Below, piece by piece: positions 1 through 64,000 of a DNA stretch of 64,000 bases (positions are counted from its first letter, which is position 1; each line of letters begins with the position of its first letter). Source of the stretch: Salinicoccus carnicancri Crm. GTDB taxonomy: Bacteria > Bacillota > Bacilli > Staphylococcales > Salinicoccaceae. The stretch is taken from the NCBI RefSeq assembly GCF_000330705.1, contig NZ_ANAM01000003.1, positions 124,001 through 188,000 of the forward strand. Direction: 5' to 3'. The notes beneath the pieces were generated by a model that was not told where the DNA came from, did no database searches, and was given only the letters and a program-made list of their open reading frames with translations. The position numbers and the translations under genes are program-made.

Positions 1-64
1 TGACATCAAGGGCATCATCGGCGAGGAAGACCTGAGGGCCAGACAGACAGTGTGGCGCCTCTAG
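1..64 (+). CDS. C-terminus of an upstream capsule-operon protein (partial)
   Basis: An open frame runs in from the left edge and stops at TAG 62-64. It gives about 20 residues ending in QTVWRL. The next gene follows after 11 bases with its ribosome-binding site touching this stop codon, so this is most likely the previous gene of the same polysaccharide operon. Too little is present to name the family. Confidence 0.55.
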   Translation, partial: DIKGIIGEEDLRARQTVWRL

Positions 65-75
65 GGGGACGGGAT

Positions 76-1272
76 ATGAAGAACAAGATACTGCATGTCG
101 CTTCGACCCTGCTGTTTTCATTCAACCAGTGGATACAGGTCATTCTCATCACAAGACTGATCGGACTGTATGAAATGGGGCTGTTCTCCTATTTCCTGGC
201 GATTGTGGCACCGCTTGTACTGTTCAGCAGGTTCTCGTTTTCCGATCTCGTACCGACACAGCGGAAGTACAGTTACGGATATACGATATTTGCAAGGTTC
301 AGGGGCATTTTGAACTATGTCTTCCTGCTGTCAATGGCGGGATTTGCCCTCGTGATGGATTTCAAGCCGTACGAGATGGCCTGCCTGATGCTGTTCAGCC
401 TGTTCAAATTTTACGAGACGAAAGAGGAGTTCATCTACACGGAGAATATCGCGGAGGCGAACATCCGCTTCCTGGCGCATTCGAAGATCATCAAGAGCGT
501 CGTGACAATCGTCTGCTTCACACTAGCTGTGGTATTCACCCGTTCCCTGATGGCGGCGATCATCAGCCTTCTGGCGGCACAGGTGCTCGTCTATTATTCA
601 TATGACAGGCGGTTCACCTCCTATGACCATCATATGGCGAAGCTGTTCGGAAGGATGCATTTCAAGCACATCTTCTGGCTGGGGATCGGCCTGTCGCTCG
701 TCGGCCTGCTGTCGTCGCTGAATGCGAACGTGCCGCGGTATTTCATCGAACATTACCACAGTGTCGAGGACCTCGGCATATACGCGACGATCATGTATTT
801 TGCAGCGATCGCCTCTAACATCGTCATCACAGTCAACCAGAGCTACATCGCCGAACTGGCTCAGGCTGCGCGGCAGAGTTTCAGGAAATTCTATGGCGAA
901 TTCTTCAGAATGATGGGCATCTACCTGGCGGCGATCGTGCTCGGGAACGCCGTTTTGATACTGTACGGCAATGACATCCTCGTGTTCGTCTACGGGGAGG
1001 CATTTCACGGGCATCAGACGGACATGGTCCTGCTCGGGGTTTTCATCAGCCTGATCGTGTTCGAGAAATCATTCGAAATGGCACTCAATGTTTTCAACCT
1101 GTACAACATACAGGTGACGCTGCAGACGGTGAACCTGATACTCACAGTGGCCCTGTCCGCGCTGCTGATTGTACCTTACGGCATCAGGGGCGGTTTCATC
1201 GTCGCTGTCATCACCGCGGCAGCCATCGTCCTGTCGCAGGTTTCAACGCTTCTGCTCACAAGGAAATACTAA
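76..1272 (+). CDS. Polysaccharide flippase-like membrane protein (Wzx/PST type)
   Basis: The 398-residue protein is built almost entirely of hydrophobic segments (about a dozen by eye) with short basic loops, the usual size and look of Wzx-type flippases that move lipid-linked repeat units across the membrane. ATG 76 is chosen because AGGGGGA at 63-69 sits six bases before it; a GTG at 52 would overlap the previous gene and lacks a site. It is followed by a polymerase-like protein, glycosyltransferase and priming transferase genes, which supports the role. Specificity cannot be read from sequence. Confidence 0.8.
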   Translation: MKNKILHVASTLLFSFNQWIQVILITRLIGLYEMGLFSYFLAIVAPLVLFSRFSFSDLVPTQRKYSYGYTIFARFRGILNYVFLLSMAGFALVMDFKPYEMACLMLFSLFKFYETKEEFIYTENIAEANIRFLAHSKIIKSVVTIVCFTLAVVFTRSLMAAIISLLAAQVLVYYSYDRRFTSYDHHMAKLFGRMHFKHIFWLGIGLSLVGLLSSLNANVPRYFIEHYHSVEDLGIYATIMYFAAIASNIVITVNQSYIAELAQAARQSFRKFYGEFFRMMGIYLAAIVLGNAVLILYGNDILVFVYGEAFHGHQTDMVLLGVFISLIVFEKSFEMALNVFNLYNIQVTLQTVNLILTVALSALLIVPYGIRGGFIVAVITAAAIVLSQVSTLLLTRKY

Positions 1273-1294
1273 GTCCGAATTCTGGAGGTGGCCA

Positions 1295-2566
1295 ATGCTG
1301 CTCATTTGGGGTGTTACTCTAATCTACCTGTTCCTCGGTTTTGTGATGAACCATTACTACATCCCGGACAGTACGTATCTGACAGTGACATTCATATGCA
1401 TCACGTCCATCCTGCTGCTGTTGGTCCTCCTTGTGGACTGCCCGGAATTTTTCCTTGTCATATTCATGAGTTTCACCGTGCGGGTCATCCTGATGCTCGT
1501 TGATCTGTACGGGAGGGATATATTCGAAATCCCGCACAGCGGGGATGATACGGAGAACTTCTACCGGACGGGCATCATGGTATCCGAGAACCTGTCCATG
1601 CTGGGCGAATCGGTCTACGGGGGAGTGTATTCCCATCTGCTCGGCATACTGTTCAACATTTACGGGGATGACAGGCTGTTTGCGCAATACCTCAACATCC
1701 TGATCGCGATGACGGCCATCCTGATCGTCATAAGGATATTCCGGATGCTGGATATTCCGCACCGCGTCCAGCTGATACTCGTGCTCGCAATGGGGTTCTT
1801 CCCGCATTCACTGATCTTCTCAGGGATTCTGCTCCGGGAATCGATCATTTCACTGATGGTGGTCATGTCGCTCTACTGCTTCATCAGATGGTTCAGGGAT
1901 AAAGAGCGGGCCGGTGCAGTCCTGAGTGTCGTACTGGTGCTGCTCGGGGCATCGTTCCATTCGGCGATCATCGGCATGCTGCTCGGCTATCTGTTCGGAT
2001 TCATATTCTACCGGCATGACGAGAGAGCATTCCGGTTCACCCTGGAATCGGTCGTGCCCTTCAGCATTTTCGCACTGATACTGACCTATATCCTGGTGTT
2101 CCCGAGCATCGTGTCCGGGCTGCCGATATTCAACAAGGTGGATCAGGTGCTGAACAACAACGACAACATCTATGAAGCGTTCACATCAGCGCGGGGGGAC
2201 ACGGCCTACCTGAGCGGGCTCGAGGTCGACAACCTCTTCCAGGTGATCCTGTTCGCACCGGTCAAGGTCGTCTATTTCATCGCATCACCGATGCCGTGGA
2301 GCATCAGGAATTTCAATGATCTGATCAGCTTCTTCCTGGACGGGGTGTTCTACCTGTTCTCCCTCACCATATTCATCAGGAACATCGACGTCATCAGGAA
2401 GCGTCCGATACTCGCCATACTGCTGATCAGCATCCTCGCCGGCTGGCTGATATTCGGACTCGGCATATCGAATGCCGGAACGGCGCTCCGGCACCGCTTC
2501 AAATTTTTCTACATGGTCATTGTGGCACTCGGCACCGCCTTCTCCGACAGGGACGGGCGGGTCTGA
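1295..2566 (+). CDS. Wzy/EpsG-like polysaccharide polymerase, membrane protein
   Basis: The 423-residue protein has many transmembrane segments and a central hydrophilic stretch (SGDDTENFYRTG region) of the kind seen between membrane helices in Wzy/EpsG-like polymerases, which join repeat units outside the membrane. ATG 1295 follows GGAGGTG at 1284-1290; the longer open frame from 1169 would overlap the flippase and has a non-membrane, low-quality N-terminus. The position directly after the flippase in an operon with a priming transferase fits a Wzx/Wzy pathway. Family assignment rests on topology and context because polymerases share little sequence. Confidence 0.7.
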   Translation: MLLIWGVTLIYLFLGFVMNHYYIPDSTYLTVTFICITSILLLLVLLVDCPEFFLVIFMSFTVRVILMLVDLYGRDIFEIPHSGDDTENFYRTGIMVSENLSMLGESVYGGVYSHLLGILFNIYGDDRLFAQYLNILIAMTAILIVIRIFRMLDIPHRVQLILVLAMGFFPHSLIFSGILLRESIISLMVVMSLYCFIRWFRDKERAGAVLSVVLVLLGASFHSAIIGMLLGYLFGFIFYRHDERAFRFTLESVVPFSIFALILTYILVFPSIVSGLPIFNKVDQVLNNNDNIYEAFTSARGDTAYLSGLEVDNLFQVILFAPVKVVYFIASPMPWSIRNFNDLISFFLDGVFYLFSLTIFIRNIDVIRKRPILAILLISILAGWLIFGLGISNAGTALRHRFKFFYMVIVALGTAFSDRDGRV

Positions 2567-2627
2567 TGTCCATTGGCAGATGCCTGGGGTGCATGCATTA
2601 AAATAACAGGGTTTGGAGTTGTCGCCT

Positions 2628-3809
2628 ATGCAAAGGAAAATGATCCAGGGGGTCACTTCTTCACTGAGTGTCCTTTTCATCAGAGAGCAGGTGCAGTTCA
2701 TAGAAAAGAATGGCTATGATATCACAGTGGTCTGCAACAAGGATTTTGAAACTTCATATGATGGCATGACGGTCGAGCACATACCCTTCGAGCGCGAAAT
2801 CAGTCCGCTCCGGGACTTGAAGGTGCTGTACATTCTGTACAGGTACCTGAAGCGGGAGGATCCGGACATCATCAACTTCAGCACACCGAAAGCCGGACTG
2901 CTCGGCATGATTGCCGGCCGGCTCGCAGGTGTCACGACACGGATCTACATCCAGCGGGGGCTGCGTCTTGAGACGGCACGGGGGCTTAGGAGGATCATTC
3001 TCCATGCGGCTGAGAAGACGGCGTGCACGCTCAGCACCCATGTGATTGTCGTGTCCGACAGCCTGGAAAGTGAGATGATCGCGCGGAAGCTGCTTGCACG
3101 CGACAAGGTCGTCAGGATCGGCAAAGGGAGCAGCAACGGGATCGATACAAAGAAATACGATCCGGCTGCTGTCGATAAAGGCCGGCTGGAGGAACTGCGC
3201 GGAGAGACAGGGCTTAAACGCCGGGATTTCGTCATCGGTTACGTCGGCAGGCTGACACGGGATAAGGGCATCAATGAACTGGTCGGGGCATTCATCGCCC
3301 TCGATGATTCATACGCGAACCTGAAGCTTCTGCTGGTCGGTGAGTTCGAAGAGAGCGACCCTGTCGAGGCGGAGACTATCCGGCATATCCGGACGCATGA
3401 TGGCATCATCCACCGCCCCTATACGAAAGAGGTGGAATGCTACTACAGCCTGATGGACCTGTTCGCACTGCCGACATACCGGGAGGGGTTCAGCAACGTC
3501 AGCATGGAGGCACAGGCCATGGGCGTACCGGTCGTCGTCTTCGACTCGACAGGTGCCCGCGACACGATCGAAGACGGGCGGACCGGCATCGTCACCGCCA
3601 GCAACGATGCGACAGGGCTCGCAGACGCCCTGGACACGCTGATCCTGGATGATGTGCGCCGGGAGCGGATGGCAGGGAACACCCGGCAATTCATCGTCGA
3701 CAACTTTGACAGAAGATTGATGCAGGCAAAGCTTTTGGACTTCTATAACACGCTTTCGGAACAGGATGATCACAATGCTGAAAAAAATGATGAGTACATC
3801 GGCACATAA
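2628..3809 (+). CDS. Family 4 glycosyltransferase
   Basis: The 393-residue cytosolic enzyme has a GT-B fold pattern: an N-terminal acceptor half with SLSVLFIREQ near the start, a linker, then a C-terminal donor half with VIGYVGRLTRDKGI and the nucleotide-sugar motif PTYREGFSNVSMEAQAMG (E-x7-E), typical of GT4 enzymes such as PglA-like transferases. It would add a sugar to the lipid-linked repeat unit. ATG 2628 has GGAG nine bases upstream. Its 3' end overlaps the next gene by 35 bases, so the two are probably translationally coupled. The donor sugar is unknown. Confidence 0.85.
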   Translation: MQRKMIQGVTSSLSVLFIREQVQFIEKNGYDITVVCNKDFETSYDGMTVEHIPFEREISPLRDLKVLYILYRYLKREDPDIINFSTPKAGLLGMIAGRLAGVTTRIYIQRGLRLETARGLRRIILHAAEKTACTLSTHVIVVSDSLESEMIARKLLARDKVVRIGKGSSNGIDTKKYDPAAVDKGRLEELRGETGLKRRDFVIGYVGRLTRDKGINELVGAFIALDDSYANLKLLLVGEFEESDPVEAETIRHIRTHDGIIHRPYTKEVECYYSLMDLFALPTYREGFSNVSMEAQAMGVPVVVFDSTGARDTIEDGRTGIVTASNDATGLADALDTLILDDVRRERMAGNTRQFIVDNFDRRLMQAKLLDFYNTLSEQDDHNAEKNDEYIGT

Positions 3810-5157
3810 TCTCTACTACAGGTCGCCGGTGTTCATGCAGCACGCGTTCACCAGTGCCTACGGTTTTAAAAAGCGGCGGGAGAGGTACAACGATCATTAC
3901 CACGAAGCCTTCCGGAGATATGTCAGGGGGGACGCCGGCGGGAGGGGGCAGCTGATCCGTCTGATGCGCCACCTCAAGGAGAATATCGGTGCATACAGGG
4001 ATATAGACGTGGATGAGGATGCCATAATGGAAAGTTTCCGGGCCCTGCCGATGACGGTGAAGGAAGACCTCCGTAACGCGCTCGACGACCGGTCGCATAA
4101 GGAAGGGAAGCTCCATGTTTCAAGGACAGGCGGGACGACGGGATACAACCTGGCGGTGTTCGAGTCCGAGGCGGACTGGGCGGTCCGCATGGCCTACCTG
4201 GATTATATAAAATACAGGCAGGGCATCGAACCGTTCTCTAAGCGCGCATCTTTCACCGGGCGGGAAATTACACCGGCAGACCACAGGAATATACTGTGGC
4301 GGTACAACCTGGCCATGAACCAGGCGCTTTACGCCGCAAATCAAATGACACCGGGGAATGTGAAGCATGTATATGGGAACATGAGGTCGTTCAGGCCGGC
4401 TTCGATCGACGGGCTGCCTTCCTCCATCCATATGGTGGCAAAACATATGCTGTCGAACGGGCTCCGGGCGGACTGGGATGTGAAGGCGGTTTTTCCGACG
4501 GCAGAAATACTGCTGCCGCATGCAAAGAAGGATATCGAAGACGCCTTCGATACCGTCGTCATCGACCAGTATGCAAGTTCCGAAGGGGCGCCGTTTCTGT
4601 ATGGAAGCACCGATGACGGGTATACGATCGGTCATGCGACGGGGCTGTTCGAGTTCGAGCGGCGGGGGGAGAACCGGTATGAAATGATCGTTACGAGCTT
4701 CCTGAATTATGCCACGCCGCTTGTCCGCTACAGGATCGGTGACGAAGTCGAGATCCATTCGGACCGGGAGTATTTGAACTCATATGAAGATGATATCGAC
4801 ATCCGGCGGATTTACGGCCGCCGCATGGATTATCTCATCGGGCAGGACGGCAGGAAGGTCATGAACATCATACTGGCCTGGATTGTCGATGGCTTCGAAG
4901 AGAAGGTCGTCCAGTGCCAGATCATCCAGAAAGAGAAAGAGGAGTTTCTGGTGAATATGGTGGTCGAGGATGACTATGATGATTACGCGGATGAATTGGT
5001 GATCCGCGGGCGGCTGGAACGTCAGCTGGGTCCGGATAACCGCTATGTGTTCAATTATGTGGATTTCATCCCCAAGGAGAAGAACGGCAAGGTACGCTTC
5101 ATCATCAATGAGCTTGAGCAGAAGGCAGGGGCCGGCAGCACGGTGCAGTTTGGATGA
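3775..5157 (+). CDS. CapK-like adenylate-forming enzyme, copy 1
   Basis: The 460-residue protein belongs to the PaaK/CapK branch of the ANL superfamily. Visible motifs are the phosphate loop SRTGGTTGYN, the adenine-binding region DQYASSEGAP and a C-terminal KEKNGKVRF lysine loop. Such enzymes activate a carboxylate as acyl-adenylate. In capsule loci the CapK acceptor is generally not established. The start is placed at ATG 3775 (AGGA eight bases before) because the following residues MLKKMMSTSAHNLYY align with the start of the next gene's product. It overlaps the GT4 gene by 35 bases. Confidence 0.8.
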   Translation: MLKKMMSTSAHNLYYRSPVFMQHAFTSAYGFKKRRERYNDHYHEAFRRYVRGDAGGRGQLIRLMRHLKENIGAYRDIDVDEDAIMESFRALPMTVKEDLRNALDDRSHKEGKLHVSRTGGTTGYNLAVFESEADWAVRMAYLDYIKYRQGIEPFSKRASFTGREITPADHRNILWRYNLAMNQALYAANQMTPGNVKHVYGNMRSFRPASIDGLPSSIHMVAKHMLSNGLRADWDVKAVFPTAEILLPHAKKDIEDAFDTVVIDQYASSEGAPFLYGSTDDGYTIGHATGLFEFERRGENRYEMIVTSFLNYATPLVRYRIGDEVEIHSDREYLNSYEDDIDIRRIYGRRMDYLIGQDGRKVMNIILAWIVDGFEEKVVQCQIIQKEKEEFLVNMVVEDDYDDYADELVIRGRLERQLGPDNRYVFNYVDFIPKEKNGKVRFIINELEQKAGAGSTVQFG

Positions 5158-5269
5158 TACTCAAATAGTTTGTGCAGGTTTTGAATGCTGTCATCTGTGC
5201 TCAGGGCAATTACGGCTGATGGCCGGCTGGGTCCGACTTTACATCAGTCCAGGAGATAAGGTGATCTGA

Positions 5270-6622
5270 ATGCTGAAAGAACTGATAGGTGCCTCGACAC
5301 ACAATATCTACTATAAGTCACCGATATTTTTGCAGCACGCGTTTACGAGTGTTTACGGCTATAAACTGAAGCGGGAGCGGTACAACCATCTCTACCGGGA
5401 AGCCCTTGCACGCTACGTGGGCGGGGAATTCGACAAAAGGGAGAAACTGATCGATTTCATGCATCATCTGAAAAGGAACATCGGGGCATATGCCGGTATC
5501 GGGATTGATGAGACGGACATTCTCGGAAGTTTCCTGAAGCTGCCGATGACGACGAAAAATGACCTCAGGTATGAACTTGAAGCGCGCTCGTGCAGGCAAG
5601 GGCAGATCCGGTTTTCAGGGACGAGCGGCACGACGGGCGAGAGCCTTGCTGTATACGATTCGGAATATGACCGGGCAGCCAGGATGGCCTATCTCGATTA
5701 TATAAAATTCCAAAACGGTGTACGGCCGTTTGCCAAACGTGCCTCTTTCACCGGCCAGGATCTGACGCCGCCCGATCATAAGAATATACTCTGGCGCTAC
5801 AATCTGCCGATGAACCAGATGCTCTATGCCGCAAACCATATGACACAGGACAATATCGGCTATGTGTACGGTAATATGGCACGCTTCAAACCTGAGGCAC
5901 TGGACGGCTTCCCGTCCGCCATCCACATGGTGGCGAAATATGTGCTGAACCAGCGCCTCAGGGTGAACTGGGAAGTGAAGGCGGTATTCCCGACTTCGGA
6001 GATCCTGCTGCCGCATGTAAAGGCGGATATAGAGAAAGCCTTCGGAGCAAGGGTCATCGACCAGTATGCCAGTGGTGAAGGTGCGCCTTTCATATATTCG
6101 GGGAGGGATGGTGTCTACAGACTGGGCCATGAAACCGGGCTCTTCGAGTTCAGGAGGATCGACCACCACCTGTATGAGATGATCGTGACCAGCTTCATCA
6201 ACTATGCCACGCCGCTGGTGCGGTACCGGATCAACGATCAGGTTGAAATCGATTCCGATCAGGAGTATATGAATTCCTACGCGGATGATATAAAGATAAG
6301 CAGGATATTCGGCAGAAGGTCGGATTACCTGATCGGCAGCAGCGGCAACAGGGTGACGAGCGTCGGCATCGCCCGGGCGGTGGAGGGCATTGAGGATACG
6401 GTGGCTGCATTCCAGTTCATACAGAAAGACCTGGGGCAGTTCATCGTCAACCTGGTGGTGGAACCGGGCTATGGCGTGAGGGAAGAGCGGATCTTCAAGG
6501 AGCGGGTCGTGCGCCGGCTGGGTGCCGGCTGCCGGTACCAGTACAACTATATGGACCGGATACCGAAAGACAAGAACGGCAAGGCCCGCTTCATCATCAA
6601 TGAAATGAGTGGTGTGAAGTGA
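5270..6622 (+). CDS. CapK-like adenylate-forming enzyme, copy 2
   Basis: The 450-residue paralogue of the preceding protein aligns along its whole length (MLKELIGASTHNIYY at the start, KDKNGKARFIINE at the end). The phosphate loop here is the more classical SGTSGTTGES, while copy 1 has SRTGGTTG. The glycine/serine active region reads DQYASGEGAP. AAGGTGAT lies six bases before ATG 5270. It is separated from copy 1 by 112 bases of non-coding DNA and overlaps no upstream gene. Two intact divergent copies suggest two different acyl substrates rather than a recent duplication. Confidence 0.8.
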   Translation: MLKELIGASTHNIYYKSPIFLQHAFTSVYGYKLKRERYNHLYREALARYVGGEFDKREKLIDFMHHLKRNIGAYAGIGIDETDILGSFLKLPMTTKNDLRYELEARSCRQGQIRFSGTSGTTGESLAVYDSEYDRAARMAYLDYIKFQNGVRPFAKRASFTGQDLTPPDHKNILWRYNLPMNQMLYAANHMTQDNIGYVYGNMARFKPEALDGFPSAIHMVAKYVLNQRLRVNWEVKAVFPTSEILLPHVKADIEKAFGARVIDQYASGEGAPFIYSGRDGVYRLGHETGLFEFRRIDHHLYEMIVTSFINYATPLVRYRINDQVEIDSDQEYMNSYADDIKISRIFGRRSDYLIGSSGNRVTSVGIARAVEGIEDTVAAFQFIQKDLGQFIVNLVVEPGYGVREERIFKERVVRRLGAGCRYQYNYMDRIPKDKNGKARFIINEMSGVK

Positions 6623-6645
6623 GTGGATTACATGGAGGTGTCCAG

Positions 6646-7245
6646 ATGAAAAGGGTATTCGATGTTTCGGCCGCCCTGGCCATGCTCGTCCTCCTGTCCC
6701 CCCTGATGGCGGCTGTCGCTGTCATGATAAAGATGAAGATGGGCAGTCCGGTGGTGTTCAGGCAGAGGCGTCCGGGGTACAAGGGGGTGCCGTTTAACCT
6801 CCATAAATTCAGGACGATGACAGACGGCCGGGATGAGGATGGTGAACTGCTGCCCGATGCCGACCGGCTCACGGACCTTGGCATCATGCTCCGCAAATAC
6901 AGCCTGGATGAACTCCCGCAGCTGATCAATGTCCTGAGGGGCGAGCTCAGCCTTGTCGGCCCCAGGCCTCTATTGACCCAGTACATGACACTTTACAGCA
7001 GGCGCCAGATGAAGCGCCATGACGTGCGTCCGGGCATCACGGGATGGGCGCAGGTCAACGGACGCAACAGTCTGCCGTGGGAAGAGAAATTCGAGATGGA
7101 TGTTTGGTACGTGGAAAACCGGTCATGGTGGCTCGATATGAAGATACTTGCCATGACAGCGGGGAAAGTGCTGAAAAGCGAGGGCATCAGCCAGGAAGGA
7201 GAGAGTACGGCCCGGGCATTCACCGGGAACAGTGGGAACGATTGA
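6646..7245 (+). CDS. Priming undecaprenyl-phosphate sugar phosphotransferase (PglC/CapM-type)
   Basis: The 199-residue protein is a bacterial sugar transferase of the short monotopic type: one N-terminal hydrophobic re-entrant helix, then FRQRRPGYKG, LHKFRTM, the acidic dyad in YSLDELPQLINVL, GELSLVGPRP and RPGITGWAQVNGRN. It transfers a sugar-1-phosphate from a UDP-sugar to undecaprenyl phosphate at the inner face of the membrane and so starts repeat-unit assembly. ATG 6646 follows GGAGGTG at 6634-6640. An upstream in-frame start at 6619 would overlap the previous gene and lacks such a site. The sugar is not deducible. Confidence 0.9.
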   Translation: MKRVFDVSAALAMLVLLSPLMAAVAVMIKMKMGSPVVFRQRRPGYKGVPFNLHKFRTMTDGRDEDGELLPDADRLTDLGIMLRKYSLDELPQLINVLRGELSLVGPRPLLTQYMTLYSRRQMKRHDVRPGITGWAQVNGRNSLPWEEKFEMDVWYVENRSWWLDMKILAMTAGKVLKSEGISQEGESTARAFTGNSGND

Positions 7246-7561
7246 AGTGGACTCCGCCGCCGGCTTTGTCGGGAAGCAGGCGGCGCATATGGAAAATCCA
7301 ATTAAGGGAAGGGGTGGCTGGATGTGTCTCAGCGGAGGATCCAAAGGATATCACCTCACAGTAAAGAGAGAATGCATGCAGATCTTTTTGGAATGACGTC
7401 CTGTTTTGATAGAGAGAATGATTCCCGTTATGATGCGGCTTGTGAAGCACATAAACCAGTCAGAAATATGTTCATAGAGCAGATCCAGAGGATTCCTTCC
7501 CGAAGTGCACGGGTGCCTGAGGGGAAATTGAGAGTCTTTGGAATCCAACGGAGGACTTGCT
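7246..7561. other. 316-base gap inside the capsule operon
   Basis: No convincing gene is seen. A GC-rich hairpin (CGCCGCC 7255-7261 with GGCGGCG 7279-7285) lacks a T-run. An open frame at 7324-7641 runs antisense in style (many Arg/His, no family look) into the next gene and was rejected. The gap ends with GGAGG at 7550-7554 for the FemAB-like gene. It may hold an internal promoter or be scar tissue from a lost gene. Confidence 0.5.
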
Positions 7562-8572
7562 ATGAACAAAGATATCTATTTTACCAGGGAATATGCAGAG
7601 GCGAACGAACTGATCGAAGGCGGGAAATCGATATTCTATGAATTGCGGAGCAGACATGGCCACATCACTCTCACGGCGATAAAAAGAGAGATAGGGACAC
7701 TGGTGGACGGCGAGCGCTACTATGATCTGACCACGCCGTATGGCTACGGCGGTCCAATCGTCCACGAGTGCACGAATCCGCGTCAGCTGATGGCGGAATT
7801 CCGGGAATGCTTCACGAGGTTTGCGCGGGACAGCAATATCGTGTCGGAATTTGTGAGGTTCAATCCGCTATTCCAGAACCAGGAGCCGTTCAGGGGGCTG
7901 TATGATATCAGTCATATCAGGAACACGGTGGGGACGGACCTCGGATGTTCGGAAGATATCTTCCAGACGGAATTCTGCAGTACCGCAAGGCGGAAGGTCA
8001 GGAAACTGCTCAGGAATGAAAAGGTTTCATGTGAGCTGAAGCGGGGGTTTGACGACATAGAGGAATTTATCGACATATACAATGAAACGATGTCACGGCT
8101 CCATGCATCGGGGTTCTATTATTTCGACAGGGAGTACTTTTACGAATTGAAGCGGCAGTTCGGGCATCAGCTGTTCACGACAAGCGTCTATTACGAAGAT
8201 GAAATCATCGCCATGGGACTCTACTTCATCTCGGGCGACATCATCCACGATCATCTGAACGGCACCAGGAGCAGCTACCTGAACCTGTCTCCGGCCTACC
8301 TGCTGAAATATACAGCGATGGACTGGGCGAAGGACAATGGATTCTCCATCATCCATTACGGCGGCGGGGTGTCCAATTCAGAAGACGACTCGGTGCTCAA
8401 ATTCAAGAGGCGGTTTTCCAATGCAACGGAATTCAAGTTCCACATCGGCAGGAAGATATGGAACCGCGAAGTGTACGACAGACTGTGCCGGATGAATGGT
8501 GTGGACCGGGAGACGGAATTCTTCCCGGCATACCGGGCGGACGGCGGACAAAAGAAAAAAGTGGCGGTATAA
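7562..8572 (+). CDS. FemAB/BioF2-like GNAT acyltransferase
   Basis: The 336-residue protein resembles the FemABX / GNAT-6 fold. It has a central region ARRKVRKLLRNEKVSCEL followed by a conserved C-terminal block with HYGGGVSNSEDDSVLKFKRRF, matching the LGGG...FKxxF pattern of the family. FemX proteins move amino acids from aminoacyl-tRNA to peptidoglycan precursors, whereas relatives in polysaccharide loci are thought to acylate amino sugars. ATG 7562 has GGAGG seven bases upstream. It is the last gene of the capsule run and is followed by a hairpin terminator. The donor and acceptor are unknown. Confidence 0.7.
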   Translation: MNKDIYFTREYAEANELIEGGKSIFYELRSRHGHITLTAIKREIGTLVDGERYYDLTTPYGYGGPIVHECTNPRQLMAEFRECFTRFARDSNIVSEFVRFNPLFQNQEPFRGLYDISHIRNTVGTDLGCSEDIFQTEFCSTARRKVRKLLRNEKVSCELKRGFDDIEEFIDIYNETMSRLHASGFYYFDREYFYELKRQFGHQLFTTSVYYEDEIIAMGLYFISGDIIHDHLNGTRSSYLNLSPAYLLKYTAMDWAKDNGFSIIHYGGGVSNSEDDSVLKFKRRFSNATEFKFHIGRKIWNREVYDRLCRMNGVDRETEFFPAYRADGGQKKKVAV

Positions 8573-8577
8573 TGTTT

Positions 8578-8612
8578 ATTCCGGAGGTTCCTGTGATGCT
8601 TGCCTCCGGAAT
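8578..8612 (+). terminator. Hairpin after the FemAB-like gene
   Basis: ATTCCGGAGG (8578-8587) pairs perfectly with CCTCCGGAAT (8603-8612), followed by GAATTTTAT. It starts six bases after the stop codon of the last capsule gene and probably ends that operon. Confidence 0.65.
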
Positions 8613-8657
8613 GAATTTTATGGTGATACATATAAAAGTGAAGGAGTGTCCGGGCCC

Positions 8658-9224
8658 ATGAAAACGAGAATCCTCATTATCGCAATATGCCTCCTGCTGC
8701 TGATGCTGGTCATTCTGCTGATCGACAGCTTCAACCACAACTACTCGGATAACCCCGTACAAAGCGACGTCATCGTCATGCTCGGCGGCGATGGCGGGCG
8801 CATGGAGAAGACCGCCGACCTGTATAAAGCGGGGTACGCCGACCACGTGCTGATCACACCCGTGGTGGAGACCGAAACACTGTCCCAGAGCACAGCACTC
8901 GCCGTAGAATACGGCATCCCCGAAAGCGCCCTGATCAAGGACTACGAAGCAGACAGCACATACACCAATGCCACAATCACCATGGACATCATGGAAGCGC
9001 AGGGCTTCCATTCAGCGCTTGTCGTCACCAGTGACTACCATGTGAAGCGGTCGAAATACATCTTTGAGAAATTGAATGACGACCGGTTCGAGTTCAGGTA
9101 CATCGCCGCATTGTCCACAGACGGTGAACGCTGGTACGAAGGCCCCGGGGCAGCCTACATATGGCGGAGCGAGCTCATCAAGCTGTGGGGCTACAGATTC
9201 GGGCTGTACCGGTGGGTCGGGTAG
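8658..9224 (+). CDS. YdcF/SanA-like DUF218 family protein, copy 1
   Basis: The 188-residue protein has one N-terminal transmembrane helix and an extracytoplasmic DUF218 domain. Family motifs are visible: SDVIVMLGGDGGR, ADLYKAGYADHVLIT, TYTNA and VTSDYHVKRS. The family includes ElyC, SanA and YdcF, implicated in envelope glycan or peptidoglycan biology, but the reaction is not settled. ATG 8658 has GGAG eleven bases upstream; the longer frame from 8496 overlaps the previous gene. A paralogue at 46359 shares the same motifs and the same C-terminus style (WGYR.GLYKW). Confidence 0.8.
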   Translation: MKTRILIIAICLLLLMLVILLIDSFNHNYSDNPVQSDVIVMLGGDGGRMEKTADLYKAGYADHVLITPVVETETLSQSTALAVEYGIPESALIKDYEADSTYTNATITMDIMEAQGFHSALVVTSDYHVKRSKYIFEKLNDDRFEFRYIAALSTDGERWYEGPGAAYIWRSELIKLWGYRFGLYRWVG

Positions 9225-9229
9225 GAAAA

Positions 9230-9260
9230 ATGTCCCCGGTACAAATGGACCGAGGGACAT
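9230..9260. terminator. Weak hairpin between ydcF-like gene and YfcC gene
   Basis: ATGTCCC (9230-9236) pairs with GGGACAT (9254-9260), with an inner GGT/ACC step. There is no T-run on the plus strand. It lies between two convergent genes and marks the left edge of the AT-rich block. Confidence 0.35.
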
Positions 9261-9287
9261 AGTAATGAAGATACTGATGATATTTGT

Positions 9288-10709
9288 TTAGAAGGGCCCT
9301 AAATTAATATTTACCGCAATGATCAGAGCTATACCTCCAATCATGATCCAAATGCCAAGCAAAGGCAGCATGAACTTTAGCCATTTTACCCAGGATACAC
9401 CAGCAACTGCTATACTGGCCATGAGAATACCTGAGGTGGGAGCAATAGTATTCGTAAAGCCATCTCCCATGTTATATGCCAATACAGCTGTCTGTCTTGT
9501 AATGCCAATAATATCAGCTAAGGGTGCCATTATAGGCATTACAATAGCTGCCTGACCACTACCAGATGTAATGATCAGATTAAAAAGCAGATTGAAAAAG
9601 TATAAGCCTAAAGCACCGATTATTGTAGGCAATGGTTGAACGATTGTAGAAATCGTATTGACTACTGTATCGAGTATCATACCATTTTCCAGGATCACTA
9701 CAATAGAACGGGCAAGTCCAACAATCAATGCTGCATATACCATTCCTTGGGCACCTTTTACAAATTCCTGTACGAATTTATTACTATTCATGCGAGAGAT
9801 TATTGCAGTGCCGATACCTATGATTATGAAAAGAGCTGTCATTTCATTCAGCCCCCAACCTTGCCGAAAAACACCGATTGTATAAATTGTCATGCATATT
9901 GCAAAAAATAGTAATATGATTTTTCTTAATGATGTAAATTTGAGTTTCTCAATTTGCTCACTATCGTCACTATTATCAACGTTTGCAAATCTCTCATCCC
10001 CCATGATACTTTTAGAAGGATTCTTCTCAATTTTTCTAATGTAAAGGATGATATAAATAATACTGCTTGTTAAAATCATGAGGTAGATAATAAAGCGGTA
10101 CCATAAAGCACTGAAGACTGGCAGTCCCGCAATCTCCTGACCGAAACCTGTAGTTATGGGATCAAGACCAGCCACAGTGTAGCCAGAGTAAGCACCTAAA
10201 TATACAATTGCGACTCCAACAATGGCATCAAGTTTGAATGCTTTTGCAACGATGACCCCTACAGGAATAAAAGCTATGACAGCCGTGTGTAGGACCCCTA
10301 AAAATCCAGCTATGGAAAACACAGTAGCCATTGAAATGACAAGCACTAATTTTTTGCTTCTGGTTTTATTAATAAGGCTCATTATTCCTGCATCAACTGC
10401 ACCTGTAGCATTAATAACGGCAAAAGAGCCTCCAATGATAAGGACTAGGAAGATAATACTGGCAGCAGCCATCATACCTTCCTGGATAGATAGAAAAAAT
10501 CCCATGAAGCCAATAGGATCCGATTCAATATTGGTGAAGCTGTCAGGAATGACGGTTGGTACTAGTCCCTCTTCTTTTCTCTCAAAAGATCCAGCAGGGA
10601 CCAAATAGGTTGCTATGGCTGCCAATATCAACATTATAAATAATATGATATATGAATCAGGCATTTTAGACTTTGACTTTCCAGCTATCTCCTTAGACAT
10701 TTTTGACAT
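9288..10709 (-). CDS. YfcC/DcuC-family membrane transporter
   Basis: The 473-residue integral membrane protein has about a dozen hydrophobic segments and the YfcC signature pieces YLVPAGSFER, GGSFAVINATGA and a C-terminal SGQAAIVMPIMAPL region. Members are annotated as C4-dicarboxylate, amino-acid or short-peptide carriers, so the substrate is open. The first ATG is favoured because GGGGAGGATACA directly precedes it on the minus strand. It lies 24 bases downstream of the creatinase-like M24 gene on the same strand, so transporter and hydrolase probably form an operon. Confidence 0.8.
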   Translation of the reverse strand: MSKMSKEIAGKSKSKMPDSYIILFIMLILAAIATYLVPAGSFERKEEGLVPTVIPDSFTNIESDPIGFMGFFLSIQEGMMAAASIIFLVLIIGGSFAVINATGAVDAGIMSLINKTRSKKLVLVISMATVFSIAGFLGVLHTAVIAFIPVGVIVAKAFKLDAIVGVAIVYLGAYSGYTVAGLDPITTGFGQEIAGLPVFSALWYRFIIYLMILTSSIIYIILYIRKIEKNPSKSIMGDERFANVDNSDDSEQIEKLKFTSLRKIILLFFAICMTIYTIGVFRQGWGLNEMTALFIIIGIGTAIISRMNSNKFVQEFVKGAQGMVYAALIVGLARSIVVILENGMILDTVVNTISTIVQPLPTIIGALGLYFFNLLFNLIITSGSGQAAIVMPIMAPLADIIGITRQTAVLAYNMGDGFTNTIAPTSGILMASIAVAGVSWVKWLKFMLPLLGIWIMIGGIALIIAVNINLGPF

Positions 10710-10733
10710 TGTATCCTCCCCTTGTGTTTGATG

Positions 10734-11912
10734 TTAAATGATAAGTGACTCAAAATCCCTTGGGTAATAAGTGATCATTTCCATCCCGGATTCAGTAACA
10801 ACAATCGTATCCGAATGTCTGAAGGCGCCTAGTCCATCTATATATAGCCCTGGTTCAACTGAGAAGACCATGCCTGGTTCCAATACTGTATGATCTCCGA
10901 GGTCAAAAAATGGCGCTTCATGATTAAGTAACCCCATATTGTGGCCTGTATGATGTCTGGAGAGTTCTTCCAATCCGTTGTCTTTAAAGTATGCTTGTAC
11001 TTCTATCTCAATTTTTGATGCTTCGACTCCTGGTTTAATTGTCCTGAAAGCCACTTCCTGAGCTTCATACATATATCTGAAGTATTGTTCTTGCCTAGAA
11101 TCTGCTTCTTCTATGAACATGGTCCGTTCTAATTCACTTTTGTACCCCCATACATCGCAGGCGGCTTGTGATACGACATTAAATCCTTTCTTTAATTCAG
11201 CATTCTGGTTTTGAGAATGGGGAAATGCGGAATGTGGGCCAATCTGTCCTCTATAGAATGCATGTGCAGGATTACCGTAAGGTTTATATCCTTCTCCTAA
11301 AGTTTTGAACATGGCCTGAGTAGCTTCCATGGTAGCATGGCCTTCTATTTCCATTTCTCTTGAACCGGCTTTGGAGTGCTCCACCAACAATTGATGAGCT
11401 AAATTTCCCCATCTCGCAGATTCTTTTATCAATTCAATTTCATTTTCAGATTTTATATACCTCTGTTTTTCAACCCAACCTTTAATATCGATGCTTTTTT
11501 TAAACTCCAACAAATCCGTGATGGCAGCACCATTGTATCCTTTAGGCGAACTGTATCCCTGCGCATCTAATCCTACTGTTGTATTGTTTAGTTTATATGT
11601 TTTTAAAATATTCCGGAGAACTATCATTGGATGGATTTCGCCGGGGTATTCAGGGTAACTATGCACATGATCTATCGTGGCATAGGTTATCGCATGTGAA
11701 TGCTCCAATGAAGGTACAAATAAATGTGTTTCATTTTGAGGGTCTATAAAAAAGGCAATAGGACGTTCAGAAGGTCTGAACATAAAATTCGTTAAATAAA
11801 AGATGTCAGTAGTGCTGAATAATATGCAACCCTCTATGCCATTGCTAGACAATCTGCTTTTAAATACAGATTGTCTTTCAATTATTTCTTTGTGCGGAAT
11901 CTGTAATATCAT
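10734..11912 (-). CDS. Creatinase-like M24 (pita-bread fold) hydrolase
   Basis: The 392-residue protein has an N-terminal creatinase domain and a C-terminal M24 domain. The five metal ligands of M24 aminopeptidases are mostly lost: by motif alignment the two Asp positions are Gln249 and Glu260, and the last Glu is Ser367 (FRHSD); His324 (HTGHNMG) and Glu353 (SVEP) remain. What is kept matches the metal-independent creatinase: His232, Glu262 (in ELERT) and Glu353. An amidinohydrolase/amide hydrolase role is therefore likelier than metallopeptidase. It is transcribed with a YfcC transporter and divergently from a LysR regulator. Confidence 0.75.
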   Translation of the reverse strand: MILQIPHKEIIERQSVFKSRLSSNGIEGCILFSTTDIFYLTNFMFRPSERPIAFFIDPQNETHLFVPSLEHSHAITYATIDHVHSYPEYPGEIHPMIVLRNILKTYKLNNTTVGLDAQGYSSPKGYNGAAITDLLEFKKSIDIKGWVEKQRYIKSENEIELIKESARWGNLAHQLLVEHSKAGSREMEIEGHATMEATQAMFKTLGEGYKPYGNPAHAFYRGQIGPHSAFPHSQNQNAELKKGFNVVSQAACDVWGYKSELERTMFIEEADSRQEQYFRYMYEAQEVAFRTIKPGVEASKIEIEVQAYFKDNGLEELSRHHTGHNMGLLNHEAPFFDLGDHTVLEPGMVFSVEPGLYIDGLGAFRHSDTIVVTESGMEMITYYPRDFESLII

Positions 11913-12020
11913 AAAATCAACCTTTCTAAATATTCTATAAACTATACTAACGTGGGATTATTATTATGTATAATATATTATTGAAAGGTAATGATACTTT
12001 TAAAATATGAAGGTGAATTT

Positions 12021-12917
12021 ATGGAGCTAAGACATTTAAAATATTTCCAAACTGTTTCATCTAATCTACACTTCAGCGAAGCAGCGAAAGAACTAAATAT
12101 ATCTCAACCACCTCTAAGTAAGCAAATTAAACAATTGGAAGAGGAGCTGGGAGTCAGGCTGTTCAATAGGACAAATCGAAGAGTGGAATTGACCGAGGCA
12201 GGTGTTTATTTTTCTCACAGTTGTAAGTTCGTAATGAATTTACTGGAGAAAGAAATAGAAATAACCAGAAAAATTCATGAAGGGCAACTGGGGACAATAA
12301 CTTTAGGGTTTAGTGGGTCTGTAGTATACAGTATTTTGCCAACTGTAATAAAAGAATTGAAAAAAAATCAGCCAAATCTAAACCTTGTAGTAGAACAGCA
12401 CACAAGTAGTGAGCAAGAGAAATATATATTGAATGGAAATATTCATGTAGGGATGCTGGTGCCGCCAGTAAAGAATGAAAAAATCGAGACACTATTAATC
12501 AAAGAAGAAGGATTTCTGGTTGTCGTACCTAAAGGACATTTTATAGAACAGTATCAAGAGCCGATAGACCTTGAAAATGTGAAAGATCTCAATTTCATAA
12601 TGACACCGGAAAGTTCTGGGAAAGGTTACTATGATTCAATAATTACATTGTGCAAAAGTGCCGGCTTTTACCCAAACATTGTTCAGAATGCCCAAGAACA
12701 GCAAACTATTATTACACTCGTCGCCTCTGAATTAGGGGTTGCAATAGTGCCAGAATCTACTGCGAGTATTATTAATGAGGATGTGGTATTCAAAAGAATA
12801 AAGCAACAGCATAAAAAGACAACTGCTTTAGCTTGGCATAAAGACAGTCAGTCTCCCAGTGTGAAAATTTTTACAGAATTGGTCCGAGATTTGATCCAAA
12901 GTGGAAAACTGAGATGA
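12021..12917 (+). CDS. LysR-family transcriptional regulator
   Basis: The 298-residue protein is of standard LysR length: an N-terminal winged helix (MELRHLKYFQTV, FSEAAKELNISQPPLSKQIK, LGVRLFNRT) and a type 2 periplasmic-binding-like effector domain. ATG 12021 follows GAAGGTGA at about 12010-12016; the in-frame start at 11991 adds nine residues not found in the family. It is divergent from the creatinase-like/YfcC pair across about 100 AT-rich bases, the classical arrangement for a LysR regulator and its target. Confidence 0.88.
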   Translation: MELRHLKYFQTVSSNLHFSEAAKELNISQPPLSKQIKQLEEELGVRLFNRTNRRVELTEAGVYFSHSCKFVMNLLEKEIEITRKIHEGQLGTITLGFSGSVVYSILPTVIKELKKNQPNLNLVVEQHTSSEQEKYILNGNIHVGMLVPPVKNEKIETLLIKEEGFLVVVPKGHFIEQYQEPIDLENVKDLNFIMTPESSGKGYYDSIITLCKSAGFYPNIVQNAQEQQTIITLVASELGVAIVPESTASIINEDVVFKRIKQQHKKTTALAWHKDSQSPSVKIFTELVRDLIQSGKLR

Positions 12918-13331
12918 AGTTTCCTGAAAGAAGTGGGTGAAATGCATCTCATAAGCAGGCAATATAGTAATTAAAGAAGAACTAGGATACATAAACGGCA
13001 AAACATTGTCGTCAGAAATCATGAGGATGTAGTTATCACATTGAAATCATTGACAATGAAATTGCTAATTGCAATTGCAATAAAAATGGTATCGATGCAT
13101 TCTTATCTACACCGTATGGTGAACCTCTATAATAAATCGGCTAACTGATTTATTATAGAGGATTTTAATTTGGTGCAATATAAATTTAGTACCTGCTAAA
13201 TTGCTAATCTTCATAAATGATATGCGTAATGCTAACGGGTAAAAAAACAGAAAAAATTATTGACGATTCAGAAAACATTCTATATTATTATGTTAAATAA
13301 ATTATTTATTATAACAAAAGGGATAGACGAT
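12918..13331. other. AT-rich 413-base intergenic region
   Basis: No intact gene is seen. A short open stretch at roughly 13024-13134 (readable as a fragment ending in FLSTPYGEPL) has a protein-like composition and may be the tail of a decayed gene, but it lacks a start. A strong hairpin lies at 13124-13161. The remainder is very AT-rich and should contain the promoter of the GntR gene. Confidence 0.4.
13124..13161 (+). terminator. 15-bp perfect hairpin upstream of gntR
   Basis: CCTCTATAATAAATC (13124-13138) pairs perfectly with 13147-13161 around an eight-base loop, followed by ATTTTAATTT. It can end transcription from the LysR side. Its perfect symmetry also makes it a candidate operator for the following GntR regulator. 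Confidence 0.6.
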
Positions 13332-14036
13332 ATGAAATTAAACGAGCAAGTGTACAATGATTTACTAAATCAAATTCATAATGGATTTTATGAGATAGGA
13401 GAGAAAATTCCTACCGAGAAATTACTTATGGAAAAATACTCTATTAGTAGATCCCCAGTAAGAGATGCTTTAAAAAAGCTTCAAAATGAAGGGTATATTA
13501 ATAGAATTCCTAAAAGTGGAAGTGTTGTTATTGCGAGTTCTAGGGTAAATAGAACAATTAATTACAAAGGAGGTTTTTCAAAATACTTTAGTGAAAATTG
13601 GGATGATATCAAGACAATTACCTTAGATGTAAGCGAAGTGAAAGAACCGGATATTTCGAAGAAGCTCAAGCTAGAAGAAGGCATATTGTTAAGAGTGACT
13701 AGAGTTAGGAAGTATAGAGAAGAACCAGTTTTCCTTTTGAAAACTTATTATCCTATTAATTTTCTTTCTGATATCTCAAAGGAAGAGTTTTATGAAGTTA
13801 ATAATTTGAGAGAATGGTTTCAAAGTAAAACAAATATTAAGTTCAAGTATACTAATGAAACATTAGAGTCTATTGTTGCTGACAGATTGGTACAGAATCA
13901 TCTTAATTTAGAAAATGGATCACCTGTTTTATTGATTAAGAGATTAACATACGATACAGAGCACATACCTTCAGAATTTGTAGAATACTATGTAAATACA
14001 AATATATGGAAGTATCATATTGATTATAATTTCTAG
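13332..14036 (+). CDS. GntR family regulator (HutC/UTRA type)
   Basis: The 234-residue protein has an N-terminal GntR winged helix (PTEKLLMEKYSISRSPVRDALKKL, EGYINRIPKSGSVV) and a C-terminal UTRA-type effector domain (LRVTRVRKYREEPVFLLKTYYP; AEHIPSEFVEYYV-like end). ATG 13332 is chosen on the AAAGGGA just upstream and the family's usual N-terminus; a longer frame from 13260 adds an atypical leader. The gene precedes and slightly overlaps the TRAP permease frame and most likely controls that operon in response to the transported compound or its product. Confidence 0.85.
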   Translation: MKLNEQVYNDLLNQIHNGFYEIGEKIPTEKLLMEKYSISRSPVRDALKKLQNEGYINRIPKSGSVVIASSRVNRTINYKGGFSKYFSENWDDIKTITLDVSEVKEPDISKKLKLEEGILLRVTRVRKYREEPVFLLKTYYPINFLSDISKEEFYEVNNLREWFQSKTNIKFKYTNETLESIVADRLVQNHLNLENGSPVLLIKRLTYDTEHIPSEFVEYYVNTNIWKYHIDYNF

Positions 14037-14052
14037 AGAATTGGGTGAGATG

Positions 14053-14520
14053 ATGAAGCATTTATATAATATTCTTCTAAATATATGTTCAATATTTTTT
14101 GTAATCATTGTTACTGTTTCCATAGCACAAGTTTTTTTTAGATTTATATTAGATAGTCCTCTTGTGTGGAGTGAAGAACTGGCAAGATTCTTGATGTTAT
14201 GGATGGTTTTTCTTGGAGCGAGTGTTGTTTCATATAGACAAGCACATTTAGGGGTAGATTTTCTGTTTGATTACCTGCCACCTAAAATAAATATTTTTTT
14301 GAAAGCGATTTCTACAACTGTGACGTTGGTATTCTTAATTGTTCTTGTAATTACTTCAATGGAATTACTTAGAGTAGCTGGTTATGCGACAAGTCCTGCT
14401 TTAAATATTCCACTTTCATACTGGAGAGTTTCTGTTGTAGCAGGTTCATCATTGATGATTCTGGCTTTGGTTGTAAATGTCATTGCTGAATTTATTAAGA
14501 GAAGAAAGGTGGAAGGATAG
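14053..14520 (+). CDS. TRAP transporter small permease (DctQ-like)
   Basis: The protein of about 155 residues has four hydrophobic helices and the DctQ signature WSEELARFLMLWMVFLGASV. It forms the small membrane subunit of a tripartite sodium-driven uptake system. GGGTG at 14043-14047 suits ATG 14053; ATG 14050 is equally in frame. Its TAG stop directly abuts the ATG of the large permease. Confidence 0.85.
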   Translation: MKHLYNILLNICSIFFVIIVTVSIAQVFFRFILDSPLVWSEELARFLMLWMVFLGASVVSYRQAHLGVDFLFDYLPPKINIFLKAISTTVTLVFLIVLVITSMELLRVAGYATSPALNIPLSYWRVSVVAGSSLMILALVVNVIAEFIKRRKVEG

Positions 14521-15798
14521 ATGCTCGTAACTTTAATAATCCTTTTTATGATACTCCTTTTAATCATTGGTGTACCTGTAGCATTTGCGATAGGGGCGGC
14601 CTCTCTACTATATATATTTGTTTCAGGCTATGACCTTAGCATGGTTGCTCAAAGTATGGTTGGTGGAATTGATTCATTTACTTTGTTGGCTGTCCCGTTT
14701 TTTCTATTTTTGGGAGCCATCATGAATACTGGAGGTATTACTGAAAAAATTATTGATATTGCGAAAGCTTTAGTAGGACATCTTAAGGGGGGATTAGCAC
14801 AGGTCAATATATTTGCAAGTTTAATCTTTTCTGGACTTTCTGGTTCGGCAACTGCAGATACGGTAGCCTTAGGATCAGTTTTAATTCCAGCCATGGAAAA
14901 AGAAGGTTATGATAAGAAATTTGCAGCTGCAATCACAGCGACATCTTCTATCGTGGGTCCCATTATTCCTCCAAGTATCACATTAATCATTTTTGGAATC
15001 GTTACGGGAACTGCTATAGGACCATTATTGATAGCAGGTATTATTCCAGGCCTTCTAGTATCAGTATCGCTGATGATTTACACCTATTTCATCTCAAAGA
15101 AGAGGGGTTATCCAAGCTACCCTAAAGCAAGTTTCAAAGAGCGAGGGCGTTCAATGTATAAAGGTTCTTTTGCTTTGCTTCTCCCGATAATCATTGTAGT
15201 GGGAATTGTTTCAGGAATTTTTACGGCAACAGAATCTGCTGCTATCGCAGTCTTATATGCTGTAATAGTATCACTATTCATCTACAGAACTGTGTCTCTA
15301 AAGGATTTGTGGAAAATAACTAAAGAGTCAACTTTTGAATCAGCTAAAATTCTGATTATAATTGCTGCAGCTTCAGTATTCGCCTGGGTGGTAACAAGGG
15401 CCAGGCTTTCTGATACTATTTCAAATTTCTTATTCAGTTTTACTAATAATCAGTATGTGATTGTATTGATTATTATAGTGTTCTTACTAATTATCGGGCT
15501 ATTTATGCTTCCGAGTGAAGGAATACTTGTATTTGCGCCTATACTAACACCTGTCATGGTAGAAGTAGGTATGGACCCAATCCAGTTTGGTGTTTTGATG
15601 GTGCTCACTTTAACCATAGGTGGAGCTTCACCGCCCGTAGGAATAATGCTCTATATAGTTACTGACATTGCCAGAGTAAAGTATATGACATTGGTAAAGG
15701 AAGTAATGCCAATGTACATCCCACTGATTGTTACTGCAGTATTAGTTGGATTTTTCCCTGTACTTTCGCTAGTGCTAATCAACTTTTTCTATGGATAA
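14521..15798 (+). CDS. TRAP transporter large permease (DctM-like)
   Basis: The 425-residue protein has about twelve transmembrane segments with the DctM landmarks SGSATADTVALGSVLIPAM, TATSSIVGPIIPPS and GGASPPVGIMLY. It is the substrate-translocating subunit. The start ATG immediately follows the small permease stop, which signals tight translational coupling. The substrate is not visible from sequence; the neighbouring creatininase-family and M20 hydrolases suggest an amide-type carboxylate. Confidence 0.9.
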   Translation: MLVTLIILFMILLLIIGVPVAFAIGAASLLYIFVSGYDLSMVAQSMVGGIDSFTLLAVPFFLFLGAIMNTGGITEKIIDIAKALVGHLKGGLAQVNIFASLIFSGLSGSATADTVALGSVLIPAMEKEGYDKKFAAAITATSSIVGPIIPPSITLIIFGIVTGTAIGPLLIAGIIPGLLVSVSLMIYTYFISKKRGYPSYPKASFKERGRSMYKGSFALLLPIIIVVGIVSGIFTATESAAIAVLYAVIVSLFIYRTVSLKDLWKITKESTFESAKILIIIAAASVFAWVVTRARLSDTISNFLFSFTNNQYVIVLIIIVFLLIIGLFMLPSEGILVFAPILTPVMVEVGMDPIQFGVLMVLTLTIGGASPPVGIMLYIVTDIARVKYMTLVKEVMPMYIPLIVTAVLVGFFPVLSLVLINFFYG

Positions 15799-15818
15799 AT
15801 TAAAAAGGAGGAACATCA

Positions 15819-16598
15819 ATGTCTAAAAACGCTTTACATTACATGACTTGGCCAGAAATTAAAGAGGAATTTAAAAAATCTAAAATAATACTCGTTCCTT
15901 TGGGTTCTATGGAACAGCATGGATTGCATTCCATTAATGGAGATTACTTAGCTGCGACACATGTAGCTGAAAAAGTAGCTGAAAAAAGTGGAAGCCTCTA
16001 TACACCAACGCTCCCTTTTGGCAACTCGAGTTATTTTAAATCTTTTCCTGGAACAATTTCTTTAAGAGAAGAAACGGTCACAAGTGCTATATACGATATA
16101 ATCGAGAATTTCTTGGATCATAATCAATATAAAATTGTATTTCTCAATGGACATGCTGGAAATAAGAGTGCAATCAACAATGCTGTAAGAACATTAAGTG
16201 AAAAACATGAAAAACTTGAAGTATACACTTTTAATCTTTGGCAAAGTTTGACTGAGATACAAAAAAAAGAAGTATATCCTTTGGAAAAAGATCCATCGGG
16301 ACACGGAGCGGAACCACTATCTTCCATTATGAGATATCTGTACCCTAGATATGTTGATTCAAGCCATAAAAAATTTGAACAAAACAGAAAAGAGATAAAC
16401 GGCAAGAGAATTCTTAATCTGAATCAACTCAATGTAGATGGAATCAATATTGATGCTTACATGAATATGGAAGATATCTCTGATGATGGTATTTATTCAG
16501 AGAGTTTTCAGCCAGATGAAAAAATTGGTGAACAAGTATTGGAATACATCATTAATAATGTATTAAATGCATTGAATAAATTATACGAGGAGAGATAA
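15819..16598 (+). CDS. Creatininase-family amidohydrolase
   Basis: The 259-residue protein carries the creatininase metal motifs: GSMEQHGLHSINGDY (Glu, His and Asp ligands), FPGTISL, LNGHAGN and GHGAEPLSS. Characterised members open cyclic or linear amides (creatinine to creatine; formyl-purine and cofactor precursors), so the exact substrate is open. AAGGAGG precedes the ATG. It sits between TRAP permease and binding-protein genes, so its substrate is likely the imported compound. A creatinase-like protein lies 4 kb away in the same AT-rich block. Confidence 0.82.
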   Translation: MSKNALHYMTWPEIKEEFKKSKIILVPLGSMEQHGLHSINGDYLAATHVAEKVAEKSGSLYTPTLPFGNSSYFKSFPGTISLREETVTSAIYDIIENFLDHNQYKIVFLNGHAGNKSAINNAVRTLSEKHEKLEVYTFNLWQSLTEIQKKEVYPLEKDPSGHGAEPLSSIMRYLYPRYVDSSHKKFEQNRKEINGKRILNLNQLNVDGINIDAYMNMEDISDDGIYSESFQPDEKIGEQVLEYIINNVLNALNKLYEER

Positions 16599-16601
16599 AT
16601 T

Positions 16602-17615
16602 ATGAAAAGATTAGCTCTATTCTTAGTTTTGTTGATAGGCGTTTTGTCAGCATGTAGTGATGGAAATGGAAATCAGAGTGATGGAAGTTCAGAGAATAGC
16701 GGCGGAGGAACAATATCTTTTAGCACCTGGGCTAATGAAGGTGAAGCAGCTTATGTAGGTATGGAAAGATTTAAAGAACTTGTAGAAGAAGAAACAGATG
16801 GTAATTATACAGTGGAACTGTTTGCGGGCAATCAACTAGGTACTACAGCTGAACAGATGGAGCAGGTAAAGATGGGGTCAATTGAAATGATGTCTAGTGG
16901 AGACCCGGGGATGATTGAGATAGAAATGCTATCCCTTCCATATTTGATGGACAGTAACGAGCATTGGACGCATGTACTAGAATCGGATATTGGTGATGAA
17001 TGGAATGAAAAACTGAAAGAGGAACAAGGTGTTATAAATATCGGAACCCTACCTAGAGGGCCTAGAGTAATATCATCTAACACTGAGATAAATGAACCGG
17101 CTGATATGGAAGGTATGAAGTTTAGAACGCCTCAAAGAGATTATTATGTTGAAACATTTGAAGCTCTAGGTGCTAGCCCGACTCCAGTTGACTTTGGTGA
17201 ATTATATAGTGCGCTTGAAACCGGTATTGTAGATGGACAGGAGAATCCATTGGAAACAATAGTTGCTGGTGGTTTCATGGAAGTTCAATCAAATATTTCA
17301 CTAACAAATCACATGTTTAAACCAGCGTTTATTACAATTAACAATGAATTTTTTGAATCACTAACAGAGGAAGAACAGGAGATATTTAGGGATGCTTCCA
17401 AGGAAGCCAATCAAGTAGCCGCTGAACAGTTAAAAGATGAAGAAGAACAGATGATTAATGATTTAGAAAATGATGATATAACAATCACTGAACCAAATAT
17501 TGATGCATTTAGAGACGCAACACAAAGTGTTAGAGATAACCTTGGTTCGGAAACATGGGGAGAAGAAAGGTACGATCGCATTGTAGAAATGGGGCAGGCG
17601 AATCTGAATGAATAA
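16602..17615 (+). CDS. TRAP substrate-binding lipoprotein (DctP-like)
   Basis: The 337-residue protein begins with a lipoprotein signal ending LIGVLSAC and a Ser/Gly/Asn linker, then a DctP fold (FKELVEEETDGNYTVELFAGNQLG, the arginine-bearing MKFRTPQ strand that normally contacts the substrate carboxylate, and ETGIVDGQENP). In a Gram-positive it would be anchored by lipid to the outer face of the membrane. It starts three bases after the hydrolase stop with GAGGAGAG upstream. The conserved Arg implies a carboxylate-containing ligand. Confidence 0.9.
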   Translation: MKRLALFLVLLIGVLSACSDGNGNQSDGSSENSGGGTISFSTWANEGEAAYVGMERFKELVEEETDGNYTVELFAGNQLGTTAEQMEQVKMGSIEMMSSGDPGMIEIEMLSLPYLMDSNEHWTHVLESDIGDEWNEKLKEEQGVINIGTLPRGPRVISSNTEINEPADMEGMKFRTPQRDYYVETFEALGASPTPVDFGELYSALETGIVDGQENPLETIVAGGFMEVQSNISLTNHMFKPAFITINNEFFESLTEEEQEIFRDASKEANQVAAEQLKDEEEQMINDLENDDITITEPNIDAFRDATQSVRDNLGSETWGEERYDRIVEMGQANLNE

Positions 17616-18765
17616 TATAAAAACAATGATAAATAATGAAATTAAAGACATAATACAATTCCGACGTGAGATGCATGAAAATCCAGAGCTGAGCTTTCAA
17701 GAATTTGATATTACCCAAAAGTTGAAAACAGCATTAAAAAACAGTGTTATTGACCTATATGAATTAAGCGAAAATACTGGATTAGTTGGTGTGATTGAAA
17801 AAAATACTGATTATAAAACGCTAGCAATCAGAGCGGACATCGATGCACTCCCTATACAGGAAAGTACAAACTTAGATTATGCTTCAAAAAAAGAAGGAAT
17901 AATGCATGCTTGTGGCCATGATATTCATACAAGTATTCTTTACGGTTATTGCAAGCTTATTTCGAAATTTTATGATGAATTGAAGTATAACATTGTCATC
18001 ATATTTCAGCCTGCGGAAGAAACGATGCAAGGTGCTAAATATATACTGCAAGAACTTCAGCAATTAGAGATTAAAATCGACGAAATAATTGCATATCACA
18101 CATGGCCTTATTTGATCGAAGGGAAAGTGGGATACAGGAAAGGTGATATGATGGCTGGGGCGATAAACTTCCATGTTGATATCAAAGCTAGTGGAGGTCA
18201 TGCAGCCCATCCCCATACTACAGCAGACCCAATCTTTCTATCTTCTGACGCTATTGGCTTTATCCAATCAATTGTCTCCAGGTATAACAATCCGGTGAAT
18301 CCACTGGTAATAACAGTGGGTAAAATTAATGGGGGACAAAAAACAAATGTTATTAGTGATGTTTGCAACTTTAGTGGTACTATAAGAAGTTTTTCAAAGG
18401 AATCATTAGCTTTAGCAAAAAAGCTAATCAAACAATACATCGAAAACATGACAGAAATGTCGGATGCGCAGTGCAATATTATATTTGATAATTATTGTCC
18501 ACCTGTAATTAACAGTTTTAATACTGTGGAAAAATTTATAAAATCAAATCCAGAAGAATTATTAGAAGAGCTATCACAACCATCAATGGGATCAGAGGAT
18601 TTTGCATTCTATTTAGAAAATATCGAAGGAGCATTATTCAGGGTTGGCACAAATACTGAAGAAGATGAAAGGAGTAAATTGTCACTCCACAACTCTCAAA
18701 TAGTGTTTTCTGAAAAATCTATATGTGCAGGCATTGAAGCATTATTGAATTATACAGTTAAATAG
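17608..18765 (+). CDS. M20-family amidohydrolase (hippurate/N-acyl amino acid hydrolase type)
   Basis: The 385-residue enzyme has the M20D metal and catalytic motifs: IRADIDALPIQE, HACGHDIHTSILYG, FQPAEETMQGAKYIL and SMGSEDFAFYLE, plus a dimerisation insert starting near GAINFHVDIKASGGHAAHPH. Family members cleave N-acyl amino acids or amide-linked conjugates. The ATG overlaps the stop of the binding-protein gene by eight bases. It closes the TRAP operon and probably hydrolyses a product of the creatininase-like step or the imported conjugate itself. Confidence 0.85.
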   Translation: MNNIKTMINNEIKDIIQFRREMHENPELSFQEFDITQKLKTALKNSVIDLYELSENTGLVGVIEKNTDYKTLAIRADIDALPIQESTNLDYASKKEGIMHACGHDIHTSILYGYCKLISKFYDELKYNIVIIFQPAEETMQGAKYILQELQQLEIKIDEIIAYHTWPYLIEGKVGYRKGDMMAGAINFHVDIKASGGHAAHPHTTADPIFLSSDAIGFIQSIVSRYNNPVNPLVITVGKINGGQKTNVISDVCNFSGTIRSFSKESLALAKKLIKQYIENMTEMSDAQCNIIFDNYCPPVINSFNTVEKFIKSNPEELLEELSQPSMGSEDFAFYLENIEGALFRVGTNTEEDERSKLSLHNSQIVFSEKSICAGIEALLNYTVK

Positions 18766-18767
18766 AA

Positions 18768-18860
18768 ATGTATATGATGTCTCAATTAATTGTAATATCG
18801 TTTGTTTTAATGGTTTTTATAATGATTTGGGGAACATATACACTCCTTTTCACTGAATGA
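18768..18860 (+). CDS. Possible small membrane peptide
   Basis: A 30-codon frame beginning two bases after the M20 stop encodes a single hydrophobic helix with Trp-Gly after it (FIMIWGTYTLLFTE), reminiscent in shape of small accessory subunits of transporters. There is no visible ribosome-binding site, so it could be expressed only by coupling. Treat as a candidate. Confidence 0.22.
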   Translation: MYMMSQLIVISFVLMVFIMIWGTYTLLFTE

Positions 18861-19089
18861 GAATTTTTTAGTCAGGCTATCCGACCAAGCATACGCTGGA
18901 GCGGTAGTTCTGTCCTAGTCAGTCATAGATCATTCTTTTCAAAATTATTAACCGGTTAGTACAGCTCTCGGTAAATTAATTACTCTCTGAGTATTGAAAT
19001 CATTCACGTTGGCTTAAGGTCGCTGAGCGGTTTTTGGATGACAGTTTTAGAGAGAGGTGTGATAAAGGAGTGGATAGAGTGAAAGATTG

Positions 19090-19161
19090 GAGTCTACGCC
19101 AACTTTAAAAACTATCAGTAAATTAGCCAGAGCACTGGATTCGAAGTTACAATTATCATAA
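19090..19161 (+). pseudogene. Remnant of an XRE-family HTH regulator
   Basis: The frame 19090-19158 reads as the tail of a helix-turn-helix domain (TPTLKTISKLARALDSKL) and ends at TAA 19159-19161. A TAG 15 bases upstream closes the frame and no start is present, so only the last helices survive. The pattern matches the C-terminal part of HTH_3 domains, as in HigA-type antitoxins or phage regulators. Confidence 0.6.
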
Positions 19162-19263
19162 TTCTATGTTCATGATCAAATAGAGGAGCCTCACCTCAAT
19201 TGTTTTAAACCGGGTGTCCATGATGATACACTGGGGACACTACATTGAAAATGAGGTATGAGG

Positions 19264-19380
19264 ATGAAGAAATTAATCATCAGACTGGTCAAGGACACTT
19301 TGAAAGATCCGGTCAAGAGGGAAAAGGTATTGAACTATATAAGGCCGATCGTCTCTGACTATAAAAGTAGAAAGAGATGA
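19264..19380 (+). CDS. Small basic hypothetical protein (38 aa)
   Basis: ATG 19264 with GAGGT six bases upstream opens a 38-codon frame rich in Lys, Arg and aliphatic residues (starts MKKLIIRLVKDTLK, ends SDYKSRKR). It looks like a single amphipathic basic helix pair. A perfect terminator hairpin follows 28 bases after its stop, which supports a real short transcript. I do not recognise the family. Confidence 0.45.
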   Translation: MKKLIIRLVKDTLKDPVKREKVLNYIRPIVSDYKSRKR

Positions 19381-19408
19381 TCTGAAATCAAATGGGGCAG
19401 ATAGATCA

Positions 19409-19440
19409 AAAGGACTGTGCGACGGGTCGCACAGTCCTTT
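19409..19440. terminator. Bidirectional terminator
   Basis: AAAGGACTGTGCGAC (19409-19423) pairs perfectly with GTCGCACAGTCCTTT (19426-19440) around a two-base loop. It has A-rich and T-rich flanks suitable for both the small plus-strand gene and the minus-strand sulfotransferase. Confidence 0.85.
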
Positions 19441-19472
19441 CTGTTTCCAGCATAGAGCGTCTGTAATTTCCG

Positions 19473-20393
19473 CTACTGCATGAAATACTCTCTCGGCAGA
19501 TCGAGCTCATACTGGGTTGCCAGTTCGTAATTGCTCTGTGTGTATTGTTTCTTCAGTGAGATCTGCAGGTTGCTCGGCAGCTGGTATTTCCTGTGATGCA
19601 GGCCGTAGCTCAGCTTGTTCTGCAGTAAATACCGTGTCGGCAGATAGTTCCGGTGGGGAAGGCTGATCAGCGCCATCGGTCCTTCTGGATGGATGGGTGT
19701 CTTGAAGAGCTGGTTCATCCTGCGCCCGAGGGCGACTTGCATGGTACCGAAGCTTTTGTTGGCCTTGCGGACGCTTTTGACTTCTTTGTACTCCGGAATT
19801 TCGGCTTCACCCATAAACTCCAGCAGCTTCTGCAGTTCTTCTGCGGGGGCTTTTTTGAAGTCCTCGAAGATCATGATGTACATGTGGTCCCTGCCGAAGG
19901 TGTCTTCAATCTCTTTCAGATAGTTCTGGTAGTGGAAGTTCTCGAGCACGCCGTTGCTGCGGCAGTATTCGATGTACTCCCCGGCCCCCATGACGCCGCC
20001 CTGGTGGACATGCTGCACGTACAGTGAAGTGATGAGGTCGACCTGTTCGCGGAGGCCGACGATGATGTGGACATCATACTGGTCCTTTGGGAAGACCCTT
20101 CCCAGGTCTTTCAGTATGGCACTCTGACCTTTCACTTTCCTGGGTGCGAACGGGCTGCCTGAGAGGCCTTCATATGAGATGAGCAGCGGCCGGTCGTTCT
20201 CGAAGCTGTCGAACTCGTCCCGGATGAGGTCGACCTGATACCCGGACAGCCTCGAGAGGCGCAGTTTCCTGAGGTCCTCCATGATGTAGTCGGGATGTAT
20301 GAAGTTCACATTTTCAAGGTTGGGGAATATCGATCCCTGCATAAAGGTCGTGGCGGTCTTGTGGTAACCGACATGCAAATAGATGGTCCGCAT
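19473..20393 (-). CDS. PAPS-dependent sulfotransferase
   Basis: The 306-residue protein opens with a P-loop-like 5'-phosphosulfate binding motif [13 protein letters not shown] (Lys12) and carries a 3'-phosphate site [18 protein letters not shown] near the middle, the two hallmarks of sulfotransferases. It would move sulfate from PAPS to a hydroxyl or amine, plausibly of a glycan. ATG 20393 has GGAGGAGA just upstream; the longer open frame to 20927 only reads antisense through cysD. It is divergent from cysD-cysNC, which make its donor. No signal peptide is seen, so it acts in the cytosol. Confidence 0.85.
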
Positions 20394-20479
20394 TGGGCTC
20401 TCCTCCGTCCTTCGGTTTTTACAGTTCTTCTCTATGAGTATACCAGAGCGGGGCGCCCGGTAAAACGGGTGCTTCCGTT

Positions 20480-20536
20480 GGTACTGTACAGTCATGTAGG
20501 TTATCATGAAAGGGATACACTTAACATTACAGTACC
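20480..20536. promoter_or_regulatory. Inverted repeat in the sulfotransferase-cysD divergent promoter region
   Basis: GGTACTGTA (20480-20488) and TACAGTACC (20528-20536) are perfect inverted copies 39 bases apart in the 165-base region shared by the two divergent genes. They could be a two-site operator or the closing stem of a cysD leader. The right arm lies 22 bases before the cysD start. Confidence 0.4.
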
Positions 20537-20558
20537 CACTTGTGAAGGAGTTGTAACC

Positions 20559-21458
20559 ATGGCAAACTTGACGCACCTCGACCAGCTCGAGTCTGAAGCG
20601 ATCTATATCATCCGGGAAGTGGCTGCGGAATGTGAGAACCCGGTCATGCTGTATTCCATCGGCAAGGACAGCTCGGTCATGCTGCACCTGGCGCTGAAGG
20701 CGTTCTATCCGGAAAAGCCGCCGTTCCCGTTCCTGCATGTCAATACAACGTGGAAGTTCAGGGAGATGATCGACTTCCGTGACCGGCGGGCGCGTGAGCT
20801 CGGCATCAGAATGATAGAACACATCAACCAGGAGGGGGTCGAGGCGGGCATCAACCCGTTCGACCACGGCTCTGCCTACACCGACATCATGAAGACGCAG
20901 TCGCTGAAACAGGCGCTTGACGCGCACGGGTTTGATGCGGCGTTCGGCGGGGGACGGCGTGACGAGGAGAAGTCGCGTGCAAAGGAGCGCGTATTTTCAT
21001 TCCGCAATAAAAACCACGCCTGGGACCCGAAGAACCAGAAGCCTGAAATGTGGAAGCTGTACAACACACGGATCAGCAGGGGGGAAAGCATGCGTGTCTT
21101 CCCGCTGTCCAACTGGACGGAGAAGGACATCTGGCAGTACATCCGCAGGGAGCAGATCGATATCGTGCCGCTGTACTTTGCCAAAGAGCGTCCGGTGATC
21201 GAGCGGGACGGCAACATCATCATGGTGGATGATGACCGCATGCGGATCGGCCGGGATGAAGAGATCGTGAACAAAAAGGTGCGATTCAGGACACTCGGGT
21301 GCTATCCGCTGACCGGCGGCATCGAATCCGACGCGGATACGCTGGACGAAATCATCGATGAGACGCTCGGTGCGGTATCTTCCGAACGGACGAGCCGCGT
21401 CATCGACCAGGAATCCACCGGCAGCATGGAACGCCGCAAGAGAGAGGGGTACTTCTAG
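20559..21458 (+). CDS. cysD: Sulfate adenylyltransferase subunit 2 (ATP sulfurylase)
   Basis: The 299-residue protein is a clear CysD: the PP-motif [32 protein letters not shown], and the C-terminal [17 protein letters not shown] block are all present at family positions and length. With CysN it makes adenosine 5'-phosphosulfate from ATP and sulfate. ATG 20559 has AAGGAG at 20545-20550; the longer frame from 20295 lies antisense to the sulfotransferase. Most Firmicutes use the unrelated Sat enzyme instead, so this heterodimeric type is notable here. Confidence 0.95.
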
Positions 21459-21459
21459 T

Positions 21460-23286
21460 ATGAAAGATCTGTTGAAATTCATAACATGCGGAAGCGTCGA
21501 TGACGGCAAATCGACCCTGATCGGCCACATGCTGTATGATGCGAAACTGATATTCGCCGACCAGGAGAAGGCGCTCGAACTCGACAGCCGGGTCGGCAGC
21601 CGGGAAGGGGAGATCGACTACTCACTGCTGCTCGACGGGCTGATGGCCGAGCGGGAACAGGGCATCACGATCGATGTCGCCTACCGCTACTTCAATACCA
21701 GGCAGCGCTCCTTCATCGTGGCGGATACGCCGGGGCACGAAGAGTATACCCGCAACATGGCGGTCGGGGCCTCGTTTGCCGACCTCGCCGTCATCCTCGT
21801 CGATGCGACGAAGGGGGTCATCACCCAGACGAAGCGGCATGCCCGCATCTGTGCCCTGATGGGCATCCGGCATATCGTTCTGGCGGTCAACAAGATGGAT
21901 CTTGTGGGATATGACAAGGAGCGCTTCGAGGAGATCCGGAAAGACTTCATCCAGACGTCGTACGGGTTCGGGCTCGAGAGCGTTCAGGCCATCCCGGTAT
22001 CCGCAACCGTCGGGGATAACGTAACCGGAAAATCCGAGAACACACTGTGGTACGATGGGCCGGCACTGCTGCCGTATCTTGAAACGGTTGAAACGGCGCG
22101 GGGCGAAAAAGATGAAGCGTTCGTTCTGCCGGTGCAGCGGGTGAGCCGTCCGAATCATACGTTCCGCGGGTTTCAGGGACAGGTGGAAGCGGGCAGCATC
22201 CGCGTCGGTGACAGCGTCACAGCACTGCCGAGCCGGGAGACGGCGAAAGTCAAGAGTCTGCTCATCGGCGACAGGGAGGCTGAAGCGGTGTCACGCGGCC
22301 AGGCGGCCACCATACAGCTGGACAGGGAAGTCGATGTATCCAGGGGATGTGTACTGACTGCATCCGACAGCATCGAAGTGACCGACATGCTGACGGCGAC
22401 ACTCCTCTGGATGGATGACGGACCGCTTGTCGAAGGCCGGAATTATCTGGTCAAAGTGGGGACGAAGACGCTGCCTGGCACCATCATGTCCATCAAGCAC
22501 AAGATCGATATCAACAGCGGGGATGAAGTGTCCGCCGGCAGGGCGTATAAGAATGAGCTCGTCGCCTGCGACATCTCACTGTCCGAAGACCTCATATTCG
22601 ATACATTCGAGAATAGTGAAGCACTCGGCGGCATGATCCTGATGGACCGCGTGTCGAATGCGACATCAGCCGCCGGGATCATCAACCATTCACTGCGCCG
22701 GGCGACGAACGTCATCTGGGAGGAGACGGCGGTGACGAAGGAACACCGGGCCAACATGAAAGCCCAGAAGCCGCTGACACTGTGGTTCACCGGCCTGTCC
22801 GGCTCGGGCAAATCCACGCTCGCCAATGCCGTCGAACAGCGCCTGGCCGCAATGGGTCGGCACACCATGCTGCTCGACGGGGATAATGTGAGGCACGGAC
22901 TCAACAGGAATCTCGGATTCAGGGAAGAGGACCGTGTAGAGAACATCAGGCGCATCGCCGAAGTCGCCAAACTGATGAACGAAGCCGGTCTCGTCACACT
23001 GACATCATTCATCTCGCCGTATGAAAGCGACCGCCGAAGCGCGCGGGAAAGCATCGGCCGGGAATACTTGGAAATATATGTCAGTACACCGCTCGAAGAA
23101 TGCGAACGACGCGATGTCAAAGGGCTGTACAAGAAAGCGAGGAGCGGGGACATACCGAACTTCACCGGCATCTCGAGCCCCTACGAGGCACCTGAAAACC
23201 CGGAGATCGAGATAGACACCACCGACATGCCACTTGATGAAGCGGTCGATAAAGTGATGAAGCAGATCATGATCTATATGGACTGA
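21460..23286 (+). CDS. cysNC: Bifunctional CysN/CysC: ATP sulfurylase GTPase subunit fused to APS kinase
   Basis: The 608-residue fusion begins with an EF-Tu-like GTPase (P-loop GSVDDGKST, DTPGHEEYTRNMA, NKMD) and beta-barrel domains. From about residue 435 it continues as an APS kinase (P-loop GLSGSGKST, LLDGDNVRHGLNRNLGF, FISPYESDR). Together with CysD it converts sulfate to PAPS. It starts one base after the cysD stop. No PAPS reductase or sulfite reductase gene is adjacent, so the product is more likely spent on sulfation than on cysteine synthesis. Confidence 0.95.
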   Translation: MKDLLKFITCGSVDDGKSTLIGHMLYDAKLIFADQEKALELDSRVGSREGEIDYSLLLDGLMAEREQGITIDVAYRYFNTRQRSFIVADTPGHEEYTRNMAVGASFADLAVILVDATKGVITQTKRHARICALMGIRHIVLAVNKMDLVGYDKERFEEIRKDFIQTSYGFGLESVQAIPVSATVGDNVTGKSENTLWYDGPALLPYLETVETARGEKDEAFVLPVQRVSRPNHTFRGFQGQVEAGSIRVGDSVTALPSRETAKVKSLLIGDREAEAVSRGQAATIQLDREVDVSRGCVLTASDSIEVTDMLTATLLWMDDGPLVEGRNYLVKVGTKTLPGTIMSIKHKIDINSGDEVSAGRAYKNELVACDISLSEDLIFDTFENSEALGGMILMDRVSNATSAAGIINHSLRRATNVIWEETAVTKEHRANMKAQKPLTLWFTGLSGSGKSTLANAVEQRLAAMGRHTMLLDGDNVRHGLNRNLGFREEDRVENIRRIAEVAKLMNEAGLVTLTSFISPYESDRRSARESIGREYLEIYVSTPLEECERRDVKGLYKKARSGDIPNFTGISSPYEAPENPEIEIDTTDMPLDEAVDKVMKQIMIYMD

Positions 23287-23320
23287 TGGAAGATTTGAGA
23301 GAAAAGAAGGAAGTGATGGG

Positions 23321-23641
23321 ATGCAGACTCTGGAATTTCAGGAATGGGTCAGGAAATATTATGAATCACGCGGCTGGTCGGACCTTGACATCTTCGTGCG
23401 GATCGGTTTTCTTGCCGAGGAGACCGGGGAAGTGGCCCGGGCCATACGGGCCATTGAAATCGGCAGGGACAGGCCCGATGAATGCGATGGAGCATACGAT
23501 CAGAACCGTGAAGAACTGGTCGGCGAACTCGGAGATGTCCTCGGCAATGTCGCCGTGATTGCAAACAAATATGATATCACACTGGAAGAAGTCTTCAACG
23601 CGCACAAAGAAAAATTATCAGAGAGATACAGTGTGAAATGA
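23321..23641 (+). CDS. MazG-like nucleotide pyrophosphohydrolase
   Basis: The 106-residue all-alpha protein carries the MazG-type metal motif FLAEETGEVARAI and the second acidic helix ELGDVLGNVAVIANKYDI. Such enzymes hydrolyse NTPs or related nucleotides to monophosphates. It follows cysNC by 34 bases with AAGGAAG before the ATG and a terminator right after it, so it probably belongs to the PAPS operon. Whether it clears a by-product of that pathway is unknown. Confidence 0.8.
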   Translation: MQTLEFQEWVRKYYESRGWSDLDIFVRIGFLAEETGEVARAIRAIEIGRDRPDECDGAYDQNREELVGELGDVLGNVAVIANKYDITLEEVFNAHKEKLSERYSVK

Positions 23642-23653
23642 TCGGCCAAAAAA

Positions 23654-23683
23654 GCCACCCTCCACATCGAGATGGAGGGTGGC
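23654..23683 (+). terminator. Terminator of the cysD-cysNC-mazG operon
   Basis: GCCACCCTCCA (23654-23664) pairs perfectly with TGGAGGGTGGC (23673-23683), preceded by an A-run and followed by TTGCCTAATATTT. It lies 13 bases after the MazG-like stop. Confidence 0.8.
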
Positions 23684-23768
23684 TTGCCTAATATTTATGG
23701 GAGAATATTTAGACAATTTAAATTTTAATGCAAGTTTCATGTAATGTAAAGGTGATAAGGAGAATTTT

Positions 23769-23798
23769 TTGAAACATCATCTGATTGCGCTGTTGTGA
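23769..23798 (+). CDS. Possible nine-codon leader peptide
   Basis: AAGGAG (23757-23762) is placed six bases before TTG 23769, which opens a nine-codon frame (MKHHLIALL) closed by TGA. A hairpin with a T-run begins four bases later. The site, tiny frame and terminator together resemble a leader/attenuator or a minimal peptide gene, but there is no downstream plus-strand gene until 24720. Confidence 0.25.
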   Translation: MKHHLIALL

Positions 23799-23802
23799 AT
23801 GA

Positions 23803-23845
23803 GCCTGTATGCAGACTCCCGGAGGAGATTGCATACGGGCTTTTT
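23803..23845 (+). terminator. Hairpin with T-run downstream of the mini-frame
   Basis: GCCTGTATGC (23803-23812) pairs with GCATACGGGC (23831-23840) with one G-T step, followed by TTTTT (23841-23845) on the plus strand. It also lies just after the minus-strand GntR stop and could serve that gene without a T-run. Confidence 0.55.
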
Positions 23846-23855
23846 CATCCTCCGT

Positions 23856-24569
23856 TCACTTCTCCGACACGAACTTGAATGTATACTTCACAGGATGGTA
23901 GTAGACCGTGGAGTACTCGAAACGGGTGCCGTCGCTCAGGGTGGAGTAGGCTTCGAGGCACAGCATCGGCGCCGATTCTTCAAGGTGCAGAAGATCCATC
24001 AGCTCACCGGTCGGCAGGATGGGTCTCAGGTCGGCATGCCTCCTGCTGATCGTGTAGCCCTTCTGTCCGATGTACTCGTATTTTGACTCCTTCATGACAT
24101 TCACGGACAGATCGGGGAAGAGGTCATAAGGCAGATACGACTCTTCGAGGATCAACGGCTGCCCGTCGGCGATCCGCAGCCGTTTGACAAAATAGACTTT
24201 CTGGCCGTCACGGAGTTTCAGGGAGTCTCTGACAGCATCATCCGGTGAGGTCAGCTGGAACTCGAGTATCTCATTGGACGGGTTGTTGTGCAGCCCGCTC
24301 ATCTCCTCGGTGAACCCCTGCAGCTTGTATATGTCATGTTCGATCTTCTTTTCGCTGACATATGTCCCGCTTCCATGCACACTATATACGAGCCCCTCTT
24401 CCGCCAGCAGTTTGACGGCGCGCCTGACGGTCACCCGGCTGACGTCATACATCTGTGCCAGCTTCGTCTCCGTCGGGATGGCCTCCCCGCCCTCTGTGCC
24501 GTTTGAGACGATATCCTCCCTGATTCTGTTCGCAACCTGTTTATATAAAGGTGTCGAAGACTTCCACAT
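23856..24569 (-). CDS. GntR family regulator (HutC/NagR/TreR type) of the GH4-PTS operon
   Basis: The 237-residue protein has an N-terminal winged helix (STPLYKQVANRIREDI, IPTETKLAQMYDVSRVTVRRAVKLL) and a UTRA effector domain. The preferred start is ATG 24569, giving the family's typical MWKSSTPLYKQ opening; starts at 24602 and 24620 are possible. It is divergent from the GH4/YdjC/PTS operon, and UTRA regulators of this type usually sense sugar phosphates, so it is probably the local repressor. Confidence 0.85.
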   Translation of the reverse strand: MWKSSTPLYKQVANRIREDIVSNGTEGGEAIPTETKLAQMYDVSRVTVRRAVKLLAEEGLVYSVHGSGTYVSEKKIEHDIYKLQGFTEEMSGLHNNPSNEILEFQLTSPDDAVRDSLKLRDGQKVYFVKRLRIADGQPLILEESYLPYDLFPDLSVNVMKESKYEYIGQKGYTISRRHADLRPILPTGELMDLLHLEESAPMLCLEAYSTLSDGTRFEYSTVYYHPVKYTFKFVSEK

Positions 24570-24622
24570 ACTCTGTTCAACCTCTCTCTCGTTACCGTCC
24601 ATTCTATCATCTGTGATCAATA

Positions 24623-24660
24623 TTTAATACCACTTTTAAAATTTGTATTAAAGTTGTATT
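24623..24660. promoter_or_regulatory. Candidate operator region between gntR and GH4 operon
   Basis: TTTAATAC (24623-24630) and GTATTAAA (24645-24652) form an inverted repeat. TTGTATT occurs twice in direct orientation (24643-24649 and 24654-24660), eleven bases apart. TTGTAT/GTATTAA half-sites are in keeping with HutC-type operators. The region lies between the two divergent genes. Confidence 0.4.
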
Positions 24661-24719
24661 GTAATAATAAAAATCTTGTGTTAAATTGATACTAAATAAT
24701 ATTGGAAGGGGTTTCATGG

Positions 24720-26045
24720 ATGGAGAAGAAGAATCTTGTCATAGTCGGCGGCGGCAGCACGTATACCCTCGGCATCATCATGAGTCTGATTGAAGAGAAG
24801 GAGACGCTGCCGATCCGTAAATTGACGTTCTATGACACGGATCACGCACGGCAGGAGAAAATTGCGAAAGCGACGGAAGTGATATTGCGCGAGAGATATC
24901 CGGAGCTGGAAGACTTCAAATATACGACGGACAGGGAGACGGCGTTCACGGACATCGATGTGGCCTTCCTGCAGATCCGCACCGGGGGCCTCAAAATGCG
25001 CGAGCAGGACGAGCGGATCCCGCTCAGACACGGCATACTCGGCCAGGAGACATGCGGACCGGGCGGCATGGCATACGGCATGCGCTCGATACCGGATATG
25101 ATCGAACTGATCCGGGACATAAGGACGTACGCGGAAGATGCATGGATCATGAACTATACGAATCCGGCGGCCATTGTGGCCGAGGCGCTGAAGCGGGAAT
25201 TCCCGGAAGACAGGCGGCTGCTCAACATATGCGACATGCCGATTGCCATCATGAAGAGCTATGCGGATATGCTGGATAAGGATGTATGGGACCTTGTGCC
25301 CGGATATTTCGGCCTCAACCATTTCGGATGGTTCACGAAAATCGAGGACAGACTCGGGCAGGACTACACTGGGACGATCAAAGACAAAATAGTCAATGAG
25401 GGGTTCATTCCCACGGACAGTGAAATCGCAAACGATGCTTCATGGCAGGCGACGTTTGCCACGGCGCGCAAAATGCTGATGGATTTCCCGGAATATTTGC
25501 CGAATACGTATCTGCAGTACTATTTCTACCCGGAGGATATGGCGCGAAAAGAGGACCCGGACAATACGCGGGCGCGCCAGGTGATAGGCGGGCGCGAGAA
25601 GCGGGTGCACGATGCGTGTGACAGGATCACCGGTTCGCAGTCTCTCGGGGATGTGGAGCTCTCAGGCGACATTCACGGGGCCTATATGATCCGTGCGGCG
25701 GCGTCGCTCATCCATCATCTGAATCATATCTACATCTTGATGGTGAAGAACGACGGCATCATTTCGAACATCCCGGATGATGCGATGGTGGAAGTGCCGG
25801 CGATGCTGACGGGGGATGGTCCGAAGCCGTTTGCGGTCGGTGAGATCCCGGCGTTCTACAAGGGGCTGATCGAGAACCAGTATGCATACGAGAAGCTGGT
25901 GGTGGATGCGTACTACGAACAGAGTTATATGAAGATGCTCCAGGCACTGACACTGAACCGCACGGTGACGGATGTGAACAAGGCGAAGGCGGTACTTGCC
26001 GACCTGATCGAGGCCAATCGAGGCTACTGGCCGGAACTGAAATAG
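24720..26045 (+). CDS. GH4 6-phospho-glycosidase (GlvA/MalH-like)
   Basis: The 441-residue NAD- and metal-dependent hydrolase has the Rossmann motif VIVGGGSTYTLG, RTGGLKMREQDE, GQETCGPGGMAYG, TNPAAIVAEA, the metal ligands Cys171 (in CDMP) and His201 (in GLNHFGWF), and NTYLQYY. The CDMP tetrad and overall similarity to GlvA point to 6-phospho-alpha-glucosidase activity. It would split the disaccharide phosphate delivered by the PTS protein of the operon. ATG 24720 follows GGAAGGGG at 24704-24711. Confidence 0.88.
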   Translation: MEKKNLVIVGGGSTYTLGIIMSLIEEKETLPIRKLTFYDTDHARQEKIAKATEVILRERYPELEDFKYTTDRETAFTDIDVAFLQIRTGGLKMREQDERIPLRHGILGQETCGPGGMAYGMRSIPDMIELIRDIRTYAEDAWIMNYTNPAAIVAEALKREFPEDRRLLNICDMPIAIMKSYADMLDKDVWDLVPGYFGLNHFGWFTKIEDRLGQDYTGTIKDKIVNEGFIPTDSEIANDASWQATFATARKMLMDFPEYLPNTYLQYYFYPEDMARKEDPDNTRARQVIGGREKRVHDACDRITGSQSLGDVELSGDIHGAYMIRAAASLIHHLNHIYILMVKNDGIISNIPDDAMVEVPAMLTGDGPKPFAVGEIPAFYKGLIENQYAYEKLVVDAYYEQSYMKMLQALTLNRTVTDVNKAKAVLADLIEANRGYWPELK

Positions 26046-26065
26046 GAAAAGGGGATGGAACGGAT

Positions 26066-26806
26066 ATGAAACGGATCATAATCAATGCGGATGATTTCGG
26101 CTACTCACGCGCTGTCAACTACGGCATCATCGATGCGCATACAAAAGGGCTGCTGACATCGACGACACTGATGACGAATATGCCGGCAGCCGAGCATGCC
26201 TTCAGGCTGGGGCATGAGCATAAAAGTTTGGGCATCGGTGTACACCTGACACTCACATGCGGCCGGCCGCTGCTCGACACGCACCATACGCTGGTGGATG
26301 CAAACGGGGATTTCAAGAGCAATTCGAACTACCGGGGGAAATTCCACATCGACCCGGATGAACTGTATGCCGAATGGAAGGCGCAGATCGAGAAGTTCCT
26401 GGACTCGGGACTCGTACCGACGCACCTCGACAGCCATCATCATGTGAATAATCTGGCGCCGGTGCTGCCGGTGTTCAAAAGGCTGGCTGACGAGTACGGG
26501 CTGCCGGTGCGGAACAACTTTGAAGCGGCGGCACGTGAGTTTACGACAACGGACTTCTTCCAGTACGAGCCGGATATACTGCTGGCGGATACTGAAAAGA
26601 TCCTTGGGACGTTCGGGGAAGCGGGGACGGTCGAGATCATGTGCCACCCGGCATATATCGACAAAGCGCTCCTTGCCGGCTCGACGTATGTCATGCCGCG
26701 GCTCGAGGAGCTGGATGCACTGACGGATGCGCGCATCATCAGAAAGATAGCGGAAGACTCGAGATTTCAGCTGATCACCTACGGTGACCTCAGCAAGGGG
26801 GTATAA
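26066..26806 (+). CDS. YdjC/ChbG-family carbohydrate deacetylase
   Basis: The 246-residue protein shows the YdjC fold motifs: INADDFGYSRAVN (metal Asp), GIGVHLTLTCGRPLL and HLDSHHHVN (metal His). ChbG removes an acetyl group from chitobiose-6-phosphate so that a GH4 enzyme can cleave it. Here it sits between a GH4 gene and a PTS gene, mirroring that logic. AAGGGGAT lies ahead of ATG 26066. The substrate is probably an N-acetylated disaccharide phosphate. Confidence 0.82.
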   Translation: MKRIIINADDFGYSRAVNYGIIDAHTKGLLTSTTLMTNMPAAEHAFRLGHEHKSLGIGVHLTLTCGRPLLDTHHTLVDANGDFKSNSNYRGKFHIDPDELYAEWKAQIEKFLDSGLVPTHLDSHHHVNNLAPVLPVFKRLADEYGLPVRNNFEAAAREFTTTDFFQYEPDILLADTEKILGTFGEAGTVEIMCHPAYIDKALLAGSTYVMPRLEELDALTDARIIRKIAEDSRFQLITYGDLSKGV

Positions 26807-26809
26807 TCA

Positions 26810-28213
26810 ATGAAAAAATTCATGCAGAATCTGGGTAAATCGATGCTGATTCCCATCGTCGCCATGCCGATTGCGGGGATCCTGTTCCGTCTGAGTGCAG
26901 AAGACCTGCTCGATATCACACTGTTCCAGGCGGCCGGCGTCATCTTCGAGAACATAGATGTGCTGCTCGCCATCGGTATCGCCATGGGGCTGGCAAAGAC
27001 GAAGGACCGGGGCATTCCGGCACTCACAGGCTACCTCGCCATTACGGTGCTGAACCACGGACTCACACTGATGAACCCGGACCTCGACATGAGCGTGTTC
27101 GGCGGGGTCATGTCGGGACTCATTGCAGCAGCAGTGTACAACCGCTTCAAGGACACCGAACTGCCGGCGATGTTCTCATTCTTCGGCGGTGAAAAGTGGC
27201 CGATCACACTGATCATACTGATCATGATCCCGGTTGCGGGAATATTCGCATTCATCTGGCCGTATGCCCAGGCGGGCATCGATTCATTCGCGCAGATGCT
27301 GGTCGGCATGGGTGCATTCGGCATCTTCCTGTTCGGCTTCCTCAACCGCTTCCTGCTGCCGTTCGGCCTGCACCATGTGCTGAACACCTACATCTACTTC
27401 GGCCTCGGTAGTTTTGAGACACCTGACGGCGAAGTCGTCACCGGTGAGATCACACGCTTCCTGAACGGCGACCCGACCGCGGGCTACTTCCTCGGCGGAT
27501 TCTTCATCGTCATGATCTTCGGCGTGCCGGCGATTGCGCTCGCCATCACACGCGCGGCATATAAACAGAAAAAGGAGAAGACGAAGGCACTGATGTCCTC
27601 CGGCGGACTCACATCCGTCATTGCCGGGCTCACCGAACCGATCGAGTTCACCTTCATCTTCACATCACCGCTGCTCTATTTCATCCATGCAGTCTATACC
27701 GGACTCGCCGGGGCGACACTCTATGTCCTCAGCATCCGGCACGGCTTCTCATGGGGCGGCAGTGTCATAGACTATGCACTGAACCTCGGCATCGCAGATA
27801 ACGGGCTGTTCATCCTGCCGATCGGGCTCGCTTTCGGTCTCCTGTACTACTTCACGTTCTATATACTCATCACGAAAATGAACATCCCGGTCATCGGACG
27901 TGAAAAGGACGAGGAATTCGGGGCCGAATCCGACGAATCAGAGCAGGAACTCGAACTCAGCCACTCCAAATACGAGTACATGGCCAAGAAAGTCCTTGAG
28001 AACGTCGGCGGGCGCAGCAACGTCACAGACTATGAAAACTGCATGACCAGGCTGCGCCTCGTCGTCAGTGACATGGACCAGGTCAACGAAGAGAACATCA
28101 AGCAGACCGGCGCCCACGGCGTCGTCAAAGTCGACGACCATCACGTACAGATCATCATCGGCCCGCAGGCCAACTCCGTCATGACCGAGTTCAGGAAACA
28201 GATGGAGGAGTAG
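26810..28213 (+). CDS. PTS EIICB of the glucose/N-acetylglucosamine superfamily
   Basis: The 467-residue protein has an N-terminal EIIC domain (SMLIPIVAMPIAGILFRL, GLHHVLNTY, GLTEPIEFTFIF) and a C-terminal EIIB domain with phospho-cysteine in YENCMTRLRLVV. There is no EIIA domain, so it must use a general EIIA (Crr/PtsG type) encoded elsewhere. It starts three bases after the deacetylase stop. Relatives move GlcNAc, maltose or alpha-glucosides. With GH4 and ChbG-type partners, an amino-sugar disaccharide is a reasonable guess. Confidence 0.85.
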   Translation: MKKFMQNLGKSMLIPIVAMPIAGILFRLSAEDLLDITLFQAAGVIFENIDVLLAIGIAMGLAKTKDRGIPALTGYLAITVLNHGLTLMNPDLDMSVFGGVMSGLIAAAVYNRFKDTELPAMFSFFGGEKWPITLIILIMIPVAGIFAFIWPYAQAGIDSFAQMLVGMGAFGIFLFGFLNRFLLPFGLHHVLNTYIYFGLGSFETPDGEVVTGEITRFLNGDPTAGYFLGGFFIVMIFGVPAIALAITRAAYKQKKEKTKALMSSGGLTSVIAGLTEPIEFTFIFTSPLLYFIHAVYTGLAGATLYVLSIRHGFSWGGSVIDYALNLGIADNGLFILPIGLAFGLLYYFTFYILITKMNIPVIGREKDEEFGAESDESEQELELSHSKYEYMAKKVLENVGGRSNVTDYENCMTRLRLVVSDMDQVNEENIKQTGAHGVVKVDDHHVQIIIGPQANSVMTEFRKQMEE

Positions 28214-28238
28214 GAATTGTAATATGGAATTTGAGGTT

Positions 28239-28272
28239 AAAAGAAGCATCCAGTTCAGCTGGATGCTTCTTT
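28239..28272. terminator. Bidirectional terminator between PTS EIICB and alsE-like gene
   Basis: AAGAAGCATCCAG pairs with CTGGATGCTTCTT around a five-base loop, with AAAA on the left and TTT on the right, so it can terminate both convergent operons. Confidence 0.85.
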
Positions 28273-28294
28273 ATAATGTGATTTAATTTTTCTT

Positions 28295-28990
28295 TTAAGA
28301 ATATGAAATGACCTTTCCGGTCATTTCTTCATAATCCCGGTTCATAATTTCCCATGATTTTTCAATATTTTCGTCCAGTCCAAACAATCCACTGCGACCA
28401 ACGATGTATATATCAGGTCCTGCAGCATCAATTTTTTTAAATGATTTTCGATTGGATGAACCATCCATCTCTATAACATATCCGTAACCTTGTTTCTCAC
28501 GCAGTTTTCTGAGATCGACAATTTTATCTAAAGTACTGTCTATAAAACGTTGCCCTGCAAATCCTGGATCAATTGTCATTATTGTAATTTTATCGACTAT
28601 GTCAATATAGGGGAAAATTGCTTCAATCGGCGTTTCAGGATTTAATACGATACCTGCCCTCAAACCTGCATCATGTATCTGGTCAATCAATCGAAATGCC
28701 AGACCATCCAGCACTTCTGCATGCATACAGATCCATTCGCATCTCATATCAATCAGTTGTTCAACCCAAAAACTAGGGTTTGTAACCATGAGATGAGCAG
28801 AAATTGGCAGCTTGCTTATTTTTCTGACTTCATCAATGAACCAAGGTGATAAAGTAATATTAGGAACATAATGTCCATCCATTATATCAACATGATAAGA
28901 GTCTACTCTATTGTTCAAAAAAGTAATTTGTTCTTTGAATTTATCTAGATCCATAGTCATAAGGGACGGTGAAAATTCTACTTTGTTCAT
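28295..28990 (-). CDS. alsE: D-allulose-6-phosphate 3-epimerase (AlsE-like)
   Basis: The 231-residue TIM-barrel belongs to the ribulose-phosphate 3-epimerase family but follows AlsE closely: FSPSLMTMDLDKFKEQI, YHVDIMDGHYVPNITLSP, SAHLMVTNP, GIVLNPETPIEAI, MTIDPGFAGQRFI and IEMDGSSN. AlsE interconverts allulose-6-phosphate and fructose-6-phosphate. It is the last gene of a fructose-family PTS operon, which suggests that the PTS imports allulose or a related ketose as the 6-phosphate. AAGGAG precedes the ATG. Confidence 0.82.
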   Translation of the reverse strand: MNKVEFSPSLMTMDLDKFKEQITFLNNRVDSYHVDIMDGHYVPNITLSPWFIDEVRKISKLPISAHLMVTNPSFWVEQLIDMRCEWICMHAEVLDGLAFRLIDQIHDAGLRAGIVLNPETPIEAIFPYIDIVDKITIMTIDPGFAGQRFIDSTLDKIVDLRKLREKQGYGYVIEMDGSSNRKSFKKIDAAGPDIYIVGRSGLFGLDENIEKSWEIMNRDYEEMTGKVISYS

Positions 28991-29058
28991 ATTTTTAAAT
29001 TCTCCTTACTTTTTATACTGGCAGCATTAAGTATTGGGTGCAGACTGCTAGTCAGAAA

Positions 29059-30159
29059 TCAATAAACCTTTATATCATCCAGATTGATGTCTTCTTCTTC
29101 TATTTCTTCTTCTAGTTCGACCTGTTCCTCAGACTTATGCTTTTTAAGGAGTGCCAGAGTAAATCCTGTTACAATGATGTTCACTACGAGTGCTGCGACT
29201 CCAGTCCAAGGGTTCGACATAGTTGGTAACATCAATACGCCTCCAAATGGTACGGTTGCATCAGCACCCAGCCACATGGATACTGCACCACCTGCGGCGC
29301 CCCCTATGGCTGTTGCAGCTACACATCGAAGAATGTCATTCATGACGATGGGTATGACACCTTCTACGATATTTACGAATCCCATAGGGACAGCTGATTT
29401 TATAGCTTCTTTTTCAACAGGGGTGTATATGTTCTTTTTGAACATTTTTCCGAATAAATAAGCTAAACCAAAACCAATGGGAGTAGCTGTGTTCACCAAT
29501 TGCAACGCAGTAATGGGACCATTGATCCCTTCAGCCTGCAATGTCAAAACAAAGGCGAAAACCGTTTTATTTATTGGACCTCCATAGTCAACACCACTTA
29601 ACAGTCCCACGACACCACCAAATACCAGTAATGAAGAAGAACCAAGACTATTCAAAGCATTCGTTAATAAAGAAGTGAAAGCCGAAACAGGTATTCCAAT
29701 TATATAAACCATGATAAGGCCACCGATGATGGAGGCGAAAAATGGGACAATCAATGTCGGCATCAATCCTTTGGCCCATTGAGGAACTTTTAAGTATTTA
29801 ATGAGAGCAATAACAAGATAGCCTGATAAAAAGCCTCCCAGTATACCGCCTATGAATCCGGCGCCTATTGTATTTGCTGTTAAACCAATTATCATACCCG
29901 GTGCAATACCTGGTTTTTCAGCAATGGAGTAGGAAATGCCAGTAGCTATGACAACAGGCAGCAGGCCAAGGCCGACTCCCCCCATTGTTGCTAAGGCATC
30001 CCAGAATGAAAATTCACCTTGTATCAATTCTTCCTGGCTCGTACCACCAAACCCCATACCAATGGCTATCAGAAAACCCGCGCCACAGACAATGGGAATC
30101 AAATATGAAATTGCAGTTAAAAGATGTTCCTTAAGATTTAATTGCCTAAGTACACTCAT
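29059..30159 (-). CDS. PTS fructose-family EIIC membrane component
   Basis: The 366-residue membrane protein has the fructose-type EIIC pattern: HLLTAISYLIPIVCGAG, GVDYGGPINKTVFAF and NIVEGVIPIVMNDILR. The acidic tail (EEEIEEEDINLDD) is unusual. ATG 30159 has GGAGGGAGA just before it. It forms the sugar channel with the separately encoded EIIA and EIIB immediately upstream and the epimerase downstream. The gene lies in an AT-rich block. Confidence 0.88.
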   Translation of the reverse strand: MSVLRQLNLKEHLLTAISYLIPIVCGAGFLIAIGMGFGGTSQEELIQGEFSFWDALATMGGVGLGLLPVVIATGISYSIAEKPGIAPGMIIGLTANTIGAGFIGGILGGFLSGYLVIALIKYLKVPQWAKGLMPTLIVPFFASIIGGLIMVYIIGIPVSAFTSLLTNALNSLGSSSLLVFGGVVGLLSGVDYGGPINKTVFAFVLTLQAEGINGPITALQLVNTATPIGFGLAYLFGKMFKKNIYTPVEKEAIKSAVPMGFVNIVEGVIPIVMNDILRCVAATAIGGAAGGAVSMWLGADATVPFGGVLMLPTMSNPWTGVAALVVNIIVTGFTLALLKKHKSEEQVELEEEIEEEDINLDDIKVY

Positions 30160-30182
30160 TGTTCTCCCTCCCTGAAACATTT

Positions 30183-30635
30183 TTAATTTGCGAAAGCATC
30201 CTTCACATCTTCTGTTTTAACGGACTTCAGTAACTTATCAATGACTTCATCATTACCTAATTTCCTGGCAAACAAAGACAATAACTTCAGATGATTTTTA
30301 GCACCCTCATTGTCGTTTCCGACGGCAAAAAGAATTATCCCTCTGACACCTTTTCCATCCATTGTTTCCCAAGATATTTCACTATTGTTGATGCCTATGG
30401 CAACGCCGATTTCGTTAACAAAATCACTTTTTCCATGAGGTATTGCAATATAGTTCCCAATGCCTGTCTGTCCTACTTTCTCCCTGGCATAGACATCCGC
30501 GAGAAAAGACTCGACATTTGTTATATATTCATTTTCAAGGAGTAATTGTGATAACCCACACAGAGCATCATGTTTATCTTTAAAATTCATGTTTGTAACA
30601 ATTGTATGGTCATTAAGGATTTCAGTTATTTCCAT
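30183..30635 (-). CDS. PTS fructose-family EIIA component
   Basis: The 150-residue protein has the EIIA type-2 fold with the phospho-histidine in GIGNYIAIPHGKSD. It relays phosphate from HPr to the EIIB protein. GAGGTG is five bases before ATG 30635; a GTG nine bases upstream is the alternative. It lies between EIIB and EIIC genes of the same operon. Confidence 0.88.
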   Translation of the reverse strand: MEITEILNDHTIVTNMNFKDKHDALCGLSQLLLENEYITNVESFLADVYAREKVGQTGIGNYIAIPHGKSDFVNEIGVAIGINNSEISWETMDGKGVRGIILFAVGNDNEGAKNHLKLLSLFARKLGNDEVIDKLLKSVKTEDVKDAFAN

Positions 30636-30660
30636 CTGTAACACCTCGTTGTTCTTAGTT

Positions 30661-30978
30661 TTATGATTGCTGTGTCACCACTTCTTCTGCTTTTTTAATC
30701 AATTTATTTGGAGATTTCATAGCTACTTCTGTTGAAACCTGGATAGTGCGTTTGCCCTCGAACCGTTCTTTTCCGGATACTTTCACATCAGTTGCAAGGA
30801 TTATGATATCCGCTTCTTCAATTTGTTCTGACGAGAGTTCATTTTCAATGCCGATTGTCCCTTGCGTTTCTATAGAAATTTCATGACCTGCTTTTTTTCC
30901 TGCACTTTCAAGCTTTTCCTGCGCAATATAAGTATGGGCAATTCCTACAGTACATGCTGCAACTCCAACTATTTTCAT
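30661..30978 (-). CDS. PTS fructose-family EIIB component
   Basis: The 105-residue protein opens with VGVAACTVGIAHTYIAQEKL, in which Cys9 is the phosphorylation site typical of fructose EIIB. Its ATG overlaps the stop of the upstream EIIA-like gene in an ATGA arrangement and is preceded by AGGAGG. Confidence 0.9.
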   Translation of the reverse strand: MKIVGVAACTVGIAHTYIAQEKLESAGKKAGHEISIETQGTIGIENELSSEQIEEADIIILATDVKVSGKERFEGKRTIQVSTEVAMKSPNKLIKKAEEVVTQQS

Positions 30979-31427
30979 ATGTGTTCCTCCTGAAATTTTA
31001 GTAATGTTTCTTCGAAGTCATTTTTTCTATCTGAATTTAATAGCTCATCCAGGAAATCTTCACTTGCGAGGGACCTGGTGAACATCGATATTTCTTTCTT
31101 GGTGGCCAATTCCTCATCAGCCTTTAGAAGTATTACAATAATCAAATTAATGTCTTTTATACTGTCATTCCAGGCTATGGATTTTTGAGGTTTGATAAAT
31201 AATATTTGGGTGCCTGACAGATAGTTACTTTCAAGGTGTGGCAATATGATGTGTTCATGTATTAAAGAACTGCCAACTTTTTCACGATTTTCAAGTTGTT
31301 CAAGAATCATTTCTTTGTTCCCGGCCGTATCTGATTTACATACGATATTTTCAATCAATTCATAAACTTGTTTTTTATCCTCAACCTCACTGTCAAAATA
31401 TATTTGATACAAAGAACTATCTTTCAT
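30975..31427 (-). CDS. Stand-alone EIIA-like domain, probable detached part of the PRD regulator
   Basis: The 150-residue EIIA type-2 protein has the likely phospho-histidine in HEHIILPHLESNY. It overlaps the 3' end of the PRD regulator gene by eleven bases and the EIIB gene by four. In LicR/MtlR regulators an EIIA domain normally follows the EIIB-like domain in the same chain, so this looks like the regulator's own last domain encoded as a separate protein. The operon already has another EIIA gene for transport. Confidence 0.75.
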   Translation of the reverse strand: MKDSSLYQIYFDSEVEDKKQVYELIENIVCKSDTAGNKEMILEQLENREKVGSSLIHEHIILPHLESNYLSGTQILFIKPQKSIAWNDSIKDINLIIVILLKADEELATKKEISMFTRSLASEDFLDELLNSDRKNDFEETLLKFQEEHI

Positions 31428-32910
31428 TGTTTATCGCCTCAATTTTCTTCTGAAGTCTTTTTTTATCATCGAGTGTGAACATTGCACTTACCAATAGCGA
31501 GGGGACGGGGATATCATCTTCGATATTGATGGTGCTCAGGATAAGATCAATACTTGAATATTTCTTTTTAATCATCTGCATGTCCCTCGATGGGATTACA
31601 TCGACGATGTCCAATTCAGGGAAGCTCCTTGATGCTTTTACTTTTAAAAGTTCAGAAGTGCCAATGCCCGTTGTACACATGATTAGTGTCCGTATAGGTG
31701 GCTTGTGTTGATTGGTTTCAATCAACTTTGCAAAATATAGGGTGATAAAACCGTTCTCATCATCATTGATTGTTGGAAGATGGAAATATTCACTTATATA
31801 CTCAGATACCTCTGTGACACCTGAAAATAAATCCTCATAGGTTATTTTTATCTGATCCAAAAGGTTGTTTCTGACCTGAATGTTATGATCCAGCCTGTTA
31901 AGCATCGGTTTGATATGATTCGCGAGATCCATAAAAATGGTGTGGTTATTTGTATTCATACCAATCTGCTTACTCATTTCATTGATGTAGACATTTGTAA
32001 TATCAATGACTTTTGTGGATAGATTGGAAGTCATATCAAATGTTCCCTGCATTCTGGATGAAACGAGATATTGATATAAAAAATATACTTCAGTCTCCGG
32101 CAATCTGAAATTCAAGTAGATTTCCATGTTTCTGACAACAGACTCAGCCGCTTGATAAATCACCATGTCCTGTCGCAGTTTTGATTCCTGTTCACTTGTT
32201 ATTTCTTCTGAGAGATTCATATTCGTTTTATTTCTGGAACGATTGATGAGTATATATAGATGTGAAAAGATATTGATGTTGTAAGGGTAGGGGATTGTTC
32301 TGTTTAGCTTTTTCTCAATATTTCTGATCTGATCGAATATGAACAAAACATCATGCTTGTTGAAATTCAGTTCTTGATTGGTCTTTAATTCATCAATATC
32401 TATGACATTAAATATTTCAATGATATCTTTGATGGCTTTTCTGATATTCATCTCCTCACCGATAATGGTCAGAGTTCGGTTTTTTCTTTCCAGCACCAGA
32501 TTATATTGTCCGAGCGTTTCGCTCATAATTTGTTCGTCAGTGAAAATGACAGATTCACCAACGAAATAGTCATAAAATAAGTCTTCAATTTTTAAAGGGG
32601 CTGGGGAGGATAATAACAATTCTTCCATGATCCGCTTTCTTCTTTCAGTGGGGGTGAAAATATCTTTCCTGTAATTAAAAGCTGTTCTTTGATGTTTTAT
32701 GAATTTTTCATAATCAAGTTTGTATCCCCTCCCTCTTTCAGATATGATTAATGGATTGTATTCACTCTCATCATTAATGGATTTAACCAGCCGGTATACT
32801 GTTTTTTGAGATGTTTGGAGTATTTCTGCTAAAGAACCTGCTGTAACATAATCCGGATTTTTTGAAAGATACAGAAGTAATTTCTGTTCACGATGTTCTT
32901 TTGTACACAA
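31417..32910 (-). CDS. BglG/MtlR-type PRD transcriptional activator (lacking fused EIIA)
   Basis: The 497-residue regulator has an N-terminal HTH (YVTAGSLAEILQTSQKTVYRLV), two PRD-like regions (LNRTIPYPYNINIFSHLYILINR; NNHTIFMDLANHIKPML) and a C-terminal EIIB-like domain with Cys in LIMCTTGIGTSELL. It would activate the downstream PTS genes when dephosphorylated by sugar flux. The TTG at 32910 fits AGGAGGG six bases upstream better than the TTG at 32916. The usual C-terminal EIIA domain is absent and appears as the next overlapping gene. Confidence 0.82.
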   Translation of the reverse strand: MCTKEHREQKLLLYLSKNPDYVTAGSLAEILQTSQKTVYRLVKSINDESEYNPLIISERGRGYKLDYEKFIKHQRTAFNYRKDIFTPTERRKRIMEELLLSSPAPLKIEDLFYDYFVGESVIFTDEQIMSETLGQYNLVLERKNRTLTIIGEEMNIRKAIKDIIEIFNVIDIDELKTNQELNFNKHDVLFIFDQIRNIEKKLNRTIPYPYNINIFSHLYILINRSRNKTNMNLSEEITSEQESKLRQDMVIYQAAESVVRNMEIYLNFRLPETEVYFLYQYLVSSRMQGTFDMTSNLSTKVIDITNVYINEMSKQIGMNTNNHTIFMDLANHIKPMLNRLDHNIQVRNNLLDQIKITYEDLFSGVTEVSEYISEYFHLPTINDDENGFITLYFAKLIETNQHKPPIRTLIMCTTGIGTSELLKVKASRSFPELDIVDVIPSRDMQMIKKKYSSIDLILSTINIEDDIPVPSLLVSAMFTLDDKKRLQKKIEAINNER

Positions 32911-32950
32911 CAGCAACCCTCCTCGTAATATTTATCCTAACTCAACTTAT

Positions 32951-32965
32951 AAGAAAGCGCTTCCC
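32951..32965 (-). promoter_or_regulatory. CRE-like site upstream of the allulose PTS operon
   Basis: AAGAAAGCGCTTCCC matches 13 of 15 positions of the CRE consensus WTGNAANCGNWNNCW. It lies 41 bases before the regulator start, a typical place for CcpA repression of a sugar operon. Confidence 0.5.
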
Positions 32966-32968
32966 TAA

Positions 32969-32994
32969 AAAATGTCCGTTTCAACGGACATTTT
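32969..32994. promoter_or_regulatory. 26-bp perfect palindrome, candidate operator
   Basis: AAAATGTCCGTT (32969-32980) and AACGGACATTTT (32983-32994) are perfect inverted copies around TC. The position, four bases upstream of the CRE-like site and before the PRD regulator gene, fits an operator or activator site. It could also fold as a terminator. Confidence 0.55.
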
Positions 32995-33012
32995 GCTAGT
33001 TATTTCTTATTA

Positions 33013-33323
33013 TCATACACATTTGTGGTTAACAAATTTACTGAAAAACATTGATCTATTAAATTGTTTTAAAGCGTAGGGAAGATATAAGTTGCTTGAA
33101 TGGCAAAATCGCATTTTATGAAAATGACTTAGATAGATGCTTTTCCGGCCTCCATGGCGCGTTTTATTATGCTTGGAATATATATGCAAATGTAATATAA
33201 TCAAAGGTGATCAATTCAATCAAATTGGATGAACATCTCTTGAAGTATGGGATAATGCTGAACCCGTATGCAGTCTATCTCCCTGTGCGATTTGGCTGAA
33301 AATAAAACATAAGGTGAGAAACA
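33013..33323. other. Intergenic region before the hypothetical gene at 33324
   Basis: The region holds a good promoter at 33173-33201 and a short GTG-initiated frame at 33207-33299 (ends VYLPVRFG) that starts almost at the predicted transcript start and lacks a proper ribosome-binding site. I see nothing else convincing. Confidence 0.4.
33173..33201 (+). promoter_or_regulatory. Sigma-A promoter
   Basis: TTGGAA (33173-33178) and a perfect TATAAT (33196-33201) are 17 bases apart. The predicted start is near 33208, about 115 bases before the hypothetical gene at 33324. Confidence 0.6.
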
Positions 33324-33836
33324 ATGATTAGTTATCGTACGTTGAATGAGTATCTGGGTGATATCGAGCTGCCGCTCACCATCGAGGAGATACTGGATTA
33401 TGAACATGGACTGGACGGCAGTGATTTTGAGTTTGTGGACAGTGCCGGCCGTTTTCTGAAAGCATATGGAAGTTACAATACCTACCGTCATCAGAATGCC
33501 CACTGTATCGGCACATGTCTGACCAACCTGACACGTGTGGGCATCTATTTTCTGCTGGATAAGGAACTTGTTACAGTGAGCACCTCCAATCTGAGGCCGG
33601 TCGATGAAGATTCGGAATGGGAGATTACGCATTATCCGTTCAGGGAAATGACGGAGCTGGATATGCAGCGGATCGGGTATACAAACGAAGCCGACCATGA
33701 AGCGGGTACGCTGTACATCAAACTCCTCGATGATAAGGGGAACGAGAGGACGTATGTGCTCCGCAATCTCAATCCGGAGCACTTCCAGTGCTTCAGGGAC
33801 TTCCACCAGAGAAGCATCGACGAAAAGCACGTCTGA
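33324..33836 (+). CDS. Conserved-looking hypothetical protein (170 aa)
   Basis: The 170-residue soluble protein with mixed charge has AAGGTGAG before its ATG and a strong terminator after it, so it forms its own transcript. It opens MISYRTLNEYLGDIELP and contains a Cys-rich-free globular body with IGTCLTNLTRVGIYFLLDKE and a C-terminal LRNLNPEHFQCFRDFHQ. I do not recognise the family and propose no function. Confidence 0.7.
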   Translation: MISYRTLNEYLGDIELPLTIEEILDYEHGLDGSDFEFVDSAGRFLKAYGSYNTYRHQNAHCIGTCLTNLTRVGIYFLLDKELVTVSTSNLRPVDEDSEWEITHYPFREMTELDMQRIGYTNEADHEAGTLYIKLLDDKGNERTYVLRNLNPEHFQCFRDFHQRSIDEKHV

Positions 33837-33848
33837 CTGTGTGTCTGC

Positions 33849-33877
33849 GCGTCTTCCTTTTGGAAGGCGCTTTTTTT
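33849..33877 (+). terminator. Strong intrinsic terminator
   Basis: GCGTCTTCC (33849-33857) pairs with GGAAGGCGC (33862-33870), one G-T step, followed by seven T. It ends the hypothetical gene's transcript. Confidence 0.9.
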
Positions 33878-33951
33878 ATTGAGGTACAGGACAGGGTGAA
33901 AAATGGTATATTATAACTGATATTGATATTACATTGACGGGGGCGGGTGTC

Positions 33952-35337
33952 ATGGAGGAAAAACTTTTTACATATGAAGAATTCCAGTCTCTGATCGATT
34001 CTTCATATGACGGGATCCATATCACTGATGCTCAGGGTGTGACGCTTTTCTACAATAAGGCCTGTGAAGAGATTGAAGGGATTGAAAAGGCGGATATCAT
34101 CGGCAGGAATGTCCAGGAGTTCGTGGATTCGGGTGTCTATCCGGAATCCATCACACTCGAGGCGATTGCACAGGGCGAACGGGTGAACATGTTCCAGAAT
34201 ATCAATGATAAGCTGGTCATGGCGAGCGCCACACCTTTTTTCAGCGGCGACAGGATGAAGGGGATCATCGTCAATTCACGGGATATTACTTCATTGAATG
34301 CTCTGCAGACTGAACTTGAACATGCAAAGCATGTCAATGAGAGTTATCATCTTGAGCTCGAACAGTTGAAATATAAGGAAATGGACAGCGATCTGGTTGC
34401 AAGGGATCCTGCCATGGAAAAGATCATCAAGCTGGTGCTGCGTGTTGCCGCGGTCAAATCTTCGGTGCTGATACAGGGTGAATCTGGTGCGGGGAAGGGG
34501 ATAATAGCGCATCTCATCCATAAATACGGCAGGGAGTCAGAACAGCCGTTCATGAAAATCGACTGCGGTGCCATCACGGAGTCCCTGCTTGAAACCGAAC
34601 TTTTCGGCTATGAGAAAGGGGCGTTCATGGGGGCTGCTGAAGCGGGAAAGCGGGGGCTGCTTGAACTGGCGGACGGGGGCACTCTGTTCCTCGATGAAAT
34701 TGGGGAGATATCCTTTTCGATGCAGAGTAAACTGCTCAGTGTCATCAATGACCGGGAAATCACGCGTGTCGGCGGGACCGGGAAGGTGCCGATCGATGTG
34801 AGGATCATTGCCGCCACCAATAAAAATCTTGAAAAAATGGTCAGGGAGAAAGAGTTCCGCGAAGACCTGTACTACCGGCTGAATGTGGTGCCGATCCGGG
34901 TTCCGCCGCTCCGTGAGCGGAAGGATGACATCTATCCGCTGATCATGCAGAATCTGGAGAATGTCAATGGGAAATATGGCCTGGACGTGGGAATCGATCC
35001 GAAAGCGGTCGATATACTTGTCGATTATCACTGGCCCGGTAATGTGAGGGAGCTTGAAAACATGGTTGAACGGCTCGCAGTCACAGCCACGGATGATGTG
35101 ATAGACTTCGAACACATACCGTTTGAAGTTAAGCATGCCCGTCTGGAGAGCCTGGCATTTCTGAATACAGACAATGCCTGTTCCTTGAACGACATCATGG
35201 CAGGTTTTGAGAAGCAGGTCCTGCTGAATGCGCTGGATGAGGCGGGGAATGTCGCTGCAATGGCGAAGGCTTTGCAGATCGACCCGACTACCGTGAGACG
35301 GAAACTGCACAGGTACAACATAGATTTCGGGAGATGA
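33952..35337 (+). CDS. PAS-AAA+-Fis regulator (RocR-like enhancer-binding protein with altered sigma-54 loop)
   Basis: The 461-residue protein has a PAS domain (about 10-115), an AAA+ domain (about 150-385; Walker A GESGAGKG 176-183, Walker B GGTLFLDEIGE) and a Fis-type HTH at the end (MAKALQIDPTTVRRKLHRY). The sigma-54 contact loop, normally GAFTGA, reads GAFMGA at 223-228, so the key Thr is Met226. RocR relatives control arginine catabolism; the adjacent ureohydrolase and transporter fit that theme. ATG 33952 is preferred over the TTG at 33934. Confidence 0.88.
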   Translation: MEEKLFTYEEFQSLIDSSYDGIHITDAQGVTLFYNKACEEIEGIEKADIIGRNVQEFVDSGVYPESITLEAIAQGERVNMFQNINDKLVMASATPFFSGDRMKGIIVNSRDITSLNALQTELEHAKHVNESYHLELEQLKYKEMDSDLVARDPAMEKIIKLVLRVAAVKSSVLIQGESGAGKGIIAHLIHKYGRESEQPFMKIDCGAITESLLETELFGYEKGAFMGAAEAGKRGLLELADGGTLFLDEIGEISFSMQSKLLSVINDREITRVGGTGKVPIDVRIIAATNKNLEKMVREKEFREDLYYRLNVVPIRVPPLRERKDDIYPLIMQNLENVNGKYGLDVGIDPKAVDILVDYHWPGNVRELENMVERLAVTATDDVIDFEHIPFEVKHARLESLAFLNTDNACSLNDIMAGFEKQVLLNALDEAGNVAAMAKALQIDPTTVRRKLHRYNIDFGR

Positions 35338-35339
35338 AA

Positions 35340-35371
35340 GAGGTGGCGGATGCAGTTGCATCCGCCACCTC
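35340..35371. terminator. Bidirectional terminator between regulator and yjiH-like gene
   Basis: GAGGTGGCGGATGCA (35340-35354) pairs perfectly with TGCATCCGCCACCTC (35357-35371) around two bases, in the 38-base gap between two convergent genes. Confidence 0.85.
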
Positions 35372-35375
35372 CCTG

Positions 35376-36776
35376 TCAGAACAGAAGATGCATGAATATT
35401 GCCGCGAGCGGCATTGCAATCAGTGTTCTCATTATGAAGATGACCACCAGTTCCCACAATTTGAGCGGCAGTCCCGTGGACAGCATCACTGCTCCGGTTT
35501 CAGCGAAAAAGATGATCTGGACCATGGATACCACGGTGACGAAATATCTTGCTCCCGGGTCAAGTGTTCCGACCATCTCTGCAATATAGAGCACCGGCAG
35601 GAACATTTCCGCGATACCAAGCGTGAGTGAAGGTGCAATGATTGCAGCATCCGGAACCTGGAGCAGCTGCATGACGGGCGCGATGATGGCACCGATGAAC
35701 TCGAAGGTCGGAGTGTACTCTGCCAGTATCAGGAATGAAACCCCGATGGCGAAAAGCATCGACATCACTTTTGGAAGCACGACAAGGCCTTCCTTAAGGC
35801 TGCCCCTGATCTCTTTGAAAAAGTCGTTTGCGTCGGCAGCCTGGTTGATGGCCGAGCTGAAGGCGATGCCGAGCGTGGCCCTGGTGTAGGACTCGGATTC
35901 CCTGTCCGCCTCCTTTTGCGCAGTGCCATCAATGTATTCATTTCGTTTCAATGAAAGCGGCGGGATGCGGATCATGATGAAGGCGATGATGAATGCAATC
36001 AGGAACGAGGAGAAGTATACTTTCGAGAAGTGCTCCATCAGTCCTGCTGTATCGATGACCACTGCTGCAAATCCGATGCTGACCGCACTGAAGCTTGTGG
36101 TGATTACCGCCGCTTCTTTTTTCGTGTAGTATCTCATTTTATATAATCTGGTCGTGAAGAGGACTGCCACGGATGACGAAGTCAAAAAGGATGTGATGGC
36201 GTCGACGGCGCTTTTCCCCGGCACTTTGAACAGTGGACGCATGATCGGCTGGAGCAATTTGCCCACAAGGTCGATTGAACCGTAGTTCACAAAGAACGGG
36301 ATGAATATGGCACCAAGCGGGATGACCCACATGACCGCAAGCGCGATGCCCGACATCAGCTCCCCGGTATCCGGTCCGACAATCGCCTCCGGACCGTTGA
36401 ATGACGGAACGGAGACATGCAGCGTGTAGAGAGTCGAATATAATGCACCGAGGAAATAGATTGGGACATACAGTATCGAATCCCCCTGATAGAAACTGTG
36501 GAGCCTGCTGCCCTCCCTCGCGATGAACTTCCCTGCGATGCTCAGCAGCGCATTGACCAGGATGAGCAGATTGATTATCCAGACACCCGCAATACCGAAG
36601 AGTTCAATCAGGGAATTGTAAATATAGCCAAAAAGGATTTCAGTACTTCCGTTGATCTGGATTGGTATGAAGAAAATCAGTACGGCGATGCTTGTGAAGA
36701 ATATGAAACGGCTTAATCCTATAAGATAGCGTCGTCTGCTGAGTGATACGGCTCTTTTTCCGACCTGTTCATTCAT
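35376..36776 (-). CDS. YjiH-family transporter with nucleoside-recognition (Gate) domains
   Basis: The 466-residue membrane protein has about ten to twelve helices, the YjiH-type opening (RRRYLIGLSRFIFFTSIAVL) and Gate-domain regions (AVDAITSFLTSSSVAVLFTT and SLTLGIAEMFLPVLYIAE). The family's substrates are poorly known; several members lie beside amino-acid or guanidino-compound genes. AGGGGGAA precedes the ATG. It is divergent from the ureohydrolase gene across a repeat-rich 397-base region, and both are probably controlled by the nearby PAS/AAA+ regulator. Confidence 0.78.
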   Translation of the reverse strand: MNEQVGKRAVSLSRRRYLIGLSRFIFFTSIAVLIFFIPIQINGSTEILFGYIYNSLIELFGIAGVWIINLLILVNALLSIAGKFIAREGSRLHSFYQGDSILYVPIYFLGALYSTLYTLHVSVPSFNGPEAIVGPDTGELMSGIALAVMWVIPLGAIFIPFFVNYGSIDLVGKLLQPIMRPLFKVPGKSAVDAITSFLTSSSVAVLFTTRLYKMRYYTKKEAAVITTSFSAVSIGFAAVVIDTAGLMEHFSKVYFSSFLIAFIIAFIMIRIPPLSLKRNEYIDGTAQKEADRESESYTRATLGIAFSSAINQAADANDFFKEIRGSLKEGLVVLPKVMSMLFAIGVSFLILAEYTPTFEFIGAIIAPVMQLLQVPDAAIIAPSLTLGIAEMFLPVLYIAEMVGTLDPGARYFVTVVSMVQIIFFAETGAVMLSTGLPLKLWELVVIFIMRTLIAMPLAAIFMHLLF

Positions 36777-37173
36777 GGATTCTTCCCCCTTGTCACGATT
36801 CTTATTATTCGTTATTTTCAGAAATCTATACCCCTACCGCAATTATGCATAGTAGAGGGTTATTTTACAACCCTTTTATTACAAATAAAATAAAATAATA
36901 TGAAATTTTAAAAGTGCAAATTTGCATCAAAATAATTCATTGAATTTAATAAAACAGCTTTATATCAACTATAATTGATTATAAATGCATTTATGCACTT
37001 AAATGCGATATTGCATCATAAACTTTTAATTTTATTTTTATAATATATATATTGAAATTATTTTGGGTTCTGGTATTGTCATATCAGGATGGGCATGATA
37101 CGTTATATCTGAAAACGGAATTAAGAATAATCAGATAAATATCTGGAAGACAAAGTATCCGGGAGGAATCTAT
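36777..37173. promoter_or_regulatory. AT-rich divergent control region with three TGCA-N4-TGCA dyads
   Basis: Three 12-base dyads occur: TGCAAATTTGCA (36915-36926, perfect), TGCATTTATGCA (36986-36997) and TGCGATATTGCA (37004-37015). The last two begin 18 bases apart. The region separates the YjiH-like and ureohydrolase genes. I see no convincing -24/-12 sigma-54 promoter on either strand, but a TATAAT is present at 37039-37044. The dyads look like binding sites for a dimeric regulator. Confidence 0.55.
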
Positions 37174-38175
37174 ATGGTAAAGCCTGATGAAAAACAGTTT
37201 TTGAACCTGCCCTTCACAGGAATCAGCACATTCGGAAAGTATCCAATCTGTGATGATATTGGGAAATTGAATGAATTGAATGCGGATGTTGCGGTAATCG
37301 GCGTGCCGAACGATATGGGGACGCAGTGGAAATCGGGTGCCCGCATGGGCCCGAGGGCTGTGCGCGAGGGGTCGACTCTGTACAGCTTTGGACTGGAAGG
37401 GGCATACGACATAGAGAATGACATCACGTATCTCGGCCCCGACTGGAAAGTGCTGGACTGCGGAGACGTGGATATTGTCCATGGGGATATCATGCAGAGC
37501 CATGACAATACTGAAGAGACGGTGAGAAGAATCGTGTCGAAAGGGGTCATGCCGGTCATCATCGGCGGCGACCATTCAATCACTGCGCCGGTCGGCAAAG
37601 GGCTTGAGGCACTCGGGCCGTTCCATGTCATCCAGATAGATGCCCACCTGGACTGGGCGGATCACCGTTCAGGTATGCGCTACGGACATGGAAACTGCAT
37701 CAGGCGCCTGTCCGAACTCGATCATGTCCAGGAGATATTCCAGTTCGGCATCAGGGGCATCAGCAGCAGCAAGAAAGAGGATGTCGACGCGGCAAGGGAG
37801 TACGGCAGTACGATCCTGTCACCGAAAAAGATGAGGGAGAGAGGTGTAGAGGGACTGCTCGACCTTATTCCCCGGGGTGAGAAGTACTACATCACGATCG
37901 ACATTGATGGCATCGACCCGTCTGTTGCACCGGGGACGGGAACACCGTCACCGGGCGGTCTCTTGTATGATGAGGTGAATGAGTTGCTGAAGGCGATTGC
38001 ACAGCATGGGGAAGTCATCGGATTCGACCTTGTTGAAGTTGCGCCGCAGTACGATCCGACGGGGATGACCGGACAGACGGCAGCCCGCATCATGCTGGAT
38101 CTCCTAAGCTATGTGCTGAAAGAAAAGGAATTGGACGTTGCAAAGGGACTGGAACATTACCAGAACCAGTCATGA
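37174..38175 (+). CDS. Arginase/agmatinase-family ureohydrolase
   Basis: The 333-residue protein has the complete manganese motifs of the ureohydrolase family: GGDHS, DAHLDW and DIDGIDPSVAPGTGTPSPGG. Its spacing and length are nearest to agmatinase and guanidinobutyrase-type enzymes, which release urea from a guanidino group. GGAGG lies seven bases before ATG 37174. Substrate specificity is not decided by visible residues. The divergent transporter and PAS/AAA+ regulator suggest a small regulated catabolic unit for a guanidino compound. Confidence 0.85.
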   Translation: MVKPDEKQFLNLPFTGISTFGKYPICDDIGKLNELNADVAVIGVPNDMGTQWKSGARMGPRAVREGSTLYSFGLEGAYDIENDITYLGPDWKVLDCGDVDIVHGDIMQSHDNTEETVRRIVSKGVMPVIIGGDHSITAPVGKGLEALGPFHVIQIDAHLDWADHRSGMRYGHGNCIRRLSELDHVQEIFQFGIRGISSSKKEDVDAAREYGSTILSPKKMRERGVEGLLDLIPRGEKYYITIDIDGIDPSVAPGTGTPSPGGLLYDEVNELLKAIAQHGEVIGFDLVEVAPQYDPTGMTGQTAARIMLDLLSYVLKEKELDVAKGLEHYQNQS

Positions 38176-38204
38176 TGCTGCATCGGAATCACGCAAATGT
38201 AAAA

Positions 38205-38246
38205 AACGCATGGCCGGGCTGAATCGTCAGCACGGCCATGCGTTTT
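38205..38246. terminator. Terminator between ureohydrolase and SNF2 genes
   Basis: AACGCATGGCCG pairs with CGGCCATGCGTT across a 16-base loop, with an A-run at left and TTTT at right, so it can serve both convergent genes. Confidence 0.8.
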
Positions 38247-38254
38247 CTGGTATA

Positions 38255-41200
38255 TCACTTCAGCGACAGTATCTCCCGGATATCCTCTTCGGACAGGGCG
38301 GCGCCGGCGGATTCACCCGGCTGTATGATCTGGTCGATCATTTCCCTTTTCTGCTGCTGCAGCGTATTGATCTTCTCTTCGATGGTGCCTTTGGCGATGA
38401 GCCGCAGCACCTGGACGGATTTTTTCTGTCCCATCCTGTGGGCGCGGCCGACGGCCTGCTCTTCGACGGCCGGGTTCCACCACAGGTCATACAGTATGAC
38501 TGTGTCGGCGCCTGTCAGGTTCAGACCGGTGCCGCCGGCTTTGAGTGAGATGAGGAAGATGTCTTCATCGCCTGAGTTGAATGATTCGACGAGGCGGACG
38601 CGTTCCTGTGACGGGGTGCTGCCGTCGAGGAAATAGGCGTCCCTGCCGTTTGCCCGGAGCTCTTCGCGGATGATCTTCAGCATGCTCGGGAACTGGGAGA
38701 ATATGAGCATGCGCTGTTTGTTGAGAAGGGCGGTTTCGACGATTTCAAACAACGCCTCCATCTTGCCGGATGAGCCGTCATACCCGTCGATGAAAAGCGA
38801 CGGATGGCAGCACAGCTGGCGCAGACGGGTCAGCCCTGCGAGTATTTTCATGCGTCCTTTGTTGAGCCCCTCCCCGGCCAGTGCATCGGCGGTCTCTATT
38901 TGGATCTTGTCCAGGTAGGCGAGGTACAGTTTCTTCTGCTCCTGCCTGAGCTCTGTGTAGTGGACGGTTTCGATCTTGTCCGGCAGTTCCGTCAGCACGT
39001 CCTCCTTGACCCGACGCATGATGAAGGGACGGACCATCCTTGAGATCGTCTCCGGCGGCGTTGCACGGAAGGCCTTCAGATCCGGCAGGAAGCCGGGCAT
39101 GATGGCCTGGAACACGCTCCATAGTTCATCGACGGAATTTTCAACCGGTGTGCCGGACAGGGCGAACCGCCTGGGAGCTGAAATCGACCGGACAGCCTGT
39201 GCGATTTTCGTCCGGTAGTTTTTGATCGCCTGTGCCTCATCCAGTATCATCGCATGGAATGTCATCTGGTAGTGTTCCAGATCCTGGCGCAGCGTATGGT
39301 ATGAAGTGATATAGACATCGGGCCGGTCATCACTTTCGAGTATCGCTTCCCGCTCGCCGGCACTGCCGGCCACGACGGTGACCTCGGCATTTGGAGCGAA
39401 TGTGTCGAACTCGTTCTTCCAGTTGTAGATGAGGGAGGCCGGTGTCACGATGATGAACGGTTTTTCGGCGCCCTCCTCCATCTCGCTCATCACATAGGCG
39501 ATTGCCTGCAGTGTCTTGCCGAGTCCCATATCATCAGCCAGGACACCGCCGATACCGTAACGGGATAAGGATTTGAGCCATTTGAAACCGGTCTCCTGAT
39601 AGGTCCTGAGATCTGCATTCAGTTTTTCCGGAATCCGGGTGTCTCCTGTCTCCGGTTCCTTGACGGAAGAGACGAATTCGCGGAAGCTGCTGCTGAAATC
39701 GCTCTGCCCCGCGTCCAGGTCCATGAGCGCCCCCTCGACCTCGAGGCCGCGGTAGAGCGGCAGGGTCATGGAGCCGTCCGAGCTGCTGTAAGCACTGGTT
39801 TCGAATGATTCATGGAGGCTGGCAACATCACTCAGCGCTGAATCATCAAGCGGCATGAACGAACCGTTCGGGAGACGGACAAAGCGCCGTTTCTCCCGGA
39901 CGGCTTTCAATACATCCGGAATCTCCTCCGGATTGATGCCGTCCATCGTGAAATCGATTTCCAGGAAATCATTTGATTCATTTGCATCGACAGAAACGGA
40001 TGCCCTCGGTGGATCGGGGAGGACCATGCCCCGGAGTGACGGGGCCATATAGATCTCTGCAAGGTCCCCGAGGTCCGGCAGCGTGTCGTGCAGGAAATGG
40101 AACAGCCCGTCCTCCGTTGTGATATGGAGTGCCCCGTCCCACTGCTGCATGAAGGTGCTTTTCAGTATGTCCATGAAGTACTGTTCTTGCGGATGATCCC
40201 GGATCAGTATCTGTTCGCGGCTTCCATCGTCAGCCTGCTCATCGAGCGGGTTGATCGACACATCGCCGTACTGGTACCGGACGCCGATATCGACGGACGT
40301 ATCCGACTGGTCGACGAACACTCTGATCGTGAGCGGCGTCTCTATCACCTGGTCTGAGATTTCCCCTTCGAGCGACACCTCGCCCAGCTGTCTGATGGCC
40401 GGCAGGGCACGGCTGATGAAATCACCGACCTGGTCTTCTGAAATGGTGATGCCGAAACGGTCGATCCTGCCTTTGGTGTTCTGGAGCATCGGTATCATTG
40501 CCTGCTGCTCTTTTGAGAGTTTATACAGTATGCCGTCCTCCGAGTACCAGCCGTACCGATGATAGAATTCACCGTCGGTGACGCCGTGCGTTTTCAGGCG
40601 GTATTCGTCACTGTCCGGCTGCTCCAGGGAGAATGATACAGGTGCCGGTGAATCCGACACTTCGAGTTTCCTGTAGGTGGCGCAGCCGTCATCATACTTG
40701 CAGTTTTGGTGTTTAAGGAGTGCGAGCAGATTGTCCAGCGCATAGTGCGGGATGGTGAGTTCCTTGGATTTCGGTCTCGGCATCCAGCTGCTGCTCCTTG
40801 TGTAGAATGCCTCGGTATTGTGGATGTCGATCAGACTGTTCAGCACTTCCATGTCCCATTCACTGAATGTGTGATATTCCGGGTGGAAGGTGAAATGTTT
40901 GCCGAATTCCACAGGTGTGCCTGTCCCCGCAGCCTCCAGGAACTCCCGGATGTCCTTGACGACATACAGCCGGTCTTCGCCGACCCTGAGCCGGATGTTG
41001 AAGACCTCGCGGCCCCCGTATGCGGAAGTGTCCTTCAATGACGCGAGTGTGTACTCGATGTGAAGCGGGTCTTTATCGTACTGAGGTGTTGGGTCGCCGC
41101 CGAGGATATCGATGAGTTCCTCCGCTTTTTTGAAGCGGGGGTTGTTCGAAGAGCGGTTGTTGAAAAAGCTGCGGGCAGGCGGGCGGGACTTTTCCATCTC

Positions 41201-41476
41201 CTGCCGGTGTCTGATGGCGAGGAGTGTTGCACAGATGTGCTTGCACTGGCCGTATGTCGGGTAGGCGGGACAGTCACAGAAGTCGGAAATCCCGTCTTCA
41301 TGCAGGATGACCCGTGTGTTGTACGTCCGGCTGCCGGCAACTTTCGCCCGCCATATGTTCTTCTCCGGCACATACGTAACATCCTTCACGCTGCCTGCTT
41401 CAAAGTAGCGTTGCCCTCTTTTGTAAAAATTGTCCGAATAAAGGCTTTGTATCATCTGTTCAGTCAGCTGCACCAA
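38255..41476 (-). CDS. SWIM zinc-finger SNF2-family helicase
   Basis: The protein of about 1073 residues begins with a SWIM finger (CDCPAYPTYGQCKH), continues through a long Firmicute-specific SNF2-associated region, and ends with a complete SNF2 motor: Walker A DDMGLGKTLQ, DEAQAIKN, LSGTPVENS, SQFPSML, LKAGGTGLNLTGAD and QAVGRAHRMGQ. It is a DNA translocase of unknown physiological role, related to YwqA-type proteins. TTG 41476 is chosen because GGAG lies nine bases upstream; TTG 41482 and GTG 41473 are alternatives. Confidence 0.88.
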   Translation of the reverse strand: MVQLTEQMIQSLYSDNFYKRGQRYFEAGSVKDVTYVPEKNIWRAKVAGSRTYNTRVILHEDGISDFCDCPAYPTYGQCKHICATLLAIRHRQEMEKSRPPARSFFNNRSSNNPRFKKAEELIDILGGDPTPQYDKDPLHIEYTLASLKDTSAYGGREVFNIRLRVGEDRLYVVKDIREFLEAAGTGTPVEFGKHFTFHPEYHTFSEWDMEVLNSLIDIHNTEAFYTRSSSWMPRPKSKELTIPHYALDNLLALLKHQNCKYDDGCATYRKLEVSDSPAPVSFSLEQPDSDEYRLKTHGVTDGEFYHRYGWYSEDGILYKLSKEQQAMIPMLQNTKGRIDRFGITISEDQVGDFISRALPAIRQLGEVSLEGEISDQVIETPLTIRVFVDQSDTSVDIGVRYQYGDVSINPLDEQADDGSREQILIRDHPQEQYFMDILKSTFMQQWDGALHITTEDGLFHFLHDTLPDLGDLAEIYMAPSLRGMVLPDPPRASVSVDANESNDFLEIDFTMDGINPEEIPDVLKAVREKRRFVRLPNGSFMPLDDSALSDVASLHESFETSAYSSSDGSMTLPLYRGLEVEGALMDLDAGQSDFSSSFREFVSSVKEPETGDTRIPEKLNADLRTYQETGFKWLKSLSRYGIGGVLADDMGLGKTLQAIAYVMSEMEEGAEKPFIIVTPASLIYNWKNEFDTFAPNAEVTVVAGSAGEREAILESDDRPDVYITSYHTLRQDLEHYQMTFHAMILDEAQAIKNYRTKIAQAVRSISAPRRFALSGTPVENSVDELWSVFQAIMPGFLPDLKAFRATPPETISRMVRPFIMRRVKEDVLTELPDKIETVHYTELRQEQKKLYLAYLDKIQIETADALAGEGLNKGRMKILAGLTRLRQLCCHPSLFIDGYDGSSGKMEALFEIVETALLNKQRMLIFSQFPSMLKIIREELRANGRDAYFLDGSTPSQERVRLVESFNSGDEDIFLISLKAGGTGLNLTGADTVILYDLWWNPAVEEQAVGRAHRMGQKKSVQVLRLIAKGTIEEKINTLQQQKREMIDQIIQPGESAGAALSEEDIREILSLK

Positions 41477-41691
41477 ATACAATCACTCCAATAGTTTTAT
41501 ATCCCGTTTTCAACGTGATTTTTATCGCACCCTCCAGTGTATCGCATTTCGGGAGATATGCATACAGACCCGGATACAGGAAATTTCATGGTAAAATCTT
41601 CAAATCCAGTTTGAAGCGGCCGTTAAAGTGAAATAGTAAGTATAACAGTGTCCCGGACAAGGGATGCATTTAATGGAAAGGGGACAGGAAG

Positions 41692-43626
41692 ATGCAGTTG
41701 AATGTAGCTCAGAAATTGATCAAGGAACATTTGTTGTCAGGTGAGATGACGCCCGGCGAAGAAATCGGGCTCAAGATCGACCAGACGCTGACGCAGGATG
41801 CGACCGGCACGATGGTGATGCTCGAACTCGAGGCGATGGATCTGGACAGGGTGAAGACGGAAGTTTCGGCTCAGTACGTGGACCACAACCTGATCCAGGA
41901 TGACTACCGTAATCCCGACGACCACATATTCCTAAGGAGTGCCGCCCGGAAGTTCGGCGTACACTACAGCCGGCCGGGCAACGGTGTGAGCCATCCTGTG
42001 CATATGCAGGAGCTGGCCATCCCCGGCAAGACGCTGCTTGGCTCCGACAGCCATACATGTGCAAACGGATGCATGGGCATGCTTGCGATGGGCGCCGGCG
42101 GCATCGATGTCGCGATGGCGATGGCAGGCGAGGCATACCACGTGGAGATGCCGCGTGTGATGGGCGTGAAACTGACCGGTGAGCTGCCTGAGTGGGTCAG
42201 TGCCAAAGACGTGATATTGGAAATGCTCAGACGCCACAGTGTGAAAGGCGGCGTGGGCAGGATCATCGAATACTACGGCCCCGGGCTGGATAATCTGTCT
42301 GCGATGGACCGCCACGTCATTGCCAACATGGGCGCTGAACTCGGTGCAACCGCCACGGTCTTCCCGTCGGATGATGAAGTGAAGCGGTTCATGGCGCAGG
42401 AAGGCCGGGGTGATGAATGGGTTGAACTGAAAGCGGACGAAGGTGCTGAGTACGACGACCATGATGAGATCAACCTGTCCGAACTGGTGCCGCTCATTGC
42501 GAAACCGACCAGCCCGGACAATGTTGTGCCCGTCACTGAAATCGAAGGGGAACCGATCTACCAGTCATACATCGGGTCTTCGGCCAACCCCGGCTACCGC
42601 GACTTTGCGATTGCAAGTCTGATCGTCCAGGGCAGATATATCGCCAACGGCATCTCGTTCGATATCAACCCGACATCAAGACAGCTGCTGCAGCAGCTCG
42701 TCGAAAACGGACATATCGCAAATCTCCTGGGCGCGGGCGGCCGCATGCACCAGGCAGGGTGCAACGGCTGTATCGGCATGGGACAGGCACCGGCCACGGG
42801 ACAGAACAGCCTGCGGACGACGCCGAGGAACTTCCCGGGCCGCTCCGGAACGAAGGAGGACAGCGTATTCCTCTGCAGCCCTGAGATTGCTGCGGCTTCG
42901 GCACTCTACGGAGTGATCACGGATCCGAGGAAGCTGGATATGGACTATCCGGAAGTGGCGGAGCCGAAACCCATCAAAACACAGGAGATGCTCGAGGCGC
43001 CGCCTGAGGACAGCAGTGGCATCGAGCTCGAGAAAGGACCGAATATCTCCGAAATCCCCGACTTCGAGCCGATTGAGGATGATTTCGAACTGCCTGTGCT
43101 CCTCAAGATGGGGGACAATATTTCAACGGATGAAATACTGGCCGGCGGCTCAAGGGTTCTGCCGTACCGCAGTAACATACAGAAAATCAGCACATTCGCC
43201 TTCGAAGGCGTCGATTCGAACTACCACAACCAGGCGATGATAAGACTGGAGCAGGGCGGACATACCGTCGTCGCCGGACACAACTACGGACAGGGATCGA
43301 GCCGTGAGCACGCGGCGCTCGCACCGCGCTACCTGGGCCTCAAGGTCGTGCTGGTCAAGAGTTTCGCCAGGATCCACCTCCAGAATCTGATCAACTTCGG
43401 CATTCTGCCGGTTACTTTCGAGAATGATGACGACTACGAACTGATCGAAGAGGGGGACACCCTCCAGTTCAATAACGTCCGGCAGGCCATCCAGGGAGAT
43501 GATCCGTTTGAAGTGACGCTCAAAAAATCCGGTGATACTGTATTGGTCAGCCACAGCCTCACCCGCCGCCACAAGGACATAATGCTCGCCGGCGGCATCA
43601 TCAACTGGGTCAAACAAAGACAATAG
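41692..43626 (+). CDS. Compact (about 640 aa) aconitate hydratase-type enzyme
   Basis: The 644-residue protein covers both aconitase halves: the iron-sulfur side with GSDSHTCANGCMG and GCNGCIGMG cysteines, and a C-terminal swivel domain (GDNISTDEILAG, GHNYGQGSSREHAAL, FARIHLQNLINFGILP). It is much shorter than the roughly 900-residue AcnA/CitB usual in Staphylococcaceae and resembles the archaeal/clostridial-type aconitases. It is most likely an aconitase, though another hydro-lyase substrate is possible. It is a single gene with its own terminator. Confidence 0.85.
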   Translation: MQLNVAQKLIKEHLLSGEMTPGEEIGLKIDQTLTQDATGTMVMLELEAMDLDRVKTEVSAQYVDHNLIQDDYRNPDDHIFLRSAARKFGVHYSRPGNGVSHPVHMQELAIPGKTLLGSDSHTCANGCMGMLAMGAGGIDVAMAMAGEAYHVEMPRVMGVKLTGELPEWVSAKDVILEMLRRHSVKGGVGRIIEYYGPGLDNLSAMDRHVIANMGAELGATATVFPSDDEVKRFMAQEGRGDEWVELKADEGAEYDDHDEINLSELVPLIAKPTSPDNVVPVTEIEGEPIYQSYIGSSANPGYRDFAIASLIVQGRYIANGISFDINPTSRQLLQQLVENGHIANLLGAGGRMHQAGCNGCIGMGQAPATGQNSLRTTPRNFPGRSGTKEDSVFLCSPEIAAASALYGVITDPRKLDMDYPEVAEPKPIKTQEMLEAPPEDSSGIELEKGPNISEIPDFEPIEDDFELPVLLKMGDNISTDEILAGGSRVLPYRSNIQKISTFAFEGVDSNYHNQAMIRLEQGGHTVVAGHNYGQGSSREHAALAPRYLGLKVVLVKSFARIHLQNLINFGILPVTFENDDDYELIEEGDTLQFNNVRQAIQGDDPFEVTLKKSGDTVLVSHSLTRRHKDIMLAGGIINWVKQRQ

Positions 43627-43636
43627 GACAGGCGAA

Positions 43637-43670
43637 AAACAGCCAAAGCAGATTTCTGCTTTGGCTGTTT
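43637..43670. terminator. Bidirectional terminator between aconitase and TIR genes
   Basis: AAACAGCCAAAGCAGA (43637-43652) pairs perfectly with TCTGCTTTGGCTGTTT (43655-43670) around TT. It sits exactly between the two convergent genes. Confidence 0.9.
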
Positions 43671-44492
43671 TTATGCGTTCACGCTGTTGTGCTTGATGAG
43701 GCTGACAAGCGCGCCGATCATCTCTTCGACATCATGCTGGTCCGTGTTCAGTGCAAACTTGTCGCTCAGTGTCAGACTGAAGGCATCGATCTCGTCTTTT
43801 GAGATGTTATGCCAGATCGGCAGCAGGATGTTCTCCCCTGAACCGGCCACCCGCTGCAGTATGCCGTCCAGTTCATAGTTCGTCCAGTGGCTGTTGATGT
43901 ACGATGTGGACAATACCACGATGAAAAAGCGTGAGTTCGTCAGTCCGCGGTCGATTCTCTGCCGGATGCTCTGGCCCCAGCCGATTTCATCGCTGTCATA
44001 CCAGAGCCGGATGCCTTCATCCTTGAGACCTTCGGTCAGCTTTGTAACGAAATCATCCTTGTCGTCCGTGGCATGCGAGATGAACACATCGAACGGCTTC
44101 TGTTTCGAGTGGTCGATCTTCCGCTGGATCTCCGCCTCTTTGTCCGTATAGAATGATTCAATCTCATCGATATCCTCCCGCATATGCTTGTAGTGGAGTG
44201 TCATGAGACGGTCCCGCTTGTCGTTCAGCATCCTTTCCTTTTTCGCCAGGCTCTTTGAAAGATACGCCTTTTCCTCCTGCGACCTGTTCAGTTTCCGGTT
44301 CGCATTGTCAAAATCACGGATTGCACTGTTCAGTGAAGCACTCGTCTTGCTGTTGTTCAGTTTCTTCGTAGATTTCGATATATTGTTCAAAGCATCCGCT
44401 TCATTCTGCGTCTCCTTCTGCATCTTCCGCCTCAGTGAATCGATCTCACTTTCCAGACGCTTTATCTGGCTCGTCACCAATGATATAGACAT
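43671..44492 (-). CDS. Coiled-coil TIR-domain protein (TirS-like, probable NADase)
   Basis: The 273-residue protein has an N-terminal coiled coil (about 1-130, heptad-rich, Lys/Glu/Asn) followed by a C-terminal TIR domain: FDVFISHATDDKDDF (134-148), the BB-loop LWYDSDEIGWGQSIR, FIVVLSTSYINSHW and the putative catalytic Glu207 in TNYELDG. Bacterial TIR domains of this kind cleave NAD and act in phage defence or as host-signalling decoys (S. aureus TirS). Its promoter contains a perfect LexA box, so it should be DNA-damage inducible. Confidence 0.85.
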   Translation of the reverse strand: MSISLVTSQIKRLESEIDSLRRKMQKETQNEADALNNISKSTKKLNNSKTSASLNSAIRDFDNANRKLNRSQEEKAYLSKSLAKKERMLNDKRDRLMTLHYKHMREDIDEIESFYTDKEAEIQRKIDHSKQKPFDVFISHATDDKDDFVTKLTEGLKDEGIRLWYDSDEIGWGQSIRQRIDRGLTNSRFFIVVLSTSYINSHWTNYELDGILQRVAGSGENILLPIWHNISKDEIDAFSLTLSDKFALNTDQHDVEEMIGALVSLIKHNSVNA

Positions 44493-44527
44493 CCAATCCC
44501 CTCACTTTTATATGTGTTGTGGATTCA

Positions 44528-44556
44528 ATTATAGAATACCGAACATATGTTCGCAA
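44528..44556 (-). promoter_or_regulatory. Sigma-A promoter of the TIR gene
   Basis: On the minus strand TTGCGA (44556-44551) and TATAAT (44533-44528) are separated by exactly 17 bases. The start would be about 30 bases before the TIR ATG. The spacer contains the LexA palindrome. Confidence 0.7.
44540..44553. promoter_or_regulatory. LexA (SOS) box
   Basis: CGAACATATGTTCG is a perfect 14-base palindrome matching the Bacillus/Staphylococcus LexA operator CGAAC-N4-GTTCG. It overlaps the -35/-10 spacer of the TIR promoter, where bound LexA would block polymerase. It also lies about 100 bases upstream of the divergent msrA gene. Confidence 0.85.
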
Positions 44557-44607
44557 TGAAAAAGGACAGATCAAATTAATTTGATTGAAGTGATCATTGA
44601 AACAGGG

Positions 44608-44633
44608 TACTCTGGATAGTACCAGAGTATTTT
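44608..44633 (+). terminator. Terminator-like hairpin in the msrA leader
   Basis: TACTCTGG (44608-44615) pairs perfectly with CCAGAGTA (44622-44629), followed by TTTTC. It lies 18 bases before the msrA start codon, inside its leader, so it may attenuate msrA rather than end another transcript. Confidence 0.5.
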
Positions 44634-44651
44634 CAGGAAGAGGGTTGCGGC

Positions 44652-45122
44652 ATGGAAACTGTATATATTGCCGGCGGATGTCTGTGGGGCGTTGAGGCGT
44701 TCATCAAGACACTGCCGGGTGTAATATCGACCGAAGCGGGGCGTGCGAATGGTGCATCCAGCACTCTGGGGGGTGAATATGACGGCTATGCGGAATGTGT
44801 GAAGACAGAGTTTGATCCGTCGGTGGTCTCTATCAGGGAACTGATGGGATATCTGTTCGAAATCATCGATCCGTACAGTGTGAACCGGCAGGGTGAGGAT
44901 GCCGGCGAGAAATACCGGACCGGCCTTTACAGTGAAGATGCTGGGCACTTGCGGGCGGCGGAGGCATTCATAGATGAAAGAAGCGACCGTGACCGTATCG
45001 CAGTCGAAGTGCTCCCGCTCAAGAATTATGTGAAAAGCGCAGCCGAACATCAGGACAGACTCGACAGATGTCCGGATGACTACTGCCATATCCCGGAAGC
45101 TCTGATGAAAAAGTATAAGTGA
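44652..45122 (+). CDS. msrA: Peptide methionine (S)-S-oxide reductase
   Basis: The 156-residue enzyme has the active-site motif GGCLWGVEA (usual form GCFWG), GEYDGYAECVKTEFDP, and KYRTGLY. It reduces methionine-S-sulfoxide in oxidised proteins using the first cysteine as nucleophile. The Phe to Leu change in GCFWG is conservative. A later Cys pair (RCPDDYC) may provide resolving residues. GGAAGAGGG precedes the ATG. Confidence 0.88.
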   Translation: METVYIAGGCLWGVEAFIKTLPGVISTEAGRANGASSTLGGEYDGYAECVKTEFDPSVVSIRELMGYLFEIIDPYSVNRQGEDAGEKYRTGLYSEDAGHLRAAEAFIDERSDRDRIAVEVLPLKNYVKSAAEHQDRLDRCPDDYCHIPEALMKKYK

Positions 45123-45206
45123 GCCCGTATGGTTTCAACTTTCACCATTTCTGCCCTGTTTTCTTGAAAAATAGGATTCCGTTTTGCATAATATATGTTA
45201 TAATCA

Positions 45207-45238
45207 ATTAGGTTGATAAATTAACCGTCCAACCTAAT
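45207..45238 (+). promoter_or_regulatory. Inverted repeat in the tRNA-Thr 5' leader
   Basis: ATTAGGTTG (45207-45215) and CAACCTAAT (45230-45238) are perfect inverted copies ending three bases before the tRNA. Upstream, TTGAAA and CATAAT are 17 bases apart, and a TATAAT lies at 45199-45204. The repeat may be a processing hairpin or an operator. Confidence 0.4.
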
Positions 45239-45241
45239 CTT

Positions 45242-45312
45242 GCCGACATAGTTTAATGGCAGAACACAGCCATGGTAAGGCTGCAATGCGAGTTCGATTC
45301 TCGCTGTCGGCT
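45242..45312 (+). tRNA. tRNA-Thr (anticodon GGT)
   Basis: A cloverleaf is visible: acceptor GCCGACA/TGTCGGC, short D-arm, anticodon stem CAGCC/GGCTG with loop ATGGTAA (anticodon GGT at 45274-45276) and T-arm with GTTCGATTC. The CCA end is not encoded. A terminator follows directly. It reads ACC/ACT threonine codons. Confidence 0.9.
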
Positions 45313-45321
45313 CTATATATG

Positions 45322-45354
45322 AAACGCTCCCGGGTCAAAGACCCGGGAGCGTTT
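45322..45354. terminator. Bidirectional terminator after tRNA-Thr
   Basis: AAACGCTCCCGGGT (45322-45335) pairs perfectly with ACCCGGGAGCGTTT (45341-45354). It serves the tRNA and the convergent stress-protein gene. Confidence 0.88.
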
Positions 45355-45357
45355 CTG

Positions 45358-46131
45358 TCATTCTTTCTCCTGTTTCACTTCCGCCACTTTTATATCCTCA
45401 TGGGCGACGACTTCCGAAATGTGTTTGGTTTTTGTCCGTCTGTCTTTTCTGATGATGACTTCCTCCGTGACGACTTTTTCCTTGATGACCTTAAGCCGGT
45501 CCCGAGTGATCGGTATGCGGATGACATCCTCATCATCGTCGGTGTCATCATTGTTGTAGTCCTCTAGCAGCGGCTCCGCTTCAAGCCGCCGCCGTTCAAT
45601 ATTCACATCGTCATATTCGACGGGGATGTCCATCTCCTCAAACTCCGAATCGGTGTATTTGCTGACGATGACCTCGCCCAGGTCCACATTTTCCTGACCC
45701 GCGGCAGGCCGTTCCTTCCGGAGCGGCTGGGTGTCCTGGGCAATATGATCTTCATCCCCATGGCCGTAAGTGCTTGCTGCATGCGGCTCCGTGCCTTTTA
45801 TGGAGCGGAGCGTCTCGTCGTCATAGTCGATATAGAGCAGCATCTTGCCGTTCTCGAGCGATTTTTTGTAGACCTGCTGTTCGTAATCGCCGAGATGCAG
45901 CTCATCCATGATCTGCTCGTCTCTATCCTCGCCGGAAAACCATGCGACGACCCGGTCCCAGGCGTCGCCTTCCGACGATTTCTGCCTGATGTTGGGATAG
46001 TGGATCAGCATGTCACCGAGGTCGTATTCCGAAATGACGGCAAGGCGCTCTTCGCGCAAGTTCTTCCGTCTATAGTGATCGATCCTGTTCAGCAGCTGCT
46101 GTTCGTTTGAAAAAGACTCGATTGTGCCCAT
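45358..46131 (-). CDS. YsnF/YflT-type general stress protein (DUF2382)
   Basis: The 257-residue protein starts with a YflT/17M-like domain (ESFSNEQQLLNRIDHYRR, LAVISEYDLGDML) and ends with a YsnF/AvaK DUF2382 domain (YDDVNIERRRLEAEPLLEDY, IRIPITRDRLKVIKEKVVTEEVIIRK). Both are common in general-stress regulons of Bacilli; the biochemical role is unknown. ATG 46131 follows AGGGGGAC eight bases upstream; a start at 46152 is less likely. Confidence 0.82.
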   Translation of the reverse strand: MGTIESFSNEQQLLNRIDHYRRKNLREERLAVISEYDLGDMLIHYPNIRQKSSEGDAWDRVVAWFSGEDRDEQIMDELHLGDYEQQVYKKSLENGKMLLYIDYDDETLRSIKGTEPHAASTYGHGDEDHIAQDTQPLRKERPAAGQENVDLGEVIVSKYTDSEFEEMDIPVEYDDVNIERRRLEAEPLLEDYNNDDTDDDEDVIRIPITRDRLKVIKEKVVTEEVIIRKDRRTKTKHISEVVAHEDIKVAEVKQEKE

Positions 46132-46317
46132 TATGTACGTCCCCCTGCTCATATGATTTATAAATATGGATGTGATTGATACGTTATTCCCATAACAACG
46201 CGCCGGTAAACGGCCCGCATAGGGAAAGATGCATTCAGCATTTCATTTCCCATCATCCGGGTTATCTGTTATCATGTATCCTTAAAATGAACGCAAATGG
46301 AATTCATGCAGCGTGGG

Positions 46318-46344
46318 AGACCGGGGAAGATGACCGGTCTTTTT
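46318..46344 (+). terminator. Terminator-like hairpin in the leader of the second ydcF-like gene
   Basis: AGACCGG (46318-46324) pairs with CCGGTCT (46334-46340), followed by TTTT. It is placed immediately before the ribosome-binding site (46348-46352) with no plus-strand gene upstream since the tRNA, so an attenuator role is possible. Confidence 0.5.
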
Positions 46345-46358
46345 AATTGGAGGCAAAT

Positions 46359-46931
46359 ATGAATCTGAAATTTATAATGACCCTCGGCAGCCTGCTCACA
46401 GTCTTTGCCGCCACGATCCTCGCCGACAGCTTCCTGCCGGTCGAAGCGGAGGAGCCCCGGGAGAGTGATGTCATCGTCGTCCTCGGCGGCGGTGACCAGG
46501 GCAGGGTGAAGCAGGCTGCTGAACTGTATGAGGAAGGATATGCGGATGAAGTGCTGATTACGGCGTCGGAAAAGGACGGCAGCACTTCCGGACTGAAGAC
46601 TGTGGCAGAGCATTACGGCATCCCTGAAGAGGCACTGATCGTGGAAAATGACGCCACAAGTACGTATACCAATGCCGTCAGCACCATGGATTTCATGGAA
46701 GGGGAGGGCATCGATTCCGCCATGGTCGTCACCAGCGACTACCATGTGGACAGGGCGGAATTCATCTTCGATAAAGTGAACGATGCCGGTTACGACCTGA
46801 ATTATATCGCCGCACCGAACCTTGAAGGCGAGAACTGGATCGAACGGGAGAACTCGCACGTCATCTGGTTCAGTGAAATGACGAAGAAGTGGGGCTACAG
46901 GATGGGTCTCTACAAGTGGATAGACCAGTAG
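46359..46931 (+). CDS. YdcF/SanA-like DUF218 family protein, copy 2
   Basis: The 190-residue paralogue of the protein at 8658 has an N-terminal hydrophobic helix, then SDVIVVLGGGDQGRVK, AELYEEGYADEVLIT, STYTNAVSTMDFME and VTSDYHVDRAEFIFDK. The predicted fold faces outside the membrane. GGAGG lies seven bases before ATG 46359. It stands next to a membrane glycan synthase gene, as copy 1 stands next to the capsule operon. Confidence 0.82.
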   Translation: MNLKFIMTLGSLLTVFAATILADSFLPVEAEEPRESDVIVVLGGGDQGRVKQAAELYEEGYADEVLITASEKDGSTSGLKTVAEHYGIPEEALIVENDATSTYTNAVSTMDFMEGEGIDSAMVVTSDYHVDRAEFIFDKVNDAGYDLNYIAAPNLEGENWIERENSHVIWFSEMTKKWGYRMGLYKWIDQ

Positions 46932-46993
46932 GGAACTCGGAAAGTGAGCACTCTTCGGGCCGGTTTTGCAGATTAAAACAATTTATGGAATGT

Positions 46994-48373
46994 TCATGAT
47001 GATGGTGTAGAATCCCCTGTCCCATCGATGATTTCTTCTTCATCGAGTTCTTTGATCTCATTTTGAATATGTGGCGTCTTGTACCAGGAATTCTGTTTTG
47101 GCCATGTAAACATGGCAAGGATCTGAATAATGAAGTCCGTTACTATGTAATACAGAAATACGCTAATATTTCGTATGAAGCGTCTGTTTTTTATTTTGGA
47201 GTAAGTTGCAAAGAGGGGTAGAAAGATAAAACTGTAGCTCAATAAAATAATATTCATTATGTTTGCAAAAATAAAATGTTTATTGATGAAATCTACAGAG
47301 GAAGTTAGAGTCGCATTTGTAAATACAGTGTAAAGTTCCCCCTCGAAGGCTAACAGCAAAGCAGACAATAACACAGCTAATGACATTAAAATGAAGTGTG
47401 TTGAGCGTGCCATGGTCATCAGAAAAAATACCTTGTCCAGATATCTGATATCCAGATGCCGGATACTTAGCCAGAGCAATGGTAGAAACTGTTTGAATGC
47501 GACGTAAAAATGCCCTTTTGCCCATCGGTGCCTCTGTTTCATTGAGACTCCCAATTTCTCGGGCTTCTCATCATATACAGCTGCGAATTCATTCCAAAGT
47601 ATTCTTCCATTTTTCTTGACAATTTCTATTTCCATTTCGAGATCCTCGGTTAATGAACTGTAGTTAAACCCCCCGCTGCCAATCAAATAATCCGATCTTA
47701 CGACGAAACCGGTACCTCCGATGGAATTGTTCAATTTCAGTCTGTAGCGGCTTACCTGGGAGAACCTATTATTTGTCCAGAATACCATACTGTACGCTAA
47801 ACTCATGGCTTTATTGTGATTCTTACTGTCCAGGTAGGACTGTATTACCTGGGGTCTACCTTTTTCTATGAATTGCGAGTTCAGTTCTCTTAAAATTGAG
47901 TAATCTACAAAGTTGTCAGCATCCAGAATCATGACCAAGTCATAATTTTCCCGGACGTTATCAAATCCTATCTCCCTTAGCGCATATTGAAGTCCAGCCG
48001 GTTTACCTATGCCTTCTCTTGGAAATTTATCCAGGATAGTATCTATGACTTTAACATCTTCTTCAACAGCAATCTGAGTTGTTCTATCCTCAGACCTGTC
48101 TGACACTATGAAAATGTCGAATTTTCTCGGGTCATAAGCAATTTTTTTAAGTTCCTTAATAGTTGTTCGTATAACTTTTTCCTCATTATGTGCTGCAACC
48201 AATATTAAAAATCTGCTTTTATCAGGAAGTAGATTGTAATCACGTTTTGCTTTCTTGAATGCAAATAATGATAAGAGCAGGTTATATCCGTAAACTGTTA
48301 TTAGATAAAAAGATAGGACGAGAAGGAATAAAATTAATGTGTCTATCAAAAAAATCAGAACATGTTCAGGCAT
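46994..48373 (-). CDS. Membrane-bound family 2 glycosyltransferase (processive synthase type)
   Basis: The 459-residue protein has an N-terminal helix, a cytosolic GT-A domain and three to four C-terminal helices, the layout of hyaluronan/PNAG/cellulose-type synthases. Catalytic motifs are present: DADN (metal-binding), TEDLE (base) and QRHRWAKG (acceptor site). It would polymerise and export a homopolymer. The gene is much more AT-rich than its neighbours and has no accessory genes (deacetylase, regulator) beside it, so it may be acquired. GAGGTG precedes the ATG. Confidence 0.85.
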   Translation of the reverse strand: MPEHVLIFLIDTLILFLLVLSFYLITVYGYNLLLSLFAFKKAKRDYNLLPDKSRFLILVAAHNEEKVIRTTIKELKKIAYDPRKFDIFIVSDRSEDRTTQIAVEEDVKVIDTILDKFPREGIGKPAGLQYALREIGFDNVRENYDLVMILDADNFVDYSILRELNSQFIEKGRPQVIQSYLDSKNHNKAMSLAYSMVFWTNNRFSQVSRYRLKLNNSIGGTGFVVRSDYLIGSGGFNYSSLTEDLEMEIEIVKKNGRILWNEFAAVYDEKPEKLGVSMKQRHRWAKGHFYVAFKQFLPLLWLSIRHLDIRYLDKVFFLMTMARSTHFILMSLAVLLSALLLAFEGELYTVFTNATLTSSVDFINKHFIFANIMNIILLSYSFIFLPLFATYSKIKNRRFIRNISVFLYYIVTDFIIQILAMFTWPKQNSWYKTPHIQNEIKELDEEEIIDGTGDSTPSS

Positions 48374-48491
48374 ATCCGCACCTCTTTTATAAAAGTGTTC
48401 ATTTACAATAATTGTAATATTTTTAAATTATGATTACAATGGTTATTTTTTGGATTTTGTTTCAAGAGGTAATAGTTAGTATTTCATAAGA

Positions 48492-48526
48492 AAAGCGGCA
48501 GCCTCAGGAGGAGAGGCTGCCGCTTT
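48492..48526. terminator. Terminator after the duplicated-domain secreted protein
   Basis: AAAGCGGCAGCCTC (48492-48505) pairs with GAGGCTGCCGCTTT (48513-48526) around seven bases. It separates this gene from the GT2 gene on the same strand. Confidence 0.85.
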
Positions 48527-48548
48527 CAGTAAAATGGCTGTTACTATA

Positions 48549-49829
48549 TTATTGAGCCTGATAGTAACCTGTTTCAACGGATTTTTCAGGTGGTGCGAGT
48601 GCTGTGTTCGGCATCTCTTCAGGCATTTCGGACATGAACTGGTCCGGCATCTGCATTACAATCGCGCCTGAGAGGCCTTTGCCTGTCATGAACATATGGC
48701 TGTAGGCTTCTCTGAGCTCGGTATAGGCAGTCTCATAATCGCCTGAATGGTAGGCGTCAAATGTGCCGATGAGCTGTTCGACGTGCATCTGAAGTCCTTC
48801 GGACAGGCCTTCAGCCGGCAGGTTGCCTTCTGTTGCGGTTTCCATGAACTTGGAGAATTCTTCCTTGTACATTTCAAGGTTGTTCATCGCTTCTTCCTGT
48901 GCGGCTGTGTCTTCTTCAGCTGTGGCATTGACGTAGTCCACGAAGTAGCCGATGTGTTCGCTCCACATTGCCTTGAACTGCTGTCCGGCTTCCTCGCCGT
49001 AGACGTCTGTCACTGCTGCGGCTAGATCTTCGGTATTGGCTTCAAGTGCCATGGTGGATGCTTCAAAGTCTTCTGAGCCGTCGATGCCGTTCTGCATCGC
49101 AACTGCGGCGAGTCCTGCGTGTTCACTGAACAGATGGTTCAGATTGGAACGGAGGTCTGCAGCCGGTGTGGCAGGGTCAGTATTGTTGAACTGATCCGGG
49201 AACTGGTCGGCGATGGCTGTAGAGAGGCCTTTGCTGACCATATACATATGGCCGATTGCTTCCCTTTCATACATATACGCTGTTTCATAGTCTCCCATTA
49301 CATATGCGTCAAATGCACCGATCAGCTGATCGACGTGCATCTGAAGTCCTTCAGCCAGTCCTTCAGCGTCTACGCGTTCTTCAGTGGCGGTTTCAAGGAA
49401 TTTGGAGAAATCATCGCGGTACTGTGACAGCTGGTTGAGCGCTTCTTCCTTCATCGCTTCATCGCCTTCAGCTGTGCCGTTGACGTAGTCCACGAAGTAG
49501 CCGATATGGCTGCTCCACATCTCTTCAAACTGCTGTCCGGCTTCTTCACCGTACACGGATGCGATGGTATCCGAAAGTTCCATCGTGTTCTGCTCCAGTG
49601 CTGCGGCCGACTGATCGAAATCCTCAGCACCGTCGGCACCTTTTCTCATCGTCTCGACAGCAAGGAATGCGTGTTCACTCAGCAGATGATCGAGCGTCGA
49701 CCTCAGATCTGCGGCTTCAGTTTCAACTGTCGGCGTATGTTCCTCTGTGTCGTTTGCCTGGGCCATCCCTGCATTCGAAAATACGAGCAATGCTGCCATG
49801 GGAATGACGGCCAGCTTTTTAAAATCCAT
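48549..49829 (-). CDS. Secreted protein with two copies of a helical-bundle domain
   Basis: The 426-residue protein has a signal peptide (VIPMAALLVFSNAGMAQA) and two closely similar domains of about 170 residues. Each runs DLRS.L.HL.SEHA, YGEEAGQQF..MW..HIGYFVDYVN.TAE, EGLQMHV.QLIG.FDAY and GDYETAY. A short tail contains MPNTA 16 residues from the end, with no hydrophobic anchor. Similar domains are often labelled copper-amine-oxidase-like in Bacilli, without known activity. An ECF-type promoter lies just upstream, and sigma, anti-sigma and sortase genes are adjacent. GTG 49838 is an alternative start. Confidence 0.75.
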   Translation of the reverse strand: MDFKKLAVIPMAALLVFSNAGMAQANDTEEHTPTVETEAADLRSTLDHLLSEHAFLAVETMRKGADGAEDFDQSAAALEQNTMELSDTIASVYGEEAGQQFEEMWSSHIGYFVDYVNGTAEGDEAMKEEALNQLSQYRDDFSKFLETATEERVDAEGLAEGLQMHVDQLIGAFDAYVMGDYETAYMYEREAIGHMYMVSKGLSTAIADQFPDQFNNTDPATPAADLRSNLNHLFSEHAGLAAVAMQNGIDGSEDFEASTMALEANTEDLAAAVTDVYGEEAGQQFKAMWSEHIGYFVDYVNATAEEDTAAQEEAMNNLEMYKEEFSKFMETATEGNLPAEGLSEGLQMHVEQLIGTFDAYHSGDYETAYTELREAYSHMFMTGKGLSGAIVMQMPDQFMSEMPEEMPNTALAPPEKSVETGYYQAQ

Positions 49830-49861
49830 CCTTCTCACTCCTTTTGTTTGTTTTCACTATG

Positions 49862-49889
49862 TATACGCATGGAGATTACAAATGGATCA
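49862..49889 (-). promoter_or_regulatory. ECF-type promoter of the duplicated-domain protein
   Basis: On the minus strand TGATCC (49889-49884), 16 bases, then CGTATA (49867-49862) and C. The same boxes and spacing recur before the sortase gene. The -10 box ends 32 bases before the start codon. Confidence 0.75.
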
Positions 49890-49914
49890 CATGATTTCAT
49901 AAAAAAATTAAAAA

Positions 49915-49951
49915 ATCTCCATTCCAGCCTGTCCAGAACTGAAATGGAGAT
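49915..49951 (-). terminator. Intrinsic terminator after the anti-sigma gene
   Basis: ATCTCCATT (49915-49923) pairs with AATGGAGAT (49943-49951). On the minus strand the hairpin is followed by a long T-rich run (complement of 49900-49914). It isolates the next gene, which therefore needs its own promoter. Confidence 0.85.
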
Positions 49952-49956
49952 GATAT

Positions 49957-50709
49957 TTAGAAGTCGGCTGACATGACGATGTCACCCTGAGGTGCCTGGT
50001 TCTGGGGGGATGCTTCCACTGTGATTGCAACCGTGTCCCAATCCACATCTTGAGCATCATCCAGTGTGAATACCGTGTATCCTTCACCGCTGTCGTTCGG
50101 CACGAGCGTGCCTGCACGGTACGGCTGTTCATCCTTCAGGAGCCATACCTGGTAGACTTCGCCTTCATTGAGATCCGTGAAGTTCTGTGCCTGGAGTACA
50201 AGCGTCTGGCTGCCGTTCGTTTCATGCATCGCGATTTTCGCATTCATGCCTTCCGCCTCGGACGTCGGTGCCAGGTTGATCGTCTCACCGTCCTCGAGCA
50301 GTGCCTGCGAAAGCGACTCGGTCTGCTGCTGGGCGTTCCACAGATAGATGTTGCCGATCACCGACAGCAGCAGGGCGGCGGCGAGCGGAATCAGCAGTTT
50401 TTTATAGAAGCCCGTTTTCGTTCTTTTTTCGTTTTTATATCGCGCAGTATCCCTGTCATCCACCGGGTTTTGCTCCTGTTTTGTATCTTCCGCGAAGATG
50501 TTGCCGAGAATCCGGTCTTCCATGCCGTCAGGCGGGTCCAGCTGTTCGGTGTTACGGGCCAGTTCCGCGTTCAGTGCCTCCCATTCGGCCAGTTCAGCCT
50601 GGCAGTCGGGGCACTCTTCGAGATGCTTTTCAAATTCCGCTTCTTCCTTCTGGTCCAAGTGTCCGTTGTAATAGTCGATCAGTCGATCGCAGTGTCTGCT
50701 ATCATTCAT
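49957..50709 (-). CDS. Anti-sigma factor (zinc-finger HC2 plus RskA-like domain)
   Basis: The 250-residue single-pass membrane protein has an N-terminal anti-sigma zinc finger (HCDRLIDYY..., ECPDC), one transmembrane helix (LLIPLAAALLLSVIGNIYLW) and an extracellular RskA-type domain (VYQVWLLKDEQPYRAGTL). It would hold the ECF sigma factor at the membrane until a surface signal arrives. It overlaps the sigma gene by eight bases, which favours equimolar synthesis. Confidence 0.9.
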   Translation of the reverse strand: MNDSRHCDRLIDYYNGHLDQKEEAEFEKHLEECPDCQAELAEWEALNAELARNTEQLDPPDGMEDRILGNIFAEDTKQEQNPVDDRDTARYKNEKRTKTGFYKKLLIPLAAALLLSVIGNIYLWNAQQQTESLSQALLEDGETINLAPTSEAEGMNAKIAMHETNGSQTLVLQAQNFTDLNEGEVYQVWLLKDEQPYRAGTLVPNDSGEGYTVFTLDDAQDVDWDTVAITVEASPQNQAPQGDIVMSADF

Positions 50710-51277
50710 TTTGAGTGCCCCCTTTCCGTGCGGGATCCATATTTTCCCTGAGATGTCCGAGCGCGAGCCGCAGCCGGCTCTTCACCGTGCCGAGCGGCAC
50801 ATCGAGTGCTTCGGCAATCTGGGACTGGGAATACGCCTTGAAATAGAACAGCGTGACGATCCTGTGCTGTTCGTCGTTCAGTTTCTGCATTGCGTCATTT
50901 ATGATTTCACGGTCTTCATGGTGTTCCGCCTGTTTTTCCACCGGTGAATTGAAGTGGTCACTGTCCGGGTTCACATCATCACGTTCATCATATTCATAAG
51001 TATCGATCTTTTTACGTCTTGAAATGTCAATCGCAGAATTCCGGGTGATCGTAATGAGCCACGTCGATAATTTCCCCTTGTTTTCGTCGTAGGCCCCTTT
51101 CTTCTGCCAGACTTTCATGAAGACATCCTGCACCACTTCCTCGGAGCGTTCATGGCTCGAGGTCATCTTGTAGGCATAGGAATAGAGCAGCTTTTCGTAT
51201 TTCCGGTAGAGCATTTCCAGACAGGCCTTATCACCTGCCCGGAGACCCTCGTACAGTTCCGAGTCGGTCCTTGTCAT
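50702..51277 (-). CDS. ECF RNA polymerase sigma factor
   Basis: The 191-residue protein has region 2 (LYRKYEKLLYSYAYKMTSS, AEEVVQDVFMKVWQKKG-like) and region 4 (QKLNDEQHRIVTLFYF, YSQSQIAEALDVPLGTVKSRLRLAL). Length and order are typical of SigK-type ECF factors. It is followed by its anti-sigma gene. The shared promoter motif found before the sortase and the duplicated-domain gene is the best candidate for its target. AGGAGA precedes the ATG. Confidence 0.92.
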   Translation of the reverse strand: MTRTDSELYEGLRAGDKACLEMLYRKYEKLLYSYAYKMTSSHERSEEVVQDVFMKVWQKKGAYDENKGKLSTWLITITRNSAIDISRRKKIDTYEYDERDDVNPDSDHFNSPVEKQAEHHEDREIINDAMQKLNDEQHRIVTLFYFKAYSQSQIAEALDVPLGTVKSRLRLALGHLRENMDPARKGGTQNE

Positions 51278-51334
51278 ACGATTCTCCTTTGTTTGTGCGT
51301 CATTCGTCCATTATATATTAATCGGAACAAAAAG

Positions 51335-51365
51335 GCATGGATGCCGCAGATATTGGCCTCCATGC
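51335..51365 (-). terminator. Terminator after the sortase gene
   Basis: GCATGGA (51335-51341) pairs with TCCATGC (51359-51365). On the minus strand it is followed by CTTTTTG. It suggests that the sortase is transcribed apart from the sigma gene. Confidence 0.7.
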
Positions 51366-51370
51366 AATAA

Positions 51371-52063
51371 TCAGCTCTCAGTATCGAGTTCAGTATAGAT
51401 GACCCAGCGGTTCGGTGTGCCGCCGACGTCGTAGTCATACGGTCCTTCGCATGTAATCAGGTTCAGCAGGCTGTTGTGGGAGTAGCCGAAAATCTTGTCA
51501 ACCGGCGCCTCGTCCGCATCGAACAGCTCCTTGTCATAGACCGTGAACGTCAGAGTATCACCATCCTCACCGTGGACGATGATCTCATCGCCCGGCTCCA
51601 GGGTATGCAGCTGCTTGAACACACCCGGATTCACCGTATCATCAACATGTCCCGCAATCACCGCGTTGCCCGGCGCCCCGACCTCATATCCCGGTTCATA
51701 CCACGAAGTATCATTAAGCGTATCCGGCACTTCCATCTCACCATTGTCCTTCAGACCGAGATGCTGTACCGGCGCATCCACATCAATCGCCGGAATCTCA
51801 ATCCGCTCCGGGACGATGCCCTCGCGCTCATCCTTCAGAATCTCCACCTGCTCAGTCGGTATGGTGGAAGGCTGTTCCTCTTCTGTTTCAGGTTCAATAC
51901 CAGATTCATCTTCCGATGCTTTTTCAGAAGATTCCTCAGCAGTGTTTGTTTCAGATGCGACATCCTCATTCGTATTTTCCGTTTCCTCCCCGGCCTGTTC
52001 ACCCTGATTGCCGCAGCCGGCAATGACCAAAATCATTGTCAGTAAAAATATAAGTCTGCGCAT
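51371..52063 (-). CDS. Class F-like sortase made as a lipoprotein
   Basis: The 230-residue protein has a lipoprotein signal (lipobox IAGC, Cys17) and a long acidic Ser/Glu/Thr linker (about 20-75). A sortase domain follows with all catalytic residues: His139 (VIAGHVDD), Cys205 (NLITCEG) and Arg219 (TPNRWVIY). It should be tethered by lipid outside the membrane. The substrate is not certain; the adjacent secreted protein lacks a classical LPXTG tail. ATG 52063 follows GGGGTG. An ECF-type promoter lies 40 bases upstream. Confidence 0.85.
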   Translation of the reverse strand: MRRLIFLLTMILVIAGCGNQGEQAGEETENTNEDVASETNTAEESSEKASEDESGIEPETEEEQPSTIPTEQVEILKDEREGIVPERIEIPAIDVDAPVQHLGLKDNGEMEVPDTLNDTSWYEPGYEVGAPGNAVIAGHVDDTVNPGVFKQLHTLEPGDEIIVHGEDGDTLTFTVYDKELFDADEAPVDKIFGYSHNSLLNLITCEGPYDYDVGGTPNRWVIYTELDTES

Positions 52064-52103
52064 AACCCGCACCCCGCTTCATTGTTTATCATAAGTTATA
52101 CAG

Positions 52104-52131
52104 TATACGCAGGAAAAGGGGAATTGGATCA
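52104..52131 (-). promoter_or_regulatory. ECF-type promoter of the sortase gene
   Basis: On the minus strand TGATCC (52131-52126), 16 bases, then CGTATA (52109-52104) and C, identical in boxes and spacing to the site at 49862-49889. The intervening 16 bases differ between the two sites, so this is not a simple duplication. Confidence 0.75.
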
Positions 52132-52144
52132 CCTGAGACTGAAA

Positions 52145-52177
52145 TCCCGGGATGATAATCGTGCTTTCATCCCGGGA
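52145..52177. terminator. Terminator after transketolase
   Basis: TCCCGGGATGA (52145-52155) pairs perfectly with TCATCCCGGGA (52167-52177). It lies just after the transketolase stop on the minus strand. Confidence 0.75.
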
Positions 52178-52183
52178 AGTGAT

Positions 52184-54184
52184 TTATAGGTTTTTATAGT
52201 GTTTGACTACATTTTCAACAGTAAACCCCTTTGCTTGAATAACATCTTCACCGGCTCCGGATTCACCGAATGAATCCACACTCATTACTGAGCCGTCTTC
52301 TGTAACATATTCTCTCCAGCCCAGTTTCGAACCCAGTTCAATCGAGAGTCTTTTACGCAGTGAAGGAATCAACACTTTATCCTTATATTCTTTGTTCTGG
52401 TTTTCGAACAGCTCCCATGATGGCATACTCACGACATTAACTGCTATGCCTTCGTCATCTAGTCTTTTCTGTGCCTCAAGCGCCAGATGGACTTCTGAGC
52501 CTGTCGCAATCAGAATGCCCTCGGCCTGTTCTTTTTCAGAGAGTGTGTAAGCGCCTTTTCTGGTGCCCTCGACAATCAGATTGTAATCCTGTTTGAGAAC
52601 TGGAACATCCTGCCTGCCTAAAGCCAACAGGGTAGGAGTGCTGCTGGATTCTGAACTTATCATCCAGGCACCGATTGTTTCAATGGCATCAGCAGGGCGT
52701 ATGACATTGATGTTCGGCATCCCTCTGAATGAAGCCAGATGCTCCACCGGCTGGTGGGTTGGTCCATCTTGCCCGACTGCAACACTGTCATGTGTGAAGA
52801 CGTATGTGACAGGCAGTTTCATCAATGCAGATAACCTGATTGCTGGTCTGAGATAGTCAGAGAACACAAAGAACGTGCTGATATATGGTCTCAAATGGTT
52901 GAGGGCCAAGGCATTGCCTATTGTTCCCATTGCGAATTCTCTGACACCGAATTTAATATTTCTTCCCTGGAAATGATTTTCTGCAGTGAAATCAGGGAAT
53001 TTCTCCAGAGTCGTTTTGTTGGACTTGGATAAATCGGCAGAACCTCCAAGGATGGCCGCATTATCTTCCGCCAAGTGGTTGACTATCTTGTGCGATGCAA
53101 CCCGGGTGGACATCTTCTCCGTCCCTTCGAATAACTCAGATAGATCTGCAGTAGCTGTATCCAGCTCTTTATCGATGATTTTCAGAAGTGCCGAGTGTTC
53201 ATCCGGATAGGATTCTTTATAACCACTAAGAAGTGTATTCCACTGAGTTTCTGTCTTGCTTCCTTCATAAGCAATCTCAGCAAAATGACTGTAGACACCA
53301 TCCGGTACAAAGAAATCTTCATCATGTTTCCACCCATATAGTGCTTTCGCTTTTTGTATAGCGTCTTGGCCAACCGGATCGCTGTGAGCATTATGTGTAC
53401 CCTCAACATGTTCGACGCCAAAACCAATCGTATTTTTCACTTCGATGATTGTTGGTTTCTCTGTTTCGGATTTTGCTTCGTTTATAGCGGTGTTAACTGC
53501 ATTCAAATCATGTCCGTCGTCAACAAAAAGATGCTGCCATCCCATACTCTCAAAACGGTTTTTAATGTCTTCTGAGAAAGAATCGGTAACATTGCCGTCC
53601 AGGACAACATCATTGGAATCGAAAAGTATAATAAGTTTTCCAAGTTTCAAATGTCCGGCCAGTGAAGCAGATTCGTATGATACGCCTTCCATCAGGTCCC
53701 CATCACCACATATACTGTATGTGAAATGATCGATGATATCATATCCAGGTCTGTTGAAAGTGGCACTCAAATATTTTTCGGCCATGGCAATCCCGACGCT
53801 GTGACCGATTCCCTGTCCGAGTGGCCCCGTGGTGGCTTCTATACCTTCTGTATGTCCATATTCAGGATGGCCGGGTGTTCTGCTGCCAATTTGTCTGAAT
53901 CCTTTAAGGTCGTCCAAAGTGACATCATATCCGCTCAAATGAAGTAGTATATAATTGAGTATGGATCCATGTCCGGCGGACAGGACGAACCTGTCGCGGT
54001 TAAACCATTCTGGATTTTCCGGGTTGACTTTCAAGTGGTTCTTCCAGAGTTCATAAGCCATCGGTGCGGATCCAAGAGGCATTCCCAAATGGCCGTGCTG
54101 GGCCGCTTCCACGGAATCAAGTGCCAAAGCCCTTATGGTATTTATGGATAGGTTACTGATAGATAGGTCAGTTGTATTCTTCAT
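52184..54184 (-). CDS. tkt: Transketolase
   Basis: The 666-residue enzyme has full-length transketolase features: HGHLGMPLGSAPMAYELW, LSAGHGSILNYILLHL, the thiamine diphosphate motif GDGDLMEGVSYESA...NDVVLDG, FGVREFAMG and HDSVAVGQDGPTHQPVEHL. It shuttles two-carbon units between pentose and hexose phosphates. It is the last gene of an ascorbate-family PTS operon (17 bases after EIIC), so it appears to be dedicated to the imported sugar, probably beside a housekeeping copy elsewhere. Confidence 0.95.
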   Translation of the reverse strand: MKNTTDLSISNLSINTIRALALDSVEAAQHGHLGMPLGSAPMAYELWKNHLKVNPENPEWFNRDRFVLSAGHGSILNYILLHLSGYDVTLDDLKGFRQIGSRTPGHPEYGHTEGIEATTGPLGQGIGHSVGIAMAEKYLSATFNRPGYDIIDHFTYSICGDGDLMEGVSYESASLAGHLKLGKLIILFDSNDVVLDGNVTDSFSEDIKNRFESMGWQHLFVDDGHDLNAVNTAINEAKSETEKPTIIEVKNTIGFGVEHVEGTHNAHSDPVGQDAIQKAKALYGWKHDEDFFVPDGVYSHFAEIAYEGSKTETQWNTLLSGYKESYPDEHSALLKIIDKELDTATADLSELFEGTEKMSTRVASHKIVNHLAEDNAAILGGSADLSKSNKTTLEKFPDFTAENHFQGRNIKFGVREFAMGTIGNALALNHLRPYISTFFVFSDYLRPAIRLSALMKLPVTYVFTHDSVAVGQDGPTHQPVEHLASFRGMPNINVIRPADAIETIGAWMISSESSSTPTLLALGRQDVPVLKQDYNLIVEGTRKGAYTLSEKEQAEGILIATGSEVHLALEAQKRLDDEGIAVNVVSMPSWELFENQNKEYKDKVLIPSLRKRLSIELGSKLGWREYVTEDGSVMSVDSFGESGAGEDVIQAKGFTVENVVKHYKNL

Positions 54185-54201
54185 TGTGAATCCCCCTCAG
54201 T

Positions 54202-55569
54202 TTATTTTGCTTCTTCACTGTTGACCTTTTTGTTCCCAAACTTTTTCTGAAGCATGATACTTCCGATGAGAACAAGTACAATCAATGCAATAACGCCAAT
54301 TTCACCAAGGTACTTGGCGATATATCCGAGTACTATTCCTACAAGAAGGAAATCAGTATCGGAGAAAGTCGTGCTTGCGGCGCCGAGTTCTCCAAGGTAT
54401 GGAAGGAAGAGCAATGGCAGGAAGGTGATGAGTATGCCGTTCAAGGCGGCCCCTGCGACAGCACCTTTTATCCCCCCGGTTGCGTTGCCGAATACTCCAG
54501 CAGTTGCGCCGAGGAAAAAGTGGGGAACAACACCGGGAAGAATAACAACGCCACCTGTCAAAAACAGCGCAAACATGCCGATGACCCCAGCTACGAAACT
54601 GACGAAGAATCCGATAAGTACTGCATTTGGAGCATATGGGAACACGATGGGACAATCGAGTGCCGGTTTGGAATTCGGCACAAGCTTTTCGGAAATCCCT
54701 TTAAATGCCGGGACGATTTCAGCAAGGATCAGACGGACACCGGACAGGATGATGAATACCCCGGCGGCGAATGTCACGCCCTGAATCAGTGAGAAGACAA
54801 GATAGTTGGTCCCGCCGCTGAGTTCACCTTCAACAAATGCCGGGCCGGCAAATAATGCAGCAACAATATATATGACGACCATTGTCAGGGAGATACTGAC
54901 TGAACTGTCTCTCAGGAAGCTCAGCCCTTTCGGAAAATTGATATCTTCCGTTGAAACAGATTTCTTTTTGAATAAAGAACCGACAGCAGAGGAGGCAACG
55001 TAACTGACTGTTCCGAAATGTCCCAGTGAGACCTGGTCGTTGCCTGTAATCTTTTTCATGGTCGGCTGTGCAAGAGCGGGGAATATCGCCATGATGATAC
55101 CGAGAGCGATGGAACCGACGATGATGAGTGGAATACCTGACCAGTTGCCTACAGTCAGAATTATGGCGAGAAAAGCGGCCATATAGAATGTGTGGTGCCC
55201 CGTCAAAAAGATGTATTTCAAGTTTGTCAAACGCGCGATGAGTATGTTGGCAATCATACCGAATATCATGATCAATGCAGCCGTTGAGCCATACTGTTCA
55301 AGTGCTATGGAAATGATTGCCTCATTATTTGGTACGACGCCCTGTACACTGAACGCTTGCTGGAACATGCTTCCAAATGGCTCCAATGAACCAGATACGA
55401 CTCCTGCGCCAGCACTCAGCACGATGAATCCAAGTATTGTCTTTGTTGTTCCCTTTGTAACTTCAGACGATGGTTTTTTCTGAATTAACAGTCCAATAAG
55501 TGCGATGATGCCGACAAGAATAGCTGGCTGGCTGAATATATCAACCAATACAGAAAGTAAAGTTTCCAT
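54202..55569 (-). CDS. PTS ascorbate/galactitol-family EIIC (UlaA/SgaT-like)
   Basis: The 455-residue membrane protein has the SgaT/UlaA pattern: EVTKGTTKTILGFIVLSAGAG, LTGHHTFYMAA, NAVLIGFFVSFVAG and FFLGATAGVFGNATGG. It forms the channel of a PTS whose EIIA and EIIB are the two genes upstream. UlaA carries L-ascorbate, but none of the ascorbate-6-phosphate pathway genes lie nearby, so the substrate may be another compound feeding the pentose phosphate pathway. Confidence 0.87.
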   Translation of the reverse strand: METLLSVLVDIFSQPAILVGIIALIGLLIQKKPSSEVTKGTTKTILGFIVLSAGAGVVSGSLEPFGSMFQQAFSVQGVVPNNEAIISIALEQYGSTAALIMIFGMIANILIARLTNLKYIFLTGHHTFYMAAFLAIILTVGNWSGIPLIIVGSIALGIIMAIFPALAQPTMKKITGNDQVSLGHFGTVSYVASSAVGSLFKKKSVSTEDINFPKGLSFLRDSSVSISLTMVVIYIVAALFAGPAFVEGELSGGTNYLVFSLIQGVTFAAGVFIILSGVRLILAEIVPAFKGISEKLVPNSKPALDCPIVFPYAPNAVLIGFFVSFVAGVIGMFALFLTGGVVILPGVVPHFFLGATAGVFGNATGGIKGAVAGAALNGILITFLPLLFLPYLGELGAASTTFSDTDFLLVGIVLGYIAKYLGEIGVIALIVLVLIGSIMLQKKFGNKKVNSEEAK

Positions 55570-55593
55570 TTATACCCCTCCAGTTTTTTAAGT

Positions 55594-55881
55594 TTAAAGC
55601 GCTCCCTTTTCTTTCAGTTTCTCTTCTATTTTTGTTTTGAGTTCGTCCTTATCCAAAATGTTGTCCAGTACAATAAGTTCACCGAAGCTTGCCACATTAT
55701 CCGCAAGATCTTTTCCACAGATGAATACATCTGCCATATCCGGCGAGGCTGAACCGAGATCACTATGATCCACTTCGATATGACTCTCATTGATGTCCAG
55801 TTCTTTCAATGCTTGTTCAATGTTCATTTCAATCATGAAACTGCTGCCCAATCCGTGACCACATACAACTAAAAACTTCAT
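55594..55881 (-). CDS. PTS EIIB (UlaB/SgaB-like)
   Basis: The 95-residue protein opens FLVVCGHGLGSSFMIEMN, where Cys7 is the phosphate carrier. ATG 55881 has GGAGG eight bases upstream; a TTG six bases earlier is too close to that site. It works between the EIIA and EIIC products of the operon. Confidence 0.87.
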   Translation of the reverse strand: MKFLVVCGHGLGSSFMIEMNIEQALKELDINESHIEVDHSDLGSASPDMADVFICGKDLADNVASFGELIVLDNILDKDELKTKIEEKLKEKGAL

Positions 55882-55896
55882 TTTCAATTCCTCCGA

Positions 55897-56331
55897 TTAA
55901 CTAAGTATTTTATATATATCTTTTTTGCTTGTTGCTGATAACAGTGCGTTCACAATATCCCGATCACCAAGTTTTGTTGCCAAATCCCGCAGTATATCCA
56001 AATGTTGCTCGTTATCCACAGCGGCAAGGACAAATACTAAAGAAGCCTCATGGTCCCCTTCCGAAAAATTAACCGGGGTGTCAAGCTTCAACAGACTTAA
56101 CGAAATTTCGTTTACTGTTCCGTCCGGCCTTGCATGTGCGATGGCAATCTGAGGGGAAATGACAATGTAGGGTCCAAGTTCATGGACATTCTGTATCATT
56201 CTATTTACATAACCTTGTTCGATTTTCCCGGATTCAAGAAGGGGGAAGGAAGCTGTCTCGATGGCAGCCTCCCAGCCGTCTATTTCATCTTGGATCTGTA
56301 TATTTTTTTCAATCAATACGTCTTTTAACAA
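55897..56331 (-). CDS. PTS EIIA (UlaC/SgaA-like)
   Basis: The 144-residue EIIA type-2 protein has the phospho-histidine in SPQIAIAHARPDGTV and the flanking GPYIVI strand typical of UlaC. The start is placed at TTG 56331 (GAGGTG nine bases before), giving MLKDVLIEKNIQ, which aligns with the family; GTG codons slightly upstream overlap the ribosome-binding site. It lies 14 bases after the regulator gene. Confidence 0.85.
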   Translation of the reverse strand: MLKDVLIEKNIQIQDEIDGWEAAIETASFPLLESGKIEQGYVNRMIQNVHELGPYIVISPQIAIAHARPDGTVNEISLSLLKLDTPVNFSEGDHEASLVFVLAAVDNEQHLDILRDLATKLGDRDIVNALLSATSKKDIYKILS

Positions 56332-56345
56332 AAATATCACCACCT

Positions 56346-58295
56346 CTACAGTTTGCTGACCTCATTTATATTCTCTATCAATCCCGGCTTCCCGTGGTTC
56401 TTGACCCGCTCCATCCTTACTTTGTCCATTAGGATGAAAGAAAGTTGCCTGAGTGCATTCAAATGAATTTTAGGTGAGGTGGTCGCCAGACATATGATAT
56501 ATCTGACAGGGTCATAATCTTCATGTCCAAATCTGACCGGTTCATCGAGTGATACAAAGCTGTATCCCGTCTGATTCACATAATTGAAAGATGAAGCGTG
56601 TATTAATGCGATCTGGCTGCCTATTACCATATAGGGGCCATGTATGTTGAACTGTCTGATGATTTCATCTGCATATTCGGGCTGGACAATTGAATCTTCA
56701 ATCAATGGCTCAACTGTTTTTGAAATTGCTTTTTTCCATGTGTCGGCTGAAACGTTCCACCTGATATGCTCAGCATGCATCAGCTGATTTAGGACAGGGC
56801 CGAGTTCCATGGTCTTCTGGACAACAGTTTCTCTGTGGGAATTGATTGCCGAATTCAGTTTGCTCCTGTCATTGCTGTCAAGAAAAGGACTGACATTGAT
56901 CATTTTTACAGGCTGTTCCTCCATTTGGATTGTACTGATAATGAGATCAAGGTCATGTCTCTCAAAATATGAAGGTTCCAGTTTGGACAGGGAAAGTACT
57001 TCGATTATATTAAGTTCCGGATAGTAACTTTCAATCCGTGTTTTTAGTAATTGTGAAGTGCCGATACCACTTCCACAGATCAGTACTATGTTCAAATCAG
57101 TGTTTCTGCTCATGTTTTTTCTTTCGATGGAAGAACCAACATGAATGGCGATGAATGCTACTTCATCATTGCTGAATGTCACCTCGAAGGTGTCCTCGAG
57201 CAAATGGATATTCGCTTCTATTGCGTAGATGATGTCCGGATATCTGTCGTTAATTTCGCCCAGGAGTGGATTGTCGTTTCTAAAACCATATTTCATCCTG
57301 TAGATGGCAGGTCTCAGATGCACAAGCAAACCTTGTATCAGTTCCTTATCCTTATCGATGGTGACACCGATCTGTTGTGTTATATTTCTAAGAAAATAAA
57401 TGATTGTACTCTTTAAAACATCATCCTCTTCGAATTCAACTGTTTTCTCATTGAATGATTGTCTGGCTCCGAGCAGATGAAGTGCTATATAACCGGTTTC
57501 AGAAACCGGCAGTCTGAGATTAAATGTCTGTTCAATTTCTTGCTGAAGAATGGCAGCAATCTCAAACTCTTTTTTTTCACTTAATTTCTCAAATTCTTCC
57601 CGGGGCATTACTATTTCATAATCATTTCGGAGACGGTGCAGCGAAATAGCGATATGGAATACCAGTCCGTCAATCGAACTCTGCATCAGAGAATAATTGG
57701 CTTTGTTCAATCCGTTTTCAATTGCTTCATAAATCTTGGGAAGCGAGTTCTTTCCCACATATTTCAGGTGTGGCAGTGTTTCAATATGTCTGTAATGCTG
57801 AATGAGTATTTCCACATAGCTTTCCCGGAACTTCTGTTCATCACCTTTGATATTGAATCCCTTATTCCGGACATAATTCAGTTCAAGTTTACGTCTCTTT
57901 AGCCATTGGTGGATAGATTTCAGGTCATCGACAATTGTTCTGCGTGTGACATTCAAATCGGTTGATAACTTTCCAGAAGAGATAGGGTTCAGTGATTCAA
58001 AAAGCATCAATAATATCTGCTCAAAACGCTCTTCTGCAGAATAATATTTAAGATGTTCCTCTGTAACATCAGATACTATCCCGAGTAATTCATCGTCAGC
58101 TTTGACTATCACTCCTTTGCCTTTATTTCTGGTGATTCTCACTTCAGGACGCTGAAGCGCATCCTCAATATGTTCCAGATCATATTGGATTGTCCGGTCA
58201 CTTACATTGAACATTTCCGCCAGGAATCTGACTGAGGTGAAATCCTCCTGCTGCGTTAGATACTTGATGATGCGTTTTTGTCTAGGAGTAAGCAT
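56346..58295 (-). CDS. PRD-containing PTS regulator (BglG/LicR type with EIIB and EIIA domains)
   Basis: The 649-residue activator has two N-terminal HTH units (FTSVRFLAEMFNVSDRTIQYDL; SGKLSTDLNVTRRTIVDDLK), two PRDs (SSIDGLVFHIAISLHRLRND; QGLLVHLRPAIYRM), an EIIB-like domain with Cys in IVLICGSGIGTSQLL and a C-terminal EIIA domain with His in IGSQIALIHASSF. This is the full architecture that the other PRD regulator in the window lacks. ATG 58295 follows GGGAGGTAATCAA; the frame to 58424 is an unlikely extension. A CRE box lies just upstream. Confidence 0.9.
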   Translation of the reverse strand: MLTPRQKRIIKYLTQQEDFTSVRFLAEMFNVSDRTIQYDLEHIEDALQRPEVRITRNKGKGVIVKADDELLGIVSDVTEEHLKYYSAEERFEQILLMLFESLNPISSGKLSTDLNVTRRTIVDDLKSIHQWLKRRKLELNYVRNKGFNIKGDEQKFRESYVEILIQHYRHIETLPHLKYVGKNSLPKIYEAIENGLNKANYSLMQSSIDGLVFHIAISLHRLRNDYEIVMPREEFEKLSEKKEFEIAAILQQEIEQTFNLRLPVSETGYIALHLLGARQSFNEKTVEFEEDDVLKSTIIYFLRNITQQIGVTIDKDKELIQGLLVHLRPAIYRMKYGFRNDNPLLGEINDRYPDIIYAIEANIHLLEDTFEVTFSNDEVAFIAIHVGSSIERKNMSRNTDLNIVLICGSGIGTSQLLKTRIESYYPELNIIEVLSLSKLEPSYFERHDLDLIISTIQMEEQPVKMINVSPFLDSNDRSKLNSAINSHRETVVQKTMELGPVLNQLMHAEHIRWNVSADTWKKAISKTVEPLIEDSIVQPEYADEIIRQFNIHGPYMVIGSQIALIHASSFNYVNQTGYSFVSLDEPVRFGHEDYDPVRYIICLATTSPKIHLNALRQLSFILMDKVRMERVKNHGKPGLIENINEVSKL

Positions 58296-58316
58296 TTGAT
58301 TACCTCCCTGATTTAA

Positions 58317-58331
58317 TTGTAAGCGTTTCCT
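58317..58331 (-). promoter_or_regulatory. CRE box upstream of the Ula-type PTS operon
   Basis: TTGTAAGCGTTTCCT matches every fixed position of the CRE consensus WTGNAANCGNWNNCW. It lies 22 bases before the PRD regulator start, so CcpA bound here should repress the whole operon. Confidence 0.75.
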
Positions 58332-58479
58332 AACGTATATGGATGTGTAACCTGTTGCGTATCGGAATCTGAAGAACTTCACATTGAATGTAGTTATTAT
58401 GAGGTAGCGAAAATTGCATTTCAAATAGTTTTTATATATAAATGATGTGTTGGTAAGAAAAACTGGGAGCGATGATAAA

Positions 58480-59031
58480 ATGAAACAAATAAAACTGCAG
58501 ATGATAAGAGAAGACCTGGACGATATCCCGGGATATGAACTGCCGGAGGGCTACAGCTTCAAAATGTTCCAGCCGGGGGATGAAAATATCTGGGCGAACA
58601 TTGAAACGCGGGTGGATGAATTTGATAGTGAAGCGGCTGCGCTTGAGCGGTTCGGGCGCGAATTTGGTGAACACATCGATGAAATGGGCGACCGATGTTT
58701 ATTCCTCATGGACCCCCGCGGCGAAGCGGTCGGTACGGCGACTGCCTGGTACGGTGACCTGGAAGGGGACGGCAATGTCCGCGGGCGGATCCACTGGGTT
58801 GGGATTGTGCCTGAATATCAGGGCCGGGGGTTGTCGAAACCGCTGCTCGGCGGGGCGATGGCGATACTGGCGGGCTTTCATGATGCGGCGTACCTGACAT
58901 CACAGACGACGAGCTGGCAGGCGGTGAACATGTACCTCGATTTCGGGTTCCGGCCGGTACGGCTGGATGATGGTTACGAGGCGGCGTGGTCATTGCTTGA
59001 GGAGAAGCTGGGAAGGGTGATTGGCTATTGA
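58480..59031 (+). CDS. GNAT family N-acetyltransferase
   Basis: The 183-residue protein has the GNAT core: GTATAWYGDLE and the acetyl-CoA loop WVGIVPEYQGRGLSKPLL followed by NMYLDFGFRPVRLDDGY. ATG 58480 follows GGGAG ten bases upstream; the longer frame from 58447 adds an unlikely leader. The substrate is unknown. It is divergent from the PTS regulator and monocistronic. Confidence 0.82.
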   Translation: MKQIKLQMIREDLDDIPGYELPEGYSFKMFQPGDENIWANIETRVDEFDSEAAALERFGREFGEHIDEMGDRCLFLMDPRGEAVGTATAWYGDLEGDGNVRGRIHWVGIVPEYQGRGLSKPLLGGAMAILAGFHDAAYLTSQTTSWQAVNMYLDFGFRPVRLDDGYEAAWSLLEEKLGRVIGY

Positions 59032-59125
59032 GACAGGATCCGATGCATATTATTCATAATATTTTCACATTTGGCTAAATTTATGATATGTTTCAAATAA
59101 TATGCAAAAAGGAGAGTTATTTCAT

Positions 59126-60019
59126 ATGATGGACCTGATCTATATTATTTTTATCCTTGTACTGACAGGGGCAGTCTATTATCTTTTCCAACAAAATCAG
59201 AAAAATGTAAAGCTGGTCAATGATGAAAGAGGCAGAACAGATACGAAGATTCAAACACTTCATCAAGAACAGGATGATAGAGTGCATGAAATAACAGATT
59301 TGAAAGAAAAAGAATTGTCTTTGGCTGAAGAGAACGAAAAATTAAAGAAAAAATTAAATTATATTGAAAATACGAATAAGAACAAAGGCGAGCTGATGGC
59401 AGCGAGACAGCTGGATGATATTCTTCGGGAATTTAAACGGCAAGGCTTAATATCCCGCTATGACATATTCAATAATGTTCTTCTTTATGACAGTAAGAAT
59501 CCCAGACAGATTGATCATTTGGCAGTTTGTGATAAAGGTATATATATCATCGAAACAAAGTGCTGGGAAGGCGATATCTACTACAATGTGAGTAAGGACA
59601 CGCTGAAGAGCAAAAACATGCAGATATTGAACAGATATGTATTCCATGATGATGTCAAAAAAGACTATAAAACATTTGTGCTGAAAACCAACGAAAAAGG
59701 ATTGATAAGCTATAAAGATTACGGTCATCCTTTTGAGCAGGTTTTGGATACTATTAAAATTTTAAGAAAAGAATTGGAAGAGGCACAGGGTTTAAATGCA
59801 TTCATCAATGGTATAGTGTATTTCAATTATGAGTCTGGTGGTAAATATACTTTTATAGATGGAACTGCAGAGAGTACAAAAATCAGGGTTGCCAACCAAA
59901 AAGAAAACTTGAGAAAGCAGTTTGAAGAAGATTTCACCAGGGTCAGATACTCCCCCATCAATCAGGAAAAATACGGAAGATACATAGAAGCCTTAAAACG
60001 CTATGTCTTTAATCAGTAA
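59126..60019 (+). CDS. Membrane-anchored NERD-domain protein
   Basis: The 297-residue protein has one N-terminal transmembrane helix (LIYIIFILVLTGAVYYLF), a coiled coil (about 25-95) and a NERD (nuclease-related) domain with GELMAARQLDDIL, YDIFNNVLLYD, RQIDHLAVCDKGIYIIETKCWEG, the D...E-x-K order of restriction-like nucleases. AGGAG lies eleven bases before ATG 59126. The gene is AT-rich relative to its neighbours. The function of NERD proteins is not established. Confidence 0.8.
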   Translation: MMDLIYIIFILVLTGAVYYLFQQNQKNVKLVNDERGRTDTKIQTLHQEQDDRVHEITDLKEKELSLAEENEKLKKKLNYIENTNKNKGELMAARQLDDILREFKRQGLISRYDIFNNVLLYDSKNPRQIDHLAVCDKGIYIIETKCWEGDIYYNVSKDTLKSKNMQILNRYVFHDDVKKDYKTFVLKTNEKGLISYKDYGHPFEQVLDTIKILRKELEEAQGLNAFINGIVYFNYESGGKYTFIDGTAESTKIRVANQKENLRKQFEEDFTRVRYSPINQEKYGRYIEALKRYVFNQ

Positions 60020-60073
60020 ATAATCTGATATTCAATGATTGTTGTGTAGAACTATAGTCATTCCTGATTATTG

Positions 60074-60093
60074 GCGTACACTAAAACGTACGC
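60074..60093. promoter_or_regulatory. Short palindrome upstream of copC
   Basis: GCGTAC (60074-60079) and GTACGC (60088-60093) are inverted copies eight bases apart in the otherwise AT-rich gap before copC. It could be an operator. Confidence 0.3.
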
Positions 60094-60178
60094 TGTAATT
60101 ATGGTAATCGGAAAAGTATCTGATGTCCATTTTTTGACACTTCAATAAAAACCGGCATGACAATGGTGTGACTTTTAA

Positions 60179-60193
60179 TTGGAAGCGTTTCAA
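60179..60193 (+). promoter_or_regulatory. CRE-like palindrome at the copC promoter
   Basis: TTGGAAGCGTTTCAA is a near-palindrome matching 14 of 15 CRE positions. A TATAAT lies at 60199-60204. It is unexpected in front of a metal gene. Confidence 0.45.
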
Positions 60194-60236
60194 TATGATA
60201 TAATTCAACCCATAAAGAATATGGGAGTGTGTGTAA

Positions 60237-60824
60237 ATGGGCAGAAGATTGATTGTTTTTTTGAGTTTACTGATGATGAGCGCTGTGTTCGGAGGTGTGG
60301 TGCAGGCGCATTCGACAATGGTGTCGTCGAGTCCTGAGGAAGGATCCGAGATGCAGGAGGAAGTGTCCTCCGTGACGATGACTTTCGACTCTGAAATCCA
60401 GCAGGAAGAGGAAATCTATCTGGAAAATGCTGATGGTGAGCGTTTCGATTACGAAAATATCACTGTTGAAGGGGAGACGGTGGAACTCACTTTCGCTGAA
60501 CCGCTTGTCCCGGGGGATTACACTGTCGTCTGGGAAGTCTACGGTGCTGACGGCCACTTGATCAGCGGGGATTACGGATTTACTGTAGCCGGGGATGCAC
60601 CGGATGAATCTGGAGAATCTGAAGATACAGCGGAGGAACAGACTGAAGAGGGGCAGCCTGAGGAACAGACGGATGAAGTGCCTGCCGAAGAATCGGAAGG
60701 TGCTGTTGAAGATGCGGCAGTCGAGGACGAGGGCGGCATGTCCGGTGGTGTGATTGCGCTGATTGCCGGACTTGGTATTGTGGTGATTGCGATGATCATT
60801 TTCTTTGCCCGCAGGCGTAAATAG
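60237..60824 (+). CDS. CopC-like copper-binding protein with C-terminal membrane anchor
   Basis: The 195-residue protein has a signal peptide ending VVQA, so the mature chain would start at His, as in copper His-brace CopC proteins (HSTMVSSSPEEGS). The partner residues are visible in GADGHLISGDYGF. A long acidic, repeat-like linker (about 120-165) and a C-terminal helix followed by RRRK anchor it to the membrane. It precedes copD by twelve bases and probably delivers or stores copper at the cell surface. Confidence 0.87.
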   Translation: MGRRLIVFLSLLMMSAVFGGVVQAHSTMVSSSPEEGSEMQEEVSSVTMTFDSEIQQEEEIYLENADGERFDYENITVEGETVELTFAEPLVPGDYTVVWEVYGADGHLISGDYGFTVAGDAPDESGESEDTAEEQTEEGQPEEQTDEVPAEESEGAVEDAAVEDEGGMSGGVIALIAGLGIVVIAMIIFFARRRK

Positions 60825-60836
60825 GGAGGACTATTG

Positions 60837-61946
60837 ATGGTTATTGTCTCCCAGCTGCTTTTATACCTGTGTCTCTCCCTGCTGATGGGAATGATGACCG
60901 CAGGCGCAATGCCTCGGGGCTGCATGCCGAAGTTCCGTGTGCCGAAGTGGCTGATGATTGCGGCCGCGGCAGGTGTCATCGTCTTCGGGGCGGTGCCGGT
61001 ATTTTCTATCATTATGAATATGGCCGGCAATCTGTCATTTGCCGGGGCGTTCGGCCAGGTGCTGTTCGGCTTCAATGCCGGGCGGGCCTGGCTGGTCATG
61101 TACTTGATTTCCATCGTATTCATCGCGTTTTTCGCTTTTGACATGATGGAGGGGCGTGCAATGGCCCGCGGCGGGGTGGTTCTCATGGTGGCTGTGGCCG
61201 TTGCCCAGAGTTTTGCCGGTCATGCCTTCGAACAGGCGGGGCTATGGGGTGTGACGGTGCATGCCGTGCATCTCATTTCGGTTATGGTATGGAGCGGTCT
61301 GCTGATGATCCTCGGCTGGTTTACGTGCGGGAGAGTGAAGTGGACCGCTGTGTTATCCTGGTTCACGCCGTTTGCGCTGATCTCCATCATCGTGCTCGCT
61401 GTGTCCGGAGTGTTCATCTCGGATGTGGTGACGGCCGGACAGGGCGCGGGCGTCAGCATATTCCGGCGGCTGGCGGATTCTTTGCTGACAGACTACGGCC
61501 AGTCCCTGCTGTTCAAGCAGCTGCTGCTCGCGGCGGTGCTCGGCTTCGGGATCATCAACGGCATCCTGTACAGGGCGAAATTGCGGCTTGATCCGGATTT
61601 GGAGATCCGGCCGTGGATCAGGGCGGAATCTTTCATAGTGCTGATGATCCTGGCGGTGACCGCCTTCATGGGCGAACAGCCGATACCGAGCCGGCTTGAT
61701 ACAGTCATCGGGCGGGACGGGGTCTCGCCTCTGTTCGCAGCGGTTCATGGAGCGGGCGCACCTGCCGGCACAGGGGTTTCGTTCGGTTTTGATGCAATTG
61801 GAGTGCTGCTGATCCTGTTCGCAGCGGTATTCTTCGGCTTCATGCTGTATGCGGCCAGAATGCGGATGCATGCAGTGCTGCCGTTTGCTATGGCCATGTG
61901 TTTCGTGGCATCGGCGTATCTTGGAATGATGCTGAGTGTTGTTTGA
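60837..61946 (+). CDS. CopD-family copper transport membrane protein
   Basis: The 369-residue protein has about eight to nine transmembrane helices with the CopD-type core: GHAFEQAGLWGVTVHAVHLISVMVWSGLL and DYGQSLLFKQLLLAAVLG. GGGAGGA is seven bases before ATG 60837. Together with the upstream CopC-like protein it makes a pair that resembles split YcnJ of Bacillus and is likely involved in copper uptake. A met- and cys-containing N-terminal region (AGAMPRGCMP) may bind metal. Confidence 0.85.
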   Translation: MVIVSQLLLYLCLSLLMGMMTAGAMPRGCMPKFRVPKWLMIAAAAGVIVFGAVPVFSIIMNMAGNLSFAGAFGQVLFGFNAGRAWLVMYLISIVFIAFFAFDMMEGRAMARGGVVLMVAVAVAQSFAGHAFEQAGLWGVTVHAVHLISVMVWSGLLMILGWFTCGRVKWTAVLSWFTPFALISIIVLAVSGVFISDVVTAGQGAGVSIFRRLADSLLTDYGQSLLFKQLLLAAVLGFGIINGILYRAKLRLDPDLEIRPWIRAESFIVLMILAVTAFMGEQPIPSRLDTVIGRDGVSPLFAAVHGAGAPAGTGVSFGFDAIGVLLILFAAVFFGFMLYAARMRMHAVLPFAMAMCFVASAYLGMMLSVV

Positions 61947-61964
61947 GAAGCATAGAATGAAGGG

Positions 61965-61995
61965 TTCCCGGGCATATCGCTGTCCGGGAATTTTT
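61965..61995 (+). terminator. Terminator after copD
   Basis: TTCCCGG (61965-61971) pairs with CCGGGAA (61984-61990), followed by TTTTT. It ends the copCD transcript. Confidence 0.85.
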
Positions 61996-61999
61996 ATTG

Positions 62000-62082
62000 G
62001 GCCGATGTTTGGCGGGGCATCGGCCATTGTGGAGGGATTGATGCCCGGCAGACGGGTCCCCCGGCATTAATCCCGACTTTTT
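62000..62082 (+). terminator. Two further hairpins, the second with a T-run
   Basis: GGCCGATG (62000-62007) pairs with CATCGGCC (62018-62025). Next, a long arm at 62034-62048 pairs with 62061-62074 (one mismatch, one bulge), with TTTTT at 62078-62082. Together with the hairpin just upstream this makes three in a row. The last could act in the leader of the symporter gene. Confidence 0.55.
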
Positions 62083-62146
62083 AGAGTAATCTGTAAAAAT
62101 AGTTTTCATTGTTCATGAACACGGCTGAAATTATGATTTCGCTATG

Positions 62147-62183
62147 TTAAGTTGGCAAGGTATTACATTTAACTTGGCAAAGG
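62147..62183 (+). promoter_or_regulatory. Direct repeats before the SSS symporter gene
   Basis: TTAAGTTGGCAAGG (62147-62160) is followed 22 bases later, start to start, by TTAACTTGGCAAAG (62169-62182). This is about two helical turns apart and directly upstream of the ribosome-binding site. They are candidate tandem operators. Confidence 0.4.
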
Positions 62184-62193
62184 GGAGAAAGAT

Positions 62194-63603
62194 ATGGAAT
62201 TTACGAATCAGCCGATACTGATATGGTTTGTTGTCGGATACGGGATATTCATGCTGGCCCTCGGGGTGATCTATTCGAAGAAGATCAGCACGAGTGAGGA
62301 TTTCATCCTCGCGGGGAAATCGCTCGGACCGGTCGTCCTGATGGGGACGCTGCTTGCGACGTGGGTCGGCAGTGGTTCGGTGACGGGCGGCCAGAACTCA
62401 CTGGCCTATTCGTTCGGGATATGGCCGGCGCTGATGTCGACGGTGCCGTCTCTGATAGGTATCGGGACGATCTTCCTGATTTCGTCGAAGATCAAGCATT
62501 ACGGCAAATATACGGTAGCGGAAATACTTGAGGTTAAATACGGGAGATGGGCGAGTGTGCTGGCGGCGCTGATCATCATTCTGGCATTTGTCGGCATCGT
62601 TTCCTACCAGTTCCAGGGGCTCGGTTTCATCCTCAACATCTCAACGGGCGTCTCGCCTGAGATGGGCACGATCATCGGTGCGGTCATCATCATCTTCCTG
62701 GCATGCGTCGGGGGTCTCATGTCTGTGGCACCGACGGATGCTGCGAGTGCATTCCTCGTCATCATCGGTCTCATATTCGCACTGCCGATCGCTTTGTCTG
62801 CCGGCGGCGGCTGGGGAGAGATCACGTCGAACCTGCCGGACAGCCACACGTCATTCACCGGCGGGCTGACTTTCATCCAGCTGATGGGCTACTATCTGCC
62901 GACATTGTTCCTGCTGCTCGGTGACCAGAACATCTACCAGAGGATGACGGCCGCAGGCAACGACAAATCGACGAAGCTCGGCACTGCCGGGTGGATCATC
63001 GGTCTCGTGATCGTCACGCCGATCATTTCCATCCTCGCATTCATCTCGCGCTCGCTATTCCCTGATATTGAGCCGGGCATGGCATTGATTGCACTGACGA
63101 GCATCCTGCCGGTTGCGATCGGCGGCATACTGATCGCGGCGCTGACGGCATTCATCGTCACGACCGGCAACTCATACCTGCTGTCCGCGGCGACAAGCGT
63201 CATCTACGACTTCTTCGGCAAATATATGAAAAAGGACATCAGCGACCATCAGAAGCTCGTATATACAAGGGTGCTGATTCCGGTGCTCGGTATCATCTCA
63301 TTTCTGCTCACGATGTACTTCCCGACGGTGCTGTCCGTCCAGATGTACGCCTACACCGTGTACGGCGCGGGCATCACACCGGCACTGCTCGCCGTGTTCC
63401 TGTTCCCGCAGGTCACCAAACAGGCCGGCCTCGCATCCATGGGCACAGGCCTTGTGGCGACACTGTTCTGGGAATTCTTCTACGTGCAGTCGACCGGCAT
63501 CAACTCGGTCATCATCTCCGTGCCGGCCGCAATCATCGTCCTGATCGCCGTGACCTTGTTTACGCAGAATAAAAACCAGGGGCGAAAAGAGGTGACTGAA
63601 TGA
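62194..63603 (+). CDS. Sodium:solute symporter (SSS) family protein
   Basis: The 469-residue membrane protein has about thirteen helices and the SSS landmarks: DFILAGKSLGPVVLMGTLLATWVGSG, KYTVAEILEVKYG, GGLMSVAPTDAASAF and TTGNSYLLSAATSVIYDF. The substrate is not evident. Its stop overlaps the start of an M24 peptidase-type gene in an ATGA arrangement, so a peptide-derived or amino-acid-like solute is plausible. Confidence 0.88.
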   Translation: MEFTNQPILIWFVVGYGIFMLALGVIYSKKISTSEDFILAGKSLGPVVLMGTLLATWVGSGSVTGGQNSLAYSFGIWPALMSTVPSLIGIGTIFLISSKIKHYGKYTVAEILEVKYGRWASVLAALIIILAFVGIVSYQFQGLGFILNISTGVSPEMGTIIGAVIIIFLACVGGLMSVAPTDAASAFLVIIGLIFALPIALSAGGGWGEITSNLPDSHTSFTGGLTFIQLMGYYLPTLFLLLGDQNIYQRMTAAGNDKSTKLGTAGWIIGLVIVTPIISILAFISRSLFPDIEPGMALIALTSILPVAIGGILIAALTAFIVTTGNSYLLSAATSVIYDFFGKYMKKDISDHQKLVYTRVLIPVLGIISFLLTMYFPTVLSVQMYAYTVYGAGITPALLAVFLFPQVTKQAGLASMGTGLVATLFWEFFYVQSTGINSVIISVPAAIIVLIAVTLFTQNKNQGRKEVTE

Positions 63604-64000
63604 TGGATACACGCCAAAGGATCGAAAGTCTCAGGGAAGTGTTGGAGGCGCGCGGCATTGACGCCGCCGTCGTCTTCAACTTCGAGAACCAGTTCTACTA
63701 CAGCGGGCTGCGCGCGATTACGTATTCGCGCCCGATCATCCTGATAGTGGAACGGCAGCGGCAGAGTCTCATCATCCCGAGCCTCGAGGAGAACCATGCG
63801 AAAGAGAAGACGGATGTCGACCATCTGTATGTCTATCATGAAGTGGCGGGCAAAAGCGGTGATGCGACCGATTACCGGGAACTGTTTGATGAAGTGCTGT
63901 CAAAATTGGACCCGGGTGCGACGGTCGGCATCGAATACGGCGCGCTGCCGGCGGACTATATGATGAGGATCCAGGATCAGGGGTTCCCTGTCGCAGATAT
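63600..64000 (+). CDS. Xaa-Pro peptidase/creatinase-family protein, N-terminal part (runs off the window)
   Basis: An open frame from ATG 63600 (or 63603) continues past the right edge. The first 130 or so residues have the creatinase/prolidase N-terminal domain look: RQRIESLREVLEARGIDAAVVFN, FYYSGLRAITYSRP, IPSLEENHAKEK and TVGIEYGALPADY. GAGGTG is five bases before ATG 63600. Translation is coupled to the SSS symporter. The catalytic domain is outside the window, so it cannot be checked for metal ligands. Confidence 0.8.
   Translation, partial: MMDTRQRIESLREVLEARGIDAAVVFNFENQFYYSGLRAITYSRPIILIVERQRQSLIIPSLEENHAKEKTDVDHLYVYHEVAGKSGDATDYRELFDEVLSKLDPGATVGIEYGALPADYMMRIQDQGFPVAD

Follow-up and report, generated by a model that had tools for sequence, protein, structure and literature searches.

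The window, by which we mean the whole 64,000-nt stretch of Salinicoccus carnicancri DNA analysed here, carries on its minus strand a coding sequence of 273 aa (43671..44492; from the ORF list) for a protein with a helical hairpin (residues 3-129) and a TIR domain (residues 134-271). Upstream of this gene, a promoter scan placed a -35 hexamer TTGCGA at 44551..44556 and, across a 17-nt spacer, a -10 hexamer TATAAT at 44528..44533, both on the minus strand and in the same geometry as in the homologue L033. A likely ribosome binding site, GTGAGGGG (44498..44505, minus strand), was read from the sequence 5 nt before the ATG, and this stretch is unchanged across three Salinicoccus sequences. At the other end of the gene, a likely intrinsic terminator consisting of the hairpin AGCCAAAGCAG-AAAT-CTGCTTTGGCT and a T run (43636..43671, minus strand) was also read from the sequence; it is common to the TIR gene and a converging aconitase-like gene (41692..43626, plus strand), and it is absent from the list produced by a terminator scan of the window. 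A divergent MsrA-like gene (44652..45122, plus strand) starts about 100 bp from the box described below; both neighbors were named by eye. An inverted repeat in the leader of the MsrA-like gene, GGTACTCTGGATAGTACC at 44606-44623, is possibly that gene's own operator. With its own promoter, ribosome site, and likely terminator before the aconitase-like gene, the TIR gene looks like a solitary transcription unit, in agreement with a preliminary description of this DNA that had proposed a system carried as a single gene.

A motif search located a LexA-type (SOS) operator, CGAACATATGTTCG, at 44540..44553, listed without a strand. The preliminary description had reported its sequence, strand, and coordinates correctly and had placed it in the spacer between the two hexamers. 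The palindrome does lie within the TTGCGA-17 nt-TATAAT promoter but not wholly in the spacer, as it overlaps the -35 by the three final bases of TTGCGA and then takes up 11 of the 17 spacer bases, counted from the -35 side. The presence of a TIR gene with a LexA-type palindrome in its promoter is thereby confirmed.

We rejected plain motif counting as proof of this site because the counts are near those of controls in both the window and the genome. With up to one mismatch, the bare motif occurs once in the 64-kb window compared to 1.83 expected, and 73 times in the whole genome compared to 91 in the control. The form CRAAC-N4-GTTYG occurs 11 times genome-wide and 11 times in the control, and the exact motif has 5 sites in the 2.67-Mb genome compared to 2 for the reversed control. 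Nor does the promoter consensus by itself reach significance (1 found in the promoter scan, 1.2 expected). Dinucleotide shuffling of the 150-bp stretch upstream of the TIR gene yields the core of the palindrome in 0.1% of cases.

To score sites against the host's own regulon, we used a matrix made from seven host SOS sites, with the TIR site left out. The host has a lexA gene (G000:C6:280079-280690, above the family cut-off in a profile search), and LexA-type sites of its genome precede lexA (CAAACATTTGTTCG), the gene divergent from lexA (CAAACTTATGTTCC), uvrB (CGAACAAATGTTTG), parE (CGAACGTACGTTTG), recA (CGAATATATGTTCG), dinB (CGAACTCACGTTCG), and a prophage-like yolD gene (CGAACATACGTTCT). 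RecA, UvrB, and DNA polymerase IV score above their NCBIfam cut-offs and YolD and NrdI above their Pfam cut-offs; the parE fragment, truncated at the end of its locus, scores below its full-length NCBIfam cut-off. The TIR site scores 22.2 on the matrix, compared to 13.9-17.5 for the seven SOS sites under leave-one-out scoring; the best score elsewhere in the window is 9.6. Two non-SOS sites in the own-genome loci fetched for near-motif matches (44,353 bp) score 14.5 and 13.1; therefore, scores of that size occur by chance. The preliminary description had recognized the palindrome as the LexA operator form, and at 22.2 it indeed fits the motif found at this genome's own SOS genes.

The TIR gene is patchily distributed, occurring in 3/12 genomes of the genus, 3/33 of the family, and 5/157 of the order (at E 1e-12), with the window's genome included each time. 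The copies in S. sediminis and Ca. S. stercoripullorum, which we equated with the other two genus matches by length and place, have 94% and 91% identity, respectively. The promoter and box are kept in 3/3 Salinicoccus sequences found, window included, and the sole box change among them falls in the free center; the whole leader is conserved among these sequences, so the conservation of the box does not stand out. As would be expected of a LexA regulon member, the operator overlaps the core promoter (-35 and spacer), its palindrome has the form of the LexA present in this host, and it is conserved at the Salinicoccus orthologs.

More distant homologs carry similar arrangements. L033, on a Lysinibacillus capsici plasmid and with 46% protein identity, has TTGAAA, AAAACATACGTTCC, and TATAGT at offsets identical to those of the window. 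L021 (same order, 40% identity) has AGAACATACGTTCT 8 nt before a TATAAT, and in L079 (same class) AGAACATTAGTTCT precedes a TATAAT by 11 nt. Based on its rarity in shuffles, its matrix score, its conservation in Salinicoccus, and its recurrence before distant homologs, we consider the box to be more than a chance occurrence. Full-length relatives of the TIR gene are found on plasmids (Lysinibacillus, Priestia, and Niallia) and on phages, and viral contigs contributed 34 loci with relatives, some matching the TIR half only. In the Lysinibacillus plasmid locus (L033 1019-2376), an AbiTii-domain gene lies directly behind the TIR gene. On a Priestia megaterium plasmid (L034 4001-8825), three genes annotated with TIR domains lie in a stretch of about 5 kb, and the copy homologous to the window's gene is without a box.

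To count boxes across the family, we took 58 located homologs, dropped 11 of unsuitable length, and grouped the remaining 47 into 29 clusters at 85% identity. The exact GAAC-N4-GTTC core lies within 150 bp upstream in 4/29 clusters (the window, L021, L079, and L043), compared to 0.036 expected. At a matrix score of at least 12, a cut-off set after L079 had been seen at 12.15, 5 of the 15 Bacillota clusters (L037 included) have a site within 150 bp (0.043 expected) and 8 within 600 bp (0.24 expected); at a score of at least 13.8, these numbers are 4/15 and 7/15, window included. Among the other 14 clusters, 1 has a site within 150 bp and 2 within 600 bp. In a control region, the 600 bp downstream of the gene, sites were present in 0/15 and 0/13 clusters, and flanks totaling 63,024 bp contain 3 sites scoring at least 12, one of them that of L022. 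A looser cut-off of 7 (9/29 clusters compared to 2.33 expected within 150 bp, and 15/29 compared to 8.57 within 600 bp) was tried and replaced by 12 and 13.8.

We revised the set by removing L037 (which has another N-terminus), L062, and L070 and by adding two Bacillota records that came later, L090 and L091. Sites of at least 12 within 600 bp upstream are then present in 8/16 Bacillota clusters, or 7/15 without the window; the number expected for 16 clusters is 0.30 from shuffles or 0.46 from the flank rate. Sites are found in 6/8 clusters of the window's own clade (5/7 without the window) and in 2/16 of the remaining clusters, which here include L042 although it belongs to the window's clade. 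L100 and L101, which match the TIR part only, L080, which has a different upstream frame, and L031, L076, and L077 are outside these counts.

In several loci, the site heads a unit in which the TIR gene comes second. In L029 and L039, this unit consists of a short lysine- and serine-rich ORF and then the TIR gene. In L036 (Enterococcus phage EFC-1), the site precedes an 82-aa ORF that is followed by the TIR gene, for which a separate promoter-like stretch is also visible by eye. In L022 (690-2286, same order), an FRG-domain gene precedes the TIR gene and GGAACAAACGTTCC lies 15 nt before the FRG-gene start codon, beyond 600 bp upstream of the TIR gene. In the prophage-like module of L042 (216-1800), the site heads yolD and then the TIR gene, and a protein with the LexA DNA-binding domain only is encoded divergently from yolD, with two LexA-like sites in the divergent region. 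We assume that the TIR genes of L029, L036, L039, L042, and L022 would come under their LexA-type sites through co-transcription. L043 was set aside as a direct case because both of its sites face a small ORF in divergent orientation. Separately, the Niallia plasmid of L090 has two LexA-like sites 30 bp apart (4139-4182) beside a DUF3800 gene downstream of its TIR gene.

A tree of 28 rows groups the window in a 10-row clade (support 100/100), 8 rows of which have a direct or unit-head site, and a six-row group with a Klebsiella phage (80/98) contains no row with a site. The two box labels on the tree are not clearly clustered, as 55 and 54 of 500 shuffles were as low. Within the window's clade, L034 and L078 have no site of at least 12. 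The preliminary description had looked to orthologs that keep the gene and lose the box as evidence against LexA control; all three Salinicoccus sequences keep it, and these two more distant clade members do not.

We recorded a prediction that about half of new homologs should have a site, and among six further homologs found that 0/6 have one scoring at least 9 within 600 bp. Two of the six are Bacillota by record, L090 on the Niallia plasmid and L091 in Geobacillus phage phiOH2, and L094 is probably so by eye; L092, L096, and L099 have hosts of uncertain or different look, and the gene of L099 is interrupted. L091 and L092 were already in an earlier homolog listing before the prediction was recorded. 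L094, L096, and L099 are the later loci tested, while L093, L095, L097, and L098 are contigs already in the set. Universal SOS wiring of the TIR family is not supported by this out-of-sample result. The expectation that the box would be found upstream of orthologous TIR genes holds for some distant homologs and fails for about half of the other Bacillota, which have no site of at least 12, and for the six later ones. A Gram-negative counterpart was also tried and rejected: across 12 clusters, whose hosts were mostly inferred from likeness to the Klebsiella phage, the best score on an E. coli-type matrix was 9.6, compared to at least 13.5 for true sites. Taken from the sequence, the apparent SOS wiring is recurrent and densest in the window's clade, yet it is not a mark of PDC-S66, the candidate defense family to which the protein is matched below.

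The preliminary description had called the product a TIR-domain protein, and it matches Pfam TIR_2 with an E value of 1.3e-21. Over nearly its full length, it matches the PADLOC model PDC-S66 (2.8e-81; residues 1-267, profile positions 1-281 of 282), a model that 10/10 homologs scanned also match. Its TIR half additionally resembles the ThsB models of PADLOC (4.5e-34). An AlphaFold2 model built with 16 sequences (mean pLDDT 84.1, pTM 0.47) consists of a long helical hairpin (3-47 and 51-129) followed by a TIR domain (134-271); given the low pTM, how the two parts are arranged relative to each other is unsure. The best PDB matches in Foldseek are the TIR domains of AbTir, PdTIR, BtTir, and Brucella BtpA/TcpB, with a TMt of 0.88 and 47% identity to the AbTir TIR domain (7uxu_A). 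Pfam, AlphaFold2, and Foldseek thus agree on the TIR fold expected of an AbTir-type NADase.

D166, W203, and E207, the last being the WxxxE glutamate, are invariant in the 16 aligned sequences, so that the glutamate and its partners are in place as in AbTir-type enzymes. They correspond by motif to AbTir D167, W204, and E208, which PMC11374754 describes as critical for NADase activity; the same paper, citing other work, describes the AbTir counterpart of W203 as required for the cyclic product. Based on this fold and these residues, the protein is a predicted NADase of AbTir type. The earlier suggestions that this TIR domain is of an NAD-cleaving type and that E207 is its catalytic-type residue are both borne out at the level of prediction, given the AbTir-type fold and the match of the invariant E207 to AbTir E208.

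On balance, we lean towards a single-gene, SOS-armed abortive defense in which LexA represses a predicted NADase that DNA damage arms; the preliminary description had proposed such an SOS-wired defense, and its interpretation is partly supported. The starting points for this proposal, namely the operator, the promoter geometry, the host lexA and genes with the SOS motif, the conservation and recurrence of the site, the TIR fold, and the active site, are seen in the sequence. In an undamaged cell, LexA would sit on the palindrome between the -35 and -10 and block RNA polymerase. Upon DNA damage by a lytic phage, prophage induction, or a genotoxin, RecA filaments would lead to LexA cleavage and the TIR protein would be made. 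Its N-terminal helical hairpin may then bring TIR domains together, and E207 would cleave NAD+, probably via a cyclic ADP-ribose product, so that the damaged or infected cell would die or stop before phage release. We infer LexA binding, induction, NADase activity, oligomerization, and phage protection from the features above, as well as phage, and not general damage, as the selected target. This choice of target is the weakest step of the proposal; we make it because of the PDC-S66 match, the patchy presence of the gene, and its plasmid and phage relatives, one of them with an AbiTii-domain gene behind it. It would also seem that a prophage arming a suicide gene on its own induction signal harms itself, which counts against the proposal.

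The box is of the operator class that lies at recA, uvrB, and dinB, and the gene sits in the chromosome between housekeeping-like genes (as named by eye). These facts would also fit a checkpoint toxin, in which LexA control is real and the TIR protein serves the damage response, through growth arrest or persistence during repair in the manner of the LexA-controlled toxins of E. coli, and not phage defense. The presence of the gene in only 3/12 genomes of the genus and 3/33 of the family, its full-length relatives on phages and plasmids, and the AbiTii-domain gene that directly follows the Lysinibacillus homolog all fit defense or mobile-element conflict better, and we think it unlikely that damage response is its main role.

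A smaller chance falls to the possibility that the protein is one half of a signaling system, producing a cyclic ADP-ribose signal with which an unlinked Thoeris ThsA-like effector kills. The ThsB matches to the TIR half point this way, as does the conservation of W203, given the role of its AbTir counterpart in forming the cyclic product (as described in PMC11374754). However, over its full length the protein matches the candidate PDC-S66, and by eye no effector gene was recognized in the 64-kb window.

We regard it as very improbable that the palindrome arose by chance, belongs to another regulator, or serves the divergent MsrA-like gene. The motif counts near controls and the 0/6 result among out-of-sample homologs would be expected under this reading, whereas the position of the box inside the core promoter, its top score in 64 kb, the identical geometry at 46% protein identity in L033, and the enrichment in the first homolog set argue against it. 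Finally, the preliminary description had raised a TirS-like effector, which would dampen animal Toll-like receptor signaling. Although S. aureus TirS is a TIR protein induced by sub-inhibitory fusidic acid (according to PMC5218399), this reading is scarcely credible here, as it draws no support beyond TIR membership, those full-length relatives that have names occur in environmental bacilli and on plasmids and phages, and the cassette context of tirS is not seen around the window's gene, whose neighbors are aconitase- and MsrA-like by eye.

We know of no described regulation of PDC-S66, which the window protein matches over its full length and 10/10 homologs match too; the perfect LexA-type operator in the promoter sets the window's gene apart. 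E. coli has LexA-controlled toxins such as TisB and SymE, which share with our proposal a toxic protein under LexA and differ in being unrelated proteins with no TIR or NAD chemistry. Relative to AbTir and BtTir (PDB 7uxu, 8g83, and 7uxr), the window protein shares the TIR fold and D166, W203, and E207 and differs in the SOS operator at its gene and in having an activity predicted from sequence. Its TIR half resembles the ThsB models of Thoeris, but no adjacent ThsA-like effector was recognized by eye in the ORF lists and the full-length match is to PDC-S66.

PDC-S66 is called uncharacterized in PMC12482510. AbpAB of E. coli is likewise a phage defense responsive to host DNA damage; according to PMC10732053, RecA and LexA are not involved in its mitomycin C activation, whereas the window's gene is predicted to be LexA-controlled. 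S. aureus TirS resembles our protein as a staphylococcal TIR-domain protein with antibiotic-responsive expression and differs in its location on SCC with fusC; neither "SOS" nor "mitomycin" occurs as a word in that paper (PMC5218399). A survey of viral NAD systems (PMC9503650) describes a distinct TIR domain in Firmicutes phages, typically beside a SLATT-domain gene, and raises the limiting of superinfection as a role for TIR domains of viruses. Among the open-licence PMC papers searched, none was found to report a TIR gene under LexA control, and we also could not find the known parts, an SOS operator and a candidate TIR NADase, described in combination there; PMC10763509, from the search on TIR and LexA/SOS, concerns a Klebsiella island.

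For many abortive systems, the trigger is believed to be a phage molecule sensed directly. If our proposal is true, a LexA-gated TIR NADase would instead detect phages through the alarm for DNA damage in general. Cell suicide would be tied to prophage induction, and carriers could lose NAD+ when exposed to DNA-damaging drugs. PDC-S66, so far uncharacterized, gains a concrete and cheaply checked prediction, namely induction by mitomycin C together with NAD+ depletion.

A broader hypothesis, which we hold tentatively and would sooner doubt than accept, is that the Bacillota clade of coiled-coil TIR proteins, a part of PDC-S66, is a standing SOS output. The signal that induces prophages would then also arm NAD+ destruction, lysogens and damaged cells would die before burst, and the SOS modules of mobile elements, such as L042 and EFC-1, might be a weapon between co-resident phages. 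In such a defense, the cell's own LexA would act as the sensor.

Each of the five exact LexA-type sites in the S. carnicancri genome has an ORF start no more than about 60 bp away, these ORFs being the TIR gene, dinB, nrdI, and both copies of a two-copy gene. The nrdI palindrome lies 40 nt upstream of its gene (L001 1501-1959, on the genome's own contig C1) and suggests possible SOS control of ribonucleotide reductase. Both copies of the two-copy gene, on the genome's own contig C6 (at about 6.4 and 10.9 kb; L089 3413-3998 and 7893-8478), are preceded, at about 20 bp from the start codon, by a perfect LexA-type palindrome. The copy tested contains a sigma-70 region 4, pointing to a possible SOS-driven sigma factor.
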